From Eubacteriales bacterium (GTDB taxonomy: Bacteria; Bacillota; Clostridia; Lachnospirales; Lachnospiraceae): DNA of 64,000 nucleotides. Position 1 is the first letter of the stretch, and every line of letters starts with the position of its first letter. The DNA lies in contig JAUNSC010000011.1 in the NCBI GenBank assembly GCA_030539395.1, positions 1 through 64,000 on the forward strand. Reading direction: 5' to 3'. The position numbers were made by a program, and so were the translations under genes. The notes under the pieces are model-generated. The model did not search any database. It saw only the letters and a program-made list of their open reading frames with translations, and was not told where the DNA came from. Shown one piece after another: positions 1 to 64,000 of this stretch.

Positions 1-63
1 CATACAGTCCTTGGAGAGGGACTATAAACACTACTACTTTATAATACGAGGAGGATTACATTT

Positions 64-2196
64 ATGTATGTGATAAAAAAAGATGGGACACATGAGGATT
101 TTGATGTTCAGAAGATTGTTGTAGCCGTAAATAAATCGGCAGCCAGAGCATTATACAAATTTTCTGATGAGGAGACAGGTGAGCTTTGCAGGTATGCTCA
201 GGAGCGCGCCGAAAAGATGGGAAAAGAAGGAATTACCATTCAGGAAATGCACAATATTGTGGAAAGCGCTCTTGAAAAGGTAAATCCGGATGTGGCAAAG
301 AGTTATAGAGATTACCGCAACTATAAAGTGGATTTTATTCATATGATGGATGATGTTTATACAAAAAGCCAGTCTATCCGTTATATTGGCGATAAGAGCA
401 ACGCAAATACTGACAGCGCACTTGTGGCGACAAAGAGAAGCCTGATCTTTAATGAGCTGAATAAGAATCTGTATCAGAAATTCTTTATGACAAGGGATGA
501 GCGCCAGGCATGTAAGGACGGATATATATACATACATGATCAGTCAGCCCGGTTGGATACGATGAACTGTTGCCTGTTTGATGTGGGCAGTGTTTTAAAA
601 GACGGTTTTGAGATGGGAAATGTCTGGTACAATGAGCCAAAGACTCTGGATACGGCTTTTGATGTTATGGGTGATATTGTGCTCAGTACGGCAGCACAGC
701 AGTATGGCGGATTTACAGTGCCGGAAGTAGATAAAATTCTTGGACCATATGCAGAAAAGAGCTATAAAAAATATAAAGAAGAGTTTTTGAAATATGCGGA
801 TGAATCCTGGACCGGGGTAAAGGAAAAGGCAGAAAAATATGCAATAGATAAAGTGCGGCGTGATTTTGACCAGGGCTGGCAGGGAATTGAATACAAATTG
901 AATACAGTAGGTTCTTCCAGAGGAGATTACCCATTTGTCACTATGACTATCGGACTTGGTCAGGAGAGATTTGAGCGTATGTGCAGTATTTCACTGCTGG
1001 AAGTGCATATGGGAGGCCAGGGAAAGCCGGGCAATAAAAAACCGGTGCTGTTCCCTAAAATCGTCTTTCTTTTTGATGAAAACCTTCATGGAGACGGAAA
1101 ACCCTGTGAAGATGTGTTTTATGCAGGACTTGAGTGTTCAGCAAAAACAATGTATCCTGACTGGCTTTCATTGACCGGAAAAGGGTATGTTGCCAGCATG
1201 TATCTAAGATACGGAAGAGTTATCAGCCCAATGGGATGCCGTGCCTTTTTAAGTCCGTGGTATGAACGGGGCGGTATGCATCCGGCAGATGCGGAGGATA
1301 AGCCGGTGTTTGTAGGCCGGTTCAATATTGGTGCAGTCAGTCTTCATCTGCCCATGATCCTGGCGAAATCGAGACAGGAGAGCAGAGATTTTTATGAGGT
1401 GCTGGATTATTATCTTGAGATGATCAGAAGAATTCATATCAGGACCTATGAATATCTGGGAAATATGCGGGCATCTACCAATCCTCTGGGTTACTGTGAA
1501 GGAGGTTTTTACGGTGGCCGCCTTCAGCCGGGGGATAAGATTAAGCCGCTGCTGAAGCCGATGACAGCATCTTTTGGAATTACAGCACTGAATGAGTTAC
1601 AGGAGCTGCATAATGGAAAATCCATTGCCGAGGATGGGCAGTTTGCATTGGAAGTAATGCAGTATATCAATAAAAAAGTATCTGAATACAAGGAGGAGGA
1701 CGGATGGCTGTACGCCATTTACGGCACTCCGGCTGAAAGTCTTTGTGGACTTCAGGTCGAACAGTTCCGCAGACAGTATGGAATTGTTGAGAATGTATCT
1801 GACCGTCCGTATGTCAGCAACAGTTTTCACTGTCATGTGACAGAAGAATTGACACCAATTCAGAAACAGGATTTGGAAGGAAGATTCTGGGACCTTTGCA
1901 ATGGCGGAAAGATTCAATATGTGCGGTATCCCATTGATTATAATAAAGAAGCCATCAAAAGTCTGGTGCTGCGCGCAATGAAACTCGGTTACTATGAGGG
2001 TGTAAATCTTTCACTTGCATATTGTGATGACTGCGGGCATCAGGAACTGGAAATGGATGTATGCCCGAAGTGTGGTTCCCATAATCTGACAAAAATCGAC
2101 AGAATGAACGGCTATCTTTCCTATAGCCGGGTTCACGGGGATACCAGACTTAATGCGGCAAAAATGGCGGAGATTGCAGAACGGGTAAGCATGTGA
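64..2196 (+). CDS. nrdD: Anaerobic (class III) ribonucleoside-triphosphate reductase, large subunit
   Basis: Oxygen-sensitive glycyl-radical enzyme that reduces ribonucleoside triphosphates to deoxyribonucleotides during anaerobic growth. The 710-residue length is normal. An ATP-cone allosteric domain occupies about residues 1-90. Near the C-terminus a zinc site is visible as C654-x2-C657 and C667-x2-C670, followed by the glycyl-radical loop with G683 in MNGYLSY, so the protein looks complete. The ATG follows GAGGAGGAT. A TATAAT-like box lies at 40-45, but the promoter region is cut by the window edge. The activase gene nrdG, usually adjacent, is not found downstream or anywhere else in the window, so it must lie upstream or elsewhere. 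Family assignment is firm. Confidence 0.97.
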   Translation: MYVIKKDGTHEDFDVQKIVVAVNKSAARALYKFSDEETGELCRYAQERAEKMGKEGITIQEMHNIVESALEKVNPDVAKSYRDYRNYKVDFIHMMDDVYTKSQSIRYIGDKSNANTDSALVATKRSLIFNELNKNLYQKFFMTRDERQACKDGYIYIHDQSARLDTMNCCLFDVGSVLKDGFEMGNVWYNEPKTLDTAFDVMGDIVLSTAAQQYGGFTVPEVDKILGPYAEKSYKKYKEEFLKYADESWTGVKEKAEKYAIDKVRRDFDQGWQGIEYKLNTVGSSRGDYPFVTMTIGLGQERFERMCSISLLEVHMGGQGKPGNKKPVLFPKIVFLFDENLHGDGKPCEDVFYAGLECSAKTMYPDWLSLTGKGYVASMYLRYGRVISPMGCRAFLSPWYERGGMHPADAEDKPVFVGRFNIGAVSLHLPMILAKSRQESRDFYEVLDYYLEMIRRIHIRTYEYLGNMRASTNPLGYCEGGFYGGRLQPGDKIKPLLKPMTASFGITALNELQELHNGKSIAEDGQFALEVMQYINKKVSEYKEEDGWLYAIYGTPAESLCGLQVEQFRRQYGIVENVSDRPYVSNSFHCHVTEELTPIQKQDLEGRFWDLCNGGKIQYVRYPIDYNKEAIKSLVLRAMKLGYYEGVNLSLAYCDDCGHQELEMDVCPKCGSHNLTKIDRMNGYLSYSRVHGDTRLNAAKMAEIAERVSM

Positions 2197-2254
2197 CAGG
2201 ATATCTTGAAAAAGGCTGTTGACGAGAAGTGTGAGATATGGTAGATTAAAAGAA

Positions 2255-2270
2255 GTTAGATATAACTAAC
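2255..2270. promoter_or_regulatory. 16-bp dyad, copy 1 (candidate metalloregulator operator)
   Basis: GTTAGATATAACTAAC has GTTAG/CTAAC half-sites around a 6-bp AT-rich centre. It matches the element at 2310-2325 in 13 of 16 positions, and the two flank a terminator. The shape recalls DtxR/MntR-type operators more than a classical Fur box. That these sites control the downstream ATPase operon is inference. Confidence 0.45.
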
Positions 2271-2271
2271 A

Positions 2272-2298
2272 AAAGCCGCTTATGACAGGCGGCTTTTT
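2272..2298 (+). terminator. Rho-independent terminator after nrdD
   Basis: AAAGCCGC pairs with GCGGCTTT around a 9-nt loop and runs into a T-tract (2294-2298). It separates nrdD from the metal ATPase operon. Confidence 0.85.
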
Positions 2299-2309
2299 CA
2301 GGACTATAA

Positions 2310-2325
2310 GTTAGACAAAACTAAT
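2310..2325. promoter_or_regulatory. 16-bp dyad, copy 2 (candidate operator)
   Basis: GTTAGACAAAACTAAT is the second copy of the dyad at 2255-2270. It overlaps a weak candidate -35 (TTAGAC, 2311-2316) lying 17 bp from ATTTTA (2334-2339), a position suitable for repression. The promoter match is poor, so this is tentative. Confidence 0.45.
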
Positions 2326-2330
2326 GTGTT

Positions 2331-2438
2331 ATTATTTTAGAAGAGGAGTGTTCAAACAGCAAGGAAATCTACTATAAGGCGGCTTCCGGAAGTAAGAGAA
2401 TCGGAACGGCAACGGTATATCGTACGCAGTTACAATGA
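2331..2438 (+). pseudogene. Fragment of a Fur-family regulator (winged-helix part)
   Basis: Read from 2331 the frame ends with SKEIYYKAASGSKRIGTATV followed by YRTQLQ and a TGA stop at 2436-2438. The run IGTATVYRT with an upstream E-[I/L]-Y is the hallmark of the Fur/PerR DNA-binding domain (typically aEEIYekl...IglATVYRTL). About 35 residues survive; the N-terminus and the whole metal-binding dimerisation domain are missing and there is no start codon. It sits between the paired dyads and the ferrosome-like operon, so it probably is the remains of that operon's own regulator. The match is by eye. Confidence 0.5.
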
Positions 2439-2471
2439 TATAATAATATTTAAACCACAGGAGGAAAAAGT

Positions 2472-2552
2472 ATGAAAAAACATAAGTTTTGGGCATGGGC
2501 AACAGTGGTGTGTTTCATTTTGACAATTTACACAGGATATGAACACAAATAG
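2472..2552 (+). CDS. 26-residue single-span membrane peptide, first gene of the ferrosome-like operon
   Basis: This short ORF follows a strong AGGAGGAAAAA ribosome binding site and encodes a basic start (MKKHK), a hydrophobic stretch of about 17 residues (WAWATVVCFILTIYTGY) and a short tail. It is 21 bp upstream of the FezA-like gene, which has its own AGGAGG, so the three genes read as one unit. I do not recognise a named family. A small membrane component of the same system is plausible from position, but function is unknown. Confidence 0.6.
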   Translation: MKKHKFWAWATVVCFILTIYTGYEHK

Positions 2553-2573
2553 AAAATTTCAGGAGGAAAGATC

Positions 2574-2876
2574 ATGGCAGATTTTAAGTTTAGCAAAGTG
2601 AAAACAGGCATTTTTGCGGCAGGCGTACTGTTTGGTACTGCAGGGATTAAGATTTTGGCAAGTAAAGATGCAAAGAAGCTGTATACAAACTGTACGGCAG
2701 CGGTTCTTCGGGCAAAGGATTATGTGATGAAGACAGCTACTACAATTCAGGAGAATGCAGAAGATATTTATGCGGAAGCAAAACAGATAAACGAGGAAAG
2801 AGCAGCAGAGGATATCTATGAGGAAAGCTGCGAAGATGAGGAGATTGCGGGAGAAGAGGAAGCGGAAAAGGCATGA
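2574..2876 (+). CDS. DUF6110-like small membrane protein, candidate FezA
   Basis: A 100-residue protein. Residues 8-30 form a membrane segment rich in glycine and alanine with a GVLFG (GxxxG) packing motif. The rest is a charged, helical, strongly acidic tail (about residues 60-100). The stop overlaps the start of the ATPase gene by 4 bp, implying translational coupling. As I recall, such proteins are annotated DUF6110 and occur beside P1B ATPases of this type. In Clostridioides difficile, the membrane protein FezA and the P1B6-ATPase FezB are together required for ferrosomes, iron-phosphate storage organelles. The FezA equivalence is inferred from size, topology and linkage. Confidence 0.6.
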   Translation: MADFKFSKVKTGIFAAGVLFGTAGIKILASKDAKKLYTNCTAAVLRAKDYVMKTATTIQENAEDIYAEAKQINEERAAEDIYEESCEDEEIAGEEEAEKA

Positions 2877-4945
2877 GATTTGTCATAAAGCATGAGATGA
2901 AAGGGCGCATTCGGATTCATGTATTGCAAAACAGAATGACATTTGGGGAAGCCGATCAGCTCCAGTATCACCTCAGTATCCAGCCGTATGTTACGTCAGT
3001 AAAAGTACGTGAGAGGACACAGGATATTTCGATTTGCTATACCGGGGACAGAGCTGTACTGATCTCTTTGCTTCGGAAATTCAGATATGATACTGTGGAG
3101 ATACCGGAAGTATATCTGCAGAACTCAGGCAGAGAACTGAATGAGCATTACAAAGAAAAACTGATTCACAGTGTTGTTTTAAGAATGGGAAGCCGCCTGT
3201 TTCTCCCATATTCGGTGAGGGCTGGAATCGCAGTAGTAAAATCAGCCGGATTTCTCTGGAAGGGTATCAAAACCCTGGCGGAAAGAAAACTGGAGGTACC
3301 GGTATTGGATGCTACTGCAATCGGCGTATCTTTGCTGCGTAAAGACTATGATACAGCAGGTTCTGTAATGTTTCTGCTGGGAATAGGTGAGATTCTTGAA
3401 GAGTGGACACATAAGAAATCTGTGGGAGATCTTGCGAGAAGTATGTCGTTGAATGTGAGCAGAGTCTGGCTGCGGCGGCGGGATCAGGAGATTTTGGTTC
3501 CTGCTTCTGAAATCCGGGCGGAGGATCATGTTGTAGTCCATATGGGAAATGTGATTCCGTTCGATGGAGTTGTGACAGAAGGCGATGCTATGGTGAATCA
3601 GTCTTCCTTTACCGGTGAGCCTCTCCCGGTACATAAGAGTAAAGGCGGATATGCCTATGCAGGCACTGTCATTGAGGATGGAGAGCTGACTATCTGTGTC
3701 AAAGAGGTGGGAGGTTCTGGCAGATACGACAAGATTGTGGCGATGATTGAGGAATCAGAAAAACTGAAATCATCGTTGGAGAGCAGGGCGGAGCATTTGG
3801 CGGATAGGCTTGTACCGTATACTTTTGTCGGTACGGGGCTTGTCTGGCTTCTGACAGGCAACACGGCGAAAGCGCTGTCAGTTCTTATGGTGGATTTTTC
3901 CTGTGCTTTGAAATTGGCAATGCCGGTTTCTGTCCTGTCAGCGATTCGGGAAGCAAGCGGATATGGTCTGACGGTAAAAGGCGGAAAATATCTGGAAGCT
4001 GTTGCAGAAGCAGATACAATTGTCTTTGATAAGACGGGAACTTTAACGAAAGCATGCCCTACGGTTGTTGATGTAATTTCTTTTACAGGAGAAGAATCTG
4101 ACGAACTGCTCCGCATTGCTGCGTGTCTGGAAGAACATTTTCCTCACTCCATGGCGAAAGCGGTGGTAAATGCTGCCAGGATAAAAAATCTGGGCCATGA
4201 TGAGATGCATTCAAAAGTGGAATATCTGGTTGCGCATGGCATTTCATCTACTATCGAGGGAAGGAAAGTGATTATCGGAAGTTATCACTTCGTATTTGAG
4301 GATGAAGCGTGCAGGATTCCCACAGGAATGCAGGAGCGATTTGATAATATTCCTACCGGGTATTCCCATTTGTATCTTGCGATTGAGAATGTACTGGCTG
4401 CTGTTATTTGTATTGAGGATCCAATAAGAGAAGAGGCGGGGGCAGTGATCCGGTCATTGAAAAAGGCGGGAATCAGTAAGGTGGTGATGATGACCGGAGA
4501 CAGCGAAAGGACTGCCTGTGAAATTGCACGGAAGATAGGGGTGGATGAATATTATTCCGAGGTCCTTCCTGAGGATAAGGCAGGATTCATAGAGAAAGAA
4601 AAAGCAGCTGGAAGAAAAGTGATCATGATTGGCGACGGAGTAAACGATTCGCCGGCATTATCTGCAGCGGATGCAGGCATTGCCATCAGTGACGGCGCAG
4701 AAATAGCCCGCGAGATTGCTGATATTACGGTGGGTGCAGAGAATCTGTATCAGATTGTTACCCTGAAGGCAATCAGTAATGGTTTAATGAAGCGGATTCA
4801 CCGAAATTACCGCAGGATCGTGGTTATTAACACCGGGCTTATTCTTCTTGGAGTGGGCGGCGTAATTCAGCCCACGACCTCTGCAGTGCTGCATAACGCT
4901 TCAACACTGGCTATCAGTCTGAGAAGTATGGGAAGTTTGACTTAA
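2873..4945 (+). CDS. P1B-type metal-transporting ATPase, candidate ferrosome ATPase FezB
   Basis: A 690-residue heavy-metal P-type ATPase. Visible motifs: actuator TGE (T247-E249), phosphorylation site D386-KTGTLT, hinge G587-DGVND. The transmembrane metal site reads SCALKLAMP (S343-P351) rather than the CPC of copper/zinc pumps, and the usual SEHP element is replaced by EEHFPHS. There is no N-terminal CxxC metal-binding domain; the N-terminus instead carries a basic KGRIRIH motif (residues 10-16), which fits what I recall of the FezB N-terminal arginine/glycine motif. These points support the P1B6 group. It presumably pumps iron into a membrane compartment; a Mn or Fe exporter of the CtpC type is the alternative. 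It overlaps the FezA-like gene by 4 bp. Confidence 0.75.
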   Translation: MRFVIKHEMKGRIRIHVLQNRMTFGEADQLQYHLSIQPYVTSVKVRERTQDISICYTGDRAVLISLLRKFRYDTVEIPEVYLQNSGRELNEHYKEKLIHSVVLRMGSRLFLPYSVRAGIAVVKSAGFLWKGIKTLAERKLEVPVLDATAIGVSLLRKDYDTAGSVMFLLGIGEILEEWTHKKSVGDLARSMSLNVSRVWLRRRDQEILVPASEIRAEDHVVVHMGNVIPFDGVVTEGDAMVNQSSFTGEPLPVHKSKGGYAYAGTVIEDGELTICVKEVGGSGRYDKIVAMIEESEKLKSSLESRAEHLADRLVPYTFVGTGLVWLLTGNTAKALSVLMVDFSCALKLAMPVSVLSAIREASGYGLTVKGGKYLEAVAEADTIVFDKTGTLTKACPTVVDVISFTGEESDELLRIAACLEEHFPHSMAKAVVNAARIKNLGHDEMHSKVEYLVAHGISSTIEGRKVIIGSYHFVFEDEACRIPTGMQERFDNIPTGYSHLYLAIENVLAAVICIEDPIREEAGAVIRSLKKAGISKVVMMTGDSERTACEIARKIGVDEYYSEVLPEDKAGFIEKEKAAGRKVIMIGDGVNDSPALSAADAGIAISDGAEIAREIADITVGAENLYQIVTLKAISNGLMKRIHRNYRRIVVINTGLILLGVGGVIQPTTSAVLHNASTLAISLRSMGSLT

Positions 4946-4961
4946 AATTATATTTGAATGA

Positions 4962-5005
4962 GAAGGCTTTTGATTCATCCAGAGTTATCAGAAGTCTTCT
5001 TTTTT
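4962..5005 (+). terminator. Terminator closing the ferrosome-like operon
   Basis: A 12-bp stem with two G-T pairs (4962-4973 with 4988-4999), a 14-nt loop and six T residues (5000-5005). Confidence 0.8.
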
Positions 5006-5168
5006 CGCTTGTCGAGAAAATTTGAAAAAGTTATTTGCGGGAGAGGACGGACGGTGGAATTTGAAATTTCATTTTTCAGGAGAGGAAAGAATGAGGGAGC
5101 GGCTGGAAGATTTTTTCTTCGTGTGATAAAATAGAAAATGTATTGGCTCATACAAAGGAGGAATAGAA

Positions 5169-5900
5169 ATGCCGATAGGAATCATAGTGAATGCTCTCTC
5201 CGTAGTAGTTGGAGGTATTATTGGAACAATGGCTGGAGGCCGTTTGACCAGAGAGTTTAAAGAACAGATTAACATGATTTTTGGATGCTGCTCCATAGCC
5301 ATGGGGGTTAGTTCCATTGTTTTGATGCAGAATATGCCGGCAGTTGTATTTTCTGTCATCACAGGTACCGCGATTGGCCTGGCGGTTAAGCTTGGAGACA
5401 AAGTAAATTCAGGTGGCAGGGCAATGCAGAGGTTCATTTCAAAATTTATAAAAAATGCGAATTCAGGTATTTCAGAAAAGGAATTTGAGGAAACTTTGGT
5501 AACGGTTATTGTATTATTCTGTGCAAGCGGTACAGGAATATATGGAGCAATTGTTGCCGGAATGACGGGAGATAACAGTATTTTGATTGCAAAATCAATT
5601 CTGGATCTGTTCACGGCAGTAATATTTGCCTGCATACTGGGAGGAGTTGTATCTGTAATTGCAGTTCCGCAGTTTCTTATTTTCTTTGTTTTGTTCCTGT
5701 GTGCAGGATTTATATTTCCCATGACTACTGATACAATGATTGCTGACTTTAAGGCGTGCGGCGGATTTCTAATGCTGGCAACTGGCTTTAGGATGCTAAA
5801 GCTGAGAATGTTTCCAACGGCGGATATGATATTGGCCATGGTACTTGTCATGCCGGTGAGCTGGTTGTGGACAGGTTTTATTCTTCCGATAGTAAGTTGA
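5169..5900 (+). CDS. DUF554 family integral membrane protein
   Basis: 243 residues, almost entirely hydrophobic, with about seven membrane segments. The opening glycine-rich segment (IVNALSVVVGGIIGTMAGG) and the second block with GVSSIVLMQNMPAVVFSVIT match the DUF554 (YdfK/YqgA) family, whose transport function is unknown. The ATG follows AAAGGAGGAATAGAA. It is a single gene after a terminator; the next gene, a DNA glycosylase, is 43 bp downstream and may be co-transcribed. Confidence 0.85.
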   Translation: MPIGIIVNALSVVVGGIIGTMAGGRLTREFKEQINMIFGCCSIAMGVSSIVLMQNMPAVVFSVITGTAIGLAVKLGDKVNSGGRAMQRFISKFIKNANSGISEKEFEETLVTVIVLFCASGTGIYGAIVAGMTGDNSILIAKSILDLFTAVIFACILGGVVSVIAVPQFLIFFVLFLCAGFIFPMTTDTMIADFKACGGFLMLATGFRMLKLRMFPTADMILAMVLVMPVSWLWTGFILPIVS

Positions 5901-5943
5901 TTTGTAAATAAAAACAGGCAGATGTCAGGAAAAGGGGCAAAGG

Positions 5944-6768
5944 ATGATAAAAGTATCTATAGATAATTTTGATCTGGAACAAATCTGCCGTTCAGGACAA
6001 TGTTTCCGAATGGCCCGTAGGGAGGACGGACGGTACTGTGTGATAGCAGGATCACGCTATCTGGAGTTGGAACAGCAGGATGATCAGATTATATTTTATT
6101 GTGAGAAAGAAGAGTTTACGAAGGTCTGGGAAAGCTATTTTGACCTGGGGCGTGATTACGGGGCTTATATAAGACAGATTAATCCCGGAGATTTATATCT
6201 GATAAATGCGGCAGAATTTGGCTCGGGTATTCGGATTTTACAACAGGATTTGTGGGAAATGATTGTCTCTTTTTTGATATCCCAGCAAAATAACATTGTG
6301 CGGATCCGCAGGTGTATCCAGAATATCTGTGAAAGCTATGGCGAGAAGAAAATGAATGACCGGGGAGAGGTATATTACGGATTCCCAAAGCCGGAGGATC
6401 TGGCATGGCTCCATGAGGATGATCTGAAGCCCTGCAATCTTGGATATCGCAGTAAATATGTAGTTCGTACAGCAAAAAGTATTGCTTCCGGTGAACTGGA
6501 TCTGGAAGCGGTGAGCCGTATGTCCTATAAGAAAGCAAAAGAGGAACTGCTGAAGCTCTTCGGAGTAGGAGAAAAAGTGGCAGACTGTATTTGTCTTTTT
6601 GCATTGCATCATTTGGAGGCATTCCCGGTAGATACTCATATAAACCAGGCATTACAGAATCACTATAAAAGAGGATTTCCAAAACGCCGTTATGAAGGGT
6701 TTCAGGGAGTAGTGCAGCAGTACATATTTTATTATGAACTGGTTGGGAAAAACGGTATTTACCAGTGA
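5944..6768 (+). CDS. 8-oxoguanine DNA glycosylase / AlkA-type HhH-GPD glycosylase
   Basis: Base-excision repair glycosylase of 274 residues. The OGG-type N-terminal domain (FDLEQICRSGQCFRM, about residues 9-23) precedes the HhH-GPD domain. The hairpin carries GVGEKVADC with the catalytic lysine at K211, and the catalytic aspartate is D230 in PVDTHI; both correspond to hOGG1 K249 and D268. This pattern predicts a bifunctional glycosylase/AP lyase removing 8-oxoguanine, although the databases often label these proteins DNA-3-methyladenine glycosylase 2. The start is the ATG after AAAGGGGCAAAGG. Confidence 0.88.
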   Translation: MIKVSIDNFDLEQICRSGQCFRMARREDGRYCVIAGSRYLELEQQDDQIIFYCEKEEFTKVWESYFDLGRDYGAYIRQINPGDLYLINAAEFGSGIRILQQDLWEMIVSFLISQQNNIVRIRRCIQNICESYGEKKMNDRGEVYYGFPKPEDLAWLHEDDLKPCNLGYRSKYVVRTAKSIASGELDLEAVSRMSYKKAKEELLKLFGVGEKVADCICLFALHHLEAFPVDTHINQALQNHYKRGFPKRRYEGFQGVVQQYIFYYELVGKNGIYQ

Positions 6769-6902
6769 TTGGGTTAGAAATAAATAATAAAAACCACTTT
6801 ATCTGCAGAAAATAAATGGGGAGATTGTCCATGTCATGGATCAAGGTTTGATCAAAACGGAACAGTGCTTGATAATCCAGCTAATAAGAAGGGAGAAAAT
6901 CT

Positions 6903-8900
6903 ATGAGTAATCATCTGAAAGACCAGAGCAGTCCTTATCTTTTACAGCATGCAGAAAACCCTGTTAACTGGTATCCATGGTGCAGCGAGGCTTTTGAAGA
7001 GGCAGAGCGGCAGGATAAGCCAGTTTTTTTGAGCATTGGATACAGTACCTGCCACTGGTGTCATGTTATGGCCCATGAGAGCTTTGAAGACAGGGAAATA
7101 GCAGATATTCTCAACAGATATTTTATTTCCATCAAGGTTGACAGGGAAGAACGCCCGGATATTGACAGTGTTTATATGAATGTCTGCCAGGCGCTGACAG
7201 GAAGCGGCGGCTGGCCCATGAGTATCTTTATGACGGCAGAGCAGAAACCTTTCTATGCGGGGACTTATTTCCCGCCGGAATCGAGCCGGGGAATGACCGG
7301 ATTTCGGGAACTGCTTCTGACGATAGCAGACCGGTGGAAATACAGAAAAGCCGATCTGCAGGAATCTGCAGAATATATTTTGAGTCATATCGGTGCCGGA
7401 GAAGATGGTTTTTGGGGAAGTGCGGGGAAAAATAATGATACAGAAACAGGCGACAGATTACCAATGCTGGCAGCAAAAATATTTTCTCAGACATTTGATA
7501 AAATGTTTGGCGGGTTTGGGATGGCTCCCAAATTTCCCACACCCCATAATCTGATATTTTTGACGTTGTATTCATGGCTGTACTATTTTCAGAAACCGGA
7601 ATCAGGTTTCGCAGAAAACGATATGGGAGATTCTTTCTTTCAGGTACAAAAGACATTAGAACAGATGCGAAGGGGAGGAATTTTTGACCATATTGGTTTT
7701 GGATTTTCCCGGTATTCAACAGACAGGTATTATCTGGTTCCCCATTTTGAAAAGATGCTTTATGATAATGCACTGCTGATCATTGCTTATTCAGCAGCGC
7801 ATAAACTGACAGGAGAAGACATTTTACTTGATACGGCGAAAAAGACAGCAGACTATATTTTCAGAGAAATGACAGGATCTGACGGTGAATTTTATTCTGC
7901 ACAGGATGCAGACTGCGATGGGGAAGAAGGAAAATATTATGTCTGGGATTACGATGAGGTATGCGAAATTTTAGGTAAGAAAAAGGGAGAAGAATTCTGC
8001 AGGTATTTTGGGATTACTCCACAGGGAAATTTTGAAGGAAAAAATATTCCGAATCTTTTAAATGGTAATGCTTTTTCAGATCGATTTGCCAGAGAAAGAG
8101 AAATATTGTATGATTATCGTAAAAGACGTACAGTGCTTCATTTAGATGACAAAGTCCTTACTTCATGGAATTCTCTGATGATCTGTGCTTTGACTGTACT
8201 TTATCGGATTACGGGAGAGCAGCGATATCTTTTGGCGGCAGAAAGGACATATCAATATATAGAAGAAAATCTTGCGCAGGGAAATGTTCTTTATGTGAGC
8301 TGCCGCAATAATGTGAGGTCTGTGCAGGGATTTCTGGATGAATATGCGTATTATACGATGGCTCTGCTGAGTCTTTATGAAGTTGTGTTCCAGGAGAAAT
8401 ATCTGAAACGGGCGAAACAGATATGTGAAGAAGCAAGACGGCAGTTTGAGGATGAAAAAAACGGGGGATATTTTCTGTATGGCACAAACAATGACAATTT
8501 GATTACGAGGCCGAAGGAGACATATGACGGTGCATTGCCCAGCGGAAACTCTGTTATGGCATATTGCCTGACACGCCTTTCCCAGATTACAGACAACGGC
8601 AGTTACAGGCGGGCAGCCGAAAGCCAGCTTACTTTTATGCATGCTGCGGCAGAAAACTATCCCGCAGGTTCCTGCATGTTTTTAATTGCTCTTTTATTTT
8701 ATGAAAATCCTCCTCAGAAGATTACGGTTGTTCTGGAAAAGCAGGATAGTCCGGATCATATTATCCGCAGTCTTCCGTTGTATGCAGATATAAGAATGCT
8801 GGAAGAACAGACGGAGGAGTATAAGCTGCTAAATGGAAAAACTACGTATTATGTCTGTAAAGATTATATGTGCCTTCCGCCGGTAAATGAAGTGCCGTAA
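6903..8900 (+). CDS. Thioredoxin domain-containing protein, YyaL/DUF255 (SPATA20-like) family
   Basis: 665 residues. The thioredoxin-like N-terminal domain begins with the family signature [17 protein letters not shown] (residues 10-26) and has a CHWC redox motif at C50-C53. The remainder is an alpha/alpha-barrel resembling six-hairpin glycosidases (from about residue 190). The family is widespread but has no established reaction. ATG follows AAGGGAGAAAATCT. It lies alone between the glycosylase and the ferritin operon. Length and motifs indicate an intact gene. Confidence 0.92.
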
Positions 8901-8928
8901 AATCAAATCGAAAAATAGTATTTTTTTA

Positions 8929-8957
8929 TTTACATGTAAAAAAGATGGGGTTATAAT
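8929..8957 (+). promoter_or_regulatory. Sigma-A promoter for the ferritin operon
   Basis: TTTACA (8929-8934), a 17-bp spacer and a perfect TATAAT (8952-8957), 27 bp before the ferritin start. I see no obvious Fur box over it. Confidence 0.8.
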
Positions 8958-8984
8958 AAATTTCGAAAAAAGGAGGTTTTTAAA

Positions 8985-9497
8985 ATGTTAGATAAGAAAG
9001 TAGTAGAATTGTTGAATCAGCAGGTAAACAAGGAGTTTTATTCTGCGTATTTATATCTGGATTTTTCTAATTTCTATTATGACCAGGGACTGGATGGTTT
9101 TGGCAACTGGTACAAGATTCAGGCGCAGGAAGAGCGCGACCATGCAATGTTGATGATTCAGTATCTGCAGAATAATGGTGAAAAGATAGAATTAGATGCT
9201 ATCGATAAACCCCAGGTTGTTCTGGAAAGCGCAAAAGCAGTACTTGGAGAAGGCTTGAAGCATGAACAGTATGTGACAAGCCTGATACATAATATTTATG
9301 ATGCAGCATATTCTGTAAAGGATTTCCGTACAATGCAGTTCCTTGACTGGTTCGTAAAAGAACAGGGCGAGGAGGAGACGAATGCAGATAATCTTGTAAA
9401 GAAATTTGAATTATTTGGTGATGATCCCAAGAGTCTGTATATGCTTGACAGCGAGCTTGGAGCGAGAGTATATTCCGCACCATCTCTGGTTTTATAA
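8985..9497 (+). CDS. ftnA: Ferritin (iron-storage cage protein)
   Basis: 170-residue non-haem ferritin that oxidises Fe(II) and stores it as a mineral inside a 24-subunit shell. The ferroxidase ligands are present: E17 (NKEFYSAYLYLD), E50 and H53 (QEERDH), with the second-half helix containing KEQGEEETNA. The ATG follows AAAGGAGGTTTTTAAA. A Bfd-like [2Fe-2S] protein gene begins 2 bp after the stop, so the pair is one operon for iron storage and release. The putative ferrosome operon lies 4 kb upstream, so the cell may have two iron stores. Confidence 0.96.
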   Translation: MLDKKVVELLNQQVNKEFYSAYLYLDFSNFYYDQGLDGFGNWYKIQAQEERDHAMLMIQYLQNNGEKIELDAIDKPQVVLESAKAVLGEGLKHEQYVTSLIHNIYDAAYSVKDFRTMQFLDWFVKEQGEEETNADNLVKKFELFGDDPKSLYMLDSELGARVYSAPSLVL

Positions 9498-9499
9498 TT

Positions 9500-9688
9500 A
9501 TGAACAGGGATAAAGTAATCTGCCCATGCTATCACGTCACAAAAGGTGATGTGGCCGATGCAATAAAAGATGGAGCTTCTTCTTTTAAAGAAGTAAAAAA
9601 AGCTACGAAAGCTTCTAAGGGCTGCGGAAAATGCAAGAAGAAAGTAAAAAAACTGACAAAAAAACTGCTTGCAGAAAAAACAAAATAA
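9500..9688 (+). CDS. Bfd-like [2Fe-2S]-binding protein (BFD-like ferredoxin)
   Basis: 62-residue protein with the Bfd cluster ligands C8-x-C10 and C42-x2-C45 and a very lysine-rich C-terminus (about residues 33-62). In characterised systems Bfd donates electrons to the storage protein to mobilise iron; here the tight coupling to ferritin (2 bp) suggests the same role with a non-haem ferritin. Many Firmicutes carry similar short (2Fe-2S) proteins, so a general electron-transfer role cannot be excluded. Confidence 0.8.
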   Translation: MNRDKVICPCYHVTKGDVADAIKDGASSFKEVKKATKASKGCGKCKKKVKKLTKKLLAEKTK

Positions 9689-9699
9689 ATGTAAATTGT

Positions 9700-9733
9700 G
9701 GAACGGCTTCGTTTTGGGGCCGTTTCATTTTTT
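9700..9733 (+). terminator. Terminator of the ferritin operon
   Basis: GGAACGGC pairs with GCCGTTTC (one G-T pair) around an 11-nt loop, followed by a T-rich run to 9733. Confidence 0.8.
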
Positions 9734-9789
9734 ATGCAGCAATGCTGTTCAGTGTGGAAAAGATGCAGAAAAGTTTGAAAAATGATTTA

Positions 9790-9817
9790 TTGACATGAAC
9801 GAAGAGCATGTTACAAT
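9790..9817 (+). promoter_or_regulatory. Promoter for the HerA-like ATPase gene
   Basis: TTGACA (9790-9795), 16-bp spacer, TACAAT (9812-9817), 39 bp before the start codon. Confidence 0.65.
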
Positions 9818-9856
9818 GAAATTATAGAATAATATACTATATGATGGAGAGGGATT

Positions 9857-11374
9857 ATGTACAACGAGGATAAGATCTGGATAGGACAAAGCGGAGAGGA
9901 AAAGGTCTGCATCATTCCCAAAATGGCAAACAGACATGGTCTGATTGCAGGGGCAACCGGAACAGGCAAAACAATTACTTTGAAAGTACTGGCGGAATCG
10001 TTCAGTGATGCGGGGGTTCCGGTATTTTTGGCAGATGCAAAAGGCGATCTGGCGGGCATGTGCAGGCCGGGTGACGACAGTGAAAACATGCAGAAGAGAA
10101 TACAGAAATTTGGTTTGCAGGATATCTGGAGTTATCATGCATATCCAACTGCACTGTGGGATGTATATGGAGAGCAGGGACATCCTCTCCGTACAACAAT
10201 TTCAGAGATGGGACCGATGCTTCTCGCTAAGCTCATGGGGCTGAATGATACTCAGTCTGATATTTTATCGATTGTTTTCAGGATCGCGGATGATGCGGGA
10301 CTTTTATTGATTGATATCAAAGATCTCAGGTCTATGCTGACTTATGTGGGAGAACATACGGCTGATTATGTAACAAAATATGGAAATATGACAAAACAGA
10401 GTATTGGCGCTATTGTCCGCACGTTGATCAATCTGGAAGAACAGGGCGGAAATTTCTTCTTTGGAGAGCCGGCTCTTGATATTCGTGACTGGTTCCGTAC
10501 AGATGAAAATGCAAGAGGTTACATTAATATTCTTGCAGCAGATAAACTGATGAATTACCCGGAAATGTATGGAACATTTATGCTCTGGATGATGTCGGAA
10601 CTGTTTGAAATCCTTCCGGAAGCAGGAGATGCAGAGAAACCTGAAATGGTGTTTTTCTTTGATGAGGCACATATGCTGTTTGACAGCGCATCACGGGAAC
10701 TGCTTCAGAAGATTGAACAGGTGGTAAAACTGATTCGTTCCAAAGGCGTGGGAATATATTTTATCACTCAGTCTCCGTCAGATATTCCGGATGAGATTCT
10801 GGGACAGCTGGGTAACAGGATCCAGCATGCACTTCGGGCTTATACGCCGGCGGAACAGAAAGCTCTGAAAGCGGCAGCAGGATCATTCCGTGAGAATCCG
10901 GATTTTAAGACGATAGATGTACTTCCCATACTCGGAGTAGGGGAAGCACTTATTTCTGTTCTGGATGAAGAAGGACGCCCGGGTATTGTAAAGCAGTGTA
11001 AAGTACTCTGTCCCCAGAGCCGTATGGGAGCTGTCACAGAGGAAGAACGAAGATCTGTTATTGCAGGCGATGTCATGGCATCAAAATATGATGAGAGTAT
11101 CGACCGTGATTCTGCTTATGAATTTTTGAGCCGAAAAGCAGCTGAGGAGCAGAAAGAGAAGGCAGAAGCGGAGACAGCAAAAGAAAAGGCAAAGGCAGAG
11201 GCAGCAGCTGCAAAGGAAAAAGCAAAAGCAGAGGCGGCTGCAAGAAAAGAAGAAGAGAGAAGAGAACGGGAGAGAGAGCGGGCGCGCCGGGAAATGATGC
11301 GGGGAGTCAGCAAGGTTGCCACATCTGTGGGAACGCAGCTTGTGAGGGGGATTTTGAAAAATCTGACAAAATAG
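9857..11374 (+). CDS. HerA/FtsK-like ATPase of the DUF853 (YjgR) family
   Basis: 505-residue P-loop ATPase. Walker A is GATGTGKT (G32-T39) and Walker B is FFFDEAH (D269-E270), with an arginine-finger-like QLGNRIQHALRAYTP segment near residue 330. The C-terminal ~80 residues are a lysine/glutamate/alanine-rich coiled coil ending in a short hydrophobic tail. Family members resemble the archaeal HerA hexameric translocase, but their bacterial role is not established. There is no NurA partner here, so this is the stand-alone housekeeping DUF853 form rather than a defence HerA. Confidence 0.88.
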   Translation: MYNEDKIWIGQSGEEKVCIIPKMANRHGLIAGATGTGKTITLKVLAESFSDAGVPVFLADAKGDLAGMCRPGDDSENMQKRIQKFGLQDIWSYHAYPTALWDVYGEQGHPLRTTISEMGPMLLAKLMGLNDTQSDILSIVFRIADDAGLLLIDIKDLRSMLTYVGEHTADYVTKYGNMTKQSIGAIVRTLINLEEQGGNFFFGEPALDIRDWFRTDENARGYINILAADKLMNYPEMYGTFMLWMMSELFEILPEAGDAEKPEMVFFFDEAHMLFDSASRELLQKIEQVVKLIRSKGVGIYFITQSPSDIPDEILGQLGNRIQHALRAYTPAEQKALKAAAGSFRENPDFKTIDVLPILGVGEALISVLDEEGRPGIVKQCKVLCPQSRMGAVTEEERRSVIAGDVMASKYDESIDRDSAYEFLSRKAAEEQKEKAEAETAKEKAKAEAAAAKEKAKAEAAARKEEERRERERERARREMMRGVSKVATSVGTQLVRGILKNLTK

Positions 11375-11390
11375 ATATGCGGGGGATAAT

Positions 11391-12263
11391 ATGTTTGGAG
11401 AATGTCATGCCCATCTGTTTATGGATGGAATAGATTATCGCGCAGCGGTGGAGGCACATAAAAACGGACCGGATGAAATCTGTATCCGCAGGCATTTGCA
11501 GGCATATAAAGACTGTGGTATTACATATGTGCGGGAAGGCGGAGATCATTACGGTGTGTCCCAAAAAGTAAGAGAAATGGCAGGGGAATATGGTATTGAA
11601 TACCGTACCCCTGTTTTTGCAATACATAAAAAAGGCCATTATGGAAAAATCGTTGGCTGCGGTGTGGAAACACTGAAGGAATTTTGGGAAAAAGTGATAG
11701 AGATAAGAAAGCAAAAAGGTGATTTTATTAAGATCATGGTTTCAGGAATTATGGAATACGATGGATATGGACACTTGAGTGAAGATGCCCTGGAAAAGGA
11801 GTGGATCAGAGAAATGATCCATATCGCCCACGAGGAGGGCTTTGCAGTTATGGTGCATGCCAATGGAAGAGAAGCGGTTCTTCCGGCAGTATTGGCGGGA
11901 GCAGATAGTATAGAACATGGAAATTACATAGATACAGACTGCATGGATGCCATGGCAGAGTGCGGATGTGTGTGGGTTCCAACCATTGTCACTACAGGAA
12001 ATCTTATTGGCTGCGGGCGTTATGATGATGAAGTGCTGAAGCAGATTTTTGACATGGAGTGTCGAAATTTGGCATATGCGTTCGAAAATGGTGTGAATTT
12101 GGCGGCAGGCAGTGATGCCGGTGCTTATATGGTGCCTCATGGCAAAGGGGTAGGTCAGGAAGTGGAGATATTTCTGAAAGTATTAAATCAAGAGACAGAG
12201 ATGATAATGGAAAGACTGGCAGAAGGAGAGAAAAAAATCCGAAGGACCTTCCGCATAGAATAG
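11391..12263 (+). CDS. Amidohydrolase family protein (metal-dependent hydrolase)
   Basis: 290 residues, TIM-barrel amidohydrolase. Metal ligands can be read in order: H6-A-H8 near the N-terminus, a middle lysine/histidine region (DFIKIMVSG, then VHANGR and IEHGN) and the terminal aspartate D242 in AAGSDAGAY. The N-terminus is shorter than in imidazolonepropionase/prolidase relatives because the small beta-sandwich domain is absent. The substrate is unknown. It starts 17 bp after the ATPase gene with a GGGGGAT ribosome site and precedes D-lactate dehydrogenase by 53 bp. Confidence 0.8.
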   Translation: MFGECHAHLFMDGIDYRAAVEAHKNGPDEICIRRHLQAYKDCGITYVREGGDHYGVSQKVREMAGEYGIEYRTPVFAIHKKGHYGKIVGCGVETLKEFWEKVIEIRKQKGDFIKIMVSGIMEYDGYGHLSEDALEKEWIREMIHIAHEEGFAVMVHANGREAVLPAVLAGADSIEHGNYIDTDCMDAMAECGCVWVPTIVTTGNLIGCGRYDDEVLKQIFDMECRNLAYAFENGVNLAAGSDAGAYMVPHGKGVGQEVEIFLKVLNQETEMIMERLAEGEKKIRRTFRIE

Positions 12264-12316
12264 TTAAAAATGAGGAAAAATATTGGAAAAAGCTATTTGT
12301 TCAGGAGGAAAAGACC

Positions 12317-13312
12317 ATGAAGATTTTATTTTTTGGTACAAAAAGTTATGACAGACAGTTTTTTGATGAGACATGGAGAGAAAAGGAATATGAAGATATC
12401 CAGATTGATTATGTAGAAACATTGTTAATTCCGGAAACAGCCAGACTGGCTAACGGTTATGATGCGGTATGTGCTTTTGTGAATATGGATTTAAGCGCCC
12501 CCACGATTGAAACATTGTCGGAGTGTGGTGTAAAGCTGATTTTGATGAGATGTGCAGGTTTTAATAACGTGGATCTGGAAAAGACGAAGGAGAAAGGAAT
12601 CACCGTTATGCGTGTTCCCGGATATTCACCGGAAGCAGTGGCAGAACATGCCATGGCTTTGGCACTTACTGCAAACCGTCATACTCACAAATCCTATGTG
12701 CGCGTGCGTGAAAATGATTTCAGTCTTGGGGGACTGATGGGAGTGGTATTGCATGGAAGGACAGCGGGGATTGTGGGTACAGGAAAGATAGGTGCAGCTA
12801 TGGCACGCATCTGCCACGGATTCGGTATGAAAGTGCTGGCATATGACGTATATAAAAACCCGTCTCTGGATTTTGCGGAGTATGTGGAACTGGACACACT
12901 GATGGCACAGTCTGACCTGATTTCACTGCACTGTCCATTGACAGAAGAAACATATCATATGGTCAATACAGAGACAATTGCAAAGATGAAGACAGGTGTA
13001 ATCCTTGTGAATACTTCAAGGGGAGGATTAATTAAGACGGATGATCTGATCAAAGGCATTCGTGACGGTAAATTTTTTGCAGTCGGACTGGATGTATATG
13101 AGGAGGAAAATGCAAACGTATATGAGGACCGTTCGGATGCAATTCTGGAGCATTCCACGGTAGCCCGGCTTTTGAATTTCCCCAATGTAATGGTAACATC
13201 ACATCAGGGCTTTTTTGCCAAAGAAGCGCTGGAAGCTATCAGCAAAACAACAATGGACAATGCCCTCAGCTTTATGCAGGGAAAGAAAAACGGAAACGAG
13301 GTTGAAAATTGA
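12317..13312 (+). CDS. ldhA: D-lactate dehydrogenase / D-isomer specific 2-hydroxyacid dehydrogenase
   Basis: 331-residue NAD-dependent enzyme interconverting pyruvate and D-lactate, a fermentation step that regenerates NAD+. The Rossmann motif GTGKIG (about residues 154-159), catalytic arginine in NTSRGG and catalytic H296 in TSHQGFF are present, and LdhA-type features (GFNNVDLE, YSPEAVAEHAM) favour D-lactate over phosphoglycerate. AGGAGG precedes the ATG. Its TGA overlaps the TTG start of the sugar kinase. Confidence 0.9.
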   Translation: MKILFFGTKSYDRQFFDETWREKEYEDIQIDYVETLLIPETARLANGYDAVCAFVNMDLSAPTIETLSECGVKLILMRCAGFNNVDLEKTKEKGITVMRVPGYSPEAVAEHAMALALTANRHTHKSYVRVRENDFSLGGLMGVVLHGRTAGIVGTGKIGAAMARICHGFGMKVLAYDVYKNPSLDFAEYVELDTLMAQSDLISLHCPLTEETYHMVNTETIAKMKTGVILVNTSRGGLIKTDDLIKGIRDGKFFAVGLDVYEEENANVYEDRSDAILEHSTVARLLNFPNVMVTSHQGFFAKEALEAISKTTMDNALSFMQGKKNGNEVEN

Positions 13313-14619
13313 AACTTATAGGAATCGATATCGGAACAACAACCATCAGCGCTGTGGTTTTGGATGAGGAAAAAGAAATTGTCCTTGACTCAAGGACAAT
13401 TTCAAACGACAGTTTTATTGTGACTGATCATGAATGGGAGCGGATTCAGAATGTTGAGGTGATCATAGAAAAAGCACAGGGTGTTCTGGATGAACTTCTT
13501 GGATTGTATCCGGAAGTAGAATCTGTTGGGCTGACTGGTCAAATGCATGGTATTTTATATGTGGATCAACAGGGAAACTCAGTCAGTCCGTTGTACACAT
13601 GGCAGGATCAGAGAGGAAATCTGCCTGAGTTCGAAGGAAAGACGGTGGTGGATTTTGCAAAAGAGCGATGTGGGATAACAGTGTTTACCGGATACGGATT
13701 AGTTACCCATTTGTATCATGTGAAAAAACATGCAGTTCCGAAACAGGCAGTATCGCTTTGCACGATTCCGGACTATCTTGGCATGAGACTGACGGGCAGA
13801 GAAAAGCCGCTTCTTCATGTGAGTATGGCTGCAAGTCTTGGTTTCTTTCAAGGAGAAAAAGGAAGCTTTGCAGAAGAAAAGATGAGGCAGACGGGCATGG
13901 ATATATCTTTTTTGCCGGAGGTTACCAGTAAAATTGCTGTGCTGGGCACATATAAAGGCAGAAAGGTTACCGTTGCTGTCGGAGATAATCAGGCCAGCTT
14001 TTTGGGGGCTGTCGGGCTGGAGAAAAATACGCTGCTGGTCAATGTGGGCACTGGAGCGCAGATATCAGTGTTGTCTGATTATTTTTATGAGTCCGGTAGA
14101 ATTGAAGCAAGACCTTTAACCGGAGGAAAGTTCATTCTGGTGGGGGCTTCCCTGTGCGGAGGACGGGCCTATGCAATTCTTGAAAAATTTTTCCGCGAAT
14201 ATACAAGATTAACAGGCAGTGAAGAATGCTCCCAATATGATATAATGGAAAAAATCGGATGGGAGTCATATGGAAAGACGGATTCTATGACGGCGAAGAC
14301 AACTTTTAACGGTACACGTATATTGCCGGAACTTCGGGGAAATATCGGAAACTTAAGTGAAGATAATTTTACCCCGGGAGGTATGGTATGTGCCGTCCTT
14401 GGCGGAATTGCCCGGGAATTATATGATATGTTCAGCGAGATTCAAAAACAGACAGGTATCGAAGCAAAACAAATCATTGCATCCGGCAATGGAATAAGAA
14501 AAAATGCATTATTACAGCAGATTTTTAAAGATATGTTTGGTTTATGCCTGGGATTGGCCCGATTTGAAGAAGAGGCGGCCTGCGGAGCCGCCATCAGCAG
14601 TACATATTTTATATCATAG
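13309..14619 (+). CDS. FGGY-family carbohydrate kinase, sedoheptulokinase-like
   Basis: 436-residue ASKHA-fold sugar kinase. The phosphate-1 loop GIDIGTTTISAV (residues 4-15), LTGQMHG with the family glutamine/histidine (about 74-80) and the ATP-binding GNGIRKNALLQQ near residue 387 are visible. The LTGQMHGILY motif is typical of sedoheptulose kinases, but the true sugar cannot be fixed by eye. The start is TTG at 13309, overlapping the ldhA stop by 4 bp, so it is translationally coupled to ldhA. Convergent with mscS 12 bp later. Confidence 0.82.
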   Translation: MKLIGIDIGTTTISAVVLDEEKEIVLDSRTISNDSFIVTDHEWERIQNVEVIIEKAQGVLDELLGLYPEVESVGLTGQMHGILYVDQQGNSVSPLYTWQDQRGNLPEFEGKTVVDFAKERCGITVFTGYGLVTHLYHVKKHAVPKQAVSLCTIPDYLGMRLTGREKPLLHVSMAASLGFFQGEKGSFAEEKMRQTGMDISFLPEVTSKIAVLGTYKGRKVTVAVGDNQASFLGAVGLEKNTLLVNVGTGAQISVLSDYFYESGRIEARPLTGGKFILVGASLCGGRAYAILEKFFREYTRLTGSEECSQYDIMEKIGWESYGKTDSMTAKTTFNGTRILPELRGNIGNLSEDNFTPGGMVCAVLGGIARELYDMFSEIQKQTGIEAKQIIASGNGIRKNALLQQIFKDMFGLCLGLARFEEEAACGAAISSTYFIS

Positions 14620-14631
14620 ACAAGCAGGATG

Positions 14632-15435
14632 CTATTTAGCATCTGTTGTTATATGGATAGACGGAGCCTGGATTCCGGAAGATATAAGTGCCTCTGTAAT
14701 ATGCTGGTTTAAATCATAGAGGAGTTCAAGGTAATCCGGATTTTTGCACCAGGCTCTGACAGTGAACTCGAAAGCTTCGTTTGTGCTGCCAGTCAGGCGT
14801 GCAAACGGGGCTTCTGGTAATGTCAGTATTTTCTCCTCTTTCGCCATGGCATCCTGCATGATATTCTGCACATGGGCAGGATTTTCACTTCTCGAACAGG
14901 TAAATATCATTTCTATACGCCGTATCTCTTCTGCGGAATAATCGGTGATGACAGCATTCATCAGTGTACCGTTAGGGATGGTAATGCGTTTGTTATCCGG
15001 TGTAATGAGTACGGTATAAAAAAGATTAATTTCTTTGGCCGTTCCGGTGATTCCACAGGCTTCAATATAATCTTCAAGTTTAAAGGGCTTAAAAATAATC
15101 AGCATAATGCCGCCTGCCAGATTGGAAAGAGAACCCTGCATGGCAAGGCCGATGGCAACGCCTGCAGAAGCAATCACAGCAGCAATGGATGCCATTGGTA
15201 CGCCGAGGATTCCGATGATCAAAATGGTAAGCAGGATATAAAGACTGATATTGATAAAGCTGAGAGAAAATGTTTTAACTGCGCCTTCCGTACGGTTTAA
15301 AAGAGGACTGTCTGAAAAAAGGCTGATAATCAGGCGGATAATGATTCTGCCAACAACCAGAACAACGAGAGCAGCGATTATCCGGCTGCACCCGGAGATG
15401 GCCTGAGCAGTCAATGATGAAAAAAATGCTTCCAT
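14632..15435 (-). CDS. mscS: Small-conductance mechanosensitive channel, MscS family
   Basis: 267 residues. Three N-terminal membrane helices (about residues 10-110), the third with the glycine/alanine-rich pore pattern AAVIASAGVAIGLAMQGSLSN, are followed by the beta domain (FKPFKLEDYIEACGITGTAKEI) and a C-terminal vestibule with a PDNKRITIPNG loop. It opens under osmotic downshock to release solutes. AAGGAG precedes the ATG. It is transcribed alone, convergent with the sugar kinase. Confidence 0.93.
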   Translation of the reverse strand: MEAFFSSLTAQAISGCSRIIAALVVLVVGRIIIRLIISLFSDSPLLNRTEGAVKTFSLSFINISLYILLTILIIGILGVPMASIAAVIASAGVAIGLAMQGSLSNLAGGIMLIIFKPFKLEDYIEACGITGTAKEINLFYTVLITPDNKRITIPNGTLMNAVITDYSAEEIRRIEMIFTCSRSENPAHVQNIMQDAMAKEEKILTLPEAPFARLTGSTNEAFEFTVRAWCKNPDYLELLYDLNQHITEALISSGIQAPSIHITTDAK

Positions 15436-15597
15436 ACAAATCTCCTTACAAATGATTTATATTTCTATTTTATAGGATTTCAGAAAAATAGCAACAAACA
15501 TTTGATCAACAGAAAAAACTTATCCAATCAGTACCTGAAATGAGAGGAAGGATGATTTGATAATTGGTATAATGTCAATAAAAGGAGGACAATCTCA

Positions 15598-16461
15598 GTG
15601 GAATGGAATCAAAAACTGCAAAACATTATTGAGTATGTTGAAAATCACCTGCAGCGTGAAGAAGAAACGATCGATAATGAGGAAATATCAAAAATGGCGG
15701 GCTGCTCATTTGATTTTTTTCAAAAAGTATTTTCTTATATGAATGGTATAAGTTTTTCTGAATATGTCCGTTCACGAAAACTGACTTTGGCAGGGTACGA
15801 CCTGAAAAGCACGAATATGAAAGTTGTTGATATAAGCTATAAATATGGATATAATTCGCCCACATCATTTACGAAGGCATTTCAGCAATTTCACGGTATT
15901 TCTCCAAAAGATGCAAGGCAGGAAGCTATAAAACTATGTGTAACGCCTAAAATGCAGATTGCCGGAGAACAGCAATATGTGTGGAAACTGGAGAGAAAAA
16001 AAGCTTTTCGCCTGATTGGAAAAAGTATCAGAGTTTCGTGTATAAACAATAAACACTATGAAAAGATTCCGGAATTTTGGAGTGAATGTCAGAAAAACGG
16101 AACTTATTCAGCACTGGTATCATTCGATACAGGGAATCCGAAGGGGATATTTGGCTTGTTCGGTTACTATGATAAAAGTACCAATGAAATAGAATATTCG
16201 ATTATGGTCATATCAGATAAAGATACTCCTCAGGGGTTTACGGAAATGTTTATTCCAAATTCAGTATGGGCTATTTTTGACTGCAGAGGGAATATACCAC
16301 AATCCATTCATAAAGGATGGAAATATCTTAATGAAGAATGGCTGATAAAGTATCCATTTAAGCACGCCAAATGTCCTGAACTGGAATGGTACAGTGACGG
16401 CAATGTGTATAGTGAAAATTATCTGAGTCAAATATGGATCCCGATTTTAGAGGAGGAATAG
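15598..16461 (+). CDS. AraC-family regulator with GyrI-like effector domain
   Basis: 287 residues. Residues 1-105 form the two helix-turn-helix modules of AraC/XylS (EISKMAGCSFDFFQKVFSYM and VVDISYKYGYNSPTSFTKAF); the rest is a GyrI/SOUL-like effector-binding domain (FRLIGKSIRVS onward to IWIPI), as in Rob/BmrR-type multidrug or small-molecule sensors. GTG start after AAAGGAGGACAATCTCA. A TATAAT-like sequence lies about 25 bp upstream. It nearly abuts the ASCH-like gene. Confidence 0.88.
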   Translation: MEWNQKLQNIIEYVENHLQREEETIDNEEISKMAGCSFDFFQKVFSYMNGISFSEYVRSRKLTLAGYDLKSTNMKVVDISYKYGYNSPTSFTKAFQQFHGISPKDARQEAIKLCVTPKMQIAGEQQYVWKLERKKAFRLIGKSIRVSCINNKHYEKIPEFWSECQKNGTYSALVSFDTGNPKGIFGLFGYYDKSTNEIEYSIMVISDKDTPQGFTEMFIPNSVWAIFDCRGNIPQSIHKGWKYLNEEWLIKYPFKHAKCPELEWYSDGNVYSENYLSQIWIPILEEE

Positions 16462-16463
16462 GA

Positions 16464-16928
16464 ATGGTGCATTTGGTTTATTGTGACAATGCAGGCAAAA
16501 AAGGAGAAAGGGTATTAGATAAAATTTTATCAGGAACCAAAACAATGGTTGTGCGTGGAGCTGCAGGAAGAAAAATACCGCACAGCAGAGTTTTTGAGGG
16601 AGAACAGCTCTATTTTATGGAAAAGGGAAGTTCAGTGATTACAGCAGCTGCGATTGTGAAAAGCGTTCAAAATTATGTAAAATTATCTGAGGAGGAAATT
16701 ACGAAAACCCTTGAATCAAATCAAACAAAATTAAATTTATCAGATAAGCAAAAATTGCGCTGGCATAAGAAATGTTTGTGCCTGATAGAATTTGAAAATG
16801 TGAGAGAAATCAATCCGCTGGAATTTGAACACCAGGGCAATATGGATGACTGGCTTATTATTGAAAGAATAGAAGATGTTGTCGCCGGGACAAGTATTCC
16901 ATATAATTATAACAATACAAGATTTTAA
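16464..16928 (+). CDS. ASCH/PUA-like domain protein
   Basis: 154 residues from the ATG at 16464, chosen because it directly follows GAGGAGGAATAGGA, just 2 bp after the AraC gene. The core VLDKILSGTKTMVVRG...VFEGEQLYFMEKGSSVITAAAIV resembles the ASCH (activating signal cointegrator homology) beta-barrel, thought to bind RNA or modified nucleotides. The function is unknown; co-expression with the AraC/GyrI regulator is the only contextual hint. Confidence 0.6.
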   Translation: MVHLVYCDNAGKKGERVLDKILSGTKTMVVRGAAGRKIPHSRVFEGEQLYFMEKGSSVITAAAIVKSVQNYVKLSEEEITKTLESNQTKLNLSDKQKLRWHKKCLCLIEFENVREINPLEFEHQGNMDDWLIIERIEDVVAGTSIPYNYNNTRF

Positions 16929-16954
16929 GAAGCAGTATAATATAAGCGGGAAGA

Positions 16955-16983
16955 TTGACGTTATCATCCGGCGCCTATATAAT
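16955..16983 (+). promoter_or_regulatory. Sigma-A promoter for the GH43-type gene
   Basis: TTGACG (16955-16960), 17-bp spacer and a perfect TATAAT (16978-16983), about 75 bp before the start codon. Confidence 0.75.
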
Positions 16984-17057
16984 GAAAGCAGAATGTATTG
17001 TTTTTATGAAAGGAATTGATGACCAGGTTTTTCGGGTTCTGGGAAAAGAGGAAGAAT

Positions 17058-18506
17058 ATGAAAAAGCAGGCATTTAACCCGTATTTGCCGGGGTATGAAT
17101 ATATTCCGGACGGTGAGCCCCATGTCTTTGAGGACAGGGTATATGTGTATGGTTCTCATGACCGGTTTAACGGACCTGTATTTTGCATGAATGATTATGT
17201 GTGCTGGTCTGCACCGGTGGATGATTTGGGAAACTGGAAGTTTGAGGGTGTGATTTATCGGAAAAATCAGGACCCCAGGAACCGTATGGGATTACGGCTT
17301 TTATTTGCTCCGGATGTAGCACAGGGGGCAGATGGCAGATTTTATCTTTATTACGCTTTTGATTTTATGGGAATTATGGGGGTGGCAGTCAGTGAACATC
17401 CGGCTGGGCCCTATGAGTTTTATGGGCATGTACATTATGCAGACGGAATTGTCTGGGGCAGAAAAAAGGGTGATTCGTTTCCATTTGACCCGGGGGTTCT
17501 GGTGGATGATGACGGCAGGGTATATTTGTATTCGGGATTTTACACGCCTGTACCAGCAGTAGTAACGGGAGGCCGAAGATTACAGTTTAACGGCGGATAT
17601 GTGCTGGAACTGGAGTCGGATATGGTGACGATAAGGACACCGGAAAAATTGCTGTTTCCGAAACAGGGAGAAGGTTCCTTTAAGAATCATGAGTTTTTTG
17701 AGGCAAGTTCTATTCGAAAATATGAAGGAAAATACTATTTTGTGTATTCGTCCAGACATAACCATGAACTCTGTTATGCGGTCAGCGACTACCCGGACAG
17801 AGAGTTCGTGTTTGGCGGAACATTGATCAGCAATGGGGACATTTTTTTAGACGATGTAAAAGATGAAATCCATGCCCGTAGTTTTACAGGAAACAATCAC
17901 GGCGGAATGCTTTATTTAAATGGGCAGTATTATATTTTCTATCACAGGCATACACATCGTAATTCTTATGCACGGCAGACCTGTGCGGAAAGGCTGAACC
18001 GCAGACCAGATGGCAGTTTTGCTCAGTCTGAGATGACAAGCTGCGGGTTAAATGATGGGCCGCTGACAGGCGCAGGAAGATACGAGGCGCGGATAGCCTG
18101 CAATCTTTGGGGAAAAGCAGGAACGGGAAGATATGATATTAAAAATCCCCGTAAAGTATATGCACACTATCCATACATTACACAGGATAAAAAAGACGGA
18201 GATGAGACGGCAATTCAATATATTGCGAACATGGAAGACGGCGCAGTGGCCGGATTCAAGTACTTTGATATGGCAGAGGCTGACAGAATCGGTGTAGAGA
18301 TACGAGGGGAGGCCAAAGGATGGATGCTCGTATCGGAAACGGGAGACTTTTCAACTGTCTGTGCGAAGATACCATTGAAACCGGCAGGAAGAAAGTGGAA
18401 GACATATTCTGCAGGGCTAAACCTAAAAAAGGGAAAAAGGGCATTATATTTTAAATATTGCGGAAAGGGTAAAATTGATTTTGCTGCTTTTTGTCTGTTT
18501 AATTAA
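17058..18506 (+). CDS. Glycoside hydrolase family 43-type protein (arabinosidase/xylosidase-like)
   Basis: 482 residues without a signal peptide, so cytoplasmic. A five-bladed beta-propeller covers about residues 1-315: NPYLPGYEYIPDGEPHVFEDRVYVYGSHD at the start with the usual catalytic-base aspartate region, SFPFDPGVLVDDDGRVYLYSG in the middle, and HEFFEASSIRKYEGKYY with the candidate general acid. A C-terminal beta-sandwich (about 340-482) resembles a carbohydrate-binding module. Substrate is likely a plant-type oligosaccharide. ATG at 17058 follows GAGGAAGAAT. The gene ends 35 bp before the broken MATE gene. Confidence 0.85.
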   Translation: MKKQAFNPYLPGYEYIPDGEPHVFEDRVYVYGSHDRFNGPVFCMNDYVCWSAPVDDLGNWKFEGVIYRKNQDPRNRMGLRLLFAPDVAQGADGRFYLYYAFDFMGIMGVAVSEHPAGPYEFYGHVHYADGIVWGRKKGDSFPFDPGVLVDDDGRVYLYSGFYTPVPAVVTGGRRLQFNGGYVLELESDMVTIRTPEKLLFPKQGEGSFKNHEFFEASSIRKYEGKYYFVYSSRHNHELCYAVSDYPDREFVFGGTLISNGDIFLDDVKDEIHARSFTGNNHGGMLYLNGQYYIFYHRHTHRNSYARQTCAERLNRRPDGSFAQSEMTSCGLNDGPLTGAGRYEARIACNLWGKAGTGRYDIKNPRKVYAHYPYITQDKKDGDETAIQYIANMEDGAVAGFKYFDMAEADRIGVEIRGEAKGWMLVSETGDFSTVCAKIPLKPAGRKWKTYSAGLNLKKGKRALYFKYCGKGKIDFAAFCLFN

Positions 18507-18541
18507 AAATCTTGTAATGTTTATCTATTTTTAGAAGGTCA

Positions 18542-19687
18542 CTTTTTGATTGGACTGTCAGGGGAATCAATGTTCTGACAGCGCTGCATCTGGGGGCACA
18601 GAATAGAAAAGGGATTTCAGAAACGGTGCATTCTGCCGCTGTTATCAGTCTGCTGGCGGGAATTTTGCTTTTGCTGGCAGGTGCAGTTTTCTCAAAAGGT
18701 GTACTTCAACTTTTGAATACTAAACCGGAATTATTAGACGGAGCTGTTCTCTACATAAAAATCTATTTTTGCGGCATGCCGGCACTGGCGCTTTACAATT
18801 TTGGCAACGCAGTCTTTAGCGCTGCGGGAGATACCAAAAGACCCCTGTTCTACTTGACTTTAGCAGGAGTTGTTAATATTGTGCTGAATCTCTTTTTTGT
18901 CATTGCATGTAAGATGAATGTGGCCGGAGTGGCCATGGCAAGCGTGATTTCACAGTATATGTCGGTAGTTTTGATTATAACGGCGCTGATCCGAAGCAGC
19001 GAAGAATACGGAATCCGATTATCAGAGCTGAGACTTGAGAAAAAACGTGCCATCAGTATTTTGAAGACAGGTATTCCCTCCGGTATGCAAAATGCCATTT
19101 TTGCAGTTGCAAATCTGTTCATCCAGGTAGGTGTGAATTCATTTGATGATTCTGTGGTGGCCGGAAATTCAGCGGCAGCAAATGCAGATACTCTCGTATA
19201 TGATATTATGGCGGCTTTTTACACGGGATGCGGCAGTTTTATGGGACAAAATTATGGTGCGCGAAAAAAGAAACGTGTATTGCAAAGTTATTTTGTCAGC
19301 CTGGCATATTCTTTTGGAGTGGGACTTTTGATCGGACTGGCACTGATGTTTGCCGGAGAAGGATTCCTGTCTCTTTTCACAAATGATCCGGTCGTTGCGC
19401 AGGCTGGCATGAAAAGATTGCAGATCATGGGATTTTCCTACTGTATTTCAGCATTTATGGACTGTACGATTGCGGCATCAAGAGCAATGGGAAAAAGCCT
19501 TGCACCGACGGTCATAGTAATTCTCGGTTCCTGCGTTTTCCGTATTGTCTGGGTATATACGGTCTTTGCACATTTCAGGACAATACCATCGCTTTATTTG
19601 CTCTATATCTTTTCGTGGTCTATCACGGCGATTGCAGAAATTATGTACTTTGCGCGCATATATAAAAAGCAGACAGCGTTGATGTGA
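18542..19687 (+). pseudogene. MATE-family efflux transporter lacking its N-terminus
   Basis: The frame from 18542 reads ...TVRGINVLTALHLGAQN..., the conserved segment near residue 70 of MATE pumps, and continues for about 380 residues to a normal C-terminus. The frame is open from 18518 but contains no ATG; the first possible start is GTG at 18626, already past the conserved GINV segment. Thus roughly the first 60-70 residues, one to two membrane helices, are missing and no promoter or ribosome site is seen. A deletion joined the gene to the end of the GH43-type gene. Confidence 0.8.
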
Positions 19688-19724
19688 TTTTTTATGGAAT
19701 AGGAATTTCCTATTCCATAAAAAA
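19688..19724. terminator. Long near-perfect palindromic terminator
   Basis: Two 18-nt perfectly complementary arms (19688-19705 and 19707-19724) separated by one T, with T6 on one side and A6 on the other, immediately after the MATE stop. It can act in both directions and would also end the leftward ABC permease transcript. Confidence 0.8.
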
Positions 19725-19799
19725 CATATATCGCACTGTGGCTAAGTGAAAGATGGCTGCTCTGCTGCAGGCGGAGAATCTCACAAGCGGGATTCTTTT

Positions 19800-19907
19800 T
19801 CATATTTTCTTCTGATACCATTTTTCTACAGCGCCGATCAGGCCGTAAAGGCCCATGGCAATGATGCAGAGAATGACAATGCTCATCAGGACCCAGTCGA
19901 GTTTAAA
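19800..19907 (-). pseudogene. C-terminal piece of the interrupted ABC permease
   Basis: Read leftward from the element boundary: FKLDWVLMSIVILCIIAMGL then YGLIGAVEKWYQKKI and a stop. This is the normal last membrane helix of a SsuC/TauC/ThiX-type permease. It continues exactly from the N-terminal part at 25754-26479, where the protein breaks off at ...YLIIYGSQV. The intact protein would be about 277 residues. Confidence 0.8.
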
Positions 19908-19942
19908 GAGGTGTGCACACAAAATGATAAAATGAATATCGT
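19902..19942. repeat. Left end (attL) of the serine-recombinase element
   Basis: Permease sequence GTTTA is followed by AAGA (19906-19909) and GGTGTGCACACAAAATGAT. The element-side sequence is an imperfect inverted copy of the right end (AGCTGTGTACACATAAAGAT on the minus strand at 25750), as expected for the two arms of a split attP. Confidence 0.75.
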
Positions 19943-20010
19943 AACGAAATTCTCTGCTGATTTTCAGACAGTTATATAGTTATAATTTACCATTCATTGA
20001 TGGCATACAG

Positions 20011-20127
20011 AAGGGCAATCCCGGTAAATATAATCTGTCGGGAAAGATGAAATGCGGATACTGTGGAGAAACCTGTTACCGCAGGCCATGGCCGCTGGGC
20101 TGTACTAAAAGAGGTGATGAACAGTAG
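20011..20127 (+). pseudogene. Zinc-ribbon fragment of a second serine recombinase
   Basis: The frame reads KGNPGKYNLSGKMKCGYCGE, then TCYRRPWPLGCTKRGDEQ and a stop. It matches residues around 298-318 of the intact recombinase in this element (24623-24690), with near-identical DNA over about 70 bp. Divergence points to a related but different recombinase gene of which only this piece remains. Confidence 0.7.
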
Positions 20128-20169
20128 ATGATTTCCAGTGCAGCTGATTATGCACAGGGAAGAAAAAAT

Positions 20170-20992
20170 AAGTTACTCAACTTTCCCACCAGTAAATCTG
20201 GTGTAAATGCTTGATTTTTCAAGCAAAACAATAAATTAAATTGGTGCATTGACACAAAAATAGCACCTAATCTTTGGTATAATAAGATTACCACATCAAA
20301 ATCATCCCAAAAGAAGAGGTGCTAATCTTATGAGATTCTGGGGACCGGAATTGATGCAATCGGGATGGTCAAGCAGCTAAAACAGCGCTACAATTACCAG
20401 GGCAAATATTATACGCTGCCGGAACTGCGCAAATTTGTACGTTTTGAAGGCAGTAAAAATATTTTGGGTTCTGTTATTGTGACAACCAAAACGGGAATCC
20501 CGGTTAAGATTGTCATTGTACATAACCGTAATAAAAAGAGTGAGTGCCTGTACCTCCTTAGCACGGACTGCAGCCTCAGCGATGGGGAAATCGTGCGCAT
20601 TTATGGAAATAGATGGTCAATCGAATGTTTTTTCAAAGCATCTAAATCCTTTTTGAAACTCGGTACTGAATTTCAGAGCCGTACCTATGATGCCATGGTC
20701 AGCCATACGGCGATTGTATTCACCAGATACACTATACTGGAATGGATACGCCGCAATGAAAATGATGAGAAAACCTATGGCGAATTATTCTTCATGTTCT
20801 GCGAAGATATCCAGGACATGGATTTAACAAATGCCCTCCAGAGCCTGATGGCTTTGTTTGTGGAGCATATTTCAACACTGTCAGCAGACATCACAGCCTG
20901 CATAAAAAGTAAAGTAACCGATTGGATGAACTCTCAGGCCGCATTTATACAGGCTTTATTTAGAAATATCTGCTGGGAAAGTTGAGTAAGTT
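20170..20992. mobile_element. Internally deleted IS4-family insertion sequence
   Basis: 19-bp terminal inverted repeats, AAGTTACTCAACTTTCCCA at 20170-20188 and its complement at 20974-20992, agree at 18 of 19 positions. The 823-bp length is far below the 1.4-1.6 kb of IS4-type elements. I cannot identify a target-site duplication. A promoter-like TTGACA and a TATAAT lie in the left end. Confidence 0.7.
20329..20985 (+). pseudogene. IS4-family transposase, internally deleted
   Basis: The start region (ATG 20329, MRFWGPELMQSG) runs into a stop, while the C-terminal ~210 residues remain open in another frame from about 20362. That part holds the IS4 YREK signature exactly spaced, Y-x2-R-x3-E-x6-K in YGNRWSIECFFKASK, including the catalytic glutamate. 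The N-terminal domain and at least the first catalytic aspartate are gone, so the protein cannot be active. Confidence 0.75.
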
Positions 20993-21056
20993 AGTGTACA
21001 AATAAAAAAAGTTGGGTTATACTATAAAAGAACAAAAAAAGAAAGGACGTGAGAAT

Positions 21057-22178
21057 ATGTCAAATTTCATAAAATCTATTGATATAAAATCATTTCGTGG
21101 CATACGTTCTTTGAAACTGGATGACATACAGCAGATAAATATACTGACTGGTGACAACAATAGTGGTAAAACAAGTGTTTTGGAAATATTAGAAAATTTT
21201 GAAAGTCCGGACTATGTAGGAGGCTGGAGACCCTTGCTGAGAAGAGACAGCAGAATACCATCGACTTGGGGAATTTCATTTTATGACGGTTTTTACAATC
21301 TGTTTGATATTGATTCTGAAAACAAAATAGTTGAGTATAGGATTTCTACTTTATCTGAAATGGTGACAGTTTCGCTTAGTGCAAAGACCGTGGAGGAAGA
21401 ATTAACAGAGGAAGAGTACAATAATGCAATTGGTATGTCTTACAAATACTCAGGTGATGATAAAGACATGGACAATTCCATTTTATATCCGGTAAAGAAA
21501 ATGGAATTGGAGGTAAGAATAAATGGCGCTGTAAGCGATACCTCAGAGATATATGAAGGACAAAGAGTATTAAAATTAAGTAAAATCGGAATATTAAAAG
21601 AGTATGAGAGAAAGAAAGTAGTATATATCTCTCCAATAAGACATGCTGAAGGAAGTGTGTATTTAAGTGAGATACTGAATAATCCGGATCTATATGAAGA
21701 AATGCTCGTGGTTCTGAAAGAATATGATGAGGATATTATCAGTATTAACTATGATAATGATGATAACAGGTCAGGCGGCAGGGGAGTATATAAGATTTTG
21801 TCAAAAACTCATAAGAAAGCATTGCCGCTTAATGTATACGGCGATGGAATGAAAAAAGCTGTCTTACTGATGAGTGCTGTTGTCAAAGCTAAGAATGGAG
21901 TATTGTTATTGGATGAATTTGAAACGGCAATTCATACGTCTGCCATGGACAGAACATTTAAGTGGATATTGGAAACATGTGTAAAATTGAATGTACAGGT
22001 ATTTATGACATCTCACAGTAAGGAGGCAATTGATAAGGTTCTGAAATGTTCGCCGGATATTCTGGATAAAATTGCTGTTTATACACTGTATAAGGATGAG
22101 TTGGGTTCCTCTGTCAGGAGATTGTCAGGAAAAAAGGCGATTGAAGTACAAGATGATATGGGATTGGAGTTGAGATAA
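21057..22178 (+). CDS. AAA-family (OLD/AriA-like) ATPase, candidate defence protein
   Basis: 373 residues from the ATG at 21057, chosen for GAAAGGACGTGAGAAT upstream. It is an SMC/ABC-type ATPase of the AAA_15/AAA_21 group: N-terminal KSIDIKSFRGIRSLKL, Walker A GDNNSGKT (G32-T39), a nonstandard signature region NVYGDGMKKA and Walker B LLLDEFE (D286-E287), followed by MTSHSKEAID (the His switch). It has no nuclease domain of its own. Its partner, 1 bp downstream, supplies a TOPRIM-like domain. This architecture recalls PARIS (AriA/AriB) and split OLD systems. AT-rich compared with the flanks. Confidence 0.75.
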   Translation: MSNFIKSIDIKSFRGIRSLKLDDIQQINILTGDNNSGKTSVLEILENFESPDYVGGWRPLLRRDSRIPSTWGISFYDGFYNLFDIDSENKIVEYRISTLSEMVTVSLSAKTVEEELTEEEYNNAIGMSYKYSGDDKDMDNSILYPVKKMELEVRINGAVSDTSEIYEGQRVLKLSKIGILKEYERKKVVYISPIRHAEGSVYLSEILNNPDLYEEMLVVLKEYDEDIISINYDNDDNRSGGRGVYKILSKTHKKALPLNVYGDGMKKAVLLMSAVVKAKNGVLLLDEFETAIHTSAMDRTFKWILETCVKLNVQVFMTSHSKEAIDKVLKCSPDILDKIAVYTLYKDELGSSVRRLSGKKAIEVQDDMGLELR

Positions 22179-22179
22179 A

Positions 22180-22929
22180 ATGAGAAGTATAATTTTATGT
22201 GAAGGCTCCACAGATTACGTTCTGATTCAATATTTCCTGAGAAAAGCATATGAGTGGGATGATTTTAAGGAGAATAGTGCACTGAGGAACCGCTTCGGAA
22301 TGGCAAGGATTTTGAAGCATTCCCAGACTGGTGATGAAGTGACCGTTACAGGGTGTCGCGGGTCCAGTGGCATAGTTACGGGATTTAAATTCATTTTAGA
22401 AAGTAACAGTATAGCTGGGACAGAGAACGAAAGATATCGAAATATAGTTATTATAACAGACAGGGATGAAGTTGGAACAGAAAGTGAATTTGCAAATGAA
22501 ATACAAAAGATCCTGAATGAGAAAGACGTAATCTGGGAATCACATATTCAGAATGATGTATGGATTTCATGTACACATCAAAATGCACATGGAAGAGAAA
22601 TCCAGTTCAGAATATTATTATTGGTAATTCCGTTTGAAGAGACAGGGGCATTAGAGACTTTCCTCCTGAATTCGATAGCAAAAGATGATACATATGATGC
22701 AAATCTGATAGAAAAGTGCAATGGATTTGTTGATAATATTGATGGTGAAAAACGATATTTGAATAAACGCAGATATGTTACAAAAGCAAAATTTGATGTG
22801 TATTTTTCAATCCGGACTCCGGCAGGACAGTTTGTGGAACGGCAGAATGTGCTAAGAGGAGTCAAGTGGGAGAAATATACAGATATACAGGCATGTTTTA
22901 AAAAGTTGGGAGATTTATCAGGAAAGTAG
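22180..22929 (+). CDS. DUF3226-like TOPRIM protein, partner of the AAA ATPase
   Basis: 249 residues. TOPRIM motifs are visible: the first strand with LCEGSTD (E8, D12) and the second with IITDRDEVG (D94, D96). This is the layout of DUF3226/DUF4435 proteins, which act as nuclease effectors in ATPase-coupled phage defence such as PARIS AriB. The gene begins 1 bp after the ATPase stop, so the pair is co-translated, and a strong terminator follows. Defence function is inferred; a DNA-repair pair is the alternative. Confidence 0.7.
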   Translation: MRSIILCEGSTDYVLIQYFLRKAYEWDDFKENSALRNRFGMARILKHSQTGDEVTVTGCRGSSGIVTGFKFILESNSIAGTENERYRNIVIITDRDEVGTESEFANEIQKILNEKDVIWESHIQNDVWISCTHQNAHGREIQFRILLLVIPFEETGALETFLLNSIAKDDTYDANLIEKCNGFVDNIDGEKRYLNKRRYVTKAKFDVYFSIRTPAGQFVERQNVLRGVKWEKYTDIQACFKKLGDLSGK

Positions 22930-22931
22930 AC

Positions 22932-22965
22932 TGAGCTTGCTGCTTATGCAGCAGGCTCAATTTTT
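22932..22965 (+). terminator. Terminator of the ATPase/TOPRIM operon
   Basis: TGAGCTTGCTGC pairs with GCAGCAGGCTCA (one G-T pair) around TTAT, followed by ATTTTT. Confidence 0.9.
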
Positions 22966-23056
22966 CAGGAAAGCCTTAAATATAGGATGATGTGTATTAA
23001 ATCTGAAAAATTACTTAAAAATCAGCGCTGAAGTGAAAAGTTTATTTTCACTTTGA

Positions 23057-23389
23057 ACAAGGCCTCTTGGTAAACGCGAGGATATTAAAATTGGTTCCAG
23101 TGTGATTATTATAGGTTATCCAAATTGGATAATGGATTCGCAACCTTATAGAGAAGAATGTAAGATTGTAAGTGCGAGGACATATCTGGGATCAACACTT
23201 TATGTAGTAAATGGAAAAATTATACATGGGGCAAGTGGGGGAGTAGTATTAAATAGTCAATATGAAGCTGTGGGAGTAATAAAGGCAGGGGCACAAACCT
23301 TTGATGATGAAGAAACGGTTTTAGAAACGGGCTTCATATCGATTTTTGATGTTTTGGATAATTGTAAAGCACAATATGAGGATGCATAA
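23057..23389 (+). pseudogene. C-terminal fragment of a trypsin-like serine protease
   Basis: Open from 23057 (RPLGKREDIKIGSSVIIIGY...), with no credible start codon other than an internal GTG at 23102. The segment IKIGSSVIIIGYP followed by HGASGGVVLN is the end of a trypsin/HtrA-like fold, with the catalytic serine in GASGG. The histidine and aspartate of the catalytic triad are missing, so this is a relic. It ends in a well-formed terminator, so it was once a normal gene. Confidence 0.65.
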
Positions 23390-23405
23390 AGCATCCTCGT
23401 TTTTG
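23378..23405 (+). terminator. Terminator overlapping the protease relic's stop
   Basis: GAGGATGC pairs perfectly with GCATCCTC around ATAAA, which contains the TAA stop, then T-rich 23399-23405. Confidence 0.88.
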
Positions 23406-23412
23406 CTTATGA

Positions 23413-23446
23413 GCGATGTTAAATTTATCGTTATGTGTACACAGCT
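23413..23446 (+). repeat. Internal duplicate of the element's right-end arm
   Basis: A 34-bp segment starting GCGATGTTAAATTTATC matches 25717-25750 at 33 of 34 positions, in the same orientation and ending at the same ACAGCT. It lies 288 bp before the recombinase. It marks either the old right end of an earlier element or a recombinase-binding half-site. Confidence 0.85.
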
Positions 23447-23621
23447 GCAACGATAGAACAAATATGGTACATTTCTCCGTTCATATAGAGATCCTTTCTT
23501 TTGGCAAAATGTACGGAATTTTTCATAGAAAGGAATGATACATTAAACGGTAATGTGCATAAGATAAAGAAAAAACAGGTCGCCAATGTCTAAAATTCAA
23601 GTAAAGAGAGGCAGGATACTC

Positions 23622-23738
23622 ATGCCAATTAATGACAAGGACATACTCCAGAGAATTGCTGAAAACCTGTTTGAAAAAAAGCTTATTTCATATGAAGAAT
23701 ATCTGCGTATGCTCGCGCAGATTGAGAGGAATGGATGA
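23622..23738 (+). CDS. 38-residue SHOCT-like protein preceding the recombinase
   Basis: Short charged protein beginning MPINDKDILQRIAENL; the motif LFEKKLISYEEYLRML resembles the SHOCT oligomerisation/binding module. Its stop overlaps the recombinase start by 4 bp (ATGA), implying coupled translation. Small proteins of this type commonly precede serine recombinases in clostridial elements; a role as accessory or directionality factor is possible but unproven. The ribosome site GAGAGGCAGG is moderate. Confidence 0.65.
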   Translation: MPINDKDILQRIAENLFEKKLISYEEYLRMLAQIERNG

Positions 23739-25606
23739 TGCCGGATAACAATCTGAAAGCAGTCATCTATTGCCGCTGCAGTACGGAGGAAGAGAGCCAG
23801 CAAAATGCACTTGTCCAGCAGGTTAAAGAGGCGCGGGAGGTTGTCCGTGCCAATGGCTGGCAGCTTGTCGGGGAATATGTGGAGCTAAAGAGTGGCACAA
23901 CGACGAAAGGGCGTGATGAATATCAGAAGTTATACCGCGATTTGGCTGAGAAAAATTTTGACATCGTTGTGATTAAAAGTCAGGACCGGCTTATGCGTAA
24001 TGTGAAAGACTGGTATCTCTTTTTGGATCGTATGGTGAATCAGGGAAAACGGCTATACCTGTACATAGAAAAGAAATTTTATACTTCGGAGGATTCACTG
24101 ATTACAGGAATAAAGGCGATACTTGCAGAAGATTACAGCAAGGAACTCTCTAAGAAGATCAATAATGCGCATCGGCACCGTCAGACAGAGGGAACGAATA
24201 TTATTCTGACGGGGAATGCGTATGGATTTCGGAAGACTGCAGACAAAAGGATAGAGCTTATTGAGGAGGAAGCGAAAGTAAAGCGCGCTATGTACAGGCT
24301 GTGTGCTCAGGGGTGTGGATGCAGAGCGATTGCGAATATTCTGTATGAAAAGGGATATCGTAACCGTCAGGGAAAGCGTATTTCTGAAACCATGATACGC
24401 CGTATTATCCGTAACCCCATTAATAAAGGAACGGTTGTGTTCAACAAAACGCACTATGATTTTGAAACTAAGCAGACTATACAACAGCCTCCGGATAAAT
24501 GGATAATACACGAAAACATGGTTCCAAAGACTGTGTCAGATGAACTCTGGGGGCAGGCGAATGCAGAGATGAATCGCCGTAGAGTGACAGGAAATACGGC
24601 GGGTAAATATCCAAAAGGCAGCAATCCCGGTAAATATAATCTGTCGGGAAAGATGAAATGTGGATACTGTGAAGAAACCTTTTACCGAAAATTTCGTTAT
24701 AATAGTTCTGGTCAACAGGTAGTTGAATGGTGCTGCAGCCGGTATTTATATGAAGGGCGTATAGATTTAGAGAGAGCCAGAAGAAAAAATCCGCAGGCAC
24801 CGGAGGATGCACTGGGATGCGATAATATTCACCTCAATGAAGAAAAGTTGAATACAGTTCTGGAGGATGTCTGCAAAGAATATTACGACACCAGAAATGA
24901 TAAAAATGTGATTGACAGCGCGGTAGAATTGCTTCGCAGAGCACTTACATCTGCACCGGCCGGAATTTTAGAGAAAGAACTGCAGGAGAAATTAAGTGCT
25001 CTGGAAAGCAGAAAGAATCTTCTTATGGAAAAGCTGTTAGATGGCGTCATATCGGACAGCGATTTTAAAAAGAAACGGAGGGATATTGAGGAAAAGATAA
25101 GCCGTATACAAGAGAAACTGAAAGAAAATGAGAGTAAAAAGACACTGGAAGAAACGGTAGAACAGCGTATTACACAGATTAAAGCCAGACTGCAGCAGGA
25201 TATCATGAGGAGTGCGCTGGTAGATCAGATGCTGGAGGATATCAGCAGCATTATTGTATTTCCTGAATACTTGATTATACGGTTTGAACCGCTTCATATT
25301 TTCGAATTGAATAAAGAACAAAACAAGATAGCTGCAATGGTGTCGAAAGAAAAACATTTTTCAATTGTCGTGGATATAAAAGATATTTTTGACGGTAAAG
25401 CTTATATAAGAGAAGAAAAAGAACATATTATCCAGCGGATGAAAGAAAAACCGGATATCACGGTCAAACAGTTGGCAAAAGAAATGGATATTTCATTATC
25501 GTCCTGTCTGTACAGGGTTAATACGTTGAAAAAAGAAGGGCTGATTCAGTTTGAAGGAAAAGGCGGCCATGGAAAGTGGGTAGTATTGGCAGATCATTCC
25601 TCATGA
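23735..25606 (+). CDS. Large serine recombinase with extra C-terminal winged helix
   Basis: 623 residues. Resolvase domain with catalytic S16 (IYCRCSTEE) and the arginine cluster SQDRLMRN; recombinase domain (GNAYGFRKTADKRIEL...RRIIRNPINKG, about 160-265); zinc ribbon C309-x2-C312 with the second pair in WCCSRY; coiled coil (about 385-475). Beyond the usual end, residues ~550-620 contain EEKEHIIQRMKEKPDITVKQ and LAKEMDISLSSCLYRVNTLKKEG, a winged-helix DNA-binding module. It should catalyse integration/excision of this element. All catalytic motifs are intact. Confidence 0.92.
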   Translation: MMPDNNLKAVIYCRCSTEEESQQNALVQQVKEAREVVRANGWQLVGEYVELKSGTTTKGRDEYQKLYRDLAEKNFDIVVIKSQDRLMRNVKDWYLFLDRMVNQGKRLYLYIEKKFYTSEDSLITGIKAILAEDYSKELSKKINNAHRHRQTEGTNIILTGNAYGFRKTADKRIELIEEEAKVKRAMYRLCAQGCGCRAIANILYEKGYRNRQGKRISETMIRRIIRNPINKGTVVFNKTHYDFETKQTIQQPPDKWIIHENMVPKTVSDELWGQANAEMNRRRVTGNTAGKYPKGSNPGKYNLSGKMKCGYCEETFYRKFRYNSSGQQVVEWCCSRYLYEGRIDLERARRKNPQAPEDALGCDNIHLNEEKLNTVLEDVCKEYYDTRNDKNVIDSAVELLRRALTSAPAGILEKELQEKLSALESRKNLLMEKLLDGVISDSDFKKKRRDIEEKISRIQEKLKENESKKTLEETVEQRITQIKARLQQDIMRSALVDQMLEDISSIIVFPEYLIIRFEPLHIFELNKEQNKIAAMVSKEKHFSIVVDIKDIFDGKAYIREEKEHIIQRMKEKPDITVKQLAKEMDISLSSCLYRVNTLKKEGLIQFEGKGGHGKWVVLADHSS

Positions 25607-25716
25607 TGCCGCAAAAGAGAGAAACGTCAGAATCCCGACGGAAAATTTTTCGGATGTGATTAAAGAAATCATGCGCCGTATGGATAAGGGACAGCAGGCT
25701 CAAGCCATTTTTAAGG

Positions 25717-25757
25717 GCGATGTTAAATTTATCTTTATGTGTACACAGCTCAAGACC
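25717..25757. repeat. Right end (attR) of the serine-recombinase element
   Basis: The element arm GCGATGTTAAATTTATC...GTGTACACAGCT (25717-25750) is followed by C, the shared AAGA (25752-25755) and permease coding sequence. The reverse complement aligns with the left arm, with GTGTACACAGCT against GTGTGCACACCT around a CAAG centre, giving a palindromic attP. Confidence 0.75.
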
Positions 25758-26479
25758 TGGCTTCCATAAATGATCAGGTATCCAAGGCCGCACCTTGCAC
25801 CGATAAATTCTCCGATGACCACGCCTACCAGGCAAAGGCCGATATTAACTTTCATAATGCTGATGGTGGCGGGAACGGTACTTGGGAGCACAACTTTTGT
25901 CAGTACGTGATAACGGTTTCCGCCCAGTGTGTAGATCAGTTTCATTTTATCTTTGCTTACTTCCCGAAATCCGGTGTACAGATTCAGGATTGTGCCGAAA
26001 ATTGCAACGGACATGCCGGCTACAATGATTGTGTTGCGGTTAGCGCCAAGCCATACAATCAGCAAAGGTGCGAGGGCAGATTTCGGAAGGCTGTTCAGCA
26101 CAACCAGGTAAGGCTCCAGTATTTCTGAAAGTTTTTCACTGCACCAGAGAAGGATTGCAAAGAGAAGACCGCATATGACTACAAGAAAAAAACTGGCTAC
26201 CGTTTCTAAAAGGGTAGCTCCCACATGTTCAAAAATAGTACTGTCTTCCAGCATTGTGGAAAACGTATTGAAAATGCGGCTGGGACTGCTGAAAATAAAA
26301 CCATCTATCCAGTTTTTTCTGGTGGCAGTTTCCCATAAGGAAAGAAAGGCAAGAAGAAGCAGTACCCGTGAGATCTGAACAAAACGTTTGTGCCGCAGTT
26401 TCGCACTCAGATATGCCTTCTGTCTGGGGGAGATATATTCAGCGGTAAGTTCTTGTTTATGTTTCGGGGACATATGCAT
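25754..26479 (-). pseudogene. ABC transporter permease, N-terminal part, split by the element
   Basis: About 242 residues of a SsuC/TauC/ThiX-type permease with five to six membrane helices and the ABC contact loop EVSKDKMKLIYTLGGNRYHVLTKVVLPSTVPA (EAA motif). The protein should continue ...GSQVFKLDWV but instead runs into element sequence (LSCVHIKIN). The last 35 residues, including the final helix, are at 19800-19907. The start overlaps the end of the ATPase gene. The original transporter probably imported a sulfonate, nitrate-like or thiamine-precursor molecule; no binding protein gene is present here. Confidence 0.85.
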
Positions 26480-27233
26480 TCAGCTCCTTCCAGATGGCAT
26501 TAAAATATTCCTTAAATTCAGGTGCATTGCGGGATTTCATTGGCGTGCGTTCTTCAATAGAAAAGTGAATGGGTACTTTTGCAACAACAGTTGCCGGGCG
26601 GCTGGAGAGAACAATGACTGTATCAGCCATGCTGACGGCTTCTGCCAGATCATGAGTTACCAGGATTGCGGTTTTGTGCTCACGTTTGATGATACGGTAG
26701 ATATCGTCAGATACAGTAAGCCGTGTCTGATAATCCAGTGCGGAAAAGGGTTCATCCAGGAGTAAAAGGGATGGGCGAAGTACCAGGGTTCGAATCAGAG
26801 CTGCTCTCTGGCGCATTCCTCCGGATAGCTGGCTGGGTTTTACGTGGCGAAAATCCCACAGTCCATATTCCCTCATGAGTTTTTCTGTGAATTCCAGATT
26901 TTCCCGTGTGAGACGGTGCTGGATTTCCAGTCCCAGTGTAATATTTCCGTATACATTTCTCCATTCAAACAGCTGATCTTTTTGCGGCATATATCCTATA
27001 TGAAAATCTGTGTGAGCATTCACTGGCCGGCCATTAAGCAAAATAGAGCCGGATTCCGGCTCGTTTAAAGAACAGATCAGAGAGAGAAGGGTGGATTTTC
27101 CACACCCGCTGGGCCCCACTATCACGGTAAACTCACCATCATTTACCTGGAAAGATACATCCGACAGAGCATGAGTTTCTCCGGACATTGTGTGATAGGA
27201 ATAGTTAACATGTTTACATTCTAGTAATGACAC
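26457..27233 (-). CDS. ABC transporter ATP-binding protein (SsuB/TauB/ThiZ type)
   Basis: 258 residues from the GTG at 27233, preferred because GGAGGT lies 11 nt upstream; an ATG at 27251 would lack a ribosome site. Walker A GPSGCGKST, Q-loop MPQKDQLFEW, signature LSGGMRQR, Walker B LLLLDEPFSALD and switch VTHDLAEA are all intact. It energises the permease encoded just downstream, which is interrupted by the mobile element, so at present the ATPase probably has no functional partner unless the element excises. Confidence 0.9.
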   Translation of the reverse strand: MSLLECKHVNYSYHTMSGETHALSDVSFQVNDGEFTVIVGPSGCGKSTLLSLICSLNEPESGSILLNGRPVNAHTDFHIGYMPQKDQLFEWRNVYGNITLGLEIQHRLTRENLEFTEKLMREYGLWDFRHVKPSQLSGGMRQRAALIRTLVLRPSLLLLDEPFSALDYQTRLTVSDDIYRIIKREHKTAILVTHDLAEAVSMADTVIVLSSRPATVVAKVPIHFSIEERTPMKSRNAPEFKEYFNAIWKELNAYVPET

Positions 27234-27325
27234 TTTATCGGATACCTCCATATTGTTCTATATATTAATGTATGAAGGAGAAAATGTTTTGCTTATTGCA
27301 TGGGAATACAGTATACTTAATTTAA

Positions 27326-27538
27326 CAGGCGGACATCTCTGCCAGGCAGTTGAGAGATTTGCGCGGTTCACAGAAAACGCCCGGCCAGGAACGCATCTAC
27401 ACAGCCGGAGAGAAGGAATATGAGGTGTGGATGCACCGGAAAGACAGGGGAATTCCTATGACAGAAGCAGTTCAGAGAGAATTTATCCAGTTGAGGGATG
27501 AACTCGAACTGACACAATTTCAATTTCCTTTTGAATGA
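27326..27538 (+). pseudogene. C-terminal fragment of an Ldh-family (malate/L-lactate) dehydrogenase
   Basis: Open from 27326, ISARQLRDLRGSQKTPGQER then IYTAGEKEYEVWMHRKDRGI and onward to QFPFE. The block PGQERIYTAGEKEYE...GIPMTEAVQREFIQLRDELEL resembles the conserved end of LDH2-type malate/L-sulfolactate/ureidoglycolate dehydrogenases. Only about 70 of some 340 residues remain. Upstream (27252-27325) I see nothing recognisable. Confidence 0.55.
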
Positions 27539-27561
27539 GTTATAAAAAGGAGTGATACACA

Positions 27562-27770
27562 ATGGACTGGATATAACAGTTAAACAGGGCGATTGCGTTT
27601 ATAGAACAGCATCTTATGGAAGAATTGGATTATGAGCAGATAGCGCATATCGCCGGATGCCCCTCTTACTATTTTCAGAAGGCGTTTCTCTATATGACGA
27701 ATATTACAGGGACACAGGGTATCATGAGGCAAAATTGCTTGCAGTACTTTTATTTGATAAAAAGCAAATG
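27562..27770 (+). pseudogene. Broken AraC-family regulator N-terminus
   Basis: ATG 27562 after AAAGGAGTGATACACA begins MDWI and meets TAA at once (27574-27576). The frame beyond reads QLNRAIAFIEQHLMEELDYE and QIAHIAGCPSYYFQKAFLYM, the first helix-turn-helix of an AraC regulator, closely similar to the AraC/GyrI gene at 15598. The match ends at about 27700 and the second helix-turn-helix and effector domain are absent. Confidence 0.7.
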
Positions 27771-28472
27771 ATTGACAAAAATAAAATCAGCATTTGCATG
27801 ATGGTGGATAAGAACATGATTTTAAATAAAAATCTGAAAACAGTTAAAGCTTTTTCGTATATTGGCCTGTTTATAATATGGGGCGTATTAGAAACAGGTA
27901 TTGTGCCATTTATGGAGCAGTGGCTAAGCGTTCCTGACACAGAATTCATAAAAGAAGTGGTTTTCAAGATCATAATCTGGTTTATTCCTGCGTTTCTTTT
28001 GTGCAGACATTATGACGATTTTTTAAGTATACAAAGTAAAAGCAGTTTTTCAGTTGAAGTAAAATGGCTGAGAGTACTTCCAATACTTTTTCTGTTTACG
28101 GCATTTCATATTATTTCTGCCTGTGTTCAGCATGGTAAGATTTCTATTGACAGTTCATTTCGAATAACTGACATACTGATAGCAGTTTCTGTTGGAATCT
28201 CAGAAGAAATGGTGTTTAGAGGATGGCTGTTAAATGTATGCCTGCACGATAAGAAGTGGGTAAGCATAATAGAGAATGCCGTTTTATTTTTATTGATTCA
28301 TTTTCCTGTGTGGATTCGACATGATTTGTTATCTGTGTATATTATGAGCGGAGCATTTTTGCAAATTATAATATTAAGTATAATATTTAGCTGTGCTTTT
28401 ATAAAAAGCAGAAATATTCTGGTACCTGTTGTGCTGCATGCATATTGGGATTTGCTTTGTTTTATACTTTAA
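27768..28472 (+). CDS. CPBP-family intramembrane metalloprotease (CAAX protease-like)
   Basis: 234 residues if started at the ATG 27768; starts at 27798 or 27816 are equally possible and none has a good ribosome site. About six membrane helices. The three CPBP motifs are present: EEMVFRG (EExxxR), a histidine in LLIHFPVW and HAYWDLL (HxxxD). Such proteins are prenyl-protein CAAX protease relatives, often linked to bacteriocin immunity or regulated proteolysis. It sits directly downstream of the broken AraC gene, so expression is doubtful. Confidence 0.75.
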   Translation: MIDKNKISICMMVDKNMILNKNLKTVKAFSYIGLFIIWGVLETGIVPFMEQWLSVPDTEFIKEVVFKIIIWFIPAFLLCRHYDDFLSIQSKSSFSVEVKWLRVLPILFLFTAFHIISACVQHGKISIDSSFRITDILIAVSVGISEEMVFRGWLLNVCLHDKKWVSIIENAVLFLLIHFPVWIRHDLLSVYIMSGAFLQIIILSIIFSCAFIKSRNILVPVVLHAYWDLLCFIL

Positions 28473-28576
28473 AACAGATATTATGTTGCTGAAGTAATCA
28501 GCCCTTCGCTTCAGTCGTTTCCAGGATACCGGATTCAGATGAGTGTATCGCAGCGAAGATGAAGCAGAAAGGCAGT

Positions 28577-28612
28577 AAAATGGCGGTGCAGAATAAGTTG
28601 CACCGCCATTTT
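28577..28612. terminator. Bidirectional terminator between the CPBP gene and the ABC exporter
   Basis: AAAATGGCGGTGCA (28577-28590) pairs perfectly with TGCACCGCCATTTT (28599-28612), with A and T runs on the two sides. It can end both the rightward CPBP transcript and the leftward exporter operon. The 28473-28576 stretch holds nothing else I recognise. Confidence 0.85.
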
Positions 28613-28684
28613 ATAACGTTTTTCAGGGATGATCTCCTCATAGAGTGTCGTCCCCGATAAATTCAGATATGCATGACCTGTTGT

Positions 28685-30616
28685 TTATTCAAGTTCAAAT
28701 GCACCTGTATACAGCTGATAATATTTACCTTTCTGGGCGATCAGTTCATCATGAGTACCACGTTCAATGATTCTTCCCTGCTCCAGCACCATAATGGCAT
28801 CAGCATTTCGCACAGTAGAAAGTCTGTGAGCGATAACAAAGACGGTGCGCCCTTTCATCAGCGCATCCATTCCTTTTTGGACAATACTCTCTGTACGTGT
28901 ATCGATACTGGAAGTTGCTTCATCCAGAATCATAACAGGAGGATTGGAGATAGCGGCTCTTGCTATGGAAAGAAGCTGTCTCTGTCCCTGGGAAAGCTCA
29001 GAGCCGTTGCCGGAGATAACCGTGTCATATCCCTGCGGCAGCATCTGTATAAAATCGTGGGCATTAGCGATTTTTGCTGCTTCGATCACCTCTTCATCAG
29101 TGGCATCCAGTTTGCCATAGCGGATGTTTTCGCGAATAGTTCCGGTAAACAGATTAGTATCCTGCAGGACCATACCGAGAGAACGGCGCAGTTCCGGTTT
29201 TTTAATTTTATTGATGTTGATGTCATCATAACGGATTTTACCGTCCGCCAGATCGTAGAACCGGTTGATCAGGTTAGTGATAGTGGTTTTGCCGGCACCC
29301 GTTGCTCCGACGAAAGCAATTTTCTGTCCGGGTCTTGCGTAAAGGGAAACATCATGCAGCACCATCTTGTCAGGATTGTAACCAAAATCCACATTGAAAA
29401 AGCGGACATCTCCTTCCATTTTTTTGTAAGTGAGCGTACCGTCGCCATGCTGGTGTTTCCATGCCCACATTCCGGTGCGCTCGGGACATTCCATAAGGCA
29501 TCCGTTTTCGTTGTATTTTGCACGGACAAGGCTGACATAACCTTCATCCTTTTCCGGTTCTTCATCCATTAATTCAAAGATACGTGCCGCACCTGCCAGG
29601 GCCATAACGATAGAATTCAGCTGCTGGGAAATCTGGCCGACAGGGTTGGTGAATGATTTGCTCAGCTGCAGGAAACTTGCAATCATACCAATGGTAATAC
29701 CTCCGATTTGGTTCAGGGCAAGAACGCCGCCAATGATGGCAATCAAAACATACTGCAGATTACCCAGATTCGCCATGACCGGCATCAGGATGTTGGCAAA
29801 GCGGTGTGCGTTTGTGGCGTTGCTGCAAAGCTCTTCATTCAGTTTATCAAATTTTTCTACGGAACGTTCTTCATAATTAAAGACTTTTACAACCTTCTGG
29901 CCGTTGATCATTTCTTCCACATAACCGTTAGTGGCACCAAGAGAAGTCTGTTGTCTTATAAAGTACTTTCCGCTGCTGCCCGCAATTTTTCCGGTTACTT
30001 TCAGCATAAAGAAAACAGAAACTGCTACCACGAGGGAAAGATAGATGCTGGTGGTGAGCATGGCAAAAATAACGGATACAATAGTAACTGCGGAAGACAG
30101 CATCTGTGTCAGACTCTGTGCCAGCATCTGGCGAAGAGTATCTGTATCATTTGTATAATGGCTCATGATATCGCCAAATGCATGCGTATCAAAATATTTA
30201 ATTGGCAGTCTCTGCATATGCTCGAACATTTCGTCGCGGATAGTTTTCAGGACTCCCTGTGAAATGTTGACCATCACTCTTGAATAAATCAATGTAGAGA
30301 TGGCCCCGGCAAGATAAATGGTCCCCATAATTACAAGGGTACGCAGGAGCGGACCGAAGTCGGGATTTGCAGACAGAAGCATTGGCGTGATATAGTCATC
30401 GATCAGTGTACGCAGGAACAGAGAGGCAATTACGCCTGTAATAGCGCTGACCAGAATACCGGCCAGTACGATCAGCATCTGCAATTTATAGTCTTTTGTT
30501 ATATAGCCAAGAAGACGTTTTAATGCGCCCATGGCATTCTGATTTTTCATCATTTCTCTGCGGGATTCCTTTGACATCCCCCGCGCTATTGCTTTCTGGT
30601 CGTCATGTTTACTCAT
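28685..30616 (-). CDS. ABC exporter half-transporter, catalytically competent subunit
   Basis: 643 residues: six-helix exporter domain (about 40-330), then an ATPase domain with Walker A GATGAGKTT, signature ELSQGQRQ, and Walker B VMILDEATSS with the catalytic glutamate. An insertion of about 45 residues (YNENGCLMECPERTGMWAWK) lies between the two domains. The start overlaps the stop of the partner gene by 8 bp. With its partner it forms a heterodimeric exporter of the EfrAB/LmrCD/TM287-288 type, exporting drugs or lipophilic compounds. MarR-type regulator upstream. Confidence 0.92.
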   Translation of the reverse strand: MSKHDDQKAIARGMSKESRREMMKNQNAMGALKRLLGYITKDYKLQMLIVLAGILVSAITGVIASLFLRTLIDDYITPMLLSANPDFGPLLRTLVIMGTIYLAGAISTLIYSRVMVNISQGVLKTIRDEMFEHMQRLPIKYFDTHAFGDIMSHYTNDTDTLRQMLAQSLTQMLSSAVTIVSVIFAMLTTSIYLSLVVAVSVFFMLKVTGKIAGSSGKYFIRQQTSLGATNGYVEEMINGQKVVKVFNYEERSVEKFDKLNEELCSNATNAHRFANILMPVMANLGNLQYVLIAIIGGVLALNQIGGITIGMIASFLQLSKSFTNPVGQISQQLNSIVMALAGAARIFELMDEEPEKDEGYVSLVRAKYNENGCLMECPERTGMWAWKHQHGDGTLTYKKMEGDVRFFNVDFGYNPDKMVLHDVSLYARPGQKIAFVGATGAGKTTITNLINRFYDLADGKIRYDDININKIKKPELRRSLGMVLQDTNLFTGTIRENIRYGKLDATDEEVIEAAKIANAHDFIQMLPQGYDTVISGNGSELSQGQRQLLSIARAAISNPPVMILDEATSSIDTRTESIVQKGMDALMKGRTVFVIAHRLSTVRNADAIMVLEQGRIIERGTHDELIAQKGKYYQLYTGAFELE

Positions 30617-32342
30617 AATCAGATTCCCCCTTTACCTGAGAATGATAAACTTCCTGATAGATATGATTGGAAGCAAGCAGCTCTTCATGAGTTCCGACAG
30701 CGGAAATACAGCCGTTGTCCAGGACAATGATCTTGTCGGCATTTTGGACGGACGAGATACGCTGTGCGATGATCAGCCTGGTAGTGTCCGGTATTTCCTG
30801 AGAAAATGCCTGCTGTATCAGGGAGTCGGTCTTTGTATCTACAGCGGAAGTACTGTCATCCAGTATCAGGATGGCCGGTTTTTTAAGGAGTGCCCGGGCA
30901 ATACAGATACGCTGTTTCTGACCGCCGGATACGTTAGAGCCGCCCTGTTCGATATAAGTATCATATCCATCCGGGAAAGTCTGTATAAATTCATCTGCCT
31001 GAGCAAGCCTGCAGGCATGGATCATTTCTTCATCTGCAGCATTTTCATTGCCCCAGCGTAAATTTTCTTTAATGGTTCCGGAAAACAGGACATTTTTCTG
31101 CAGAACCATGGAAACTGCGTCACGCAGCACTTTTATATCATAATTTCGTACATCAATTCCGCCCACCTTCAGGGTTCCGGCTGTCACATCATACAGTCTG
31201 GGAATCAACTGTACCAGGGAACTTTTAGCACTTCCGGTACCGCCGATGATGCCGACAGTTTCCCCGGATTTGATGTCAAAACTAATATCTTTCAGACAGA
31301 GCTTATTCATATCTTTGGAATAACTGAAAAATACATGGTCAAAGGAAATACTTCCGTTTTCCACTTTGGTGACAGGATCGGATGGGTTTGTAATATCAGG
31401 CTGTTCCGTCAGCACTTCATTGATACGTTCAATGGAAGCCTTGGACATGATACACATAACAAAAATCATGGAGAGCATCATCAGGCTCATCAGAATCTGC
31501 ATGGTGTAGGTAAACATAGAGGTCAGCTCACCTGTTGTCATGGAATTGCTGACAATGAACTTTGCCCCGAACCAGGAAATCAGGATCATACAGGCATACA
31601 CGCAGGTCTGCATGGCCGGTGCGTTAAAAGCAATCAGTTTTTCAACTTTTGTAAAGTCATTGTAGATATTGCCGGATATTTCTTTGAATTTTTTTTCTTC
31701 AAAATCTTCCCTGACAAAAGATTTCACCACACGGATTCCGTGAACATTTTCCTGTACTACGTTATTAAGTTTGTCGTAAGTTTTAAAAACCCGCATGAAG
31801 ATCGGATGGGCGTGTGTGGTGATAAGAAACAGAATAATTCCGAGTATCGGGATAATGGCAAGATAAATCAGGGCCAGATTTTTGCTTACTTTAAACGCCA
31901 TCACAAAAGCGGAAATCAGCATGATCGGAGAGCGCACAGCTATTCGGATGATCATCTGGTAGGCATTTTGTACGTTGGTCACATCCGTGGTAAGACGCGT
32001 TACCAGACTGGATGTGGAAAAACGGTCTATATTGGTAAAGGAAAAATCCTGTACTTTGTAAAACATTTTTTTACGCAGATTTTTTGCGAAACCTGCGCTG
32101 GCAACAGCAGCAAAATTACCCGAGAGAGTGCCGCAGGCAAGGGATGCCATTGCGGCAATAACAAGTATGATGCCATACCTGACAATAACGCTCATGTTGC
32201 CGGGAGTAATACCTTTATCAATAAGGGAGGCCATCAAAAGAGGGATAATTACCTCCAGAATAACCTCAAGAGTCACACATACAGGAGCCAGCAGGGAAGG
32301 CTTTTTATACTCTCCGATGCAGGCTGTCAGATTTTTCAGCAT
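30609..32342 (-). CDS. ABC exporter half-transporter, degenerate-site subunit
   Basis: 577 residues, six membrane helices then ATPase. The Walker A is GGTGSAKSS with alanine in place of the usual glycine, and Walker B is ILILDDSTS with aspartate in place of the catalytic glutamate. This is the classic asymmetric nucleotide-binding pair of heterodimeric exporters, in which this subunit supplies a non-hydrolysing site. Signature NVSGGQKQR is intact. ATG after AGAGGTGAATTTTT; 16 bp behind the MarR gene. Confidence 0.92.
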   Translation of the reverse strand: MLKNLTACIGEYKKPSLLAPVCVTLEVILEVIIPLLMASLIDKGITPGNMSVIVRYGIILVIAAMASLACGTLSGNFAAVASAGFAKNLRKKMFYKVQDFSFTNIDRFSTSSLVTRLTTDVTNVQNAYQMIIRIAVRSPIMLISAFVMAFKVSKNLALIYLAIIPILGIILFLITTHAHPIFMRVFKTYDKLNNVVQENVHGIRVVKSFVREDFEEKKFKEISGNIYNDFTKVEKLIAFNAPAMQTCVYACMILISWFGAKFIVSNSMTTGELTSMFTYTMQILMSLMMLSMIFVMCIMSKASIERINEVLTEQPDITNPSDPVTKVENGSISFDHVFFSYSKDMNKLCLKDISFDIKSGETVGIIGGTGSAKSSLVQLIPRLYDVTAGTLKVGGIDVRNYDIKVLRDAVSMVLQKNVLFSGTIKENLRWGNENAADEEMIHACRLAQADEFIQTFPDGYDTYIEQGGSNVSGGQKQRICIARALLKKPAILILDDSTSAVDTKTDSLIQQAFSQEIPDTTRLIIAQRISSVQNADKIIVLDNGCISAVGTHEELLASNHIYQEVYHSQVKGESDYE

Positions 32343-32358
32343 AAAAATTCACCTCTTT

Positions 32359-32814
32359 CTATTTACAGTAACCGGTTTTATCAGTATCCAGTTTTTCAAT
32401 GATTGTCTGAAGCATCTGTATCAGGGCATCGTGCTGTTGAGCACTGAAACAGGCAGCCAGCTCAGACTCCATATCATTGATATTATGGCATATGATACGG
32501 TTTGTTTCACGGCCGGCATTTGTCAGGACAAGCTGCTTCAACCTGGCATCACCGGAAACGGTCTCACGTTTTACCAGAGATTTCTGCTCCAGATTGGAGA
32601 TGACACTGGTTACGGATGAACGGCGGATGCCGAAATGTTTTTCAATGTCGCGCTGATAGATGGCCTGATTTCTATTTTCTGCGTTGTCAAGAAAACCCAG
32701 GATACGCATCTGTATGCCGGAAAGTCCCAGTGGAGCGGAATAGCTGTCCATCTTGCGCCGGATACAGTGGGAAGCAACATTTATATATAAACCGATATGA
32801 TCTGTTTTTTCCAA
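32359..32814 (-). CDS. MarR-family regulator of the ABC exporter
   Basis: 151 residues from a TTG start at 32814, selected because AGAGAGGTG lies 8 nt upstream; an in-frame extension further upstream would cross the promoter. Winged helix: YQRDIEKHFGIRRSSVTSVI (recognition helix) with the wing ETVSGDARLKQLVLT. It is first in the operon with both exporter genes, so it probably represses its own operon and is released by an exported compound. Confidence 0.88.
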   Translation of the reverse strand: MEKTDHIGLYINVASHCIRRKMDSYSAPLGLSGIQMRILGFLDNAENRNQAIYQRDIEKHFGIRRSSVTSVISNLEQKSLVKRETVSGDARLKQLVLTNAGRETNRIICHNINDMESELAACFSAQQHDALIQMLQTIIEKLDTDKTGYCK

Positions 32815-32840
32815 AAATAACACCTCTCTTTCATTTAAAG

Positions 32841-32885
32841 TTAGAATTCGGAATGTTAGAAATCTAAATATTAGATATCGAACGT
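32841..32885. repeat. Three 15-bp direct repeats, candidate MarR operator
   Basis: TTAGA recurs at 32841, 32856 and 32871, an exact 15-bp spacing, each followed by a variant of WWTCKRA. The middle unit is itself the palindrome TTAGAAATCTAA. The repeats lie just downstream of the -10 box and upstream of the ribosome site of the MarR gene, where a bound repressor would block transcription. Confidence 0.5.
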
Positions 32886-32886
32886 T

Positions 32887-32915
32887 ATTATATGATAGGA
32901 ATGTAAGAAAGTCAA
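32887..32915 (-). promoter_or_regulatory. Promoter of the MarR/ABC exporter operon
   Basis: On the minus strand TTGACT (32910-32915), a 17-bp spacer and a perfect TATAAT (32887-32892), about 73 bp before the TTG start. Confidence 0.8.
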
Positions 32916-32999
32916 CTGAAAAATATTGCACGCAAAAGAAAATCACGATATACTGAATAGCGGATCAATATTTTTAGAAATAATCTTAAGAAGGTTTTT

Positions 33000-33617
33000 A
33001 TGAACAAACGTAATTTTCAACGGGAACTGGATAAAATTATTGCGGGACTGGAAAACGGTAAAAAGGTGCCGGCCCTGTTGCTGCATAGTTGCTGTGCACC
33101 ATGCAGCAGTTATGTACTGGAATATCTGTCTGAATATTTTGAAATCACAGTCTTCTATTATAATCCTAATATATATCCGGAAGAAGAGTATCGAAAGAGA
33201 GTGGAGGAACAGCAGAGACTGATCAGCTCCATGCCCTTTAAACATCCGGTGCGATTTGAAGAGGGGCAGTTTGATACTGCAAGATTTTATGATGCGGTCA
33301 GGGGGATGGAAAAGGAGCAGGAAGGCGGAAAAAGATGTTTTGCATGCTACCGTCTGCGGCTGGAAGAAGCGGCGAAACGCGCAGCGCAGATAAATGCAGA
33401 CTATTTTGCCAGTACCCTGACAATCAGTCCGCTGAAAAATGCGGAAGTGATCAATGAAATCGGAGAAGAACTGGCAAAGGAATACGGTGTGCAGTGGCTG
33501 CCCTCGGATTTTAAAAAGAAAAATGGATTCAAGCGTTCCGGGGAACTCTCAGCAGAATATGGACTTTATCGTCAAAATTACTGTGGCTGTGTGTTCTCGC
33601 AGAGAACAAATGTATAA
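33000..33617 (+). CDS. queH: Epoxyqueuosine reductase QueH
   Basis: 205-residue QueH (former DUF208) enzyme that performs the last step of queuosine synthesis in tRNA, reducing epoxyqueuosine; it replaces the unrelated QueG. The cysteine pattern is intact: HSCCAPC (C31, C32, C35), a CFAC pair in the middle and YCGC near the end, which together bind an iron-sulfur cluster and metal. ATG after AAGAAGG. Stands between the exporter regulator (divergent) and argH. Confidence 0.93.
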   Translation: MNKRNFQRELDKIIAGLENGKKVPALLLHSCCAPCSSYVLEYLSEYFEITVFYYNPNIYPEEEYRKRVEEQQRLISSMPFKHPVRFEEGQFDTARFYDAVRGMEKEQEGGKRCFACYRLRLEEAAKRAAQINADYFASTLTISPLKNAEVINEIGEELAKEYGVQWLPSDFKKKNGFKRSGELSAEYGLYRQNYCGCVFSQRTNV

Positions 33618-33640
33618 ATTCACTGTTTTTTTGCTGGTGC

Positions 33641-33669
33641 TTGATACTGAAAAAAAAATATGGTAGAAT
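33641..33669 (+). promoter_or_regulatory. Promoter for argH
   Basis: TTGATA (33641-33646), 17-bp spacer, TAGAAT (33664-33669), 33 bp before the start codon. No T-box or ARG-box was recognised in the short leader. Confidence 0.65.
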
Positions 33670-33702
33670 GCTAACGATTATTTAAGGAAGGAAAGTAAAA
33701 CT

Positions 33703-35094
33703 ATGGCACAATTATGGGGCGGACGCTTTACAAAAGAAACGGATGATCTGGTATACCGCTTTAATGCGTCCGTGTCTTTTGATAAAAAGTTTTATAAACA
33801 GGATATCAGAGGCAGTATGGCTCATGTGAAAATGCTGGAGAAACAGGGAGTTCTTACAACAGAAGAGAAAGAACAGATTCTGACGGGGCTGGAAGGCATT
33901 TTAAGAGATGTGGAAAATGGTACGCTTCTGATCACTGAAGAATATGAAGATATCCACAGCTTTGTGGAAGCAAATTTAATAAGCCGCATTGGTGACGCGG
34001 GGAAAAAACTGCATACCGGCAGGAGCCGCAATGATCAGGTGGCTCTGGATATGAAATTATATACCAGAGATGAAGTGGCAGAGATTGACGCTTTGTTAAA
34101 GACCTTACTTGAAACCCTCCTGAATCTTATGGAAAAACACATATCTGTATATATGCCGGGCTTTACACATTTGCAGAAAGCACAGCCCATTACTCTGGCC
34201 CACCATCTTGGAGCTTATTTTGAAATGTTTAAAAGAGACCGTCAGAGGATGGCAGACATTTATAAGCGCATGAATTATTGTCCGCTGGGCAGCGGGGCTC
34301 TGGCTGGAACAACATATCCTCTTGACAGGGAGTACACAGCAGAGCTGCTGGACTTTGACGGACCGACTTTAAACAGCATGGATTCCGTATCAGACAGGGA
34401 TTATCTGATAGAACTGCTTTCTGCCATGTCAACTGTTATGATGCATCTGAGCAGATTTTGCGAAGAAATCATTATCTGGAATACGAATGAATACCGTTTT
34501 GTGGAGATTGATGATGCTTACAGTACAGGAAGCAGCATCATGCCTCAGAAGAAAAACCCGGATATTGCCGAACTTATCCGCGGCAAGACAGGACGCGTTT
34601 ACGGAGCACTGATCTCACTGCTTACTACTATGAAGGGAATACCCCTTGCGTATAATAAGGACATGCAGGAAGATAAAGAATTGACCTTTGATGCCATTGA
34701 TACGGTAAAAGGATGTATTGCACTTTTTACCGGAATGATCTCAAGCATGCAGTTTAATGAAGACAGAATGAAGGACAGTGCAAAGAACGGTTTCACAAAT
34801 GCGACGGATGCGGCGGATTATCTGGTAAATCATGGAGTGCCCTTCCGGGATGCTCATGGTATTGTGGGAAGGCTGGTTCTGTATTGTATTGATAAGGGCA
34901 TTGCCCTGGATGATATGTCTATAGATGAATTTAAGGCGATCAGTCCGGTATTTGAAGGAGATATTTATGAAGCAATCAGCATGAAGACGTGCGTGGAGAA
35001 GAGAGAGACGATCGGCGCGCCGTCTGAAAAAGCCATGAAGCTGGCGATTGCTCAGAATAGAAAGTACCTGGAAGAAAATGTGTCAGTAAAGTAA
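33703..35094 (+). CDS. argH: Argininosuccinate lyase
   Basis: 463 residues, standard length. Cleaves argininosuccinate to arginine and fumarate, the last step of arginine synthesis. The fumarase/aspartase superfamily signature GSSIMPQKKNPD contains the catalytic serine (flexible loop, about residue 274-285); HTGRSRNDQVA and GFTHLQKAQP (catalytic His region) are also present. Start WGGRF is the family norm. argG is not adjacent. Followed by asd after 39 bp. Confidence 0.98.
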   Translation: MAQLWGGRFTKETDDLVYRFNASVSFDKKFYKQDIRGSMAHVKMLEKQGVLTTEEKEQILTGLEGILRDVENGTLLITEEYEDIHSFVEANLISRIGDAGKKLHTGRSRNDQVALDMKLYTRDEVAEIDALLKTLLETLLNLMEKHISVYMPGFTHLQKAQPITLAHHLGAYFEMFKRDRQRMADIYKRMNYCPLGSGALAGTTYPLDREYTAELLDFDGPTLNSMDSVSDRDYLIELLSAMSTVMMHLSRFCEEIIIWNTNEYRFVEIDDAYSTGSSIMPQKKNPDIAELIRGKTGRVYGALISLLTTMKGIPLAYNKDMQEDKELTFDAIDTVKGCIALFTGMISSMQFNEDRMKDSAKNGFTNATDAADYLVNHGVPFRDAHGIVGRLVLYCIDKGIALDDMSIDEFKAISPVFEGDIYEAISMKTCVEKRETIGAPSEKAMKLAIAQNRKYLEENVSVK

Positions 35095-35133
35095 GTTTAT
35101 TCTTAGAAAAAGGATATAGAGGAGGAGAACATT

Positions 35134-36219
35134 ATGAGCGAAAAATTGAGAGCAGGTATTCTGGGAGCAACCGGTATGGTAGGGCAGAGATTCATTTCCC
35201 TGTTGGAGAATCATCCGTGGTTTGAGGTGGTTACACTGGCAGCAAGCCCGAGAAGTGCGGGAAAGACGTACCAGGAGGCAGTAGGCGACAGATGGAAAAT
35301 GACGACACCGATGCCGGAAGCGGTAAAAGATATCGTGGTAATGAATGTTAACGAAGTGGAAAAAGTAGCTGCAAGTGTTGATTTTGTTTTTTCAGCAGTA
35401 GATATGTCAAAAGAAGAAATCAAGGCTATCGAAGAAGAGTATGCAAAGACAGAGACACCGGTTGTATCAAATAACAGTGCCCACAGATGGACACCGGATG
35501 TGCCGATGGTTATTCCGGAAATCAATCCGCAGCATTTTAAAGTAATTGAATTCCAGAAGAAACGTCTGGGAACAAAAAAGGGATTTGTAGCTGTAAAACC
35601 AAACTGTTCGATTCAGAGTTATGCACCGTGTCTTGCCGCATGGAGAGAATTTGAGCCGTATGAAGTGGTTGCAACTACTTACCAGGCAATTTCAGGTGCC
35701 GGCAAAACATTTAAAGACTGGCCGGAGATGGTAGAAAATATTATTCCGTATATCGGCGGCGAAGAAGAAAAATCCGAGCAGGAACCGCTGCGTATTTTGG
35801 GTGAAATCAAGGATGGTGTGATCGAAAAGGCAGCAGAGCCGGTAATTACATGCCAGTGTATCCGCGTGCCGGTACTGAACGGACATACAGCAGCTGTATT
35901 TGTAAAATTCAGAAAGAAACCGACAAAAGAACAGCTGATTGAAAAACTTGTGAATTTCTCAGGAATCCCACAGGAAATGAATCTGCCGAGTGCACCGAAG
36001 CAGTTTATACAGTATATGGAAGAAGATAATCGTCCGCAGGTGAAGGCAGATGTGGATTATGAAGGCGGCATGGGCGTTTCCATCGGAAGACTCCGTGAAG
36101 ATACAGTATATGATTATAAGTTTGTGGGTCTGTCCCACAATACGATCCGCGGAGCTGCAGGCGGAGCTGTTCTTTGTGCAGAGACACTGAAAGCATTAGG
36201 ATACATTGAGAAGAAATAA
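35134..36219 (+). CDS. asd: Aspartate-semialdehyde dehydrogenase
   Basis: 361 residues. Makes L-aspartate 4-semialdehyde from aspartyl phosphate with NADPH, feeding lysine/diaminopimelate, threonine and methionine synthesis. NADP motif GATGMVGQRF (about 11-20), active-site C158 in KPNCSIQSY and histidine in RVPVLNGHT. This longer form with a NCSIQ active site belongs to the archaeal/fungal-like Asd subgroup common in clostridia. Strong AGGAGGAG before ATG. Confidence 0.97.
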   Translation: MSEKLRAGILGATGMVGQRFISLLENHPWFEVVTLAASPRSAGKTYQEAVGDRWKMTTPMPEAVKDIVVMNVNEVEKVAASVDFVFSAVDMSKEEIKAIEEEYAKTETPVVSNNSAHRWTPDVPMVIPEINPQHFKVIEFQKKRLGTKKGFVAVKPNCSIQSYAPCLAAWREFEPYEVVATTYQAISGAGKTFKDWPEMVENIIPYIGGEEEKSEQEPLRILGEIKDGVIEKAAEPVITCQCIRVPVLNGHTAAVFVKFRKKPTKEQLIEKLVNFSGIPQEMNLPSAPKQFIQYMEEDNRPQVKADVDYEGGMGVSIGRLREDTVYDYKFVGLSHNTIRGAAGGAVLCAETLKALGYIEKK

Positions 36220-36240
36220 CACTGTTTAAAGGATTAACCG

Positions 36241-37125
36241 ATGATTAGATTTAAGAACCTTACGAAGCGTTTTGAAGACGGAAAAGGAATATTTGATTTT
36301 TCGTTTGAAGTGGAAGAGGGGGAAGTTTTCGGCCTTATAGGGGCTGAAAATTCCGGAAAGTCCACTGCTCTTCGCATGCTTATGGGGTTCGAAGTTCCCA
36401 CAAGGGGAAGATGCGCCATTAATGGGAAAGACTGTGATAAAGCTCCGGCTTCCCTGCACAAAATAACTGGATATCTGCCGGATAAGATTGCCCTCCCGTC
36501 TGTTTTGACGGGAAGGCAGTTTCTGCATTCATATGCACAAATCCGGGGGATAAGAAACCTGGAACGCCTTTTTGAACTTGCTTTGCGGCTGGAACTTGAG
36601 GTTGACCAGAAGATTGGGAAAATGTCACCGGCAGATATTCAAAAGACGGGGATTGTGTGTACGTTTATGCACAATCCGCAGGTGCTGCTCCTTGATAATC
36701 CGTTTCGCAATCTGGATTCACGGGGACGGGGCAATCTTGTGGAATTGATTCTGGAGGAAAAAGAGAAGGGGAAAATGATCCTTCTTACAACAGAATCAGC
36801 TGACATTGCCGATCTGACATGTGACAGAGTCGGGCTTTTGAATCAGGGAAATCTTATTTATTTGAGTGATATTGAAAATATGCGTGATAATATGTACCGG
36901 AAATATCTGATACAATTCGCCAGTGCGCATACAGCGATGAAATTTTCTAAAGAAGATTTTGAAATTGAGAGTATTAGGGATCGGAGCCTGATGGTCACCA
37001 TTCAGGGAGAATTTGTGCCGCTGATCCGTGTGTTGGCGAAATATCATGTAACAAATATCGAGCCGGTACCACTTAGTCTGGAAGAAGCATTTGTTCATAT
37101 ATATGGAGGCGGTGTAAATGGTTAA
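36241..37125 (+). CDS. ABC transporter ATP-binding protein (ABC-2 type)
   Basis: 294 residues. Walker A GAENSGKST (about 38-46) shows alanine-glutamate in place of the usual PNG; the signature region is degenerate (KMSPADIQKTG rather than LSxGQ), and Walker B LLLDNPFRNLDS has asparagine in place of the catalytic glutamate. Two key positions are thus altered, so ATP hydrolysis is doubtful although the fold is clear. Overlaps the permease gene by 8 bp. Substrate unknown. Confidence 0.8.
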   Translation: MIRFKNLTKRFEDGKGIFDFSFEVEEGEVFGLIGAENSGKSTALRMLMGFEVPTRGRCAINGKDCDKAPASLHKITGYLPDKIALPSVLTGRQFLHSYAQIRGIRNLERLFELALRLELEVDQKIGKMSPADIQKTGIVCTFMHNPQVLLLDNPFRNLDSRGRGNLVELILEEKEKGKMILLTTESADIADLTCDRVGLLNQGNLIYLSDIENMRDNMYRKYLIQFASAHTAMKFSKEDFEIESIRDRSLMVTIQGEFVPLIRVLAKYHVTNIEPVPLSLEEAFVHIYGGGVNG

Positions 37126-37843
37126 CGGAGCAATTTTAAAACAGGATTTTTTCATAAACCGCCGGACACTTGTGATGATTTATGTGCTGCAGTTTGTGAG
37201 TCTTTTGCTTGCTGCAGGAATTCGGAATATGCGCCTGATAGAGATATCGGATATTTTTTGGGATACAATACCGGTGGTCATAATTCCGATGATACTGATG
37301 ATCATATTGGCATACACTACGGTAAAACGCAGAGCAGATGATAAAACGATGGACTTTCTTCTGGCTACGTCTGTCAGCCCTTCAAGGATAATTGGTACAA
37401 AGGCCGTTTTTCTGTTAATGAACAGCTTTTTTTTGATGGCAATTTCCATGGTATTTGGAATTATGGCAAAAGTTTATGACGTAACAGGAACATGGACACA
37501 GGATACCTATATTTTGCTTAATTTGGGAGGATTCTGCCTGCAGGTTTTTGCAGGGGGATATTGTTTTTTTATCTCCTGCGTGAGTATATATAGAAAAGAA
37601 ACATTTTACTGGAAAGCGGCAGGGAGTGTCCTTGTACTGGAATATCTGATATACCTTGCCTCTGTTTTGTATCCAAAGCTGCGAATATTGCAGTATGTAT
37701 CGATATTTAGTCTGTTTCAGCAGGAAAAATACTGTGCGGGTTCTATGATAAATCTGCTTACCTCATTGTTGTTGGTACTTGCAGGAACAGCCCTGTACGC
37801 AGGGGGAGGGCATTCTTTTTGCACTCGCAGCCTGCGTACGTAA
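37118..37843 (+). CDS. ABC-2 type membrane subunit
   Basis: 241 residues with six predicted membrane helices and the pattern typical of ABC-2 permeases (RTLVMIYVLQFVSLLLA at the start, KTMDFLLATSVSPSRIIGTKA in the middle, the usual coupling segment). It belongs with the ATPase whose gene overlaps it by 8 bp. Transported substrate unknown. topB follows after 15 bp. Confidence 0.75.
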   Translation: MVNGAILKQDFFINRRTLVMIYVLQFVSLLLAAGIRNMRLIEISDIFWDTIPVVIIPMILMIILAYTTVKRRADDKTMDFLLATSVSPSRIIGTKAVFLLMNSFFLMAISMVFGIMAKVYDVTGTWTQDTYILLNLGGFCLQVFAGGYCFFISCVSIYRKETFYWKAAGSVLVLEYLIYLASVLYPKLRILQYVSIFSLFQQEKYCAGSMINLLTSLLLVLAGTALYAGGGHSFCTRSLRT

Positions 37844-37858
37844 GAGCGGGAGAATTAA

Positions 37859-39883
37859 ATGGGAAAATCATTATTCATAGCGGAAAAACCCAGTGTCGCG
37901 CAGGAATTTGCAAAAGCACTGAAAGTGAATACCGCAAGAAAAGACGGTTATCTGGAGGGAGATACCGTAATCATTACCTGGTGTGTTGGACATCTGGTAA
38001 CGATGAGCTACCCGGAAGTATATGATGAGAAGTATAAGAAGTGGAGCCTTGCTACACTTCCTTTTTTGCCGGAGAAATTTCTTTATGAAGTAATCCCGGG
38101 GGTGGCAAAACAGTATAAAATTGTAAGTGGCCTTTTAAACCGAAGTGATGTGGAGACAATTTATGTCTGCACTGACTCCGGGCGCGAAGGGGAATATATA
38201 TATCGTCTGGTTGAGCAGCAGGCCGGTGTGGATAAGAAGAGCAAAAAACGAAGAAGAGTCTGGATTGATTCACAGACAGAAGAAGAAATCCTGCGCGGCA
38301 TAGAAACCGCAAAGGACTTATCGCAGTACGATCATCTGTCGGATGCGGCTTATCTTCGTGCAAAAGAAGATTATCTGATGGGAATTAATTTTTCCAGGCT
38401 TCTTACCCTGAAATACGGAAATACGATTTCCAATTATCTGAATACACAGTATACGGTAATATCGGTGGGACGTGTTATGACCTGCGTACTGGGGATGATC
38501 GTTCGAAGAGAACGGGAAATCCGTCAGTTTGTGAAGACACCGTTCTATCGTGTGGTAAGCACTATGGAGCAGGCGGGAAAAGAGTTTGAAGGGGAATTCA
38601 GAGCAGTTGCCGGATCAGCGTATGAGGGCTCTCCGGTGCTGTATAAGGAAAATGGCTTTAAAGAAAAAGAACAGGCACAAAAACTGATAGACCGTCTGCA
38701 GGAGACGCAGCCTTTACAGGCAGTGGTTGACAATGTGGAGCGGAAAAAGGAAAAAAAGAATCCGCCCCTGTTGTTTAATCTTGCTGAACTGCAAAATGAA
38801 TGTTCCAGAATTTTCAAGATCAGTCCGGACGAGACATTGCGTATTGTACAGGAGCTATACGAGAAGAAACTGGTAACTTATCCGAGAACTGATGCCAGAG
38901 TGCTGTCTACAGCAGTAGCAAAAGAAGTATATAAGAATATCCGCGGCCTTTGCAGTTACGGGCCGGCAGGTAATTTTGCGGCAGAAGTACTTGAAACGGG
39001 CAGTTATAAGGGTATCAGCCGGACCCGGTATGTAAATGACAAACAGATTACCGACCATTATGCCATTGTTCCTACCGGACAGGGGCTTGGCGCTCTTGCG
39101 CGTATCGGAGGAAATGCGGCAGGCGTATATGAACTGATAGTCAAACGGTTCCTCAGTATTTTTTATCCGGCAGCAGTTTACCGGAAAATCAATCTGGTGA
39201 CCTGCATTGGAAATGAGAAGTTTTTTTCCTCCTTTAAAGTACTGGAGGAACAGGGATATTTGAAGGTTTCCGGCAGCAAAAGTGCAAAGGATGAGACATT
39301 TGACCCGACACTTATAGAAGCGCTTCATGCATTGAAAAAGGGAAGTGTTCTGACTGTAAAGAAGCTGGAGATAAAAGAAGGAGAAACATCGCCGCCCAAA
39401 CGTTATAATTCGGGTTCAATGATTCTGGCAATGGAAAATGCAGGACAGCTTATTGAGGATGAAGAACTGCGCGAACAGATTCGTGGCAGTGGTATTGGAA
39501 CAAGTGCCACCAGAGCGGAAATATTGAAGAAGCTTATTGCAAATAAATATATTGCACTTAACAAAAAGACCCAGATATTGACACCGACTCTGTTGGGAGA
39601 AATGATATTTGATGTGGTGAGTGTTTCTATTCGCTCTCTTTTGAATCCGGAATTGACTGCAAGCTGGGAAAAGGGACTGACGTATGTAGCGGAAGGAAGC
39701 ATAACTTCAGAAGAATATATGACAAAATTGAATCAGTTTGTAAAGCGGCGCACGGAAAACGTGCTGGGAAATAATCTGCATTATGAATTGAGGAATGTAT
39801 TCGATGCTGCGGCAAAGTTTTATCCGCAGAAAACAGCGGATAACAGGAACAACCGTAAAACGAAAAAGAATGGAGGAGAATGA
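37859..39883 (+). CDS. topB: DNA topoisomerase III (type IA)
   Basis: 674 residues. TOPRIM domain at the N-terminus (IAEKPSVAQEFAKAL; DSGREGEYIYR with the metal-binding DxDxE-like acidic motif written as TDSGREGE), and the catalytic tyrosine Y341 in VTYPRTDA. No C-terminal zinc fingers, which separates it from TopA. It decatenates DNA and resolves recombination intermediates. Chromosomal-type context, not on the mobile element. Overlaps the next gene by 4 bp. Confidence 0.93.
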   Translation: MGKSLFIAEKPSVAQEFAKALKVNTARKDGYLEGDTVIITWCVGHLVTMSYPEVYDEKYKKWSLATLPFLPEKFLYEVIPGVAKQYKIVSGLLNRSDVETIYVCTDSGREGEYIYRLVEQQAGVDKKSKKRRRVWIDSQTEEEILRGIETAKDLSQYDHLSDAAYLRAKEDYLMGINFSRLLTLKYGNTISNYLNTQYTVISVGRVMTCVLGMIVRREREIRQFVKTPFYRVVSTMEQAGKEFEGEFRAVAGSAYEGSPVLYKENGFKEKEQAQKLIDRLQETQPLQAVVDNVERKKEKKNPPLLFNLAELQNECSRIFKISPDETLRIVQELYEKKLVTYPRTDARVLSTAVAKEVYKNIRGLCSYGPAGNFAAEVLETGSYKGISRTRYVNDKQITDHYAIVPTGQGLGALARIGGNAAGVYELIVKRFLSIFYPAAVYRKINLVTCIGNEKFFSSFKVLEEQGYLKVSGSKSAKDETFDPTLIEALHALKKGSVLTVKKLEIKEGETSPPKRYNSGSMILAMENAGQLIEDEELREQIRGSGIGTSATRAEILKKLIANKYIALNKKTQILTPTLLGEMIFDVVSVSIRSLLNPELTASWEKGLTYVAEGSITSEEYMTKLNQFVKRRTENVLGNNLHYELRNVFDAAAKFYPQKTADNRNNRKTKKNGGE

Positions 39884-40551
39884 TGGAAACAGCAAAAATC
39901 AGTAACATGTATACTCTGGAAGAAACAATAGCGGCAGACTTGTTTAAAGGAGCTGAGTATCCCTGGGAAGTGCTTTCTAAAATCAGCACATTTATCCTGG
40001 AACTGGGAGCAAAGCTTGACCCGGAGAAGTATGAAAAACGCGGAGAAAATGTGTGGGTAGCAAAATCAGCAGAGGTGGCATCCTCTGCGTTCATAGGCGG
40101 ACCGGCTATTATTGACGAAGATGCACAAATCCGTCACTGTGCATTTATCCGTGGAAATGCCATTGTGGGAAAAGGTGCTGTCGTAGGAAACTCTACTGAA
40201 CTTAAAAATGTGGTATTATTTAATAAAGTGCAGGTTCCCCATTATAATTACGTTGGAGACTCTATATTGGGATTTAAGGCTCATATGGGAGCAGGAAGTA
40301 TTACTTCCAATGTGAAGTCAGATAAAACGCTGGTTGTTGTAAAGGATAAAGAAGAGCAGATTGCAACCGGACTTAAAAAGTTTGGAGCCATGTTGGGAGA
40401 CAATGTTGAGGTTGGGTGTAATTCTGTATTAAATCCGGGAACAGTGGTTGGAAAAGGTTCACAGATTTACCCGGTATCTTGTGTCAGAGGTGTTGTAGCA
40501 CCGGGAAGCATTTACAAAAAACAGGGTGAGATTGTAAAAAAGCGGGATTGA
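39880..40551 (+). CDS. Left-handed beta-helix nucleotidyltransferase/acyltransferase-like protein (GlmU C-terminal-like)
   Basis: 223 residues. After an N-terminal helix region it carries hexapeptide repeats (SSAFIGGPAIIDEDAQIRHCAFIRGNAIVGKGAVVGNSTEL and later VGCNSVLNPGTVVGKGSQIYPV) that fold into a left-handed beta-helix. Such stand-alone proteins are annotated UDP-N-acetylglucosamine pyrophosphorylase-like, but the pyrophosphorylase domain is absent here. It overlaps topB by 4 bp (ATGA). Real substrate unknown. Confidence 0.8.
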   Translation: MMETAKISNMYTLEETIAADLFKGAEYPWEVLSKISTFILELGAKLDPEKYEKRGENVWVAKSAEVASSAFIGGPAIIDEDAQIRHCAFIRGNAIVGKGAVVGNSTELKNVVLFNKVQVPHYNYVGDSILGFKAHMGAGSITSNVKSDKTLVVVKDKEEQIATGLKKFGAMLGDNVEVGCNSVLNPGTVVGKGSQIYPVSCVRGVVAPGSIYKKQGEIVKKRD

Positions 40552-40562
40552 TTCCCGCTTTT
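40538..40562 (+). terminator. Terminator overlapping the beta-helix gene's stop
   Basis: AAAAGCGGGA pairs with TCCCGCTTTT; the TGA stop lies in the loop. Confidence 0.85.
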
Positions 40563-40593
40563 ATGCAGTGGCTGGATTGGAAAGGAAAATAGC

Positions 40594-41316
40594 ATGGACA
40601 GAGAAAGTTTTAAGAGGGGTTTAAAAGATGGCGTGCCAATTGGGCTGGGATATTTTGCGGTGTCATTTACTTTTGGCATGATGGCAGTTTCCGGGGGCTT
40701 AAATATCTGGCAGGCGGTACTGATCTCACTGACGAATCTGACATCGGCAGGACAGTTTGCGGGTCTTGATATTATTCTTGCGGGAGGTTCTTATTGGGAG
40801 ATGGCGCTTAGCCAGCTGATCATTAATCTGCGATATTGCCTGATGTCATTTTCACTTTCACAGAAATTACAAAGAAATATTTCAGGGATACATCGATATT
40901 TTGTGTCTTTTGGCATTACAGATGAAATTTTCGGTGTCAGCGCCAGTCAGGAAGGCAAGGTCAGCCCATGCTATAATTATGGCGCTATGTGTGTGGCAAT
41001 TCCGGGATGGACACTTGGTACTCTGGTGGGAGCAATATCCGGTAATCTGCTTCCGGCATTTATGGTAAGCGCTTTGAGCGTGGCGATTTATGGAATGTTC
41101 CTTGCGGTGATTATTCCGCCGGCTAAGAAAAACAGGGCGGTACTGGGAGTTGTCCTTGGTGCAATGACGGTCAGCAGTCTGTTTGCTGTAACACCTGTGC
41201 TGAAAAAGGTATCCTCCGGATTTGTGATCATTATCACAACGGTTTTGGTCGCGGGTGCAGCTGCATATTTTTGTCCGATTAATGAAGAAACGGAGGAAGA
41301 AATTCATGAGTCATAA
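40594..41316 (+). CDS. azlC: Branched-chain amino acid exporter, large subunit AzlC
   Basis: 240 residues, about seven membrane helices with the AzlC features GVPIGLGYFAVSFTFGMMA at the start and the LTNLTSAGQFAGLDII segment. Together with AzlD (overlapping by 11 bp) it exports branched-chain amino acids and their analogues. Starts after GGAAAGGAAAATAGC. Confidence 0.93.
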   Translation: MDRESFKRGLKDGVPIGLGYFAVSFTFGMMAVSGGLNIWQAVLISLTNLTSAGQFAGLDIILAGGSYWEMALSQLIINLRYCLMSFSLSQKLQRNISGIHRYFVSFGITDEIFGVSASQEGKVSPCYNYGAMCVAIPGWTLGTLVGAISGNLLPAFMVSALSVAIYGMFLAVIIPPAKKNRAVLGVVLGAMTVSSLFAVTPVLKKVSSGFVIIITTVLVAGAAAYFCPINEETEEEIHES

Positions 41317-41620
41317 TGTCTATATCTACATATTGGTCATGGCAGGAGTGACATATCTGATCAGAATGCTCCCGATGGCATTGATCAAGAAAGAAATCAC
41401 CAGTCCGTTTATCCGGTCATTCCTGTATTATGTGCCATATGCATGCCTGGCCGCCATGACGTTTCCTGCAATTTTGACATCAACGGCGAGTGTGGTTTCT
41501 GCGGGAGCAGGATTTGCAGTGGCTCTGCTCGTGGCATATAAAGAAAAAAGCCTGCTTACGGTTGCCATTGCGGCTTGCTGCACTGTATTTATTGCAGAGA
41601 GAATGATTCAGTTATTATAG
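41306..41620 (+). CDS. azlD: Branched-chain amino acid exporter, small subunit AzlD
   Basis: 104 residues from the ATG at 41306, chosen for GGAGGAAGAA just upstream; it overlaps azlC by 11 bp. Three membrane helices with the family segment MAGVTYLIRMLPMALIKKEI and SFLYYVPYACLAAMTFPAI. The obligate partner of AzlC. Confidence 0.9.
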   Translation: MSHNVYIYILVMAGVTYLIRMLPMALIKKEITSPFIRSFLYYVPYACLAAMTFPAILTSTASVVSAGAGFAVALLVAYKEKSLLTVAIAACCTVFIAERMIQLL

Positions 41621-41717
41621 GTATTCTTATACTATATGTTGAAATGAAACGCAATTTGTGATAATATGGAATGCGAGCAGAAAAACTGCTTCTGCATAGG
41701 GGATAATGGAGTAACGC

Positions 41718-41751
41718 TTCAGACAGCCGGGTCACGTACCCTCTGCCTGAA
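41718..41751. other. Nested hairpin in the recA upstream region
   Basis: TTCAGACAG pairs with CTGCCTGAA (8 of 9 pairs) enclosing a second stem GGGT/ACCC with loop CACGT. No T-tract follows, so it is not a standard terminator. It lies 31 bp before the recA -35 box. Its role is unknown; it matches no RNA family I recognise. Confidence 0.35.
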
Positions 41752-41781
41752 TTACCGTATAAGAATTCTGCAAATTAGTGA

Positions 41782-41810
41782 TTGACATTTGATAAGAAAT
41801 AAGATAGTAT
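41782..41810 (+). promoter_or_regulatory. recA promoter
   Basis: TTGACA (41782-41787), 17-bp spacer, TAGTAT (41805-41810). Confidence 0.8.
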
Positions 41811-41822
41811 AGGGACAGAAAA

Positions 41823-41836
41823 CGAACATAAGTTCG
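41823..41836. promoter_or_regulatory. LexA (SOS) box of recA
   Basis: CGAACATAAGTTCG is a perfect match to the Firmicute LexA consensus CGAAC-N4-GTTCG. It sits just downstream of the -10 box, near the likely transcription start, so LexA should repress recA until DNA damage. Confidence 0.92.
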
Positions 41837-41854
41837 CATAAGGAGAGGAAAACT

Positions 41855-42904
41855 ATGAAAGACGATAAAATGAAAGCGCTTGAGGCGGCTTTATCCCAGA
41901 TAGAGAAACAGTTTGGAAAAGGTTCTGTTATGAAACTGGGAGATTCCGGCAAAAATATGAATGTCGAGACGATTCCTACGGGTTCACTCAGTCTTGATAT
42001 TGCTCTGGGGCTGGGAGGAATTCCCAGGGGACGTATTGTGGAGATTTACGGTCCGGAGTCCAGCGGTAAGACGACCGTGGCCCTTCACATGGTGGCAGAA
42101 GTACAGAAAAGAGGCGGTGTTGCCGGATTTATAGATGCAGAGCATGCGTTAGATCCCGCTTATGCAGCAAAAATCGGTGTAGATATTGATAATCTTTACA
42201 TTTCCCAGCCGGATAACGGAGAGCAGGCTCTGGAAATAACAGAGACACTGGTACGCTCCGGAGCAGTTGACATTATTATTGTTGACTCGGTAGCAGCGCT
42301 GGTGCCGAAAGCAGAGATTGACGGGGATATGGGTGATTCTCATGTGGGGCTGCAGGCCAGACTGATGTCACAGGCTCTTAGAAAACTGACAGCGGTTATC
42401 AGTAAATCCAACTGTGTGGTTATCTTTATCAATCAGCTTCGTGAAAAAGTAGGTATTATGTTCGGTAATCCGGAAACAACTACCGGTGGACGTGCACTTA
42501 AGTTTTATTCCTCCATCCGACTGGATGTAAGGAGAATTGAAACATTGAAACAGGCAGGAGAGGTTATCGGTAACCGCACCAGAATCAAAGTTGTAAAGAA
42601 TAAGATTGCGCCGCCGTTTAAAGAAGCAGAATTTGATATCATGTTCGGGCAGGGGATTTCCAGGGAAGGTGATGTTTTGGATCTTGCTGCCAATCTTGGG
42701 GTCATCAATAAAAGCGGTGCGTGGTATGCCTACAATGATGCAAAAATCGGACAGGGCAGAGAGAATGCGAAGATTTATCTGAAGGAAAACCCCAGCGTAA
42801 TGGCAGAGGTAGAGGAGAAAGTAAGAGAACATTATGGACTTCAGCCGGATGAGATACTTGCAGAAGCAGCACAGAGTAAGGAGACTAAGGAGCAAGAGGA
42901 GTAG
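41855..42904 (+). CDS. recA: RecA recombinase
   Basis: 349 residues. Forms ATP-dependent filaments on single-stranded DNA for strand exchange and triggers LexA self-cleavage. Walker [10 protein letters not shown] (about 69-77), Walker [11 protein letters not shown] and loop-2 region [14 protein letters not shown] are canonical; C-terminus acidic. AGGAGAGGAAAACT before ATG. recX follows after 3 bp. Confidence 0.99.
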
Positions 42905-42907
42905 TCT

Positions 42908-43387
42908 GTGATGACGTACGATATGCAGAAACGTGCGAAACTGCGCTGTATGCATCTGCTTGAAAAAAGAGATTATACAGAAAAGCAGCTTCGTGATAAG
43001 CTGCGGGTGGGGAAGACAGAATACACACCGGAAGTGATCGATGGAGCGATTGCATATGTGAAATCCTGCCGGTATATTGATGATGCCAGATATGCCTGCC
43101 AGTATGTGGAGTGTATGAAAGACAGAAAGAGCAGGCGCCAGATAGAACAGGAACTGTTTCAGCGGGGTGTTTCCAGAGAATACGTGGAAAGTGCTTTTGA
43201 ACAGACAGAGACTGTACCGGAAGATGGATTGATTGAGAAATGGCTTGAGAAAAAGCATTATTGCCAGGAGACGGCAGATATGAAAGAAGTCAGGCGTATG
43301 TATGCTTTTCTGGCAAGGAAGGGTTTTTCGGGAGAAGCAATCAGCAGGGCTTTGAAAAAGGGAACATCAGAAGATATTGGGTTCTAG
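42908..43387 (+). CDS. recX: RecX, regulator of RecA
   Basis: 159 residues made of three-helix repeats: KRAKLRCMHLLEKRDYTEKQLRDKL, YVKSCRYIDDARYACQYVE, RQIEQELFQRGVSREYVESAFEQ, and a final KGFSGEAISRALKKG. RecX caps RecA filaments and blocks their growth. It starts 3 bp after recA and is co-transcribed with it under LexA control. Slightly shorter than the E. coli protein. Confidence 0.93.
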   Translation: MMTYDMQKRAKLRCMHLLEKRDYTEKQLRDKLRVGKTEYTPEVIDGAIAYVKSCRYIDDARYACQYVECMKDRKSRRQIEQELFQRGVSREYVESAFEQTETVPEDGLIEKWLEKKHYCQETADMKEVRRMYAFLARKGFSGEAISRALKKGTSEDIGF

Positions 43388-43411
43388 TTTCGGTACATAT
43401 GAAAACAGTTT

Positions 43412-43458
43412 AAATGAGGGAGTTTTGCGCAAATTAGCGTGACGGCTCCCTTATTTTA
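43412..43458 (+). terminator. Terminator of recA-recX
   Basis: AAATGAGGGAG (43412-43422) pairs with CTCCCTTATTT (43446-43456) with one G-T pair; 23-nt loop, T-rich end. Confidence 0.75.
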
Positions 43459-43573
43459 TAGAGAAATAATTTTGACAGTTATTGGGTGCTCAATAACTTG
43501 ACAGACAGTAAAAAACAGTATAAAATTGAAGTGTTGTATTTGTACAATGAAAATTTAATAAGGAGGTGCTCCT

Positions 43574-45124
43574 GTGAATGCGGTAACGATTGTTATCTGT
43601 GTTGCAGTCGCCTTGCTTGCAGCGGCTATAAGCTGGTTTGCGGCAATTGCCTATCGTAAAAATGTAACAGAAAAAACGATTGGAAATGCAGAAGAGAAAG
43701 CCAGAAATATTATAGACGATGCATTGAAAGTAGCAGAGACAAAGAAGCGCGAAGCCCTGCTTGAAGCGAAGGAAGAGTCCATGAACCGTAAGAACGAACT
43801 GGACAAGGAAACCAAAGAGCGGAGAGCAGAACTGCAGAAGTATGAGCGGCGTGTATTATCAAAGGAAGAAAACCTTGATAAAAAGTCTGACGCACTTGAG
43901 AGACGCGAGACGAGTTTAACAGCCAGAGAAGAAGAGTTAAAGAAAAAGAGCGTTGAGATTGAACAAATCCACGAAAAAAAAGTGCAGGAACTGGAGAGAA
44001 TCTCAGGTTTAACCTCCGAACAAGCAAAAGACTATCTGTTAAAAACTGTTGAAGACGAAGTAAAAAGTGATACTGCCAGACTTTATAAAGAGCTGGAAAG
44101 TAGAGCAAAAGAAGACGCAGCAAAGAAAGCAAAGGAATACGTAACGACTGCCATTCAGAGATGTGCGGCTGACCATGTGGCAGAGACTACGATTTCTGTA
44201 GTACAGCTTCCGGGCGATGAGATGAAAGGTCGTATTATTGGTCGTGAAGGCCGTAATATCCGGACGCTGGAAACTATGACAGGTGTAGATTTGATCATTG
44301 ATGATACACCGGAAGCGGTTATCTTGTCAAGCTTTGATCCGATCAGGAGAGAAGTTGCAAGAATCGCACTTGAAAAATTGATTGTGGACGGTCGAATTCA
44401 TCCGGCCAGAATCGAAGAAATGGTTGAAAAGGCACAAAAAGAAGTGGAAACAATGATTCGCGAAGAGGGCGAATCAGCAGCTTTAGAGGTAGGAGTACAT
44501 GGAATTCACCCTGAGCTGATACGTTTACTCGGTAGAATGAAGTTCCGTACCAGTTATGGTCAGAATGCATTGAAGCATTCTATTGAGGTGGCTCAGCTGT
44601 CAGGCTTATTAGCAGGGGAAATCGGCTTGGACATTCGTATGGCGAAACGAGCAGGTTTATTGCATGATATTGGCAAATCCATTGACCATGAAGTGGAAGG
44701 TTCCCATATTCAGATTGGTGCAGATCTCTGTAGAAAGTATAAGGAATCTGCAACTGTTATCAATGCAGTGGAATCACATCATGGCGATGTAGAACCAGAA
44801 ACCTTGATTGCATGTATTGTACAGGCGGCTGATACTATTTCAGCAGCACGGCCTGGTGCAAGAAGAGAAACGCTGGAAACATATACCAACAGATTAAAAC
44901 AGTTAGAAGATATATCGAACTCTTTCAAGGGTGTCGATAAATCATTTGCTATTCAGGCGGGTAGAGAGATTCGAATTATGGTTGTTCCTGAAAAAGTCAG
45001 TGATGCAGACATGGTATTGCTGGCAAGAGATATTTCAAAACAGATTGAAGCTGAACTGGAATATCCCGGACAGATTAAAGTCAGCGTAATCCGTGAATCG
45101 CGGGCGGTTGACTACGCAAAATAA
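43574..45124 (+). CDS. rny: Ribonuclease Y
   Basis: 516 residues. Membrane-anchored endoribonuclease that starts bulk mRNA decay. N-terminal membrane helix (residues 3-25), long charged coiled coil (about 35-190), KH RNA-binding domain ([20 protein letters not shown]), HD domain with [15 protein letters not shown] and the C-terminal domain. GTG start after AGGAGGTGCTCCT. Standard position downstream of recA/recX in Firmicutes. Confidence 0.97.
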
Positions 45125-45134
45125 GATAAAAGCG

Positions 45135-45167
45135 ACCCCTGGATATCGAAAGGTATTCAGGGGTTTT
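45135..45167 (+). terminator. Terminator of rny
   Basis: A 13-bp stem (45135-45147 with 45152-45164, G-T pairs allowed) closed by a GAAA loop, followed by TTTC. Confidence 0.8.
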
Positions 45168-45394
45168 CGTATTGGTGCACGGGTATTTGGGTGATAAGCG
45201 GTACTTTCAGGTATATTTCTGAAAAAACCGGGCATTTAAAATATGGTAAAGTATATGGTTTTATGGTATGATTAATGGACGCAGAAAATAGATACTTTTA
45301 TTCCTTATCTGACGATCAGCTCTGATTGGGGAATATGGGCAATGGTAATGTTAATTATATGATGTTGAAGTCAAAAGATATGGAGGGATTACAT

Positions 45395-46366
45395 ATGAAA
45401 ATGGGTATTTTGGGTGCAGGAAATATTGCCGGTACAATGGCGGAAACGATTCGGGAAATGCCGCAGATGACATCCTGGGCAGTTGCAGCAAGAAACCTGG
45501 AAAAAGCAGAAGGGTTTGCTTCAAAATATGGTTTTGAGCATGCTTATGGTTCTTATGAAGAACTTGCTTCTGATCCGGAACTGGATCTGATTTATATTGC
45601 CACGCCTCATTCTTTTCATTATGAGCATGCAAAGCTCTGCATTGAGCATGGAAAGAATGTTTTGGTAGAAAAGGCGTTTACTCAGAATGCTGCCCAGGCA
45701 AGAGAATTATTTGCTCTGGCAGAGAAAAAGGGTGTTTTAGTTGCGGAGGCCATATGGACACGGTATATGCCGATGCGCACAAAACTGGATGAAATTATTT
45801 CCAGCGGAGTGATAGGTACACCGTATTCCCTGTATGCTACATTATCCTATCCCATTATGCATAAAGCACGTATTACGGAGCCGGAGCTTGCCGGAGGAGC
45901 ATTACTTGATATCGGAGTATATGCCGTTAATTTTGCATCTATGGTGTTCGGAGATGATATTAGAGAGGTGAAAGCATCTGCTGTATTGACAGAAAAGGGT
46001 ATGGATGCAGCGGACAGCATTACATTTTTCTATGAGGATGGAAAGATGGCCGTGCTTCACAGTGATGCAAGGACAGCCTGCAACAGAGAAGGATCTGTTT
46101 ATGGTGATAAAGGCTATGTTATGGTCCAGAACATTAATAACTGCGAGTGTATACGTGTATATAATAAGGAACATGAGCTGGTGGCAGAGTACGAAACGCC
46201 GCAGCAGATCACCGGTTATGAGTATGAAGTGGAAGCGTGCAGGGAGGCTTTAGAAAAGGGCGAAAAGGAATGCCCTCAGATGCCTCACAGTGAAACATTG
46301 TATATAATGGAACTGATGGATGACATCAGAAAACAGATGGGTGTAATATATCCCAATGAAAAATGA
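45395..46366 (+). CDS. Gfo/Idh/MocA-family oxidoreductase
   Basis: 323 residues from the ATG at 45395, chosen for GGAGGGATTACAT; an in-frame upstream ATG at 45326 has no ribosome site. Rossmann motif GAGNIAGTMAE, then the family EKAFTQNAAQARE (catalytic lysine in EKAF, where EKP is more usual) and GGALLDIGVYAVNF (catalytic Asp). NAD(P)-dependent oxidation or reduction of a sugar or cyclic polyol; substrate not predictable. Stand-alone gene. Confidence 0.88.
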   Translation: MKMGILGAGNIAGTMAETIREMPQMTSWAVAARNLEKAEGFASKYGFEHAYGSYEELASDPELDLIYIATPHSFHYEHAKLCIEHGKNVLVEKAFTQNAAQARELFALAEKKGVLVAEAIWTRYMPMRTKLDEIISSGVIGTPYSLYATLSYPIMHKARITEPELAGGALLDIGVYAVNFASMVFGDDIREVKASAVLTEKGMDAADSITFFYEDGKMAVLHSDARTACNREGSVYGDKGYVMVQNINNCECIRVYNKEHELVAEYETPQQITGYEYEVEACREALEKGEKECPQMPHSETLYIMELMDDIRKQMGVIYPNEK

Positions 46367-46408
46367 TCGGTTGCGATGGTTAAGAATTCAAACAGAGGCT
46401 GATATAGG

Positions 46409-47527
46409 ATGAACAAGAAAGAAATTTCAGAGATTAAGAAACAATATACACAGCAGCGATGCCCGATTGACCGGATATGTGGATGCTATGTTGATAGTGA
46501 AAAAAATAAAAAGACACTTTTCAGGGAATCGTTTCTCTCCCTGCCGGAAGAAGAGTTTTTCAAATATTTGAATATATTTCGAAAGGTAATATCCGGTACA
46601 ATAGGAAAAAACCTTTTAAATATGGAATTCCCGCTGGAAACAGAAAGTGAGGGCGGCACTCAGCAAATGTTGATGCAGCTCAGGTATACGGGGTTAAAAG
46701 ATGACGGCATATTGGAGGAATTTTATGATAATATCATCAATTCCTATTATTATGTGGGAAATTACCTGATCCTTTTGATCCATGCAGTGTATGATATTCC
46801 GGGAAAGACCTCAGACGGGCTTGAGATGGAGGACGCATCCGATGAAGTATATGATCATATTATTTGCTGTATATGTCCGGTGAATCTGGCAAAACCATGT
46901 CTGTCATATAATGAATTTGAAAACTGTTTTTCCAGCAGAACCCAGGACTGGCTGGTAGAAAATCCGCTGATCGGATTTTTATTCCCGGCATTTCATGACA
47001 GAAGTACGGACATACATAGTCTTCTTTATTATAACCAAAAACCGGAAGCTCCGGCGGATGATTTTGTGGATAGTGTACTTGGGTGTGTGCTGCCGCTGAC
47101 GGCGGGAAACCAGAAAGAGTCATTTCAGAGTCTGGTGGAAGCGACACTGGGCGATGAATGCAGCTATGAACTGGTCAGGACGATCCATGAAAATCTGAAT
47201 GAGATGATTGAAGAGCAGAAAGAAGAACCGATGCCGGTAGTTTTAGATAAACAGGATGTCAAACGGCTTCTGGTACAAAGTGGTGTGGAAGAAGAAAGGT
47301 TATCAGAATTTGACCGGCAGTTCACAGAGTCGGTGGGGGAAAAAACAGAGTTCGTGGCGGAAAATGTGGCCAATACCAGAAAGTTTGAGATTAAGACCCC
47401 GGATATAGTGATACAGGTAAATCCATCCAGAACAGATTTGGTGGAAACAAAAGTTGTTGACGGAAGGAAATGCCTTGTAATCGAATTGAATGACAGTGTG
47501 GAAGTGAATGGTATTTCTGTTAAATGA
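46409..47527 (+). CDS. DUF4317 family protein
   Basis: 372 residues with the family start MNKKEISEIKKQYTQQRCPI and the CGCYVDSEKNK element, continuous to the C-terminal VIQVNPSRTDLVETKVVDGR. No membrane segments or catalytic motif seen. The family is nearly confined to Clostridia and has no known function. Converges on the HIT gene with a shared hairpin. Confidence 0.85.
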   Translation: MNKKEISEIKKQYTQQRCPIDRICGCYVDSEKNKKTLFRESFLSLPEEEFFKYLNIFRKVISGTIGKNLLNMEFPLETESEGGTQQMLMQLRYTGLKDDGILEEFYDNIINSYYYVGNYLILLIHAVYDIPGKTSDGLEMEDASDEVYDHIICCICPVNLAKPCLSYNEFENCFSSRTQDWLVENPLIGFLFPAFHDRSTDIHSLLYYNQKPEAPADDFVDSVLGCVLPLTAGNQKESFQSLVEATLGDECSYELVRTIHENLNEMIEEQKEEPMPVVLDKQDVKRLLVQSGVEEERLSEFDRQFTESVGEKTEFVAENVANTRKFEIKTPDIVIQVNPSRTDLVETKVVDGRKCLVIELNDSVEVNGISVK

Positions 47528-47614
47528 TATGATTCAGGTGACAAAGCTGGTTTACAGATTGCTTTGCGCAATGCGTTCCCAAAATCCTATGGGATATTAC
47601 TGGAAATGAAAAAC

Positions 47615-47646
47615 AGGGCGTGCCTATAAGCACGCCTTGATTTTTT
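47615..47646. terminator. Shared terminator hairpin between DUF4317 and HIT genes
   Basis: GGCGTGC (47617-47623) pairs with GCACGCC (47630-47636), extended by A/G-T pairs, followed by T6 (47641-47646) on the plus strand. The HIT stop codon lies inside the hairpin (47624-47626), so the terminator overlaps the convergent coding end. Confidence 0.8.
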
Positions 47647-48043
47647 CGATCATCTCTGCATATTCTGCATCTGTTAAATATGTTTTGTCCGGATTCATCT
47701 GGAATACGCCGCCCCATTCATCCTGACCATTGTATTTAGGAACAAGGTGAAAATGAAGATGACAGCCTGTGTCACCATATGCACCATAGTTAAGTTTGTC
47801 CGGATGAAAAGCTGCATGAATGGCTTTGGCAGCTCTGTTGACATCGGCAAAGAAACGATTGCGCTCTTCGTCACTGATATTTACAATTTCGCTGACATGA
47901 TCTTTGTATGCCACGATACATCTTCCGGGTTTGCTCTGCTCTTTAAAAAGGATGAGCTGACTGACATCAAGATCACAGATTTTAATACCAAATTTAGCTA
48001 ATGGATCTCCGCCCACACAGTAACCGCAATTATTGTCTTTCAT
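47624..48043 (-). CDS. HIT-family nucleotide hydrolase/transferase
   Basis: 139 residues from the ATG at 48043, preceded by GGGGGAATCTACT. The histidine triad is HLHFHLVP (about residues 94-101), and the zinc-binding CGYC near the N-terminus matches Hint-type proteins. Likely an AMP-lysine hydrolase or dinucleotide hydrolase of the Hint/Fhit superfamily. Single gene. Confidence 0.88.
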   Translation of the reverse strand: MKDNNCGYCVGGDPLAKFGIKICDLDVSQLILFKEQSKPGRCIVAYKDHVSEIVNISDEERNRFFADVNRAAKAIHAAFHPDKLNYGAYGDTGCHLHFHLVPKYNGQDEWGGVFQMNPDKTYLTDAEYAEMIEKIKACL

Positions 48044-48244
48044 AGTAGATTCCCCCAATATGTATTAATGACTATATTATAGCTTACCGGAAAGAAAACC
48101 GCAAGGAGAATTCGGCAAAGGTTTTGTGTGAGAGTCGATATGAAACAGAAGTTTTCTGATGTATTGATTGAAAACATAATTTATGTTAGAATAATACACG
48201 TGAGTGCCGGAAAGACAGGGAAACGATTCGGAAATTAATATAAC

Positions 48245-48279
48245 AAAAAACCGGAATCCCTGCTTTACAGGAATTCCGG
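48245..48279 (-). terminator. Terminator downstream of tRNA-Arg
   Basis: On the minus strand a 12-bp stem (CCGGAATTCCTG with CAGGGATTCCGG) ends in T6. Confidence 0.88.
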
Positions 48280-48291
48280 TATTTCCAAAAC

Positions 48292-48365
48292 CGTGCGTTA
48301 GAGGATTCGAACCCCCGACCTTTTGGTCCGTAGCCAAACGCTCTATCCAGCTGAGCTAAACGCAC
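48292..48365 (-). tRNA. tRNA-Arg (anticodon ACG)
   Basis: The minus strand folds into a full cloverleaf: acceptor GTGCGTT/AACGCAC, D-arm GCTC...GAGC, anticodon arm TTTGG-CTACGGA-CCAAA with anticodon ACG (read as ICG), variable AGGTC, T-arm GGGGG-TTCGAAT-CCTCT (paired), discriminator G. CCA is not encoded. A terminator follows closely, so it is transcribed alone. Confidence 0.95.
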
Positions 48366-48479
48366 ATATTTGCTCTGTTCGTTTCGAACAGAAATAATTC
48401 TAACGCATTTGCAGGATAATGTCAATACTTTTTTAAAAAAATTAGTAAAAACCAGAAAAAAGCAGCAGAGGTGATTAGT

Positions 48480-49685
48480 ATGAATGATACACCTTCAGGA
48501 AATCGTGTTCATATTGGATTTTTTGGACGGCGCAACGCGGGAAAATCAAGCGTGGTAAATGCCGTGACCGGGCAGGAATTGGCTGTTGTGTCGGACGTAC
48601 AGGGGACGACCACTGATCCGGTTACTAAGTCAATGGAGCTTTTGCCTGTGGGGCCTGTGCTCATCATTGATACACCGGGATATGATGATGAAGGAAAACT
48701 GGGAGAACTTCGCGTGAAAAAAACACGCCAGATTTTAAATAAGACAGATGTGGCGATACTTGTTACCGATGTGGAACACGGCATAGGCCAGACGGAGAGA
48801 GAATTGACAGAAATTTTTGAAGCAAAACAGATTCCGTATCTGACCGTATATAATAAAATGGATCTGCTGGATGGTGAAGCTGAAAAAGGGGTTAAAAACA
48901 CGGACAGGGAGATTTTTGTAAGTGCGCTGAATAAGACAAATATATATGAGCTGAAAGAAAAGATAGCGGAACTGTCCGATGCCGGAAAAGCAGAGAAGCA
49001 TCTGGTGGCAGATTTAATCTGTCCGGGAGATATAATCGTGCTGGTAACGCCGATTGACAGTGCAGCACCAAAGGGAAGACTGATTTTGCCTCAGCAGCAG
49101 ATGATAAGAGATGTTCTTGAGGCGGGTGCGATTTCAGTTGTGATACGGGAGACGGAGCTGAAAGAATTTTTAAGTAAGCCTGGCTGCCGTCCAACGCTCG
49201 TTATCACAGACAGTCAGGCGTTTAAAATGGTTTCAGAGCAGACACCGGAAGACATCAGCCTGACATCATTTTCCATATTAATGGCCAGGTTTAAAGGAAC
49301 ACTGGAGGAATCTGTGCGGGGGGCTGCAAAGCTGTCGGGTTTAAAGGCGAATGATAAGGTTCTGATTTCAGAGGGATGCACCCATCACCGGCAGTGTGAA
49401 GATATCGGAACAGTCAAATTACCCCGGTGGCTTCAGGAGTATACAGGGGTAAAATTACAGTTTGATTTTTCGTCCGGAATAGAATTTCCGGAAAATTTAT
49501 CAGATTATCAGTTGATTATTCACTGCGGTGGATGTATGCTGAATGAGAGAGAAATGATGTATCGTATAAAATGTGCTCAGGATGTTGGCGTTCCGATCAC
49601 AAATTATGGAACGGCAATTGCGCAGATGAACGGTATTCTCAAACGGAGTCTGGCCATTTTGCCGGAGATTCAGAAAATAATTTAG
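48480..49685 (+). CDS. hydF: [FeFe]-hydrogenase maturation GTPase HydF
   Basis: 401 residues from ATG 48480 (AGAGGTG six nt upstream; a GTG at 48471 would overlap it). Builds and delivers the 2Fe subcluster of the H-cluster. GTPase domain with Walker A GRRNAGKSS (G16-S24), DTPG and NKMD; a dimerisation domain; and a C-terminal cluster-binding domain with C300 in CTHHRQC and H348-C-G-G-C352. hydE, hydG and a hydrogenase are not in the window. DUF/SseB-like gene follows closely. Confidence 0.96.
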   Translation: MNDTPSGNRVHIGFFGRRNAGKSSVVNAVTGQELAVVSDVQGTTTDPVTKSMELLPVGPVLIIDTPGYDDEGKLGELRVKKTRQILNKTDVAILVTDVEHGIGQTERELTEIFEAKQIPYLTVYNKMDLLDGEAEKGVKNTDREIFVSALNKTNIYELKEKIAELSDAGKAEKHLVADLICPGDIIVLVTPIDSAAPKGRLILPQQQMIRDVLEAGAISVVIRETELKEFLSKPGCRPTLVITDSQAFKMVSEQTPEDISLTSFSILMARFKGTLEESVRGAAKLSGLKANDKVLISEGCTHHRQCEDIGTVKLPRWLQEYTGVKLQFDFSSGIEFPENLSDYQLIIHCGGCMLNEREMMYRIKCAQDVGVPITNYGTAIAQMNGILKRSLAILPEIQKII

Positions 49686-49702
49686 ACAGTGAGGAAAAAG
49701 AG

Positions 49703-50635
49703 ATGACAGACACGAAACAGGAAGAATTAAAGAAATTGCTGGTATCTGCCGATTTTAAGGAAGAGACCTATGAGAATATTCCTATACAGGAATTGATCAT
49801 TCTAAAAAATTCTGCATGTTCCATGAAAGAAAAGAACCTGAGTAATCAGCAGGCGGCGCTATTTTTTACAAAAAGAGAAGAATTCTTTTATCATATGGTG
49901 CTTCGTAAACTTCAGAAACTGGAGAGCATTTATGTATTGTTCTCCAAGGCAACCAACATGCCTTATGTAGTGTGTGATCCGGAAAGCTGCAACGATCAGG
50001 TGTGGATTTTCAGCGATGAAAAATTTGCAAAAAAGATGGCTGTTGAGGAGCTTCAGAAAAAGCGGGAACTTATTATTATGAAGATAGAAAATAAGCATTT
50101 CCTTGGCTTTTATCTGAATCTTTATCCTATGGGAGTGAACGAACTGGTGGTTGACAGGGGCGTGAATTCTCTGTGTGTAGAATTGAAAACACTGGTGACC
50201 AGACCGGATTATTCAAAAGTACCGGCAGAGAAAAGACCTGTGATAAATCCTGAGATGCTTCTCACTGCAATTTATTTTGCACAGGAGCGGAGCATGCCTG
50301 AGGACATCAGAGATAATGCGGGGTTAAAAGATTTGGAAGAAGAAATGCTGGTAAATCTAAAGAGAGGAAAGATCCTTGTCCCGATACAGGTGCCGGAGGG
50401 ACAGGAAGTCCGGCCGAAAGATATGAAAGTACCATATCTCAAACTGGAAAACGGAGATGCTTACCAGCCGGTATTTTCAGACGGAAATGAGTTCCAGAAA
50501 TTCAGTAAGAATCAGAAACTCCGGGCAATTGCTTTGGACGGTGAAAAGCTGTCGAAGTTTATGAATAAAGAGGTAAAGGGAATCCTTTTAAATCCGGCAG
50601 GTGTCCGGCTGGCAATACCCAGAGCAAAAATTTAA
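49703..50635 (+). CDS. SseB-like protein of unknown function
   Basis: 310 residues from ATG 49703 (GAGGAAAAAG upstream), 17 bp after hydF. N-terminal ~190 residues are helical and unrecognised. The C-terminal part, ILVPIQVPEGQEVRPKDMKV...YLKLENGDAYQPVFSDGNEFQKF with later KGILLNPAGVRLAIPRAKI, matches the SseB N-terminal domain (enhanced serine sensitivity). Function unknown. Ends convergently, overlapping the tRNA thiolase gene by 4 bp. Confidence 0.75.
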   Translation: MTDTKQEELKKLLVSADFKEETYENIPIQELIILKNSACSMKEKNLSNQQAALFFTKREEFFYHMVLRKLQKLESIYVLFSKATNMPYVVCDPESCNDQVWIFSDEKFAKKMAVEELQKKRELIIMKIENKHFLGFYLNLYPMGVNELVVDRGVNSLCVELKTLVTRPDYSKVPAEKRPVINPEMLLTAIYFAQERSMPEDIRDNAGLKDLEEEMLVNLKRGKILVPIQVPEGQEVRPKDMKVPYLKLENGDAYQPVFSDGNEFQKFSKNQKLRAIALDGEKLSKFMNKEVKGILLNPAGVRLAIPRAKI

Positions 50636-51381
50636 TGATTAGATTTTCCGCGAGTATGAGGGATGCGCTCGGGCCATCCCTCTATATTTCCGTTGATGAT
50701 AGCAGAGAACATTCTCTCTTTTACCCCCGGAAATTCGAGGTTGAGTTGACGAAGCATATCCTTCGCATATTCACGTTTTGTAAAACCATCTGCCGGACAG
50801 GAACTTTTGGTCACGGGCAGGTGGTATTTATTTTGAAAACCAATGACATCTGCCTCGTTTACAAACATCAGAGGCCGTATGACGGTCAGATCCATCCGGT
50901 CAAGATAGGTACGTGGTGAGAAAGAATGAAAACGGCCTTCAAAGATTAAAGAAAGAAGCATGGTTTCAATTACATCATCTTTATGGTGGGCGTAGGCAAC
51001 TTTGTTGCAGCCTCGCTGTTTGATGGCATCGTTGAGTGCACCTTTTCGCATTTTAGCGCACAGAGAACAGGGATTACTTTCCTTACGTGCATCAAATATA
51101 ATAGAGGCAATCTCGGTCTTTACAATGGTATATGGTACATTGAGATCCTGGCAGAGAGCCTGGATTTTGGATAAATCAAAATTTTTGTGCCCCAGATCGA
51201 CGGTAATGGCTTCCAGTTCAAAATGCCTGGGATAAAAACGCTGTAATCCCCGGAGGGCATAGAGAAGCGTAAGGCTGTCTTTGCCGCCGGAAATACCAAC
51301 TGCAATACGGTCTCCTTCCTCGATCATTTCATATTCATCTATGGCTTTTCGTACAAGACTCATCAATTGCTGTAGTTTCAA
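50632..51381 (-). CDS. TtcA-like tRNA 2-thiocytidine synthetase
   Basis: 249 residues from the TTG at 51381, preceded by AGGAGGT; in-frame codons upstream lack a ribosome site. PP-loop ATPase motif ISGGKDS, a CSLC pair in the middle that would hold an Fe-S cluster, and AYAHHKDDVIET. TtcA thiolates C32 of tRNA; TilS (lysidine synthase) is the other PP-loop candidate but lacks the CxxC. Convergent with the SseB-like gene. Confidence 0.82.
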   Translation of the reverse strand: MKLQQLMSLVRKAIDEYEMIEEGDRIAVGISGGKDSLTLLYALRGLQRFYPRHFELEAITVDLGHKNFDLSKIQALCQDLNVPYTIVKTEIASIIFDARKESNPCSLCAKMRKGALNDAIKQRGCNKVAYAHHKDDVIETMLLSLIFEGRFHSFSPRTYLDRMDLTVIRPLMFVNEADVIGFQNKYHLPVTKSSCPADGFTKREYAKDMLRQLNLEFPGVKERMFSAIINGNIEGWPERIPHTRGKSNH

Positions 51382-51548
51382 AATAATACCTCCTGATTGG
51401 GAAATTTGCTCTGTGCTTGTTATATCATGCAAAAAGCGTGAAGTCAATCGCACAGAGCAGGAAGCATCTGATTTTCATTGATTGACAAATCGACCTGTGC
51501 TATTCTTTAGATATGAGTTTACTAAGAACGTGCAAAGGAGTATGTAAA

Positions 51549-52949
51549 ATGTATCAGAGACAGCTTGAAGAGTATATTGAGAATCATATAGACGAAATGC
51601 TGGAGGATGTAAAAAAACTTGTCCGTATTGACAGTACAAGGGGTGAGAAAAAAGAAGGAAAGCCTTTTGGAGAAGGTCCGGCAGAGGCGCTTGCAGCAGC
51701 AGAAGAAATGATGCGTCAATATGGATTTATTACAAAGAATTATGATAATTATGTAGTGACAGGAGATATTTCTGAAGATGAAAAAGGACTGGATATTCTG
51801 GCTCATCTTGATGTGGTTCCGGTGACGCCGGATTGGACAGTCACAAGTCCTTTTGATCCCGTTGTGCAGGACGGAAAAATCTATGGGAGGGGTACGTCTG
51901 ATGATAAGGGCCCGGCGGTGGCGGCTCTTTATGCCATGCGCGCCATAAAAGAATCGGGAGTTCCTCTAAAGAGGAATGTAAGGCTGATCCTGGGGGCGGA
52001 TGAGGAATGTGGTTCATCAGATCTTGAGTATTATTATGGTATAGAAAAAGAAGCCCCAATGTCATTTTCACCGGATGCGGATTATCCGGTGATCAATCTG
52101 GAAAAAGGCCGTCTGGAGGCCGTCTTTGAAAGAAATTTTTCGGAGAGTGAAAAAGTATTTCCGGCAGTATTGGAAATAAAGGGCGGAGATACGGTAAATG
52201 TGGTTCCGGCAAAGGCCAGTGCGGTGGTAAAAGGAATTGCAAAAGATGAACTCCAGGAAGAAATACAAAGAGATACTTGCGGGGTGAAGTTCGAACTGGA
52301 AGAAGAGGATGATCGGATTATAATTTACGCAAAGGGAACGGCAGGGCATGCTTCCCTGCCGGAAACGGGACAAAATGCGATAAGTGCTCTTCTGGGACTG
52401 CTTGCGCGGCTGCCATTTGCGGAGAGTGAAAGGACATCGGCAATCAGAGCAATGGCCCGAATGTTCCCTTACGGGGATATGGGCGGAGAAGCCCTTGAGG
52501 TGTCAATGGAAGATGAAATATCAGGAAGACTTACTATGAATCTGGGAGTTATTTCTCTGGAAGAAAATCACTTTGAGGCAGCCATAGACAGCCGTATTCC
52601 AGTCTGCGGAGATGACAAAAATGTGGCAGATATGGTGAGAAACTGCGTCAATAAAAACGGTTTTGAGATGACTGCCAGCAGCCTTACAAAGTCTCATTAT
52701 GTTCCGGCAGACTCTGCCTTTGTAAAGACACTGGTTGAAAGCTATGAAAAGTATTCGGGACAAAAGGGGGAAGTACGGGGGATTGGCGGAAGCACATATG
52801 TGCATGAACTGGAATGCGGAGTTGCTTTTGGATGCGCCATGGATGACGTGGATAACCATATGCACGGAGATGACGAGTTTATGGTAGTTGATGTGCTGGT
52901 GATGAGTGCAAAGATTTTTGCAGATGTAATCTGCAGACTTTGCTGTTGA
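51549..52949 (+). CDS. pepV: PepV-like Sapep-family dipeptidase (M20)
   Basis: 466 residues from ATG 51549, preceded by AAAGGAG. M20 metallopeptidase fold: LAHLDVVP (His ligand), GRGTSDDKGP (bridging Asp), GADEECGSSD (catalytic and ligand Glu), PDADYPV and the final HMHGDDE (His ligand). Hydrolyses dipeptides using Zn or Mn. Length agrees with PepV/Sapep. Intact and singly transcribed; a shared terminator follows. Confidence 0.93.
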   Translation: MYQRQLEEYIENHIDEMLEDVKKLVRIDSTRGEKKEGKPFGEGPAEALAAAEEMMRQYGFITKNYDNYVVTGDISEDEKGLDILAHLDVVPVTPDWTVTSPFDPVVQDGKIYGRGTSDDKGPAVAALYAMRAIKESGVPLKRNVRLILGADEECGSSDLEYYYGIEKEAPMSFSPDADYPVINLEKGRLEAVFERNFSESEKVFPAVLEIKGGDTVNVVPAKASAVVKGIAKDELQEEIQRDTCGVKFELEEEDDRIIIYAKGTAGHASLPETGQNAISALLGLLARLPFAESERTSAIRAMARMFPYGDMGGEALEVSMEDEISGRLTMNLGVISLEENHFEAAIDSRIPVCGDDKNVADMVRNCVNKNGFEMTASSLTKSHYVPADSAFVKTLVESYEKYSGQKGEVRGIGGSTYVHELECGVAFGCAMDDVDNHMHGDDEFMVVDVLVMSAKIFADVICRLCC

Positions 52950-52969
52950 TAATTCTATGAAAAGAAAAA

Positions 52970-53001
52970 CCCGGTGTCAGATTTTTTATTCTGATACCGG
53001 G
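52970..53001. terminator. Bidirectional terminator between pepV and the DUF4358 gene
   Basis: CCCGGTGTCAG (52970-52980) pairs with CTGATACCGGG (52991-53001), one G-T pair, with T-rich sequence on each strand's exit side. Confidence 0.85.
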
Positions 53002-53017
53002 CAAAATTTTGTATGTT

Positions 53018-53488
53018 TTAAAATCCTGCTTCTTTTAATATTTCTTCAGCAGCTTTTGTATCATCTGTAACACACAGGACAACATAGTTTCCGGCGCTTT
53101 CAATCAGTGCGGCGTCAAGTTTGGCTACCTCCGGAGCATTGTAATCAGCGAACAGGTCAGACTGGTTTTTTACTCTTGTTTTGAAGAGGTTCTCCGCTTC
53201 GGAAACATATGCACTGTCACTGCATTTTACAACAGCTACTTCACAGGCGCTTGCACCTGAATTAAGAGCTGCCGTACCTTCTTCCACTTTTTCCATATCG
53301 AAGAAATAGGTGGAAGCCATAATATCGGCGGAAACGGAAGAAAGTGTATCGCTGGTGACGGTTGCAGTCAGATCAGCCGCGAGTTTTTCAATATCTACCG
53401 AAACATCACTGCCTTTTTTGCTGCCGCATGCTGTCAGCGCTAAAGCGCAGATAACGGCAGTAATTCCAAGTAATATTCTTTTTTTCAT
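53018..53488 (-). CDS. DUF4358 lipoprotein
   Basis: 156 residues. Signal peptide MKKRILLGITAVICALALTAC with a lipobox LTAC (lipidation at Cys21), then an extracytoplasmic domain of about 130 residues (VDIEKLAADLTATVTSDTLS...). The family is lipid-anchored and of unknown function; it repeatedly occurs with the SGNH/MBOAT/DHHW genes found next to it here. ATG follows AAAGAGGTAAATT. It is downstream of the SGNH gene and probably co-transcribed with it. Confidence 0.85.
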   Translation of the reverse strand: MKKRILLGITAVICALALTACGSKKGSDVSVDIEKLAADLTATVTSDTLSSVSADIMASTYFFDMEKVEEGTAALNSGASACEVAVVKCSDSAYVSEAENLFKTRVKNQSDLFADYNAPEVAKLDAALIESAGNYVVLCVTDDTKAAEEILKEAGF

Positions 53489-53525
53489 AATTTACCTCTT
53501 TTCATTATATTTCAATCCAAACCGT

Positions 53526-54494
53526 TTATACGGCAGGAATGTAATGTGTTTTTGTGTAATTCAGCCATTCCTGGCAATATTCCGGTTCCAGATGGACACC
53601 ATCCTGGGAGGCACCCTGGATAAGAGAGTGGCTGCCATCGGAAAGTACTTCATTTAAGTTTATGTAATGATAGCCTTCTTCCTGGCACATCCGCAGAATT
53701 TCAAGGTTTACGGCATCTACGTTTGCATTATTTACATAATCGCCTGTTGTTACAAGTGATTCTTCCACGTAAACGACAGAGTAAACATATACAACCGGAT
53801 CGGCCGAAGAAGAACAGGTTTTGATATCTGCAAGAACTTTACGGTAATTCTCTCTCACATCATCCATATTATATGCCCCCAGTTCATTAGTGCCGAGCAT
53901 CATATAGATTTTGGAGTAGTTGAGATTTTTCAGAGCATCCATTACCAGTACGTTGCCCCTGGCTGTGGCAATCTGAGCATCTGTATAAAAATTCTCAAGT
54001 TCCATACCCACAGCGGTTACAAAACTGCCTTTTGTTATACCCGACAGATTGCGGAAGCCTTCCATGCGGGAATCTCCGATAAATACAGCGTCTTCAAAAT
54101 AAGATTCATCAATCGCGGCTGCCTGTTCGGGAACGACAGATGTCATATATGCATCTCCCCCATCGGGAAGGCCGTTGCTGCGGTCCGGAACTTCCGGCCG
54201 GTCTTCAGTTTGGTCTTCTGTAGATTTCTCGTTTTGTTCAGAAGCTGTATCCGGCTCAGATTCCATTTCTGTGGTTTCTGTCTCAGATTCTGTTTCTTCA
54301 GGCAGGAGATTGGCGCTTGCAAAGACTTCTTCTTCTTCAGCGTGAATCTGTTCCTGTATGCTTTGACGAGAAAATAAGCTAATCAGGCTTTTCCCTTCGA
54401 ATACCAAAAGGACCAGGACGATTAGCGTTAAAGCGTTTATAATCAAACCATTGCGGCGTTCACGCCGGGTGGGTTTTCTTTTCTTTTGTTCCAT
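53526..54494 (-). CDS. Membrane-anchored SGNH/GDSL hydrolase
   Basis: 322 residues. A single membrane helix (about 14-33), then an acidic Ser/Thr/Glu-rich linker (about 55-105), then the SGNH domain: VFIGDSRMEGF (block I with the nucleophilic serine), GTNELG (block III Asn) and DGVHLEPEYCQEW (block V Asp/His). Probably an esterase acting on surface acyl groups. Divergently transcribed from the MBOAT gene. Confidence 0.88.
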   Translation of the reverse strand: MEQKKRKPTRRERRNGLIINALTLIVLVLLVFEGKSLISLFSRQSIQEQIHAEEEEVFASANLLPEETESETETTEMESEPDTASEQNEKSTEDQTEDRPEVPDRSNGLPDGGDAYMTSVVPEQAAAIDESYFEDAVFIGDSRMEGFRNLSGITKGSFVTAVGMELENFYTDAQIATARGNVLVMDALKNLNYSKIYMMLGTNELGAYNMDDVRENYRKVLADIKTCSSSADPVVYVYSVVYVEESLVTTGDYVNNANVDAVNLEILRMCQEEGYHYINLNEVLSDGSHSLIQGASQDGVHLEPEYCQEWLNYTKTHYIPAV

Positions 54495-54664
54495 TGTTTC
54501 CCCTCATTCTAAATAATAATCCCCTGTGCAGACAACAATAAATCGTTGTTTTTTGACATAGTCTATTATATAATAAATGCGGTGAAAGTAAATAGGTTTC
54601 GGCAAAAATTAATAAAAATTAATAATTTGGTCTGACACCGGAAAATAAATAACAGGAGTCAAAA

Positions 54665-56083
54665 ATGGTATTTAGCAGTTTATTATTTCTGTTCCGTTTT
54701 CTCCCGGCAGTGCTGATACTTTATTATGTATCGCCGGTAAAATTCAGGAACATTATCTTGTTTTTATTCAGCCTCTTTTTCTATGCATGGGGAGAGCCGA
54801 AATATGTTTTTCTGATGCTCTGCTCCATAACAATTGATTACATAATTGGTAAAAAAATTGAAAAAAGTAATATGGAGAATCAAAAAGGGCAGGCCCGCGG
54901 ATGGATGATGGCGTCAGTCATCTATAATTTGTCGGTGCTGGGATTTTTTAAGTATGCGGATTTTCTGATCGGGAGTGTGAACGGGATTTTGGGAACTTCC
55001 ATGCCGCTTCCGGGCATCCCGCTTCCTATCGGAATTTCGTTCTTTACTTTCCAGACAATGTCTTACACGATTGATGTGTACAGAGGTGTGACACAGGCAC
55101 AAAAAAGCTGGCTTAATTATGGTACGTACGTATCCATGTTCCCGCAGCTTATCGCGGGACCGATTGTACAGTACAAGACGATTGCAAGCCAGCTGAGGGA
55201 ACGAAAGGAATCCACAGAAGATTTTGTATCAGGTATCCACCGGTTTATGATCGGTGCAGGCAAAAAAGTGCTGCTGGCTAACAATATCGGTGTTTTGTGG
55301 GATACGGTATCATCTATGCCTGCTGGCAGCCTCCCGGTGGCAACGGCATGGCTGGGAGCTGCAGCATATACATTCCAGATTTATTTTGATTTTTCGGGAT
55401 ATTCTGATATGGCTATCGGACTTGGCCGGATGTTCGGATTTCATTTCCTTGAGAACTTTAATTATCCGTATGTCTCCAAAAGCATTACAGAATTTTGGAG
55501 AAGATGGCATATTTCCCTCGGTTCCTGGTTCAGAGAGTATGTGTATATCCCTCTTGGGGGAAACCGTATGGGAGTTTTAAAACAGATCCGCAATATTGCT
55601 ATTGTATGGATGCTGACGGGAATCTGGCATGGGGCCAGCTGGAATTTTGTCCTTTGGGGCGTATATTACGGGATATTGCTTATTTTAGAAAAATTTGTGT
55701 TTGGGAAATATCTGAAAAAACTGCCGGCTGCAGCACAGGTAGTCTATGCAATATTTTTTGTTATGATCGGCTGGATGATTTTTGCATTTGATCGCATGGG
55801 AGCGGGAATGATATATATTGGTTCCATGTTTGGTGCGGGCGGCGGATTTGCGGACAGCACGACAATCTATCTGCTTTATAACTATGCAGTTTTGCTGGCG
55901 GTCCTGATTCTGGGCGTGACAGAGCTTCCCGGGAAGATTGCCGGATATGTGATACAGAAAACAGGAGAGGCTTCATGGATAAACACTGTGATCAGATGTG
56001 CGTTTTATGGCGGGATTTTTCTGCTTTCAGTGGCTTATCTGGTGGATGCAAGCTATAACCCGTTTTTATACTTCAGATTTTAG
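54665..56083 (+). CDS. MBOAT-family O-acyltransferase (AlgI-like)
   Basis: 472 residues, about ten membrane helices. Catalytic and family features: YISVSPVKFRNIILFLFS-type start, PQLIAGPIVQY, SKSITEFWRRWHISLGSWFREYVYIPLGGNR and the catalytic histidine in WMLTGIWHGASWNFVLWG. AlgI/DltB-type proteins move acyl groups across the membrane to polysaccharides. Next gene starts 15 bp later and encodes the DHHW partner. Confidence 0.92.
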   Translation: MVFSSLLFLFRFLPAVLILYYVSPVKFRNIILFLFSLFFYAWGEPKYVFLMLCSITIDYIIGKKIEKSNMENQKGQARGWMMASVIYNLSVLGFFKYADFLIGSVNGILGTSMPLPGIPLPIGISFFTFQTMSYTIDVYRGVTQAQKSWLNYGTYVSMFPQLIAGPIVQYKTIASQLRERKESTEDFVSGIHRFMIGAGKKVLLANNIGVLWDTVSSMPAGSLPVATAWLGAAAYTFQIYFDFSGYSDMAIGLGRMFGFHFLENFNYPYVSKSITEFWRRWHISLGSWFREYVYIPLGGNRMGVLKQIRNIAIVWMLTGIWHGASWNFVLWGVYYGILLILEKFVFGKYLKKLPAAAQVVYAIFFVMIGWMIFAFDRMGAGMIYIGSMFGAGGGFADSTTIYLLYNYAVLLAVLILGVTELPGKIAGYVIQKTGEASWINTVIRCAFYGGIFLLSVAYLVDASYNPFLYFRF

Positions 56084-56098
56084 AAAGTGGAGAACATT

Positions 56099-57241
56099 AT
56101 GAAGAAAAAACAGCAATGGGTCATAATCGTATTCTTTCTGCTGATGATTTTTGGATTTACGTTTGCCGGACTGGTAAAGCCGGATACGGATTTCTCTGAA
56201 AAAGAAAACCGTGTGCTGGCAAAAATGCCGGAAGTGGATCTGGAAGATATTTTTGATGGAACTTTTTCCGCCGATTATGAGACATACCTGACGGACCAGT
56301 TTTTTTTCCGGGACAGCTGGATTGGAATAAAGACAAAGACAGAACGTCTTGCAGGAAAACAGGAAATAAACGATATCTACTTTGCAGATGATGGATATCT
56401 GATCGAAAAACATACAGGCGATTTTGAAACCGCCACAGCAGAGCAGAACGTTAAAACTCTGTCAGCATTTTTGGAAGAGCAGGTAAATAATTACGGTGCA
56501 GATCATGTGACGGCAATGATCGCTCCAAATGCAGTGAGTATATTAAAAGATAAACTGCCGCCTTTTGCAGTGTGCGTGCAGGAAGATGAATATCTGGATG
56601 AAATAGTCCGGAGTCTGCCTGAAGGAACATTTCTGGATCTGCGGGATGTGCTGGAAGAACATTGTGAAGAATACATATATTATCGTACAGATCATCACTG
56701 GACAACTTTGGGGGCGCGGTATGCATATGATGCCTGGGCGCGGAAGACAGCTTTGAATGCTTTGCCCGCGCAAAACTATGAGAGAGAAGTTTTGACAGAT
56801 ATATTTTACGGTACGGTGGAAGCGAAGGTTGGTTATCCGGTCCGGGCTGATGTGATAGAACGGTGGAATCCGAAAACAGAGGTACCGTATACGCTGTCTT
56901 ATAACCATAAGACGGAGGAAGTTAAGGATAGCCTGTATGAGGAAAGCAGTCTCGGGACGCGGGATAAATATGCTGTTTTTTTTGGCGGAAATCAGCCCCT
57001 TACTGAAATAAAGACACAGGCGGGAACCGGAAGAAGGCTTCTGGTCATCAAAGATTCTTATGCCCACTGTTTTGTGCCTTTCGCAGTACAGGATTTTGAC
57101 GAAATTTCAATGATTGATTTGCGATATTTTAATGAAAGCCTGAAAGAATATATGGAAAACAATGATTTTTCGGATATACTGTTTTTATATAATGCATCCG
57201 GGTTTGCACAGGACAGTGCAGTTGTGAAACTTGGAAATTAA
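56099..57241 (+). CDS. DHHW-family (AlgX/AlgJ-like) acetyltransferase partner
   Basis: 380 residues from ATG 56099 (GTGGAGAA upstream). N-terminal membrane anchor (about 6-24), then an extracytoplasmic SGNH-like domain. The motif YYRTDHHWTTLGARYAYDAW gives the family its name and corresponds to the AlgJ/AlgX DxHW catalytic element; the nucleophilic serine is likely in VIKDSYAHCF near residue 310. It would transfer acyl groups supplied by MBOAT to an extracellular polymer. thyA starts 11 bp later. Confidence 0.88.
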   Translation: MKKKQQWVIIVFFLLMIFGFTFAGLVKPDTDFSEKENRVLAKMPEVDLEDIFDGTFSADYETYLTDQFFFRDSWIGIKTKTERLAGKQEINDIYFADDGYLIEKHTGDFETATAEQNVKTLSAFLEEQVNNYGADHVTAMIAPNAVSILKDKLPPFAVCVQEDEYLDEIVRSLPEGTFLDLRDVLEEHCEEYIYYRTDHHWTTLGARYAYDAWARKTALNALPAQNYEREVLTDIFYGTVEAKVGYPVRADVIERWNPKTEVPYTLSYNHKTEEVKDSLYEESSLGTRDKYAVFFGGNQPLTEIKTQAGTGRRLLVIKDSYAHCFVPFAVQDFDEISMIDLRYFNESLKEYMENNDFSDILFLYNASGFAQDSAVVKLGN

Positions 57242-57252
57242 AGGAGGAGACC

Positions 57253-58095
57253 ATGAGTTACGCTGATAAATTGTTCAAAGAGACCTGCCGTGATATACTG
57301 GAGAATGGTACGGATACCAGAGGCGAAAAAGTGCGGCCCAAATGGGAGGATACTGGTGAGCCTGCCTACACGATAAAGAAGTTTGGGGTGGTAAACCGCT
57401 ATGATCTGCGAAAAGAATTTCCGGCGATAACGTTAAGAAAAGTGGCATTGAAAAGTGCGATGGATGAGATCCTCTGGATTTACCAGAAAAAATCTAATAA
57501 TGTACATGATCTCGGCAGTCATATCTGGGACAGCTGGGCTGATGAAAACGGAAGCATTGGAACCTGTTACGGAGATGTGATCCGAAGAAAGTTCATTTAC
57601 AAAGGAGAAGAGACGGATCAGATGGATTATGTGCTGCGCCAGCTCCGGGAAAATCCTTACAGCCGCAGGATCATGACAAATATGTATCAGTTTGAATATC
57701 TTCATTCCGGCGGACTCGATCCGTGCTGCTATAGTATGACGTATAATGTGACAAAAACCCGGGATGGCCTGGTGCTTAACGGAGTACTCAACCAGAGGAG
57801 CCAGGATATGCTGACGGCTAATGGATGGAATGTGTGTCAGTATGCCATACTTTTAATGATGGTGGCACAGGTGAATCATATGATTCCTGGAGAACTGCTT
57901 CATATCATTGCAGATGCTCATATTTATGACAGGCATGTGCCTATGGTAAAAGAGCTGATGGAGAGAGAAGAATATCCGGCGCCAAAGGTACGGCTTAATC
58001 CGGAAATAAAGGATTTTTACAAATTTACAGTGGATGATCTGCATGTAGAAGACTATGAGACAGGACCGCAGATGAAGATACCGGTTGCGGTATAA
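57253..58095 (+). CDS. thyA: Thymidylate synthase (ThyA)
   Basis: 280 residues, standard ThyA length. Methylates dUMP with methylenetetrahydrofolate, giving dihydrofolate. The catalytic cysteine is C158 in DPCCYSM, where the more usual sequence is PPCH; a second cysteine (C159) occupies the histidine place. NQRSQDMLTANGWN and HIYDRHVPMVKE are conserved. AAAGGAGGAGACC before ATG. folA follows, so methylation and dihydrofolate reduction are coupled. Confidence 0.96.
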   Translation: MSYADKLFKETCRDILENGTDTRGEKVRPKWEDTGEPAYTIKKFGVVNRYDLRKEFPAITLRKVALKSAMDEILWIYQKKSNNVHDLGSHIWDSWADENGSIGTCYGDVIRRKFIYKGEETDQMDYVLRQLRENPYSRRIMTNMYQFEYLHSGGLDPCCYSMTYNVTKTRDGLVLNGVLNQRSQDMLTANGWNVCQYAILLMMVAQVNHMIPGELLHIIADAHIYDRHVPMVKELMEREEYPAPKVRLNPEIKDFYKFTVDDLHVEDYETGPQMKIPVAV

Positions 58096-58143
58096 GATAC
58101 ACAAAGTAATGAATTCTGCAGGCACGGCACAGGAGGAAAAAAG

Positions 58144-58641
58144 ATGAACATTATTGTTGCAGTAGATAAAAACTGGGCGATTGGATATGAAAATAAACTG
58201 CTGGTAAGCATCCCGGCGGACATGAAGTTCTTTCGTGAGACAACTATGGGAAAAATTGTTGTTATGGGAAGAAAGACACTGGAGAGTTTTCCGGGCGGAC
58301 TTCCATTGAAAAAAAGAACAAATATCGTACTTACAAAGGACGAAAGATATCACGTGGACGGCGCAATTATGGTTCACAGTGTGGAAGAGCTGCTGGAGGA
58401 ACTGAAACAATATGACAGTGAAGATGTTTATATAATTGGCGGCGACAGCATTTACCATCAGTTGCTGCCATATTGTGATACGGCTCATGTGACGAAGATT
58501 GATCATGCATATGCGGCAGATTCGTACTTCCCGAATTTGGATGAAATGCCGCAGTGGAGGATCGCGGCAGACAGTGAGGAGCAGACATATTTTGATCTGG
58601 AATATCATTTTCTTCTATATAAAAGAGAAGGAATCAGATAA
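58144..58641 (+). CDS. folA: Dihydrofolate reductase
   Basis: 165 residues. Regenerates tetrahydrofolate from the dihydrofolate made by ThyA. IVAVDKNWAIGYENKLLVSIPADMKFFRETTMGK (substrate and NADPH loops), VVMGRKTLESFPGGLPLKKRTN and VYIIGGDSIYHQLLPY are canonical. ATG after AGGAGGAAAAAAG. Confidence 0.97.
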   Translation: MNIIVAVDKNWAIGYENKLLVSIPADMKFFRETTMGKIVVMGRKTLESFPGGLPLKKRTNIVLTKDERYHVDGAIMVHSVEELLEELKQYDSEDVYIIGGDSIYHQLLPYCDTAHVTKIDHAYAADSYFPNLDEMPQWRIAADSEEQTYFDLEYHFLLYKREGIR

Positions 58642-58666
58642 AGTTATCAAAAAAACCAAAAATAGT

Positions 58667-58695
58667 TTGCTTATTATGCATTTTTTTGATATACT
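58667..58695 (+). promoter_or_regulatory. Promoter for asnB
   Basis: TTGCTT (58667-58672), 17-bp spacer, TATACT (58690-58695). Confidence 0.65.
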
Positions 58696-58750
58696 AGGTA
58701 GCTGTAATAAAGACTGATATAACAGGCAGTTTGTAAAAGAGGAAAAAGAA

Positions 58751-60595
58751 ATGTGCGGAATAGCAGGATTTGTAGGAAAACAGGAGAATAAAGAAGAGAT
58801 TTTGGGAAAGATGATGGATGTCATCAAGCACCGGGGACCAGACTCTGAAGGCAAATATACTACAGAGGATGTGGCATTCGGATTTCGCCGTTTGAGTATT
58901 ATTGACCTGGAAAGCGGTTCCCAGCCCATGTTCAATGAAGATGGGGAAATTGCTCTGATTTTTAATGGAGAGATATACAACAGCCCTGAACTGCGTGAGC
59001 GGTTTAAAGAGAAAGGCCATATATTTGCAAACCGCTCTGATTCAGAGACTCTGATTCACGGCTATGAAGAATACGGCGAGAAACTGGTTCATGAACTTCG
59101 TGGAATGTTTGGATTCGCCATCTGGGATAATCGAAAAAAGAGCCTGTTTATGGCCAGAGATTTTTTTGGAATTAAACCGGTTTATTATGCAATGATAAAT
59201 GGTAACCTTGTATTTGGTTCTGAAATAAAAAGTATTCTGGAATTCCCGGGATACAAAAAAGAAGTGAACGCAGAAGCACTGGAACAGTATCTTTCTTTCC
59301 AGTATTCGAATCTCCCGGAGACTTTTTTTAAAGGGATATACCGATTGATGCCAGGGCATTATCTGACATACAGAAATGGGGAATTGAATGTAACGCAGTA
59401 TTTTGATCCGACACTTGAACCGGTATCAAAAGACAGTCAGGAAGAAATCGTGAAAAAGCTGACCGATGTGCTGGAAGACTCTGTGGAGAAGCATATGCTG
59501 GCAGATGTGGAAGTGGGAGCTTTCCTTTCAAGCGGTGTAGATTCCAGTTACATCGCGGCTAAGTATTCCGGAAAGAAGACATTTACGGTTGGTTTCTTTG
59601 ATAAGAATAATCAGTACAATGAGACTCACTATGCGGAAGAGTGTGCAGCATTTCTGGGGCTCGAAAACTATAGTCATACCATAACAGAAGAAGAATACTG
59701 GGGCGAGATGCCGAAGATCATGTATCATATGGATGAACCTCTGGCAGACCCGGCGGCCATAGCGCTTTATTTTGTGGCAAGAGAAGCGGCAAAATATGTA
59801 AAAGTTGTAACTTCGGGAGAGGGCGCGGATGAATTCTTCGGAGGCTATACGATTTACCGGGAACCGTTGGCGCTGCGCTGGGTGGAATGGCTTCCTTTAA
59901 AATTCCGTAAATCTGTTGCAAATCTGGCAGAAAAGCTTCCGGAGGGAATGAAGGGAAGAAGCTTTCTGATACGTGCAAGCAAGCCGGTACAGGAGCGTTT
60001 CATTGGAAATGCAAATATTTTTACGGAGGCAGAACGAAAAAAGATTCTGAAAGTAAAAACAAAAGCAGTCAGTCCGAAGAAACTTCTGGCTCCTGAATAT
60101 AAGAAAATGAGACGATACGATGATACCACAAAGATGCAGTATATCGATCTGACGAATTGGCTCCCGGGGGATATTCTGCTGAAAGCAGATAAAATGAGTA
60201 TGGCTCATTCTCTTGAACTTCGTGTGCCATTCCTTGATAAAGAGGTATTCAATGTGGCAAGAACAATGCGCACAAATATGAAACTTAAGAAAAGGACAAC
60301 AAAGTTTTCATTTCGTCGTGTGGCTGAGCCTGTTTTGCCGGAATTTACTACAAATAAGAAAAAACTTGGCTTTCCGGTACCGATCAGAGTGTGGCTGAAA
60401 GAAGATATGGGTTACGGAAAAGTAAAAGAGGCTTTTCAGGGTGAAACTGCAAAAAAATATTTTGACACAAGTGCTATTGTGCAGCTGCTGGATGATCATA
60501 AAATGGGTATACGGGATAACAGCCGGAAGATCTGGACAGTTTACACATTCCTGGTATGGCATCAGGTATTCTTTGAAGGAGAAGGAATAGCATGA
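58751..60595 (+). CDS. asnB: Asparagine synthase (glutamine-hydrolysing)
   Basis: 614 residues. Glutaminase domain with catalytic C2 (MCGIAGFVG) and the glutamine-binding FNGEIYN/SDSETLIHGYEEYG motifs, then a synthetase domain with PP-loop FLSSGVDSSYIA (about 256-267). Makes asparagine from aspartate, ATP and glutamine. Stop overlaps the start of the methyltransferase gene by 4 bp. Confidence 0.96.
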   Translation: MCGIAGFVGKQENKEEILGKMMDVIKHRGPDSEGKYTTEDVAFGFRRLSIIDLESGSQPMFNEDGEIALIFNGEIYNSPELRERFKEKGHIFANRSDSETLIHGYEEYGEKLVHELRGMFGFAIWDNRKKSLFMARDFFGIKPVYYAMINGNLVFGSEIKSILEFPGYKKEVNAEALEQYLSFQYSNLPETFFKGIYRLMPGHYLTYRNGELNVTQYFDPTLEPVSKDSQEEIVKKLTDVLEDSVEKHMLADVEVGAFLSSGVDSSYIAAKYSGKKTFTVGFFDKNNQYNETHYAEECAAFLGLENYSHTITEEEYWGEMPKIMYHMDEPLADPAAIALYFVAREAAKYVKVVTSGEGADEFFGGYTIYREPLALRWVEWLPLKFRKSVANLAEKLPEGMKGRSFLIRASKPVQERFIGNANIFTEAERKKILKVKTKAVSPKKLLAPEYKKMRRYDDTTKMQYIDLTNWLPGDILLKADKMSMAHSLELRVPFLDKEVFNVARTMRTNMKLKKRTTKFSFRRVAEPVLPEFTTNKKKLGFPVPIRVWLKEDMGYGKVKEAFQGETAKKYFDTSAIVQLLDDHKMGIRDNSRKIWTVYTFLVWHQVFFEGEGIA

Positions 60596-61461
60596 CAAGA
60601 GATGAATTTCAAAAACTATCACAGGATATTATAATATTGGACGGAGCTACAGGATCAAATATGATAAAAGCCGGAATGCCCAGGGGAATAAGCACGGAAA
60701 AGTGGATCCTGGAGCATCCGGAGATATTAATTTCCCTGCAGAGAGATTATGTGGAGGCAGGCAGCCAGGTTGTAATGGCGCCAACGTTTGGAGCAAACAG
60801 GAGGACTCTTGCCATGCATGGGCTGGAAGGACAGCTGGAGGAAATGAACCGCCGTCTGGTACAGATATCTCAGGAAGCGGTAGAGGGGAGAGCCTATGTG
60901 GCAGGGGATTTGTCTACGGGAGGCAGAGCGCTGGGCTCTGCGGAAGATGCTACATATGAAGAAGCGCTGGAGCGTTATAAAGAGCAGATATTCTGTCTTG
61001 CAAAAGCGGGAGCAGATCTTTTGATAGCAGAGACGATGATAGATATGGATGAGACGACTGCAGCTGTGGAAGCGGCACATGAAGTCTGTGACCTTCCTGT
61101 TTTATGCAGTATGACAGTAGAGGCGGATGGAAGCATTTTTGCCGGCGGCAGCGCGGCAGAGGCAGTGGAAATGCTGCAGGAAGTGGGAGCGGATGCAGTT
61201 GGGATCAATTGTTCTGTAGGACCGGATCAGCTTCCGGCGGTGGTGGCAAATATGAAAAAAGTCGCCCGGGTGCCGATCATTGTAAAACCCAACGCCGGTA
61301 TGCCGCAAATTACAGAAAAAGGAGAAGCCCTCTACAGCATGGCACCGGAGGACTTCGGAAAATATATGAAAACTCTGGTGGATGCCGGAGCCGGAATTAT
61401 CGGGGGCTGCTGCGGCACCACTCCGGAATATATCAGGGAAATGTGTAAGTACATCAGATAA
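60592..61461 (+). CDS. Homocysteine S-methyltransferase family protein
   Basis: 289 residues, Zn-dependent Pfam S-methyl_trans fold as in the N-terminal domain of MetH. ILDGATGSNMIKAGMPRG at the start, zinc ligand cysteine in GINCSVGP and the paired cysteines in GGCCGTTPEYI (about 274-282). It probably moves a methyl group to homocysteine, using an unidentified donor; the cobalamin and activation domains of MetH are absent. Overlaps asnB by 4 bp. Confidence 0.88.
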   Translation: MTRDEFQKLSQDIIILDGATGSNMIKAGMPRGISTEKWILEHPEILISLQRDYVEAGSQVVMAPTFGANRRTLAMHGLEGQLEEMNRRLVQISQEAVEGRAYVAGDLSTGGRALGSAEDATYEEALERYKEQIFCLAKAGADLLIAETMIDMDETTAAVEAAHEVCDLPVLCSMTVEADGSIFAGGSAAEAVEMLQEVGADAVGINCSVGPDQLPAVVANMKKVARVPIIVKPNAGMPQITEKGEALYSMAPEDFGKYMKTLVDAGAGIIGGCCGTTPEYIREMCKYIR

Positions 61462-62235
61462 TCAGCGATCAGACTGGAAGACCGGATCTGCGGGATAGCC
61501 GCCCCGGTCTTTTTGCATGCAGCGCTGCACACTGTCACGGGAATTTCCCCAATCCTTATCTTTATTGCGGTAATCATATTTTTCTGTAAACCAGGTAACT
61601 TCATCCTGAAGCCGTTTCATATTTTCCTGCATCAGAGAAAACAGAACCGGATAAAATTCATTTTTCTGCCTGTCGTTCAGTTTGTTTTCTGCTGTCTCCA
61701 CAAGATGGGCAAAATGATGCAGGCAGAACCCTTTGCTGCTTTTAAAGAGGTCTGAAAACTCAGGACTGTTCACATATAATTCAAAAAAAGTATCAATATA
61801 GCGTCCGTAATTGGAATGGATATGGTCACAGACATAGCAGTGTGATTCATTTTCAGCAACCCAGGCACCGATGGATGTGCGGGGGAGTTCTGTGTCAGGT
61901 GATGTTTTTTTCATTTTTTTCAAAAAAGAAGACTTTGCCGGAGAAAAATGTCTGATCTGCCCGGATAATTCTTCATTCAATTTTTTAAAGTGAGTACTGA
62001 GGATCAGCGCACTGCCAAGCCGGTTGCCATAATCAAACATCATTTTATAGTGATGACGGCAAAAACCCAGTTTATCTGTCTGGGAACGGACATCATCTTC
62101 CATGTATGAGGCTCCGCTGCCAAGCGCAAAATTAATAGCATGTTGTTCCAGATTGCGCTCAATAAAGCAAAACGGACACTCATCATTTGCTTTAAAAGCA
62201 TCCATTAAGGGGATGGTATAAATTGACTCTTTCAC
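61462..62235 (-). CDS. DUF6062-like cysteine/histidine-rich protein
   Basis: 257 residues from the GTG at 62235, preceded by AGGAGGTCTCAC. Four metal-site-like pairs are regularly placed: CPFC, CRHH, CYVCDH and CLHH (about residues 21-24, 60-63, 133-138, 171-174), suggesting two zinc- or haem-binding units. No known function; I recall the clostridial DUF6062 family having this pattern. Single gene, convergent with the methyltransferase, whose terminator overlaps its 3' end. Confidence 0.7.
   Translation of the reverse strand: MKESIYTIPLMDAFKANDECPFCFIERNLEQHAINFALGSGASYMEDDVRSQTDKLGFCRHHYKMMFDYGNRLGSALILSTHFKKLNEELSGQIRHFSPAKSSFLKKMKKTSPDTELPRTSIGAWVAENESHCYVCDHIHSNYGRYIDTFFELYVNSPEFSDLFKSSKGFCLHHFAHLVETAENKLNDRQKNEFYPVLFSLMQENMKRLQDEVTWFTEKYDYRNKDKDWGNSRDSVQRCMQKDRGGYPADPVFQSDR
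61478..61514 (+). terminator. Terminator of the asnB operon, overlapping the convergent gene's 3' end
   Basis: AAGACCGG pairs with CCGGTCTT; an inner GCGG/CCGC stem closes the loop and T5 follows. The hairpin lies inside the last codons of the DUF6062-like gene. Confidence 0.82.
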
Positions 62236-62430
62236 GTGAGACCTCCTGTAAAACATTTATTGATGCCGGAAGCGATTTGAGGACATCATATATATAATAC
62301 AGTATACTACGTTTATCAGGTGACTGCAAGCGGCTGCAAATGATATCACAGGGACAGGAGACCGGGAGATTAAGAAGGGAAAACTTGAAATAAAAACCGG
62401 AGAATGATATACTGAAAGGAAAATTGCAGG

Positions 62431-63252
62431 ATGGTCAGTATGGATAAAGAGACTACAAACCGTATGAAAGCAGAATTTGCAGATCGAAGGGACGGCCTGG
62501 AACCGGTGCGATTGAATAAATATCTTGCCCAGGCAGGAATGTGTTCCAGAAGAGAGGCAGACAGGCTGATTGAAGAAGGAAAGGTCCTTGTGGACGGAAA
62601 AACAGCACAAATGGGTCAGAAAGTATTACCGACACAGGATGTGCGGGTAGAAGGCAGGGCTGCAGCACCGGAAAAGGAGATGATCCTTCTGGCTGTGAAT
62701 AAACCGAAGGGCGTTGTCTGTACCACAGAAAAAAAGTGGAATGATCTGACGATAGACACATTTCTTGATTATCCAAAACGTGTTTTTTCAGTAGGAAGAC
62801 TGGACAAGGATTCAGAGGGGCTGCTTCTAATGACAAATAACGGAGAGCTGCAGGATGAAATCATGCGGGCAGCAAATTTCCACGAAAAGGAATATGTGGT
62901 GGAAGTAGACAGGCCTTTTGATAAAGAATTTTTGGATAAAATGAAGCGGGGCGTATATTTGAAAGAATTGGGAGTGAAGACCAGATCCTGCAAAATCAAA
63001 AAAACAGGTAAAAATGAGTTTGTAATTACACTGACCCAGGGACTTAACAGGCAGATACGCAGGATGTGTGAGGAACTGGGATATCATGTAACTTCGCTGA
63101 AAAGAATAAGGATAATGAATATACATCTTGGAAATCTGCCTGTTGGTAAATACCGGGAAGTGGCGGATGAAGAAATGGAAGAATTGTATGAAATCTTAAA
63201 AGTAAAAAGAAAGGATGCAAAGTGTGGAAGCGGCAAAGCAAAAAATAGATGA
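62431..63252 (+). CDS. Pseudouridine synthase, RsuA/RluF family (23S rRNA)
   Basis: 273 residues. S4 RNA-binding domain (RLNKYLAQAGMCSRREADRLIEEGKVLVDG) then the pseudouridine synthase domain with the catalytic aspartate D125 in VGRLDKDSEGLLLM. RQIRRM and LKRIRIMNI support RluF (23S U2604) over RsuA, although RluB cannot be excluded. A basic C-terminal tail follows. ATG has AAAGGA ten nt upstream; an ATG at 62440 is an alternative. Overlaps ligA by 29 bp. Confidence 0.85.
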   Translation: MVSMDKETTNRMKAEFADRRDGLEPVRLNKYLAQAGMCSRREADRLIEEGKVLVDGKTAQMGQKVLPTQDVRVEGRAAAPEKEMILLAVNKPKGVVCTTEKKWNDLTIDTFLDYPKRVFSVGRLDKDSEGLLLMTNNGELQDEIMRAANFHEKEYVVEVDRPFDKEFLDKMKRGVYLKELGVKTRSCKIKKTGKNEFVITLTQGLNRQIRRMCEELGYHVTSLKRIRIMNIHLGNLPVGKYREVADEEMEELYEILKVKRKDAKCGSGKAKNR

Positions 63253-64000
63253 ATTAAAAGAAAAGCTGAATTATCACAGTGACCGTTATTACAATCAGGA
63301 TGATCCGGAAATCTCTGATTACGAATATGATATGATGATGCAGGAGCTGAAAAAGCTTGAAAAAGAGTATCCTCAGCTGATTACCCCGGATTCTCCAACC
63401 CGGAGAGTAGGCGGAAATGCAAAGCGGGAAGCCGGTGTTCTGGTAAAGCATCGTGTACCTATGCTGAGCCTGCAGGATGTCTTTTCCAGAGACGAAGTGG
63501 ATCAGTTTGTGCTGGATATGCAGCAGCAGTTTGGCAATCCGGAGTTTGTTGTGGAGACTAAGATAGATGGACTGTCCATGGCGCTTCGCTATACAGATGG
63601 TATGCTTACTACTGCGATCACCCGGGGTGACGGTATTATACAGGGGGAAGATGTTACTGCCAATGCCCGTGTTATCCGTGATGTGAAAACACGTCTGAAA
63701 AATCCGGTGCCATATCTGGAAATCCGGGGCGAGGTCTATATGACAGATGCTGCTTTTGAAAAAGTGAATGAAAAACAGGAATTGCTTGGGAAAAAGCAGT
63801 TTGCCAATCCAAGAAACTGCGCGGCGGGGACACTCAGGCAGTTGGACAGCAGTGTGACAAAGGAAAGAGATTTATCCCTGTTTATTTTTAATATACAGGA
63901 AATACAGGGAAAAGATATTTTAACCCATACAGACGGATATGAATATTTGAAGAGCAATGGCATCAGGGTGATTGACAATTATAAAGTGTGTCATACTTCT
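63224..64000 (+). CDS. ligA: NAD+-dependent DNA ligase, 5' part (runs off the window)
   Basis: Joins nicked DNA using NAD+. From a GTG at 63224, chosen because AAAGGATG lies just upstream, 259 residues are visible. They cover the Ia domain (YYNQDDPEISDYEYDMMMQEL, with the NAD-binding tyrosines) and most of the adenylation domain, including catalytic K113 in ETKIDGLSMALRY, ITRGDG and NPRNCAAGTLRQLD. The OB, zinc, HhH and BRCT domains lie beyond the edge. The frame reads into base 64000 without a stop. Confidence 0.95.
   Translation, partial: MEAAKQKIDELKEKLNYHSDRYYNQDDPEISDYEYDMMMQELKKLEKEYPQLITPDSPTRRVGGNAKREAGVLVKHRVPMLSLQDVFSRDEVDQFVLDMQQQFGNPEFVVETKIDGLSMALRYTDGMLTTAITRGDGIIQGEDVTANARVIRDVKTRLKNPVPYLEIRGEVYMTDAAFEKVNEKQELLGKKQFANPRNCAAGTLRQLDSSVTKERDLSLFIFNIQEIQGKDILTHTDGYEYLKSNGIRVIDNYKVCHTS

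Follow-up and report, generated by a model that had tools for sequence, protein, structure and literature searches.

Three open reading frames coding for 26, 100 and 690 amino acids lie on the same strand near the beginning of the window, i.e. the 64-kb stretch of DNA analysed in this work, and are preceded by two palindromes and the remains of a regulator gene. The features of the locus are as follows (coordinates refer to the window):

2255..2270, no strand assigned: operator-like palindrome GTTAGATATAACTAAC (site 1), exact match to RTTAGN6CTAAY
2271..2297, plus strand: hairpin with a T run behind it, which lies between the two operator-like sites and probably terminates the upstream nrdD
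2310..2325, no strand assigned: operator-like palindrome GTTAGACAAAACTAAT (site 2), exact match to RTTAGN6CTAAY
2328..2435, plus strand: remnant of a Fur-half regulator gene (DNA-binding part only), no in-frame ATG, GTG or TTG
2472..2552, plus strand: 26-aa single-TM micropeptide, relative of the N-terminal unit of DUF6219, start preceded by CAGGAGG
2574..2876, plus strand: fezA homologue, 100 aa, DUF6110 (PacL-like; PF19605, E=3.9e-38), start preceded by AGGAGG
2873..4945, plus strand: fezB homologue, 690 aa, P1B6-type ATPase, overlapping the fezA homologue by 4 bp (ATGA)

All three reading frames are intact and have ribosome sites. That they form one unit, with an overlap of the last two genes, had been proposed in a preliminary description of this DNA, and the coordinates agree with it; the motifs named there (SCALKLAMP and KGRIRIH, and GxxxG at residues 17-21 of the 100-aa protein) were also all found. 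Taking into account the match to DUF6110, the match of the 690-aa protein to the E1-E2 ATPase profile (E=1.5e-36) and the conservation of the micropeptide, the three-gene architecture is not due to chance.

The 100-aa protein scored 129.9 bits against PF19605, far above the Pfam cut-off of 26, and was 44% identical to its homologue in Clostridioides difficile HC132. Its structural model consists of two helices (residues 4-28 and 31-99), the first a TM helix, the second long and acidic at its end. DUF6110 was present in 164 of the 397 sampled Lachnospiraceae genomes and in none of 14 control genomes. In HC132 there is exactly one DUF6110 locus, located immediately 5' of a P1B6-type ATPase gene. 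Among 50 ATPases examined, drawn from at least 80 loci listed, 35 had a FezA homologue on their 5' side: it was found at 35 of the 37 FezA-type loci, with 608 and 173 bp of sequence available 5' of the two exceptions, and at none of the 13 other ATPases.

The 690-aa ATPase is 58% identical to the FezB homologue of C. difficile HC132. In TM4 it carries SCA (within SCALKLAMP) and not CPC; SCA in this position is a mark of P1B6 ATPases. CPC is reported to be characteristic of the P1B1 and P1B2 groups and of CtpC, and an HN motif in TM6 to be a feature of the P1B6-ATPases (PMC9374683). The TM6 motif (H674-N675) was invariant in all 41 aligned rows, including the mycobacterial rows L083 and L084. 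In a tree of 77 of the 81 rows (the truncated L060, L075, L078 and L082 were left out), the ATPase fell into a set of 25 rows with the FezB homologue of C. difficile strain HC132 (SH-aLRT 98), from which the CPC group was separated with a support of 100; the tree was made by a quick method with SH-aLRT as the sole support measure, and 20 of its 74 inner branches are open. The earlier assignment to the P1B6 group is thus borne out by phylogeny, the ATPase clustering with the C. difficile homologue and not with CPC-type pumps. Two members of the FezB clade, L059 and L072, do not fit the SCA pattern used for grouping. A CtpC-like Mn or Zn exporter, considered as an identity for the ATPase, was ruled out by the tree and the TM4 motif.

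The SCA-type ATPases of rows L076, L080 and L085, from proteobacteria and related organisms, were sister to the FezA-type clade; no FezA homologue was found upstream of these three genes, which we take to belong to the FezC-type fez clusters of Gram-negative bacteria. FezC is described as a cytochrome related to DUF4405 (PMC10979944). In the vicinity of the window's fez genes nothing resembling FezC was noticed.

One statement of the preliminary description, that the ATPase has no N-terminal metal-binding domain, had to be corrected: an N-terminal HMA_2-like domain is present, and only the CxxC is missing. PF19991 was matched at E<=0.1 by 20 of 39 aligned relatives, the best of them reaching 7.2e-10. 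The window's ATPase gave E=0.028, which is under the cut-off, and in its model residues 3-69 adopt a beta-beta-alpha-beta-beta-alpha fold with pLDDT 83-91.

FezA and FezB have been reported to be both needed for ferrosomes in C. difficile (PMC12574912). The HC132 locus can be equated with fezAB because it is the sole locus of its kind in that genome, HC132 being a different strain from the one in which the fez genes were tested. The DUF6110 match, the grouping with FezB and the 44% and 58% identity to the products of this single locus therefore support the proposed equivalence to FezA and FezB. We consider it probable (roughly 0.78) that the window, from a bacterium of the Lachnospiraceae type, contains a FezAB ferrosome operon which shares common descent with fezAB of C. 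difficile and is extended by a 26-residue membrane micropeptide. The functions of FezA and FezB are taken from papers on C. difficile, whereas our own observations concern the genes, their homology, synteny and phylogeny and the recurrence of the operator motif. Compared with fezXAB of C. difficile, the order is the same, a DUF6110 gene immediately 5' of fezB, but the window adds the micropeptide, not found in HC132, and the GTTAG-N6-CTAAY sites, not found 5' of the HC132 fezA.

The micropeptide aligned with positions 1-24 of the 69 positions of PF19727 (DUF6219) with E=1.2e-5 and 25.5 bits, the cut-off being 27; by sequence it is a relative of DUF6219 below the threshold for membership. In an alignment of seven sequences 13 of the 26 columns were invariant, and among the 29 copies adjoining fezA the differences per codon position were 0.21, 0.11 and 0.50. 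His4, Trp7, Cys14, Met17, Thr21-Gly22 and His25 are invariant or nearly so. Judged from these patterns, the peptide is the product of a real gene under selection.

The micropeptide gene could nevertheless lie outside the ferrosome system, as a general DUF6219-type small membrane protein that hitch-hikes 5' of fezA and perhaps serves as a translational leader. At the 150 listed fezA places, taken from the 164 genomes with DUF6110, a strong copy was found directly 5' of fezA in 53 and was absent there in 97; eight of the 64 strong copies had, on visual inspection, neither fez nor ferritin genes around them, a fezA-adjoining copy (L166) is ended by a stop after 15 residues, and two-unit DUF6219-like relatives were found elsewhere. 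C. difficile HC132 gave no match at E<=1, which also disposed of the micropeptide as a candidate for C. difficile FezX. On the other hand, 53 of the 64 strong copies were located 31-292 bp 5' of fezA on the same strand, and single copies were found 3' of fezB in a rearranged locus (L156), 5' of a divergent fezA (L164) and next to ferritin (L154). Moreover, K2, H4, W7, A8, T21 and G22 were invariant in all 35 distinct copies. These observations make the hitch-hiking explanation rather unlikely. The expectation that the small genes recur at the same place in relatives was confirmed, with the qualification that the 26-aa gene was found in only about one third of the compared fezA loci: it is an accessory, not a universal part of fez loci. 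Cultured bacteria with all three genes include Enterocloster alcoholdehydrogenati and [Clostridium] citroniae. Tentatively, and at somewhat less than even odds, the micropeptide may serve a large share of Lachnospiraceae ferrosome systems as a third subunit, structural or regulatory, that has not been described before; it would bind FezB (or FezA), tune iron pumping or compartment formation, and adjoin ferritin instead in one genome. Along with the GTTAG-N6-CTAAY operator and the Fur-half gene, the micropeptide might then mark a Lachnospiraceae type of ferrosome with its own control.

The two exact matches to RTTAGN6CTAAY in the window compare with 0.15 expected, and none of 100 shuffled sequences contained two; once one mismatch was allowed, the 5 matches did not exceed the 6.4 expected by chance. 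The hairpin between the sites folds with -14.7 kcal/mol (z -4.3), although a consensus terminator scan found no terminator, and a promoter scan gave 2 sites with 1.2 expected. The motif occurred in 17 of 44 upstream regions (0.21 expected), or in 16 of 42 after removal of L131, which does not adjoin fezA, and of L135, a second entry for the window itself; the counts are not independent, because related genomes share sites by descent. In named genomes it preceded 5 of 35 fezA loci (0.19 expected), the other 30 being without it, and when spacings of 0-12 were scanned there the signal appeared at 6 only. Halves of the classical Fur box (TGATAAT/ATTATCA) were present in 12 of the 44 regions, not convincingly above the 7.1 expected. 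A search of the region 5' of the HC132 fezA gave no GTTAG-N6-CTAAY motif and, at best, a Fur-like site with two mismatches. Genome-wide enrichment in the host was modest (18 sites, 11 for the reversed control). The same motif also precedes feoB and a DUF3793-flavodoxin operon in this genome, and the fez operon is therefore probably controlled by iron, through a putative operator unlike the classical Fur box. Candidates for the repressor are the products of two Fur-family genes, on contigs C45 and C13, and of one DtxR-family gene on C45.

The following way of working can be envisaged, in which iron would be the substrate of FezB and FezA would assemble the organelle. Under iron starvation the repressor would leave both GTTAG-N6-CTAAY sites, and the operon would be expressed along with feoB and the flavodoxin. 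FezA, through its TM helix and long cytoplasmic helix, would gather FezB into one membrane patch, as PacL does with mycobacterial P1B pumps. Once iron is available again, Fe(II) would be pumped by FezB through the TM4 SCA/TM6 HN site into a compartment enclosed by a membrane and stored there as iron phosphate. The micropeptide, in the same membrane, might tune or stabilize FezB as KdpF presumably does with KdpABC. KdpF, about 30 aa long, is likewise a small peptide of the membrane whose gene accompanies those of a P-type ATPase (PMC3618439); the comparison concerns the manner of working, not sequence relationship.

Alternatively, the two proteins could form a metal efflux platform in the plasma membrane, with FezA as a PacL-like scaffold and FezB exporting excess Fe, Zn or Mn, and no organelle. 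DUF6110 proteins are reported to be related to DUF1490/PacL and to be typically encoded with P1B6 ATPases, and PacL1-CtpC makes membrane efflux foci for zinc (PMC9374683; PMC13043812). Since PacL-partnered P1B6-like pumps (CtpC) export zinc, the presence of a scaffold beside a pump does not by itself imply an organelle. The likeness extends to a small TM protein with a helical tail, a P1B ATPase and the TM6 HN motif. However, the mycobacterial pumps have CPC in TM4, a DUF1490 partner and a separate place in the tree (the CPC group), whereas the window has SCA, DUF6110 and FezB proteins as its near relatives, and the terminal stretch of its FezA is acidic and has no His/Asp metal-binding motif. 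In addition, operator sites in common with feoB and the flavodoxin suggest induction at low iron, which would ill suit an exporter of excess metal. We regard the efflux platform as improbable.

Ferrosomes have been reported to aid C. difficile when its host limits the supply of iron (PMC12574912). The host of the present operon is presumably a gut commensal, as its kinship suggests. If bacteria related to common gut commensals have the system, as the distribution of DUF6110 would suggest, iron storage may be a common trait in the competition for iron in the gut. Beyond the known fezAB, the sequence adds a conserved micropeptide, GTTAG-N6-CTAAY palindromes and a predicted Fur-half regulator, which provide concrete handles. 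The ferrosome reading also joins two lines of literature that stand apart in the papers found, one of which treats DUF6110 as FezA and the other as a scaffold for pumps in the manner of PacL.

The Fur-half remnant shared 71% identity with the intact L024 gene across 31 aa, and matched positions 24-49 of the 121 positions of the FUR profile with E=0.0032, under the cut-off. The Fur-half gene was also considered as a candidate for FezX; L052, the locus of C. difficile, gave no match to it at E<=1e-3. That the operon might be silent or misregulated in the window through decay of its own regulator, of which several relatives keep an intact gene 5' of fez, is very unlikely, considering that both exact operator-like sites and all three reading frames are left, that the same-genus loci L026 and L029 are likewise without a Fur-half match, and that the genome encodes two full Fur-family proteins and one DtxR-family protein elsewhere.

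The operon consists of three forward-strand open reading frames (ORFs), each with its own ribosome site. Their arrangement, with a 4-bp overlap of the last two genes, had been noted in the preliminary description and was confirmed. The features considered here are as follows.

64-2196, nrdD, upstream neighbour of the operon
2328-2435, forward strand, Fur-half remnant, a frame without a start codon (FUR, E = 0.0032, below cut-off)
2472-2552, forward strand, ORF of 26 amino acids, the micropeptide (DUF6219 positions 1-24, E = 1.2e-5)
2574-2876, forward strand, ORF of 100 amino acids, fezA homologue (Pfam DUF6110, E = 3.9e-38)
2873-4945, forward strand, ORF of 690 amino acids, fezB homologue (Pfam P-type ATPase, E = 1.5e-36)
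8985-9497, forward strand, ferritin (PF00210, E = 3.4e-36)

The ATPase was assigned to the heavy-metal group by NCBIfam. The micropeptide match, covering the first 24 positions of the DUF6219 profile, lies slightly below the Pfam cut-off.

Ferrosomes of C. difficile require FezA and FezB, both repressed by Fur (PMC12574912); the system is named fezXAB (PMC11533511), and fezAB corresponds to CD630_05910-05920 (PMC11651100). A scan of named genomes, of which the best 80 ATPase loci were kept, included a locus of C. difficile HC132 with a FezA-like protein directly before the ATPase. This locus was equated with fezAB because it is the sole DUF6110 locus of the HC132 genome, and HC132, not strain 630, was used to represent C. 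difficile. Identity to the HC132 homologues is 58% for FezB and 44% for FezA. A quick maximum-likelihood tree was built from 77 of the 81 ATPases. In it, the window ATPase falls within an 11-row set (SH-aLRT 98) nested in a 25-row set containing C. difficile (SH-aLRT 98), and a split at SH-aLRT 100 separates the rows with the SCA pattern from those with CPC or CPH, among them the mycobacterial L083 and L084. The proposed kinship with C. difficile FezB is thus borne out by the phylogeny. Two rows of the FezB clade, L059 and L072, deviate from the SCA pattern. An HN motif in TM6, given as a P1B6 feature in PMC9374683, is invariant in all 41 aligned rows. By descent the operon is a FezAB operon; ferrosome formation is putative. 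The nearest named rows are Mediterraneibacter, CHKCI001 and Coprococcus comes, from which we infer a Lachnospiraceae-type host.

The best solved-structure matches of FezB, by sequence and by fold, were copper, zinc and cadmium P1B pumps and KdpB; no P1B6-named pump was among the matches listed. The earlier claim that the ATPase has no N-terminal metal-binding domain probably does not hold. Residues 3-69 were modelled as a beta-beta-alpha-beta-beta-alpha domain (pLDDT 83-91), and HMA_2 matched 20 of 39 aligned relatives at E<=0.1 (window FezB, E = 0.028, below cut-off). Taken together, the predicted fold and the matches in relatives suggest that the N terminus is probably an HMA-like domain without CxxC and with a basic GRIRIH stretch.

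FezA was modelled as two helices (residues 4-28 and 31-99). FezA (DUF6110) resembles PacL, the mycobacterial scaffold of P1B pumps (PMC9374683, PMC13043812), so that by analogy a scaffold role may reasonably be inferred. The papers found to name DUF6110 made no mention of ferrosomes or FezB, and a search that did not include the primary ferrosome papers found none naming DUF6110 as FezA and none naming DUF6219. One paper mentions both ferrosomes and Lachnospiraceae.

The pairing of fezA with the ATPase recurs in relatives, as had been anticipated. Of the 20 DUF6110-bearing relatives retrieved first, 18 have a FezB-type ATPase adjoining DUF6110; the contigs of the two exceptions, L032 and L042, measure 3.2 and 3.0 kb. 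Among 50 named-genome loci examined from the best 80, 35 have a FezA homologue before the ATPase. Of the other 15, 13 have an ATPase that falls outside the FezA-type clade, and the remaining two, L044 and L047, offer 608 and 173 bp upstream of the ATPase. FezB is present at L044 and L047, the upstream sequence being too short to judge FezA, and Methanobrevibacter L045 and L046 carry FezA-FezB pairs. Of 397 genomes from the window's family, 164 have DUF6110, as against none of 14 control genomes.

Searching the 397 genomes with a 7-row micropeptide profile (A3) gave 64 places scoring at least 40 bits. In agreement with the expected neighbourhood, 53 of these are followed by a same-strand DUF6110 hit 31-292 bp downstream; conversely, 53 of the 150 fezA loci listed (from 164 fezA genomes) have a strong copy just upstream. 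One further fezA locus, L166, carries a copy that a stop codon truncates to 15 residues. The remaining 11 strong copies lie after fezB (L156), before a divergent fezA (L164), beside ferritin (L154) and, in eight cases, elsewhere, with neighbours that by eye have no evident iron link. The micropeptide is present in 8 of 35 named-genome fezA loci from the best 80 (one weak, 25 bits), with [Clostridium] citroniae and Enterocloster alcoholdehydrogenati among the bearers; none was detected in C. difficile HC132 at E<=1. Differences per codon position (0.21, 0.11 and 0.50; 29 copies) are as expected for a selected protein. Six residues (K2, H4, W7, A8, T21 and G22) never vary among 35 distinct copies adjoining fezA; M17 and H25 are each conserved in 34 copies, and C14 in 33. 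The mean hydropathy of residues 6-22 is 1.6, sufficient for a single TM helix. Among the weak matches (e.g. G168:C1 and G293:C2) are DUF6219-like frames, about 60-95 amino acids long and often several to a genome, in which two micropeptide-like units are spaced about 80 bp from each other.

RTTAG-N6-CTAAY occurs twice in the 64-kb window (0.15 expected), both times upstream of the operon (2255-2270 and 2310-2325). A hairpin with a T run between the two sites is probably the nrdD terminator. The motif was found in 17 of 44 upstream regions vs 0.21 expected from mononucleotide shuffles, or 16 of 42 after removal of L135 (the window itself) and L131 (not beside fezA), counts that include close kin such as L139 and L145. 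TTAG-CTAA occurs at spacing 6 in 18 of 44 loci, and allowing 4-8 bp yields the same 18. Among the 35 named loci (from the best 80) five carry the motif vs 0.19 expected, at spacing 6 only, of 0-12. The host genome has 18 sites vs 11 for the reversed control, so whole-genome enrichment is modest. With ORF starts from our own ORF caller and sites read by hand, 17 of the 18 precede an ORF start by up to about 320 bp (one touches the called start), and one is inside an ORF. Genes behind the sites include feoB (56 bp) and DUF3793 with flavodoxin (two sites), all Pfam-confirmed, and what we take from sequence to be an ABC exporter pair, a DUF2325 gene and methyltransferase-like genes. This set looks like a candidate iron-starvation regulon, some members of which (the methyltransferase-like genes and others) have no evident iron link. 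The genome's two Fur-family genes and its one DtxR-family gene are candidate repressors.

The remnant at 2328-2435 is 71% identical over 31 residues to the intact Fur-family gene upstream of fezA at L024. The intact regulators in four relatives tested match only FUR profile positions 1 to 60-65 of 121, the DNA-binding half. Of the 30 loci L123-L152, 10 have a gene of this kind upstream of the micropeptide, the window being the eleventh, decayed case; where intact, these genes may act as private regulators of fez. At L032, two tandem DtxR-like genes (named by eye) precede fezA on the reverse strand, which suggests that in relatives the operon can come under different regulators.

With the ferritin gene at 8985-9497, fezAB and ferritin occur together in this genome. 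At L154, a micropeptide stands directly before a ferritin of the same kind, confirmed by profile match. Further downstream in the window, an OLD/AAA-like ATPase gene is followed by a TOPRIM-like gene (21012-22929, forward strand), with a transposase-like piece (20365-20985) and a serine recombinase-like gene (23735-25606) nearby, all named by eye; the two genes are possibly a mobile defence pair.
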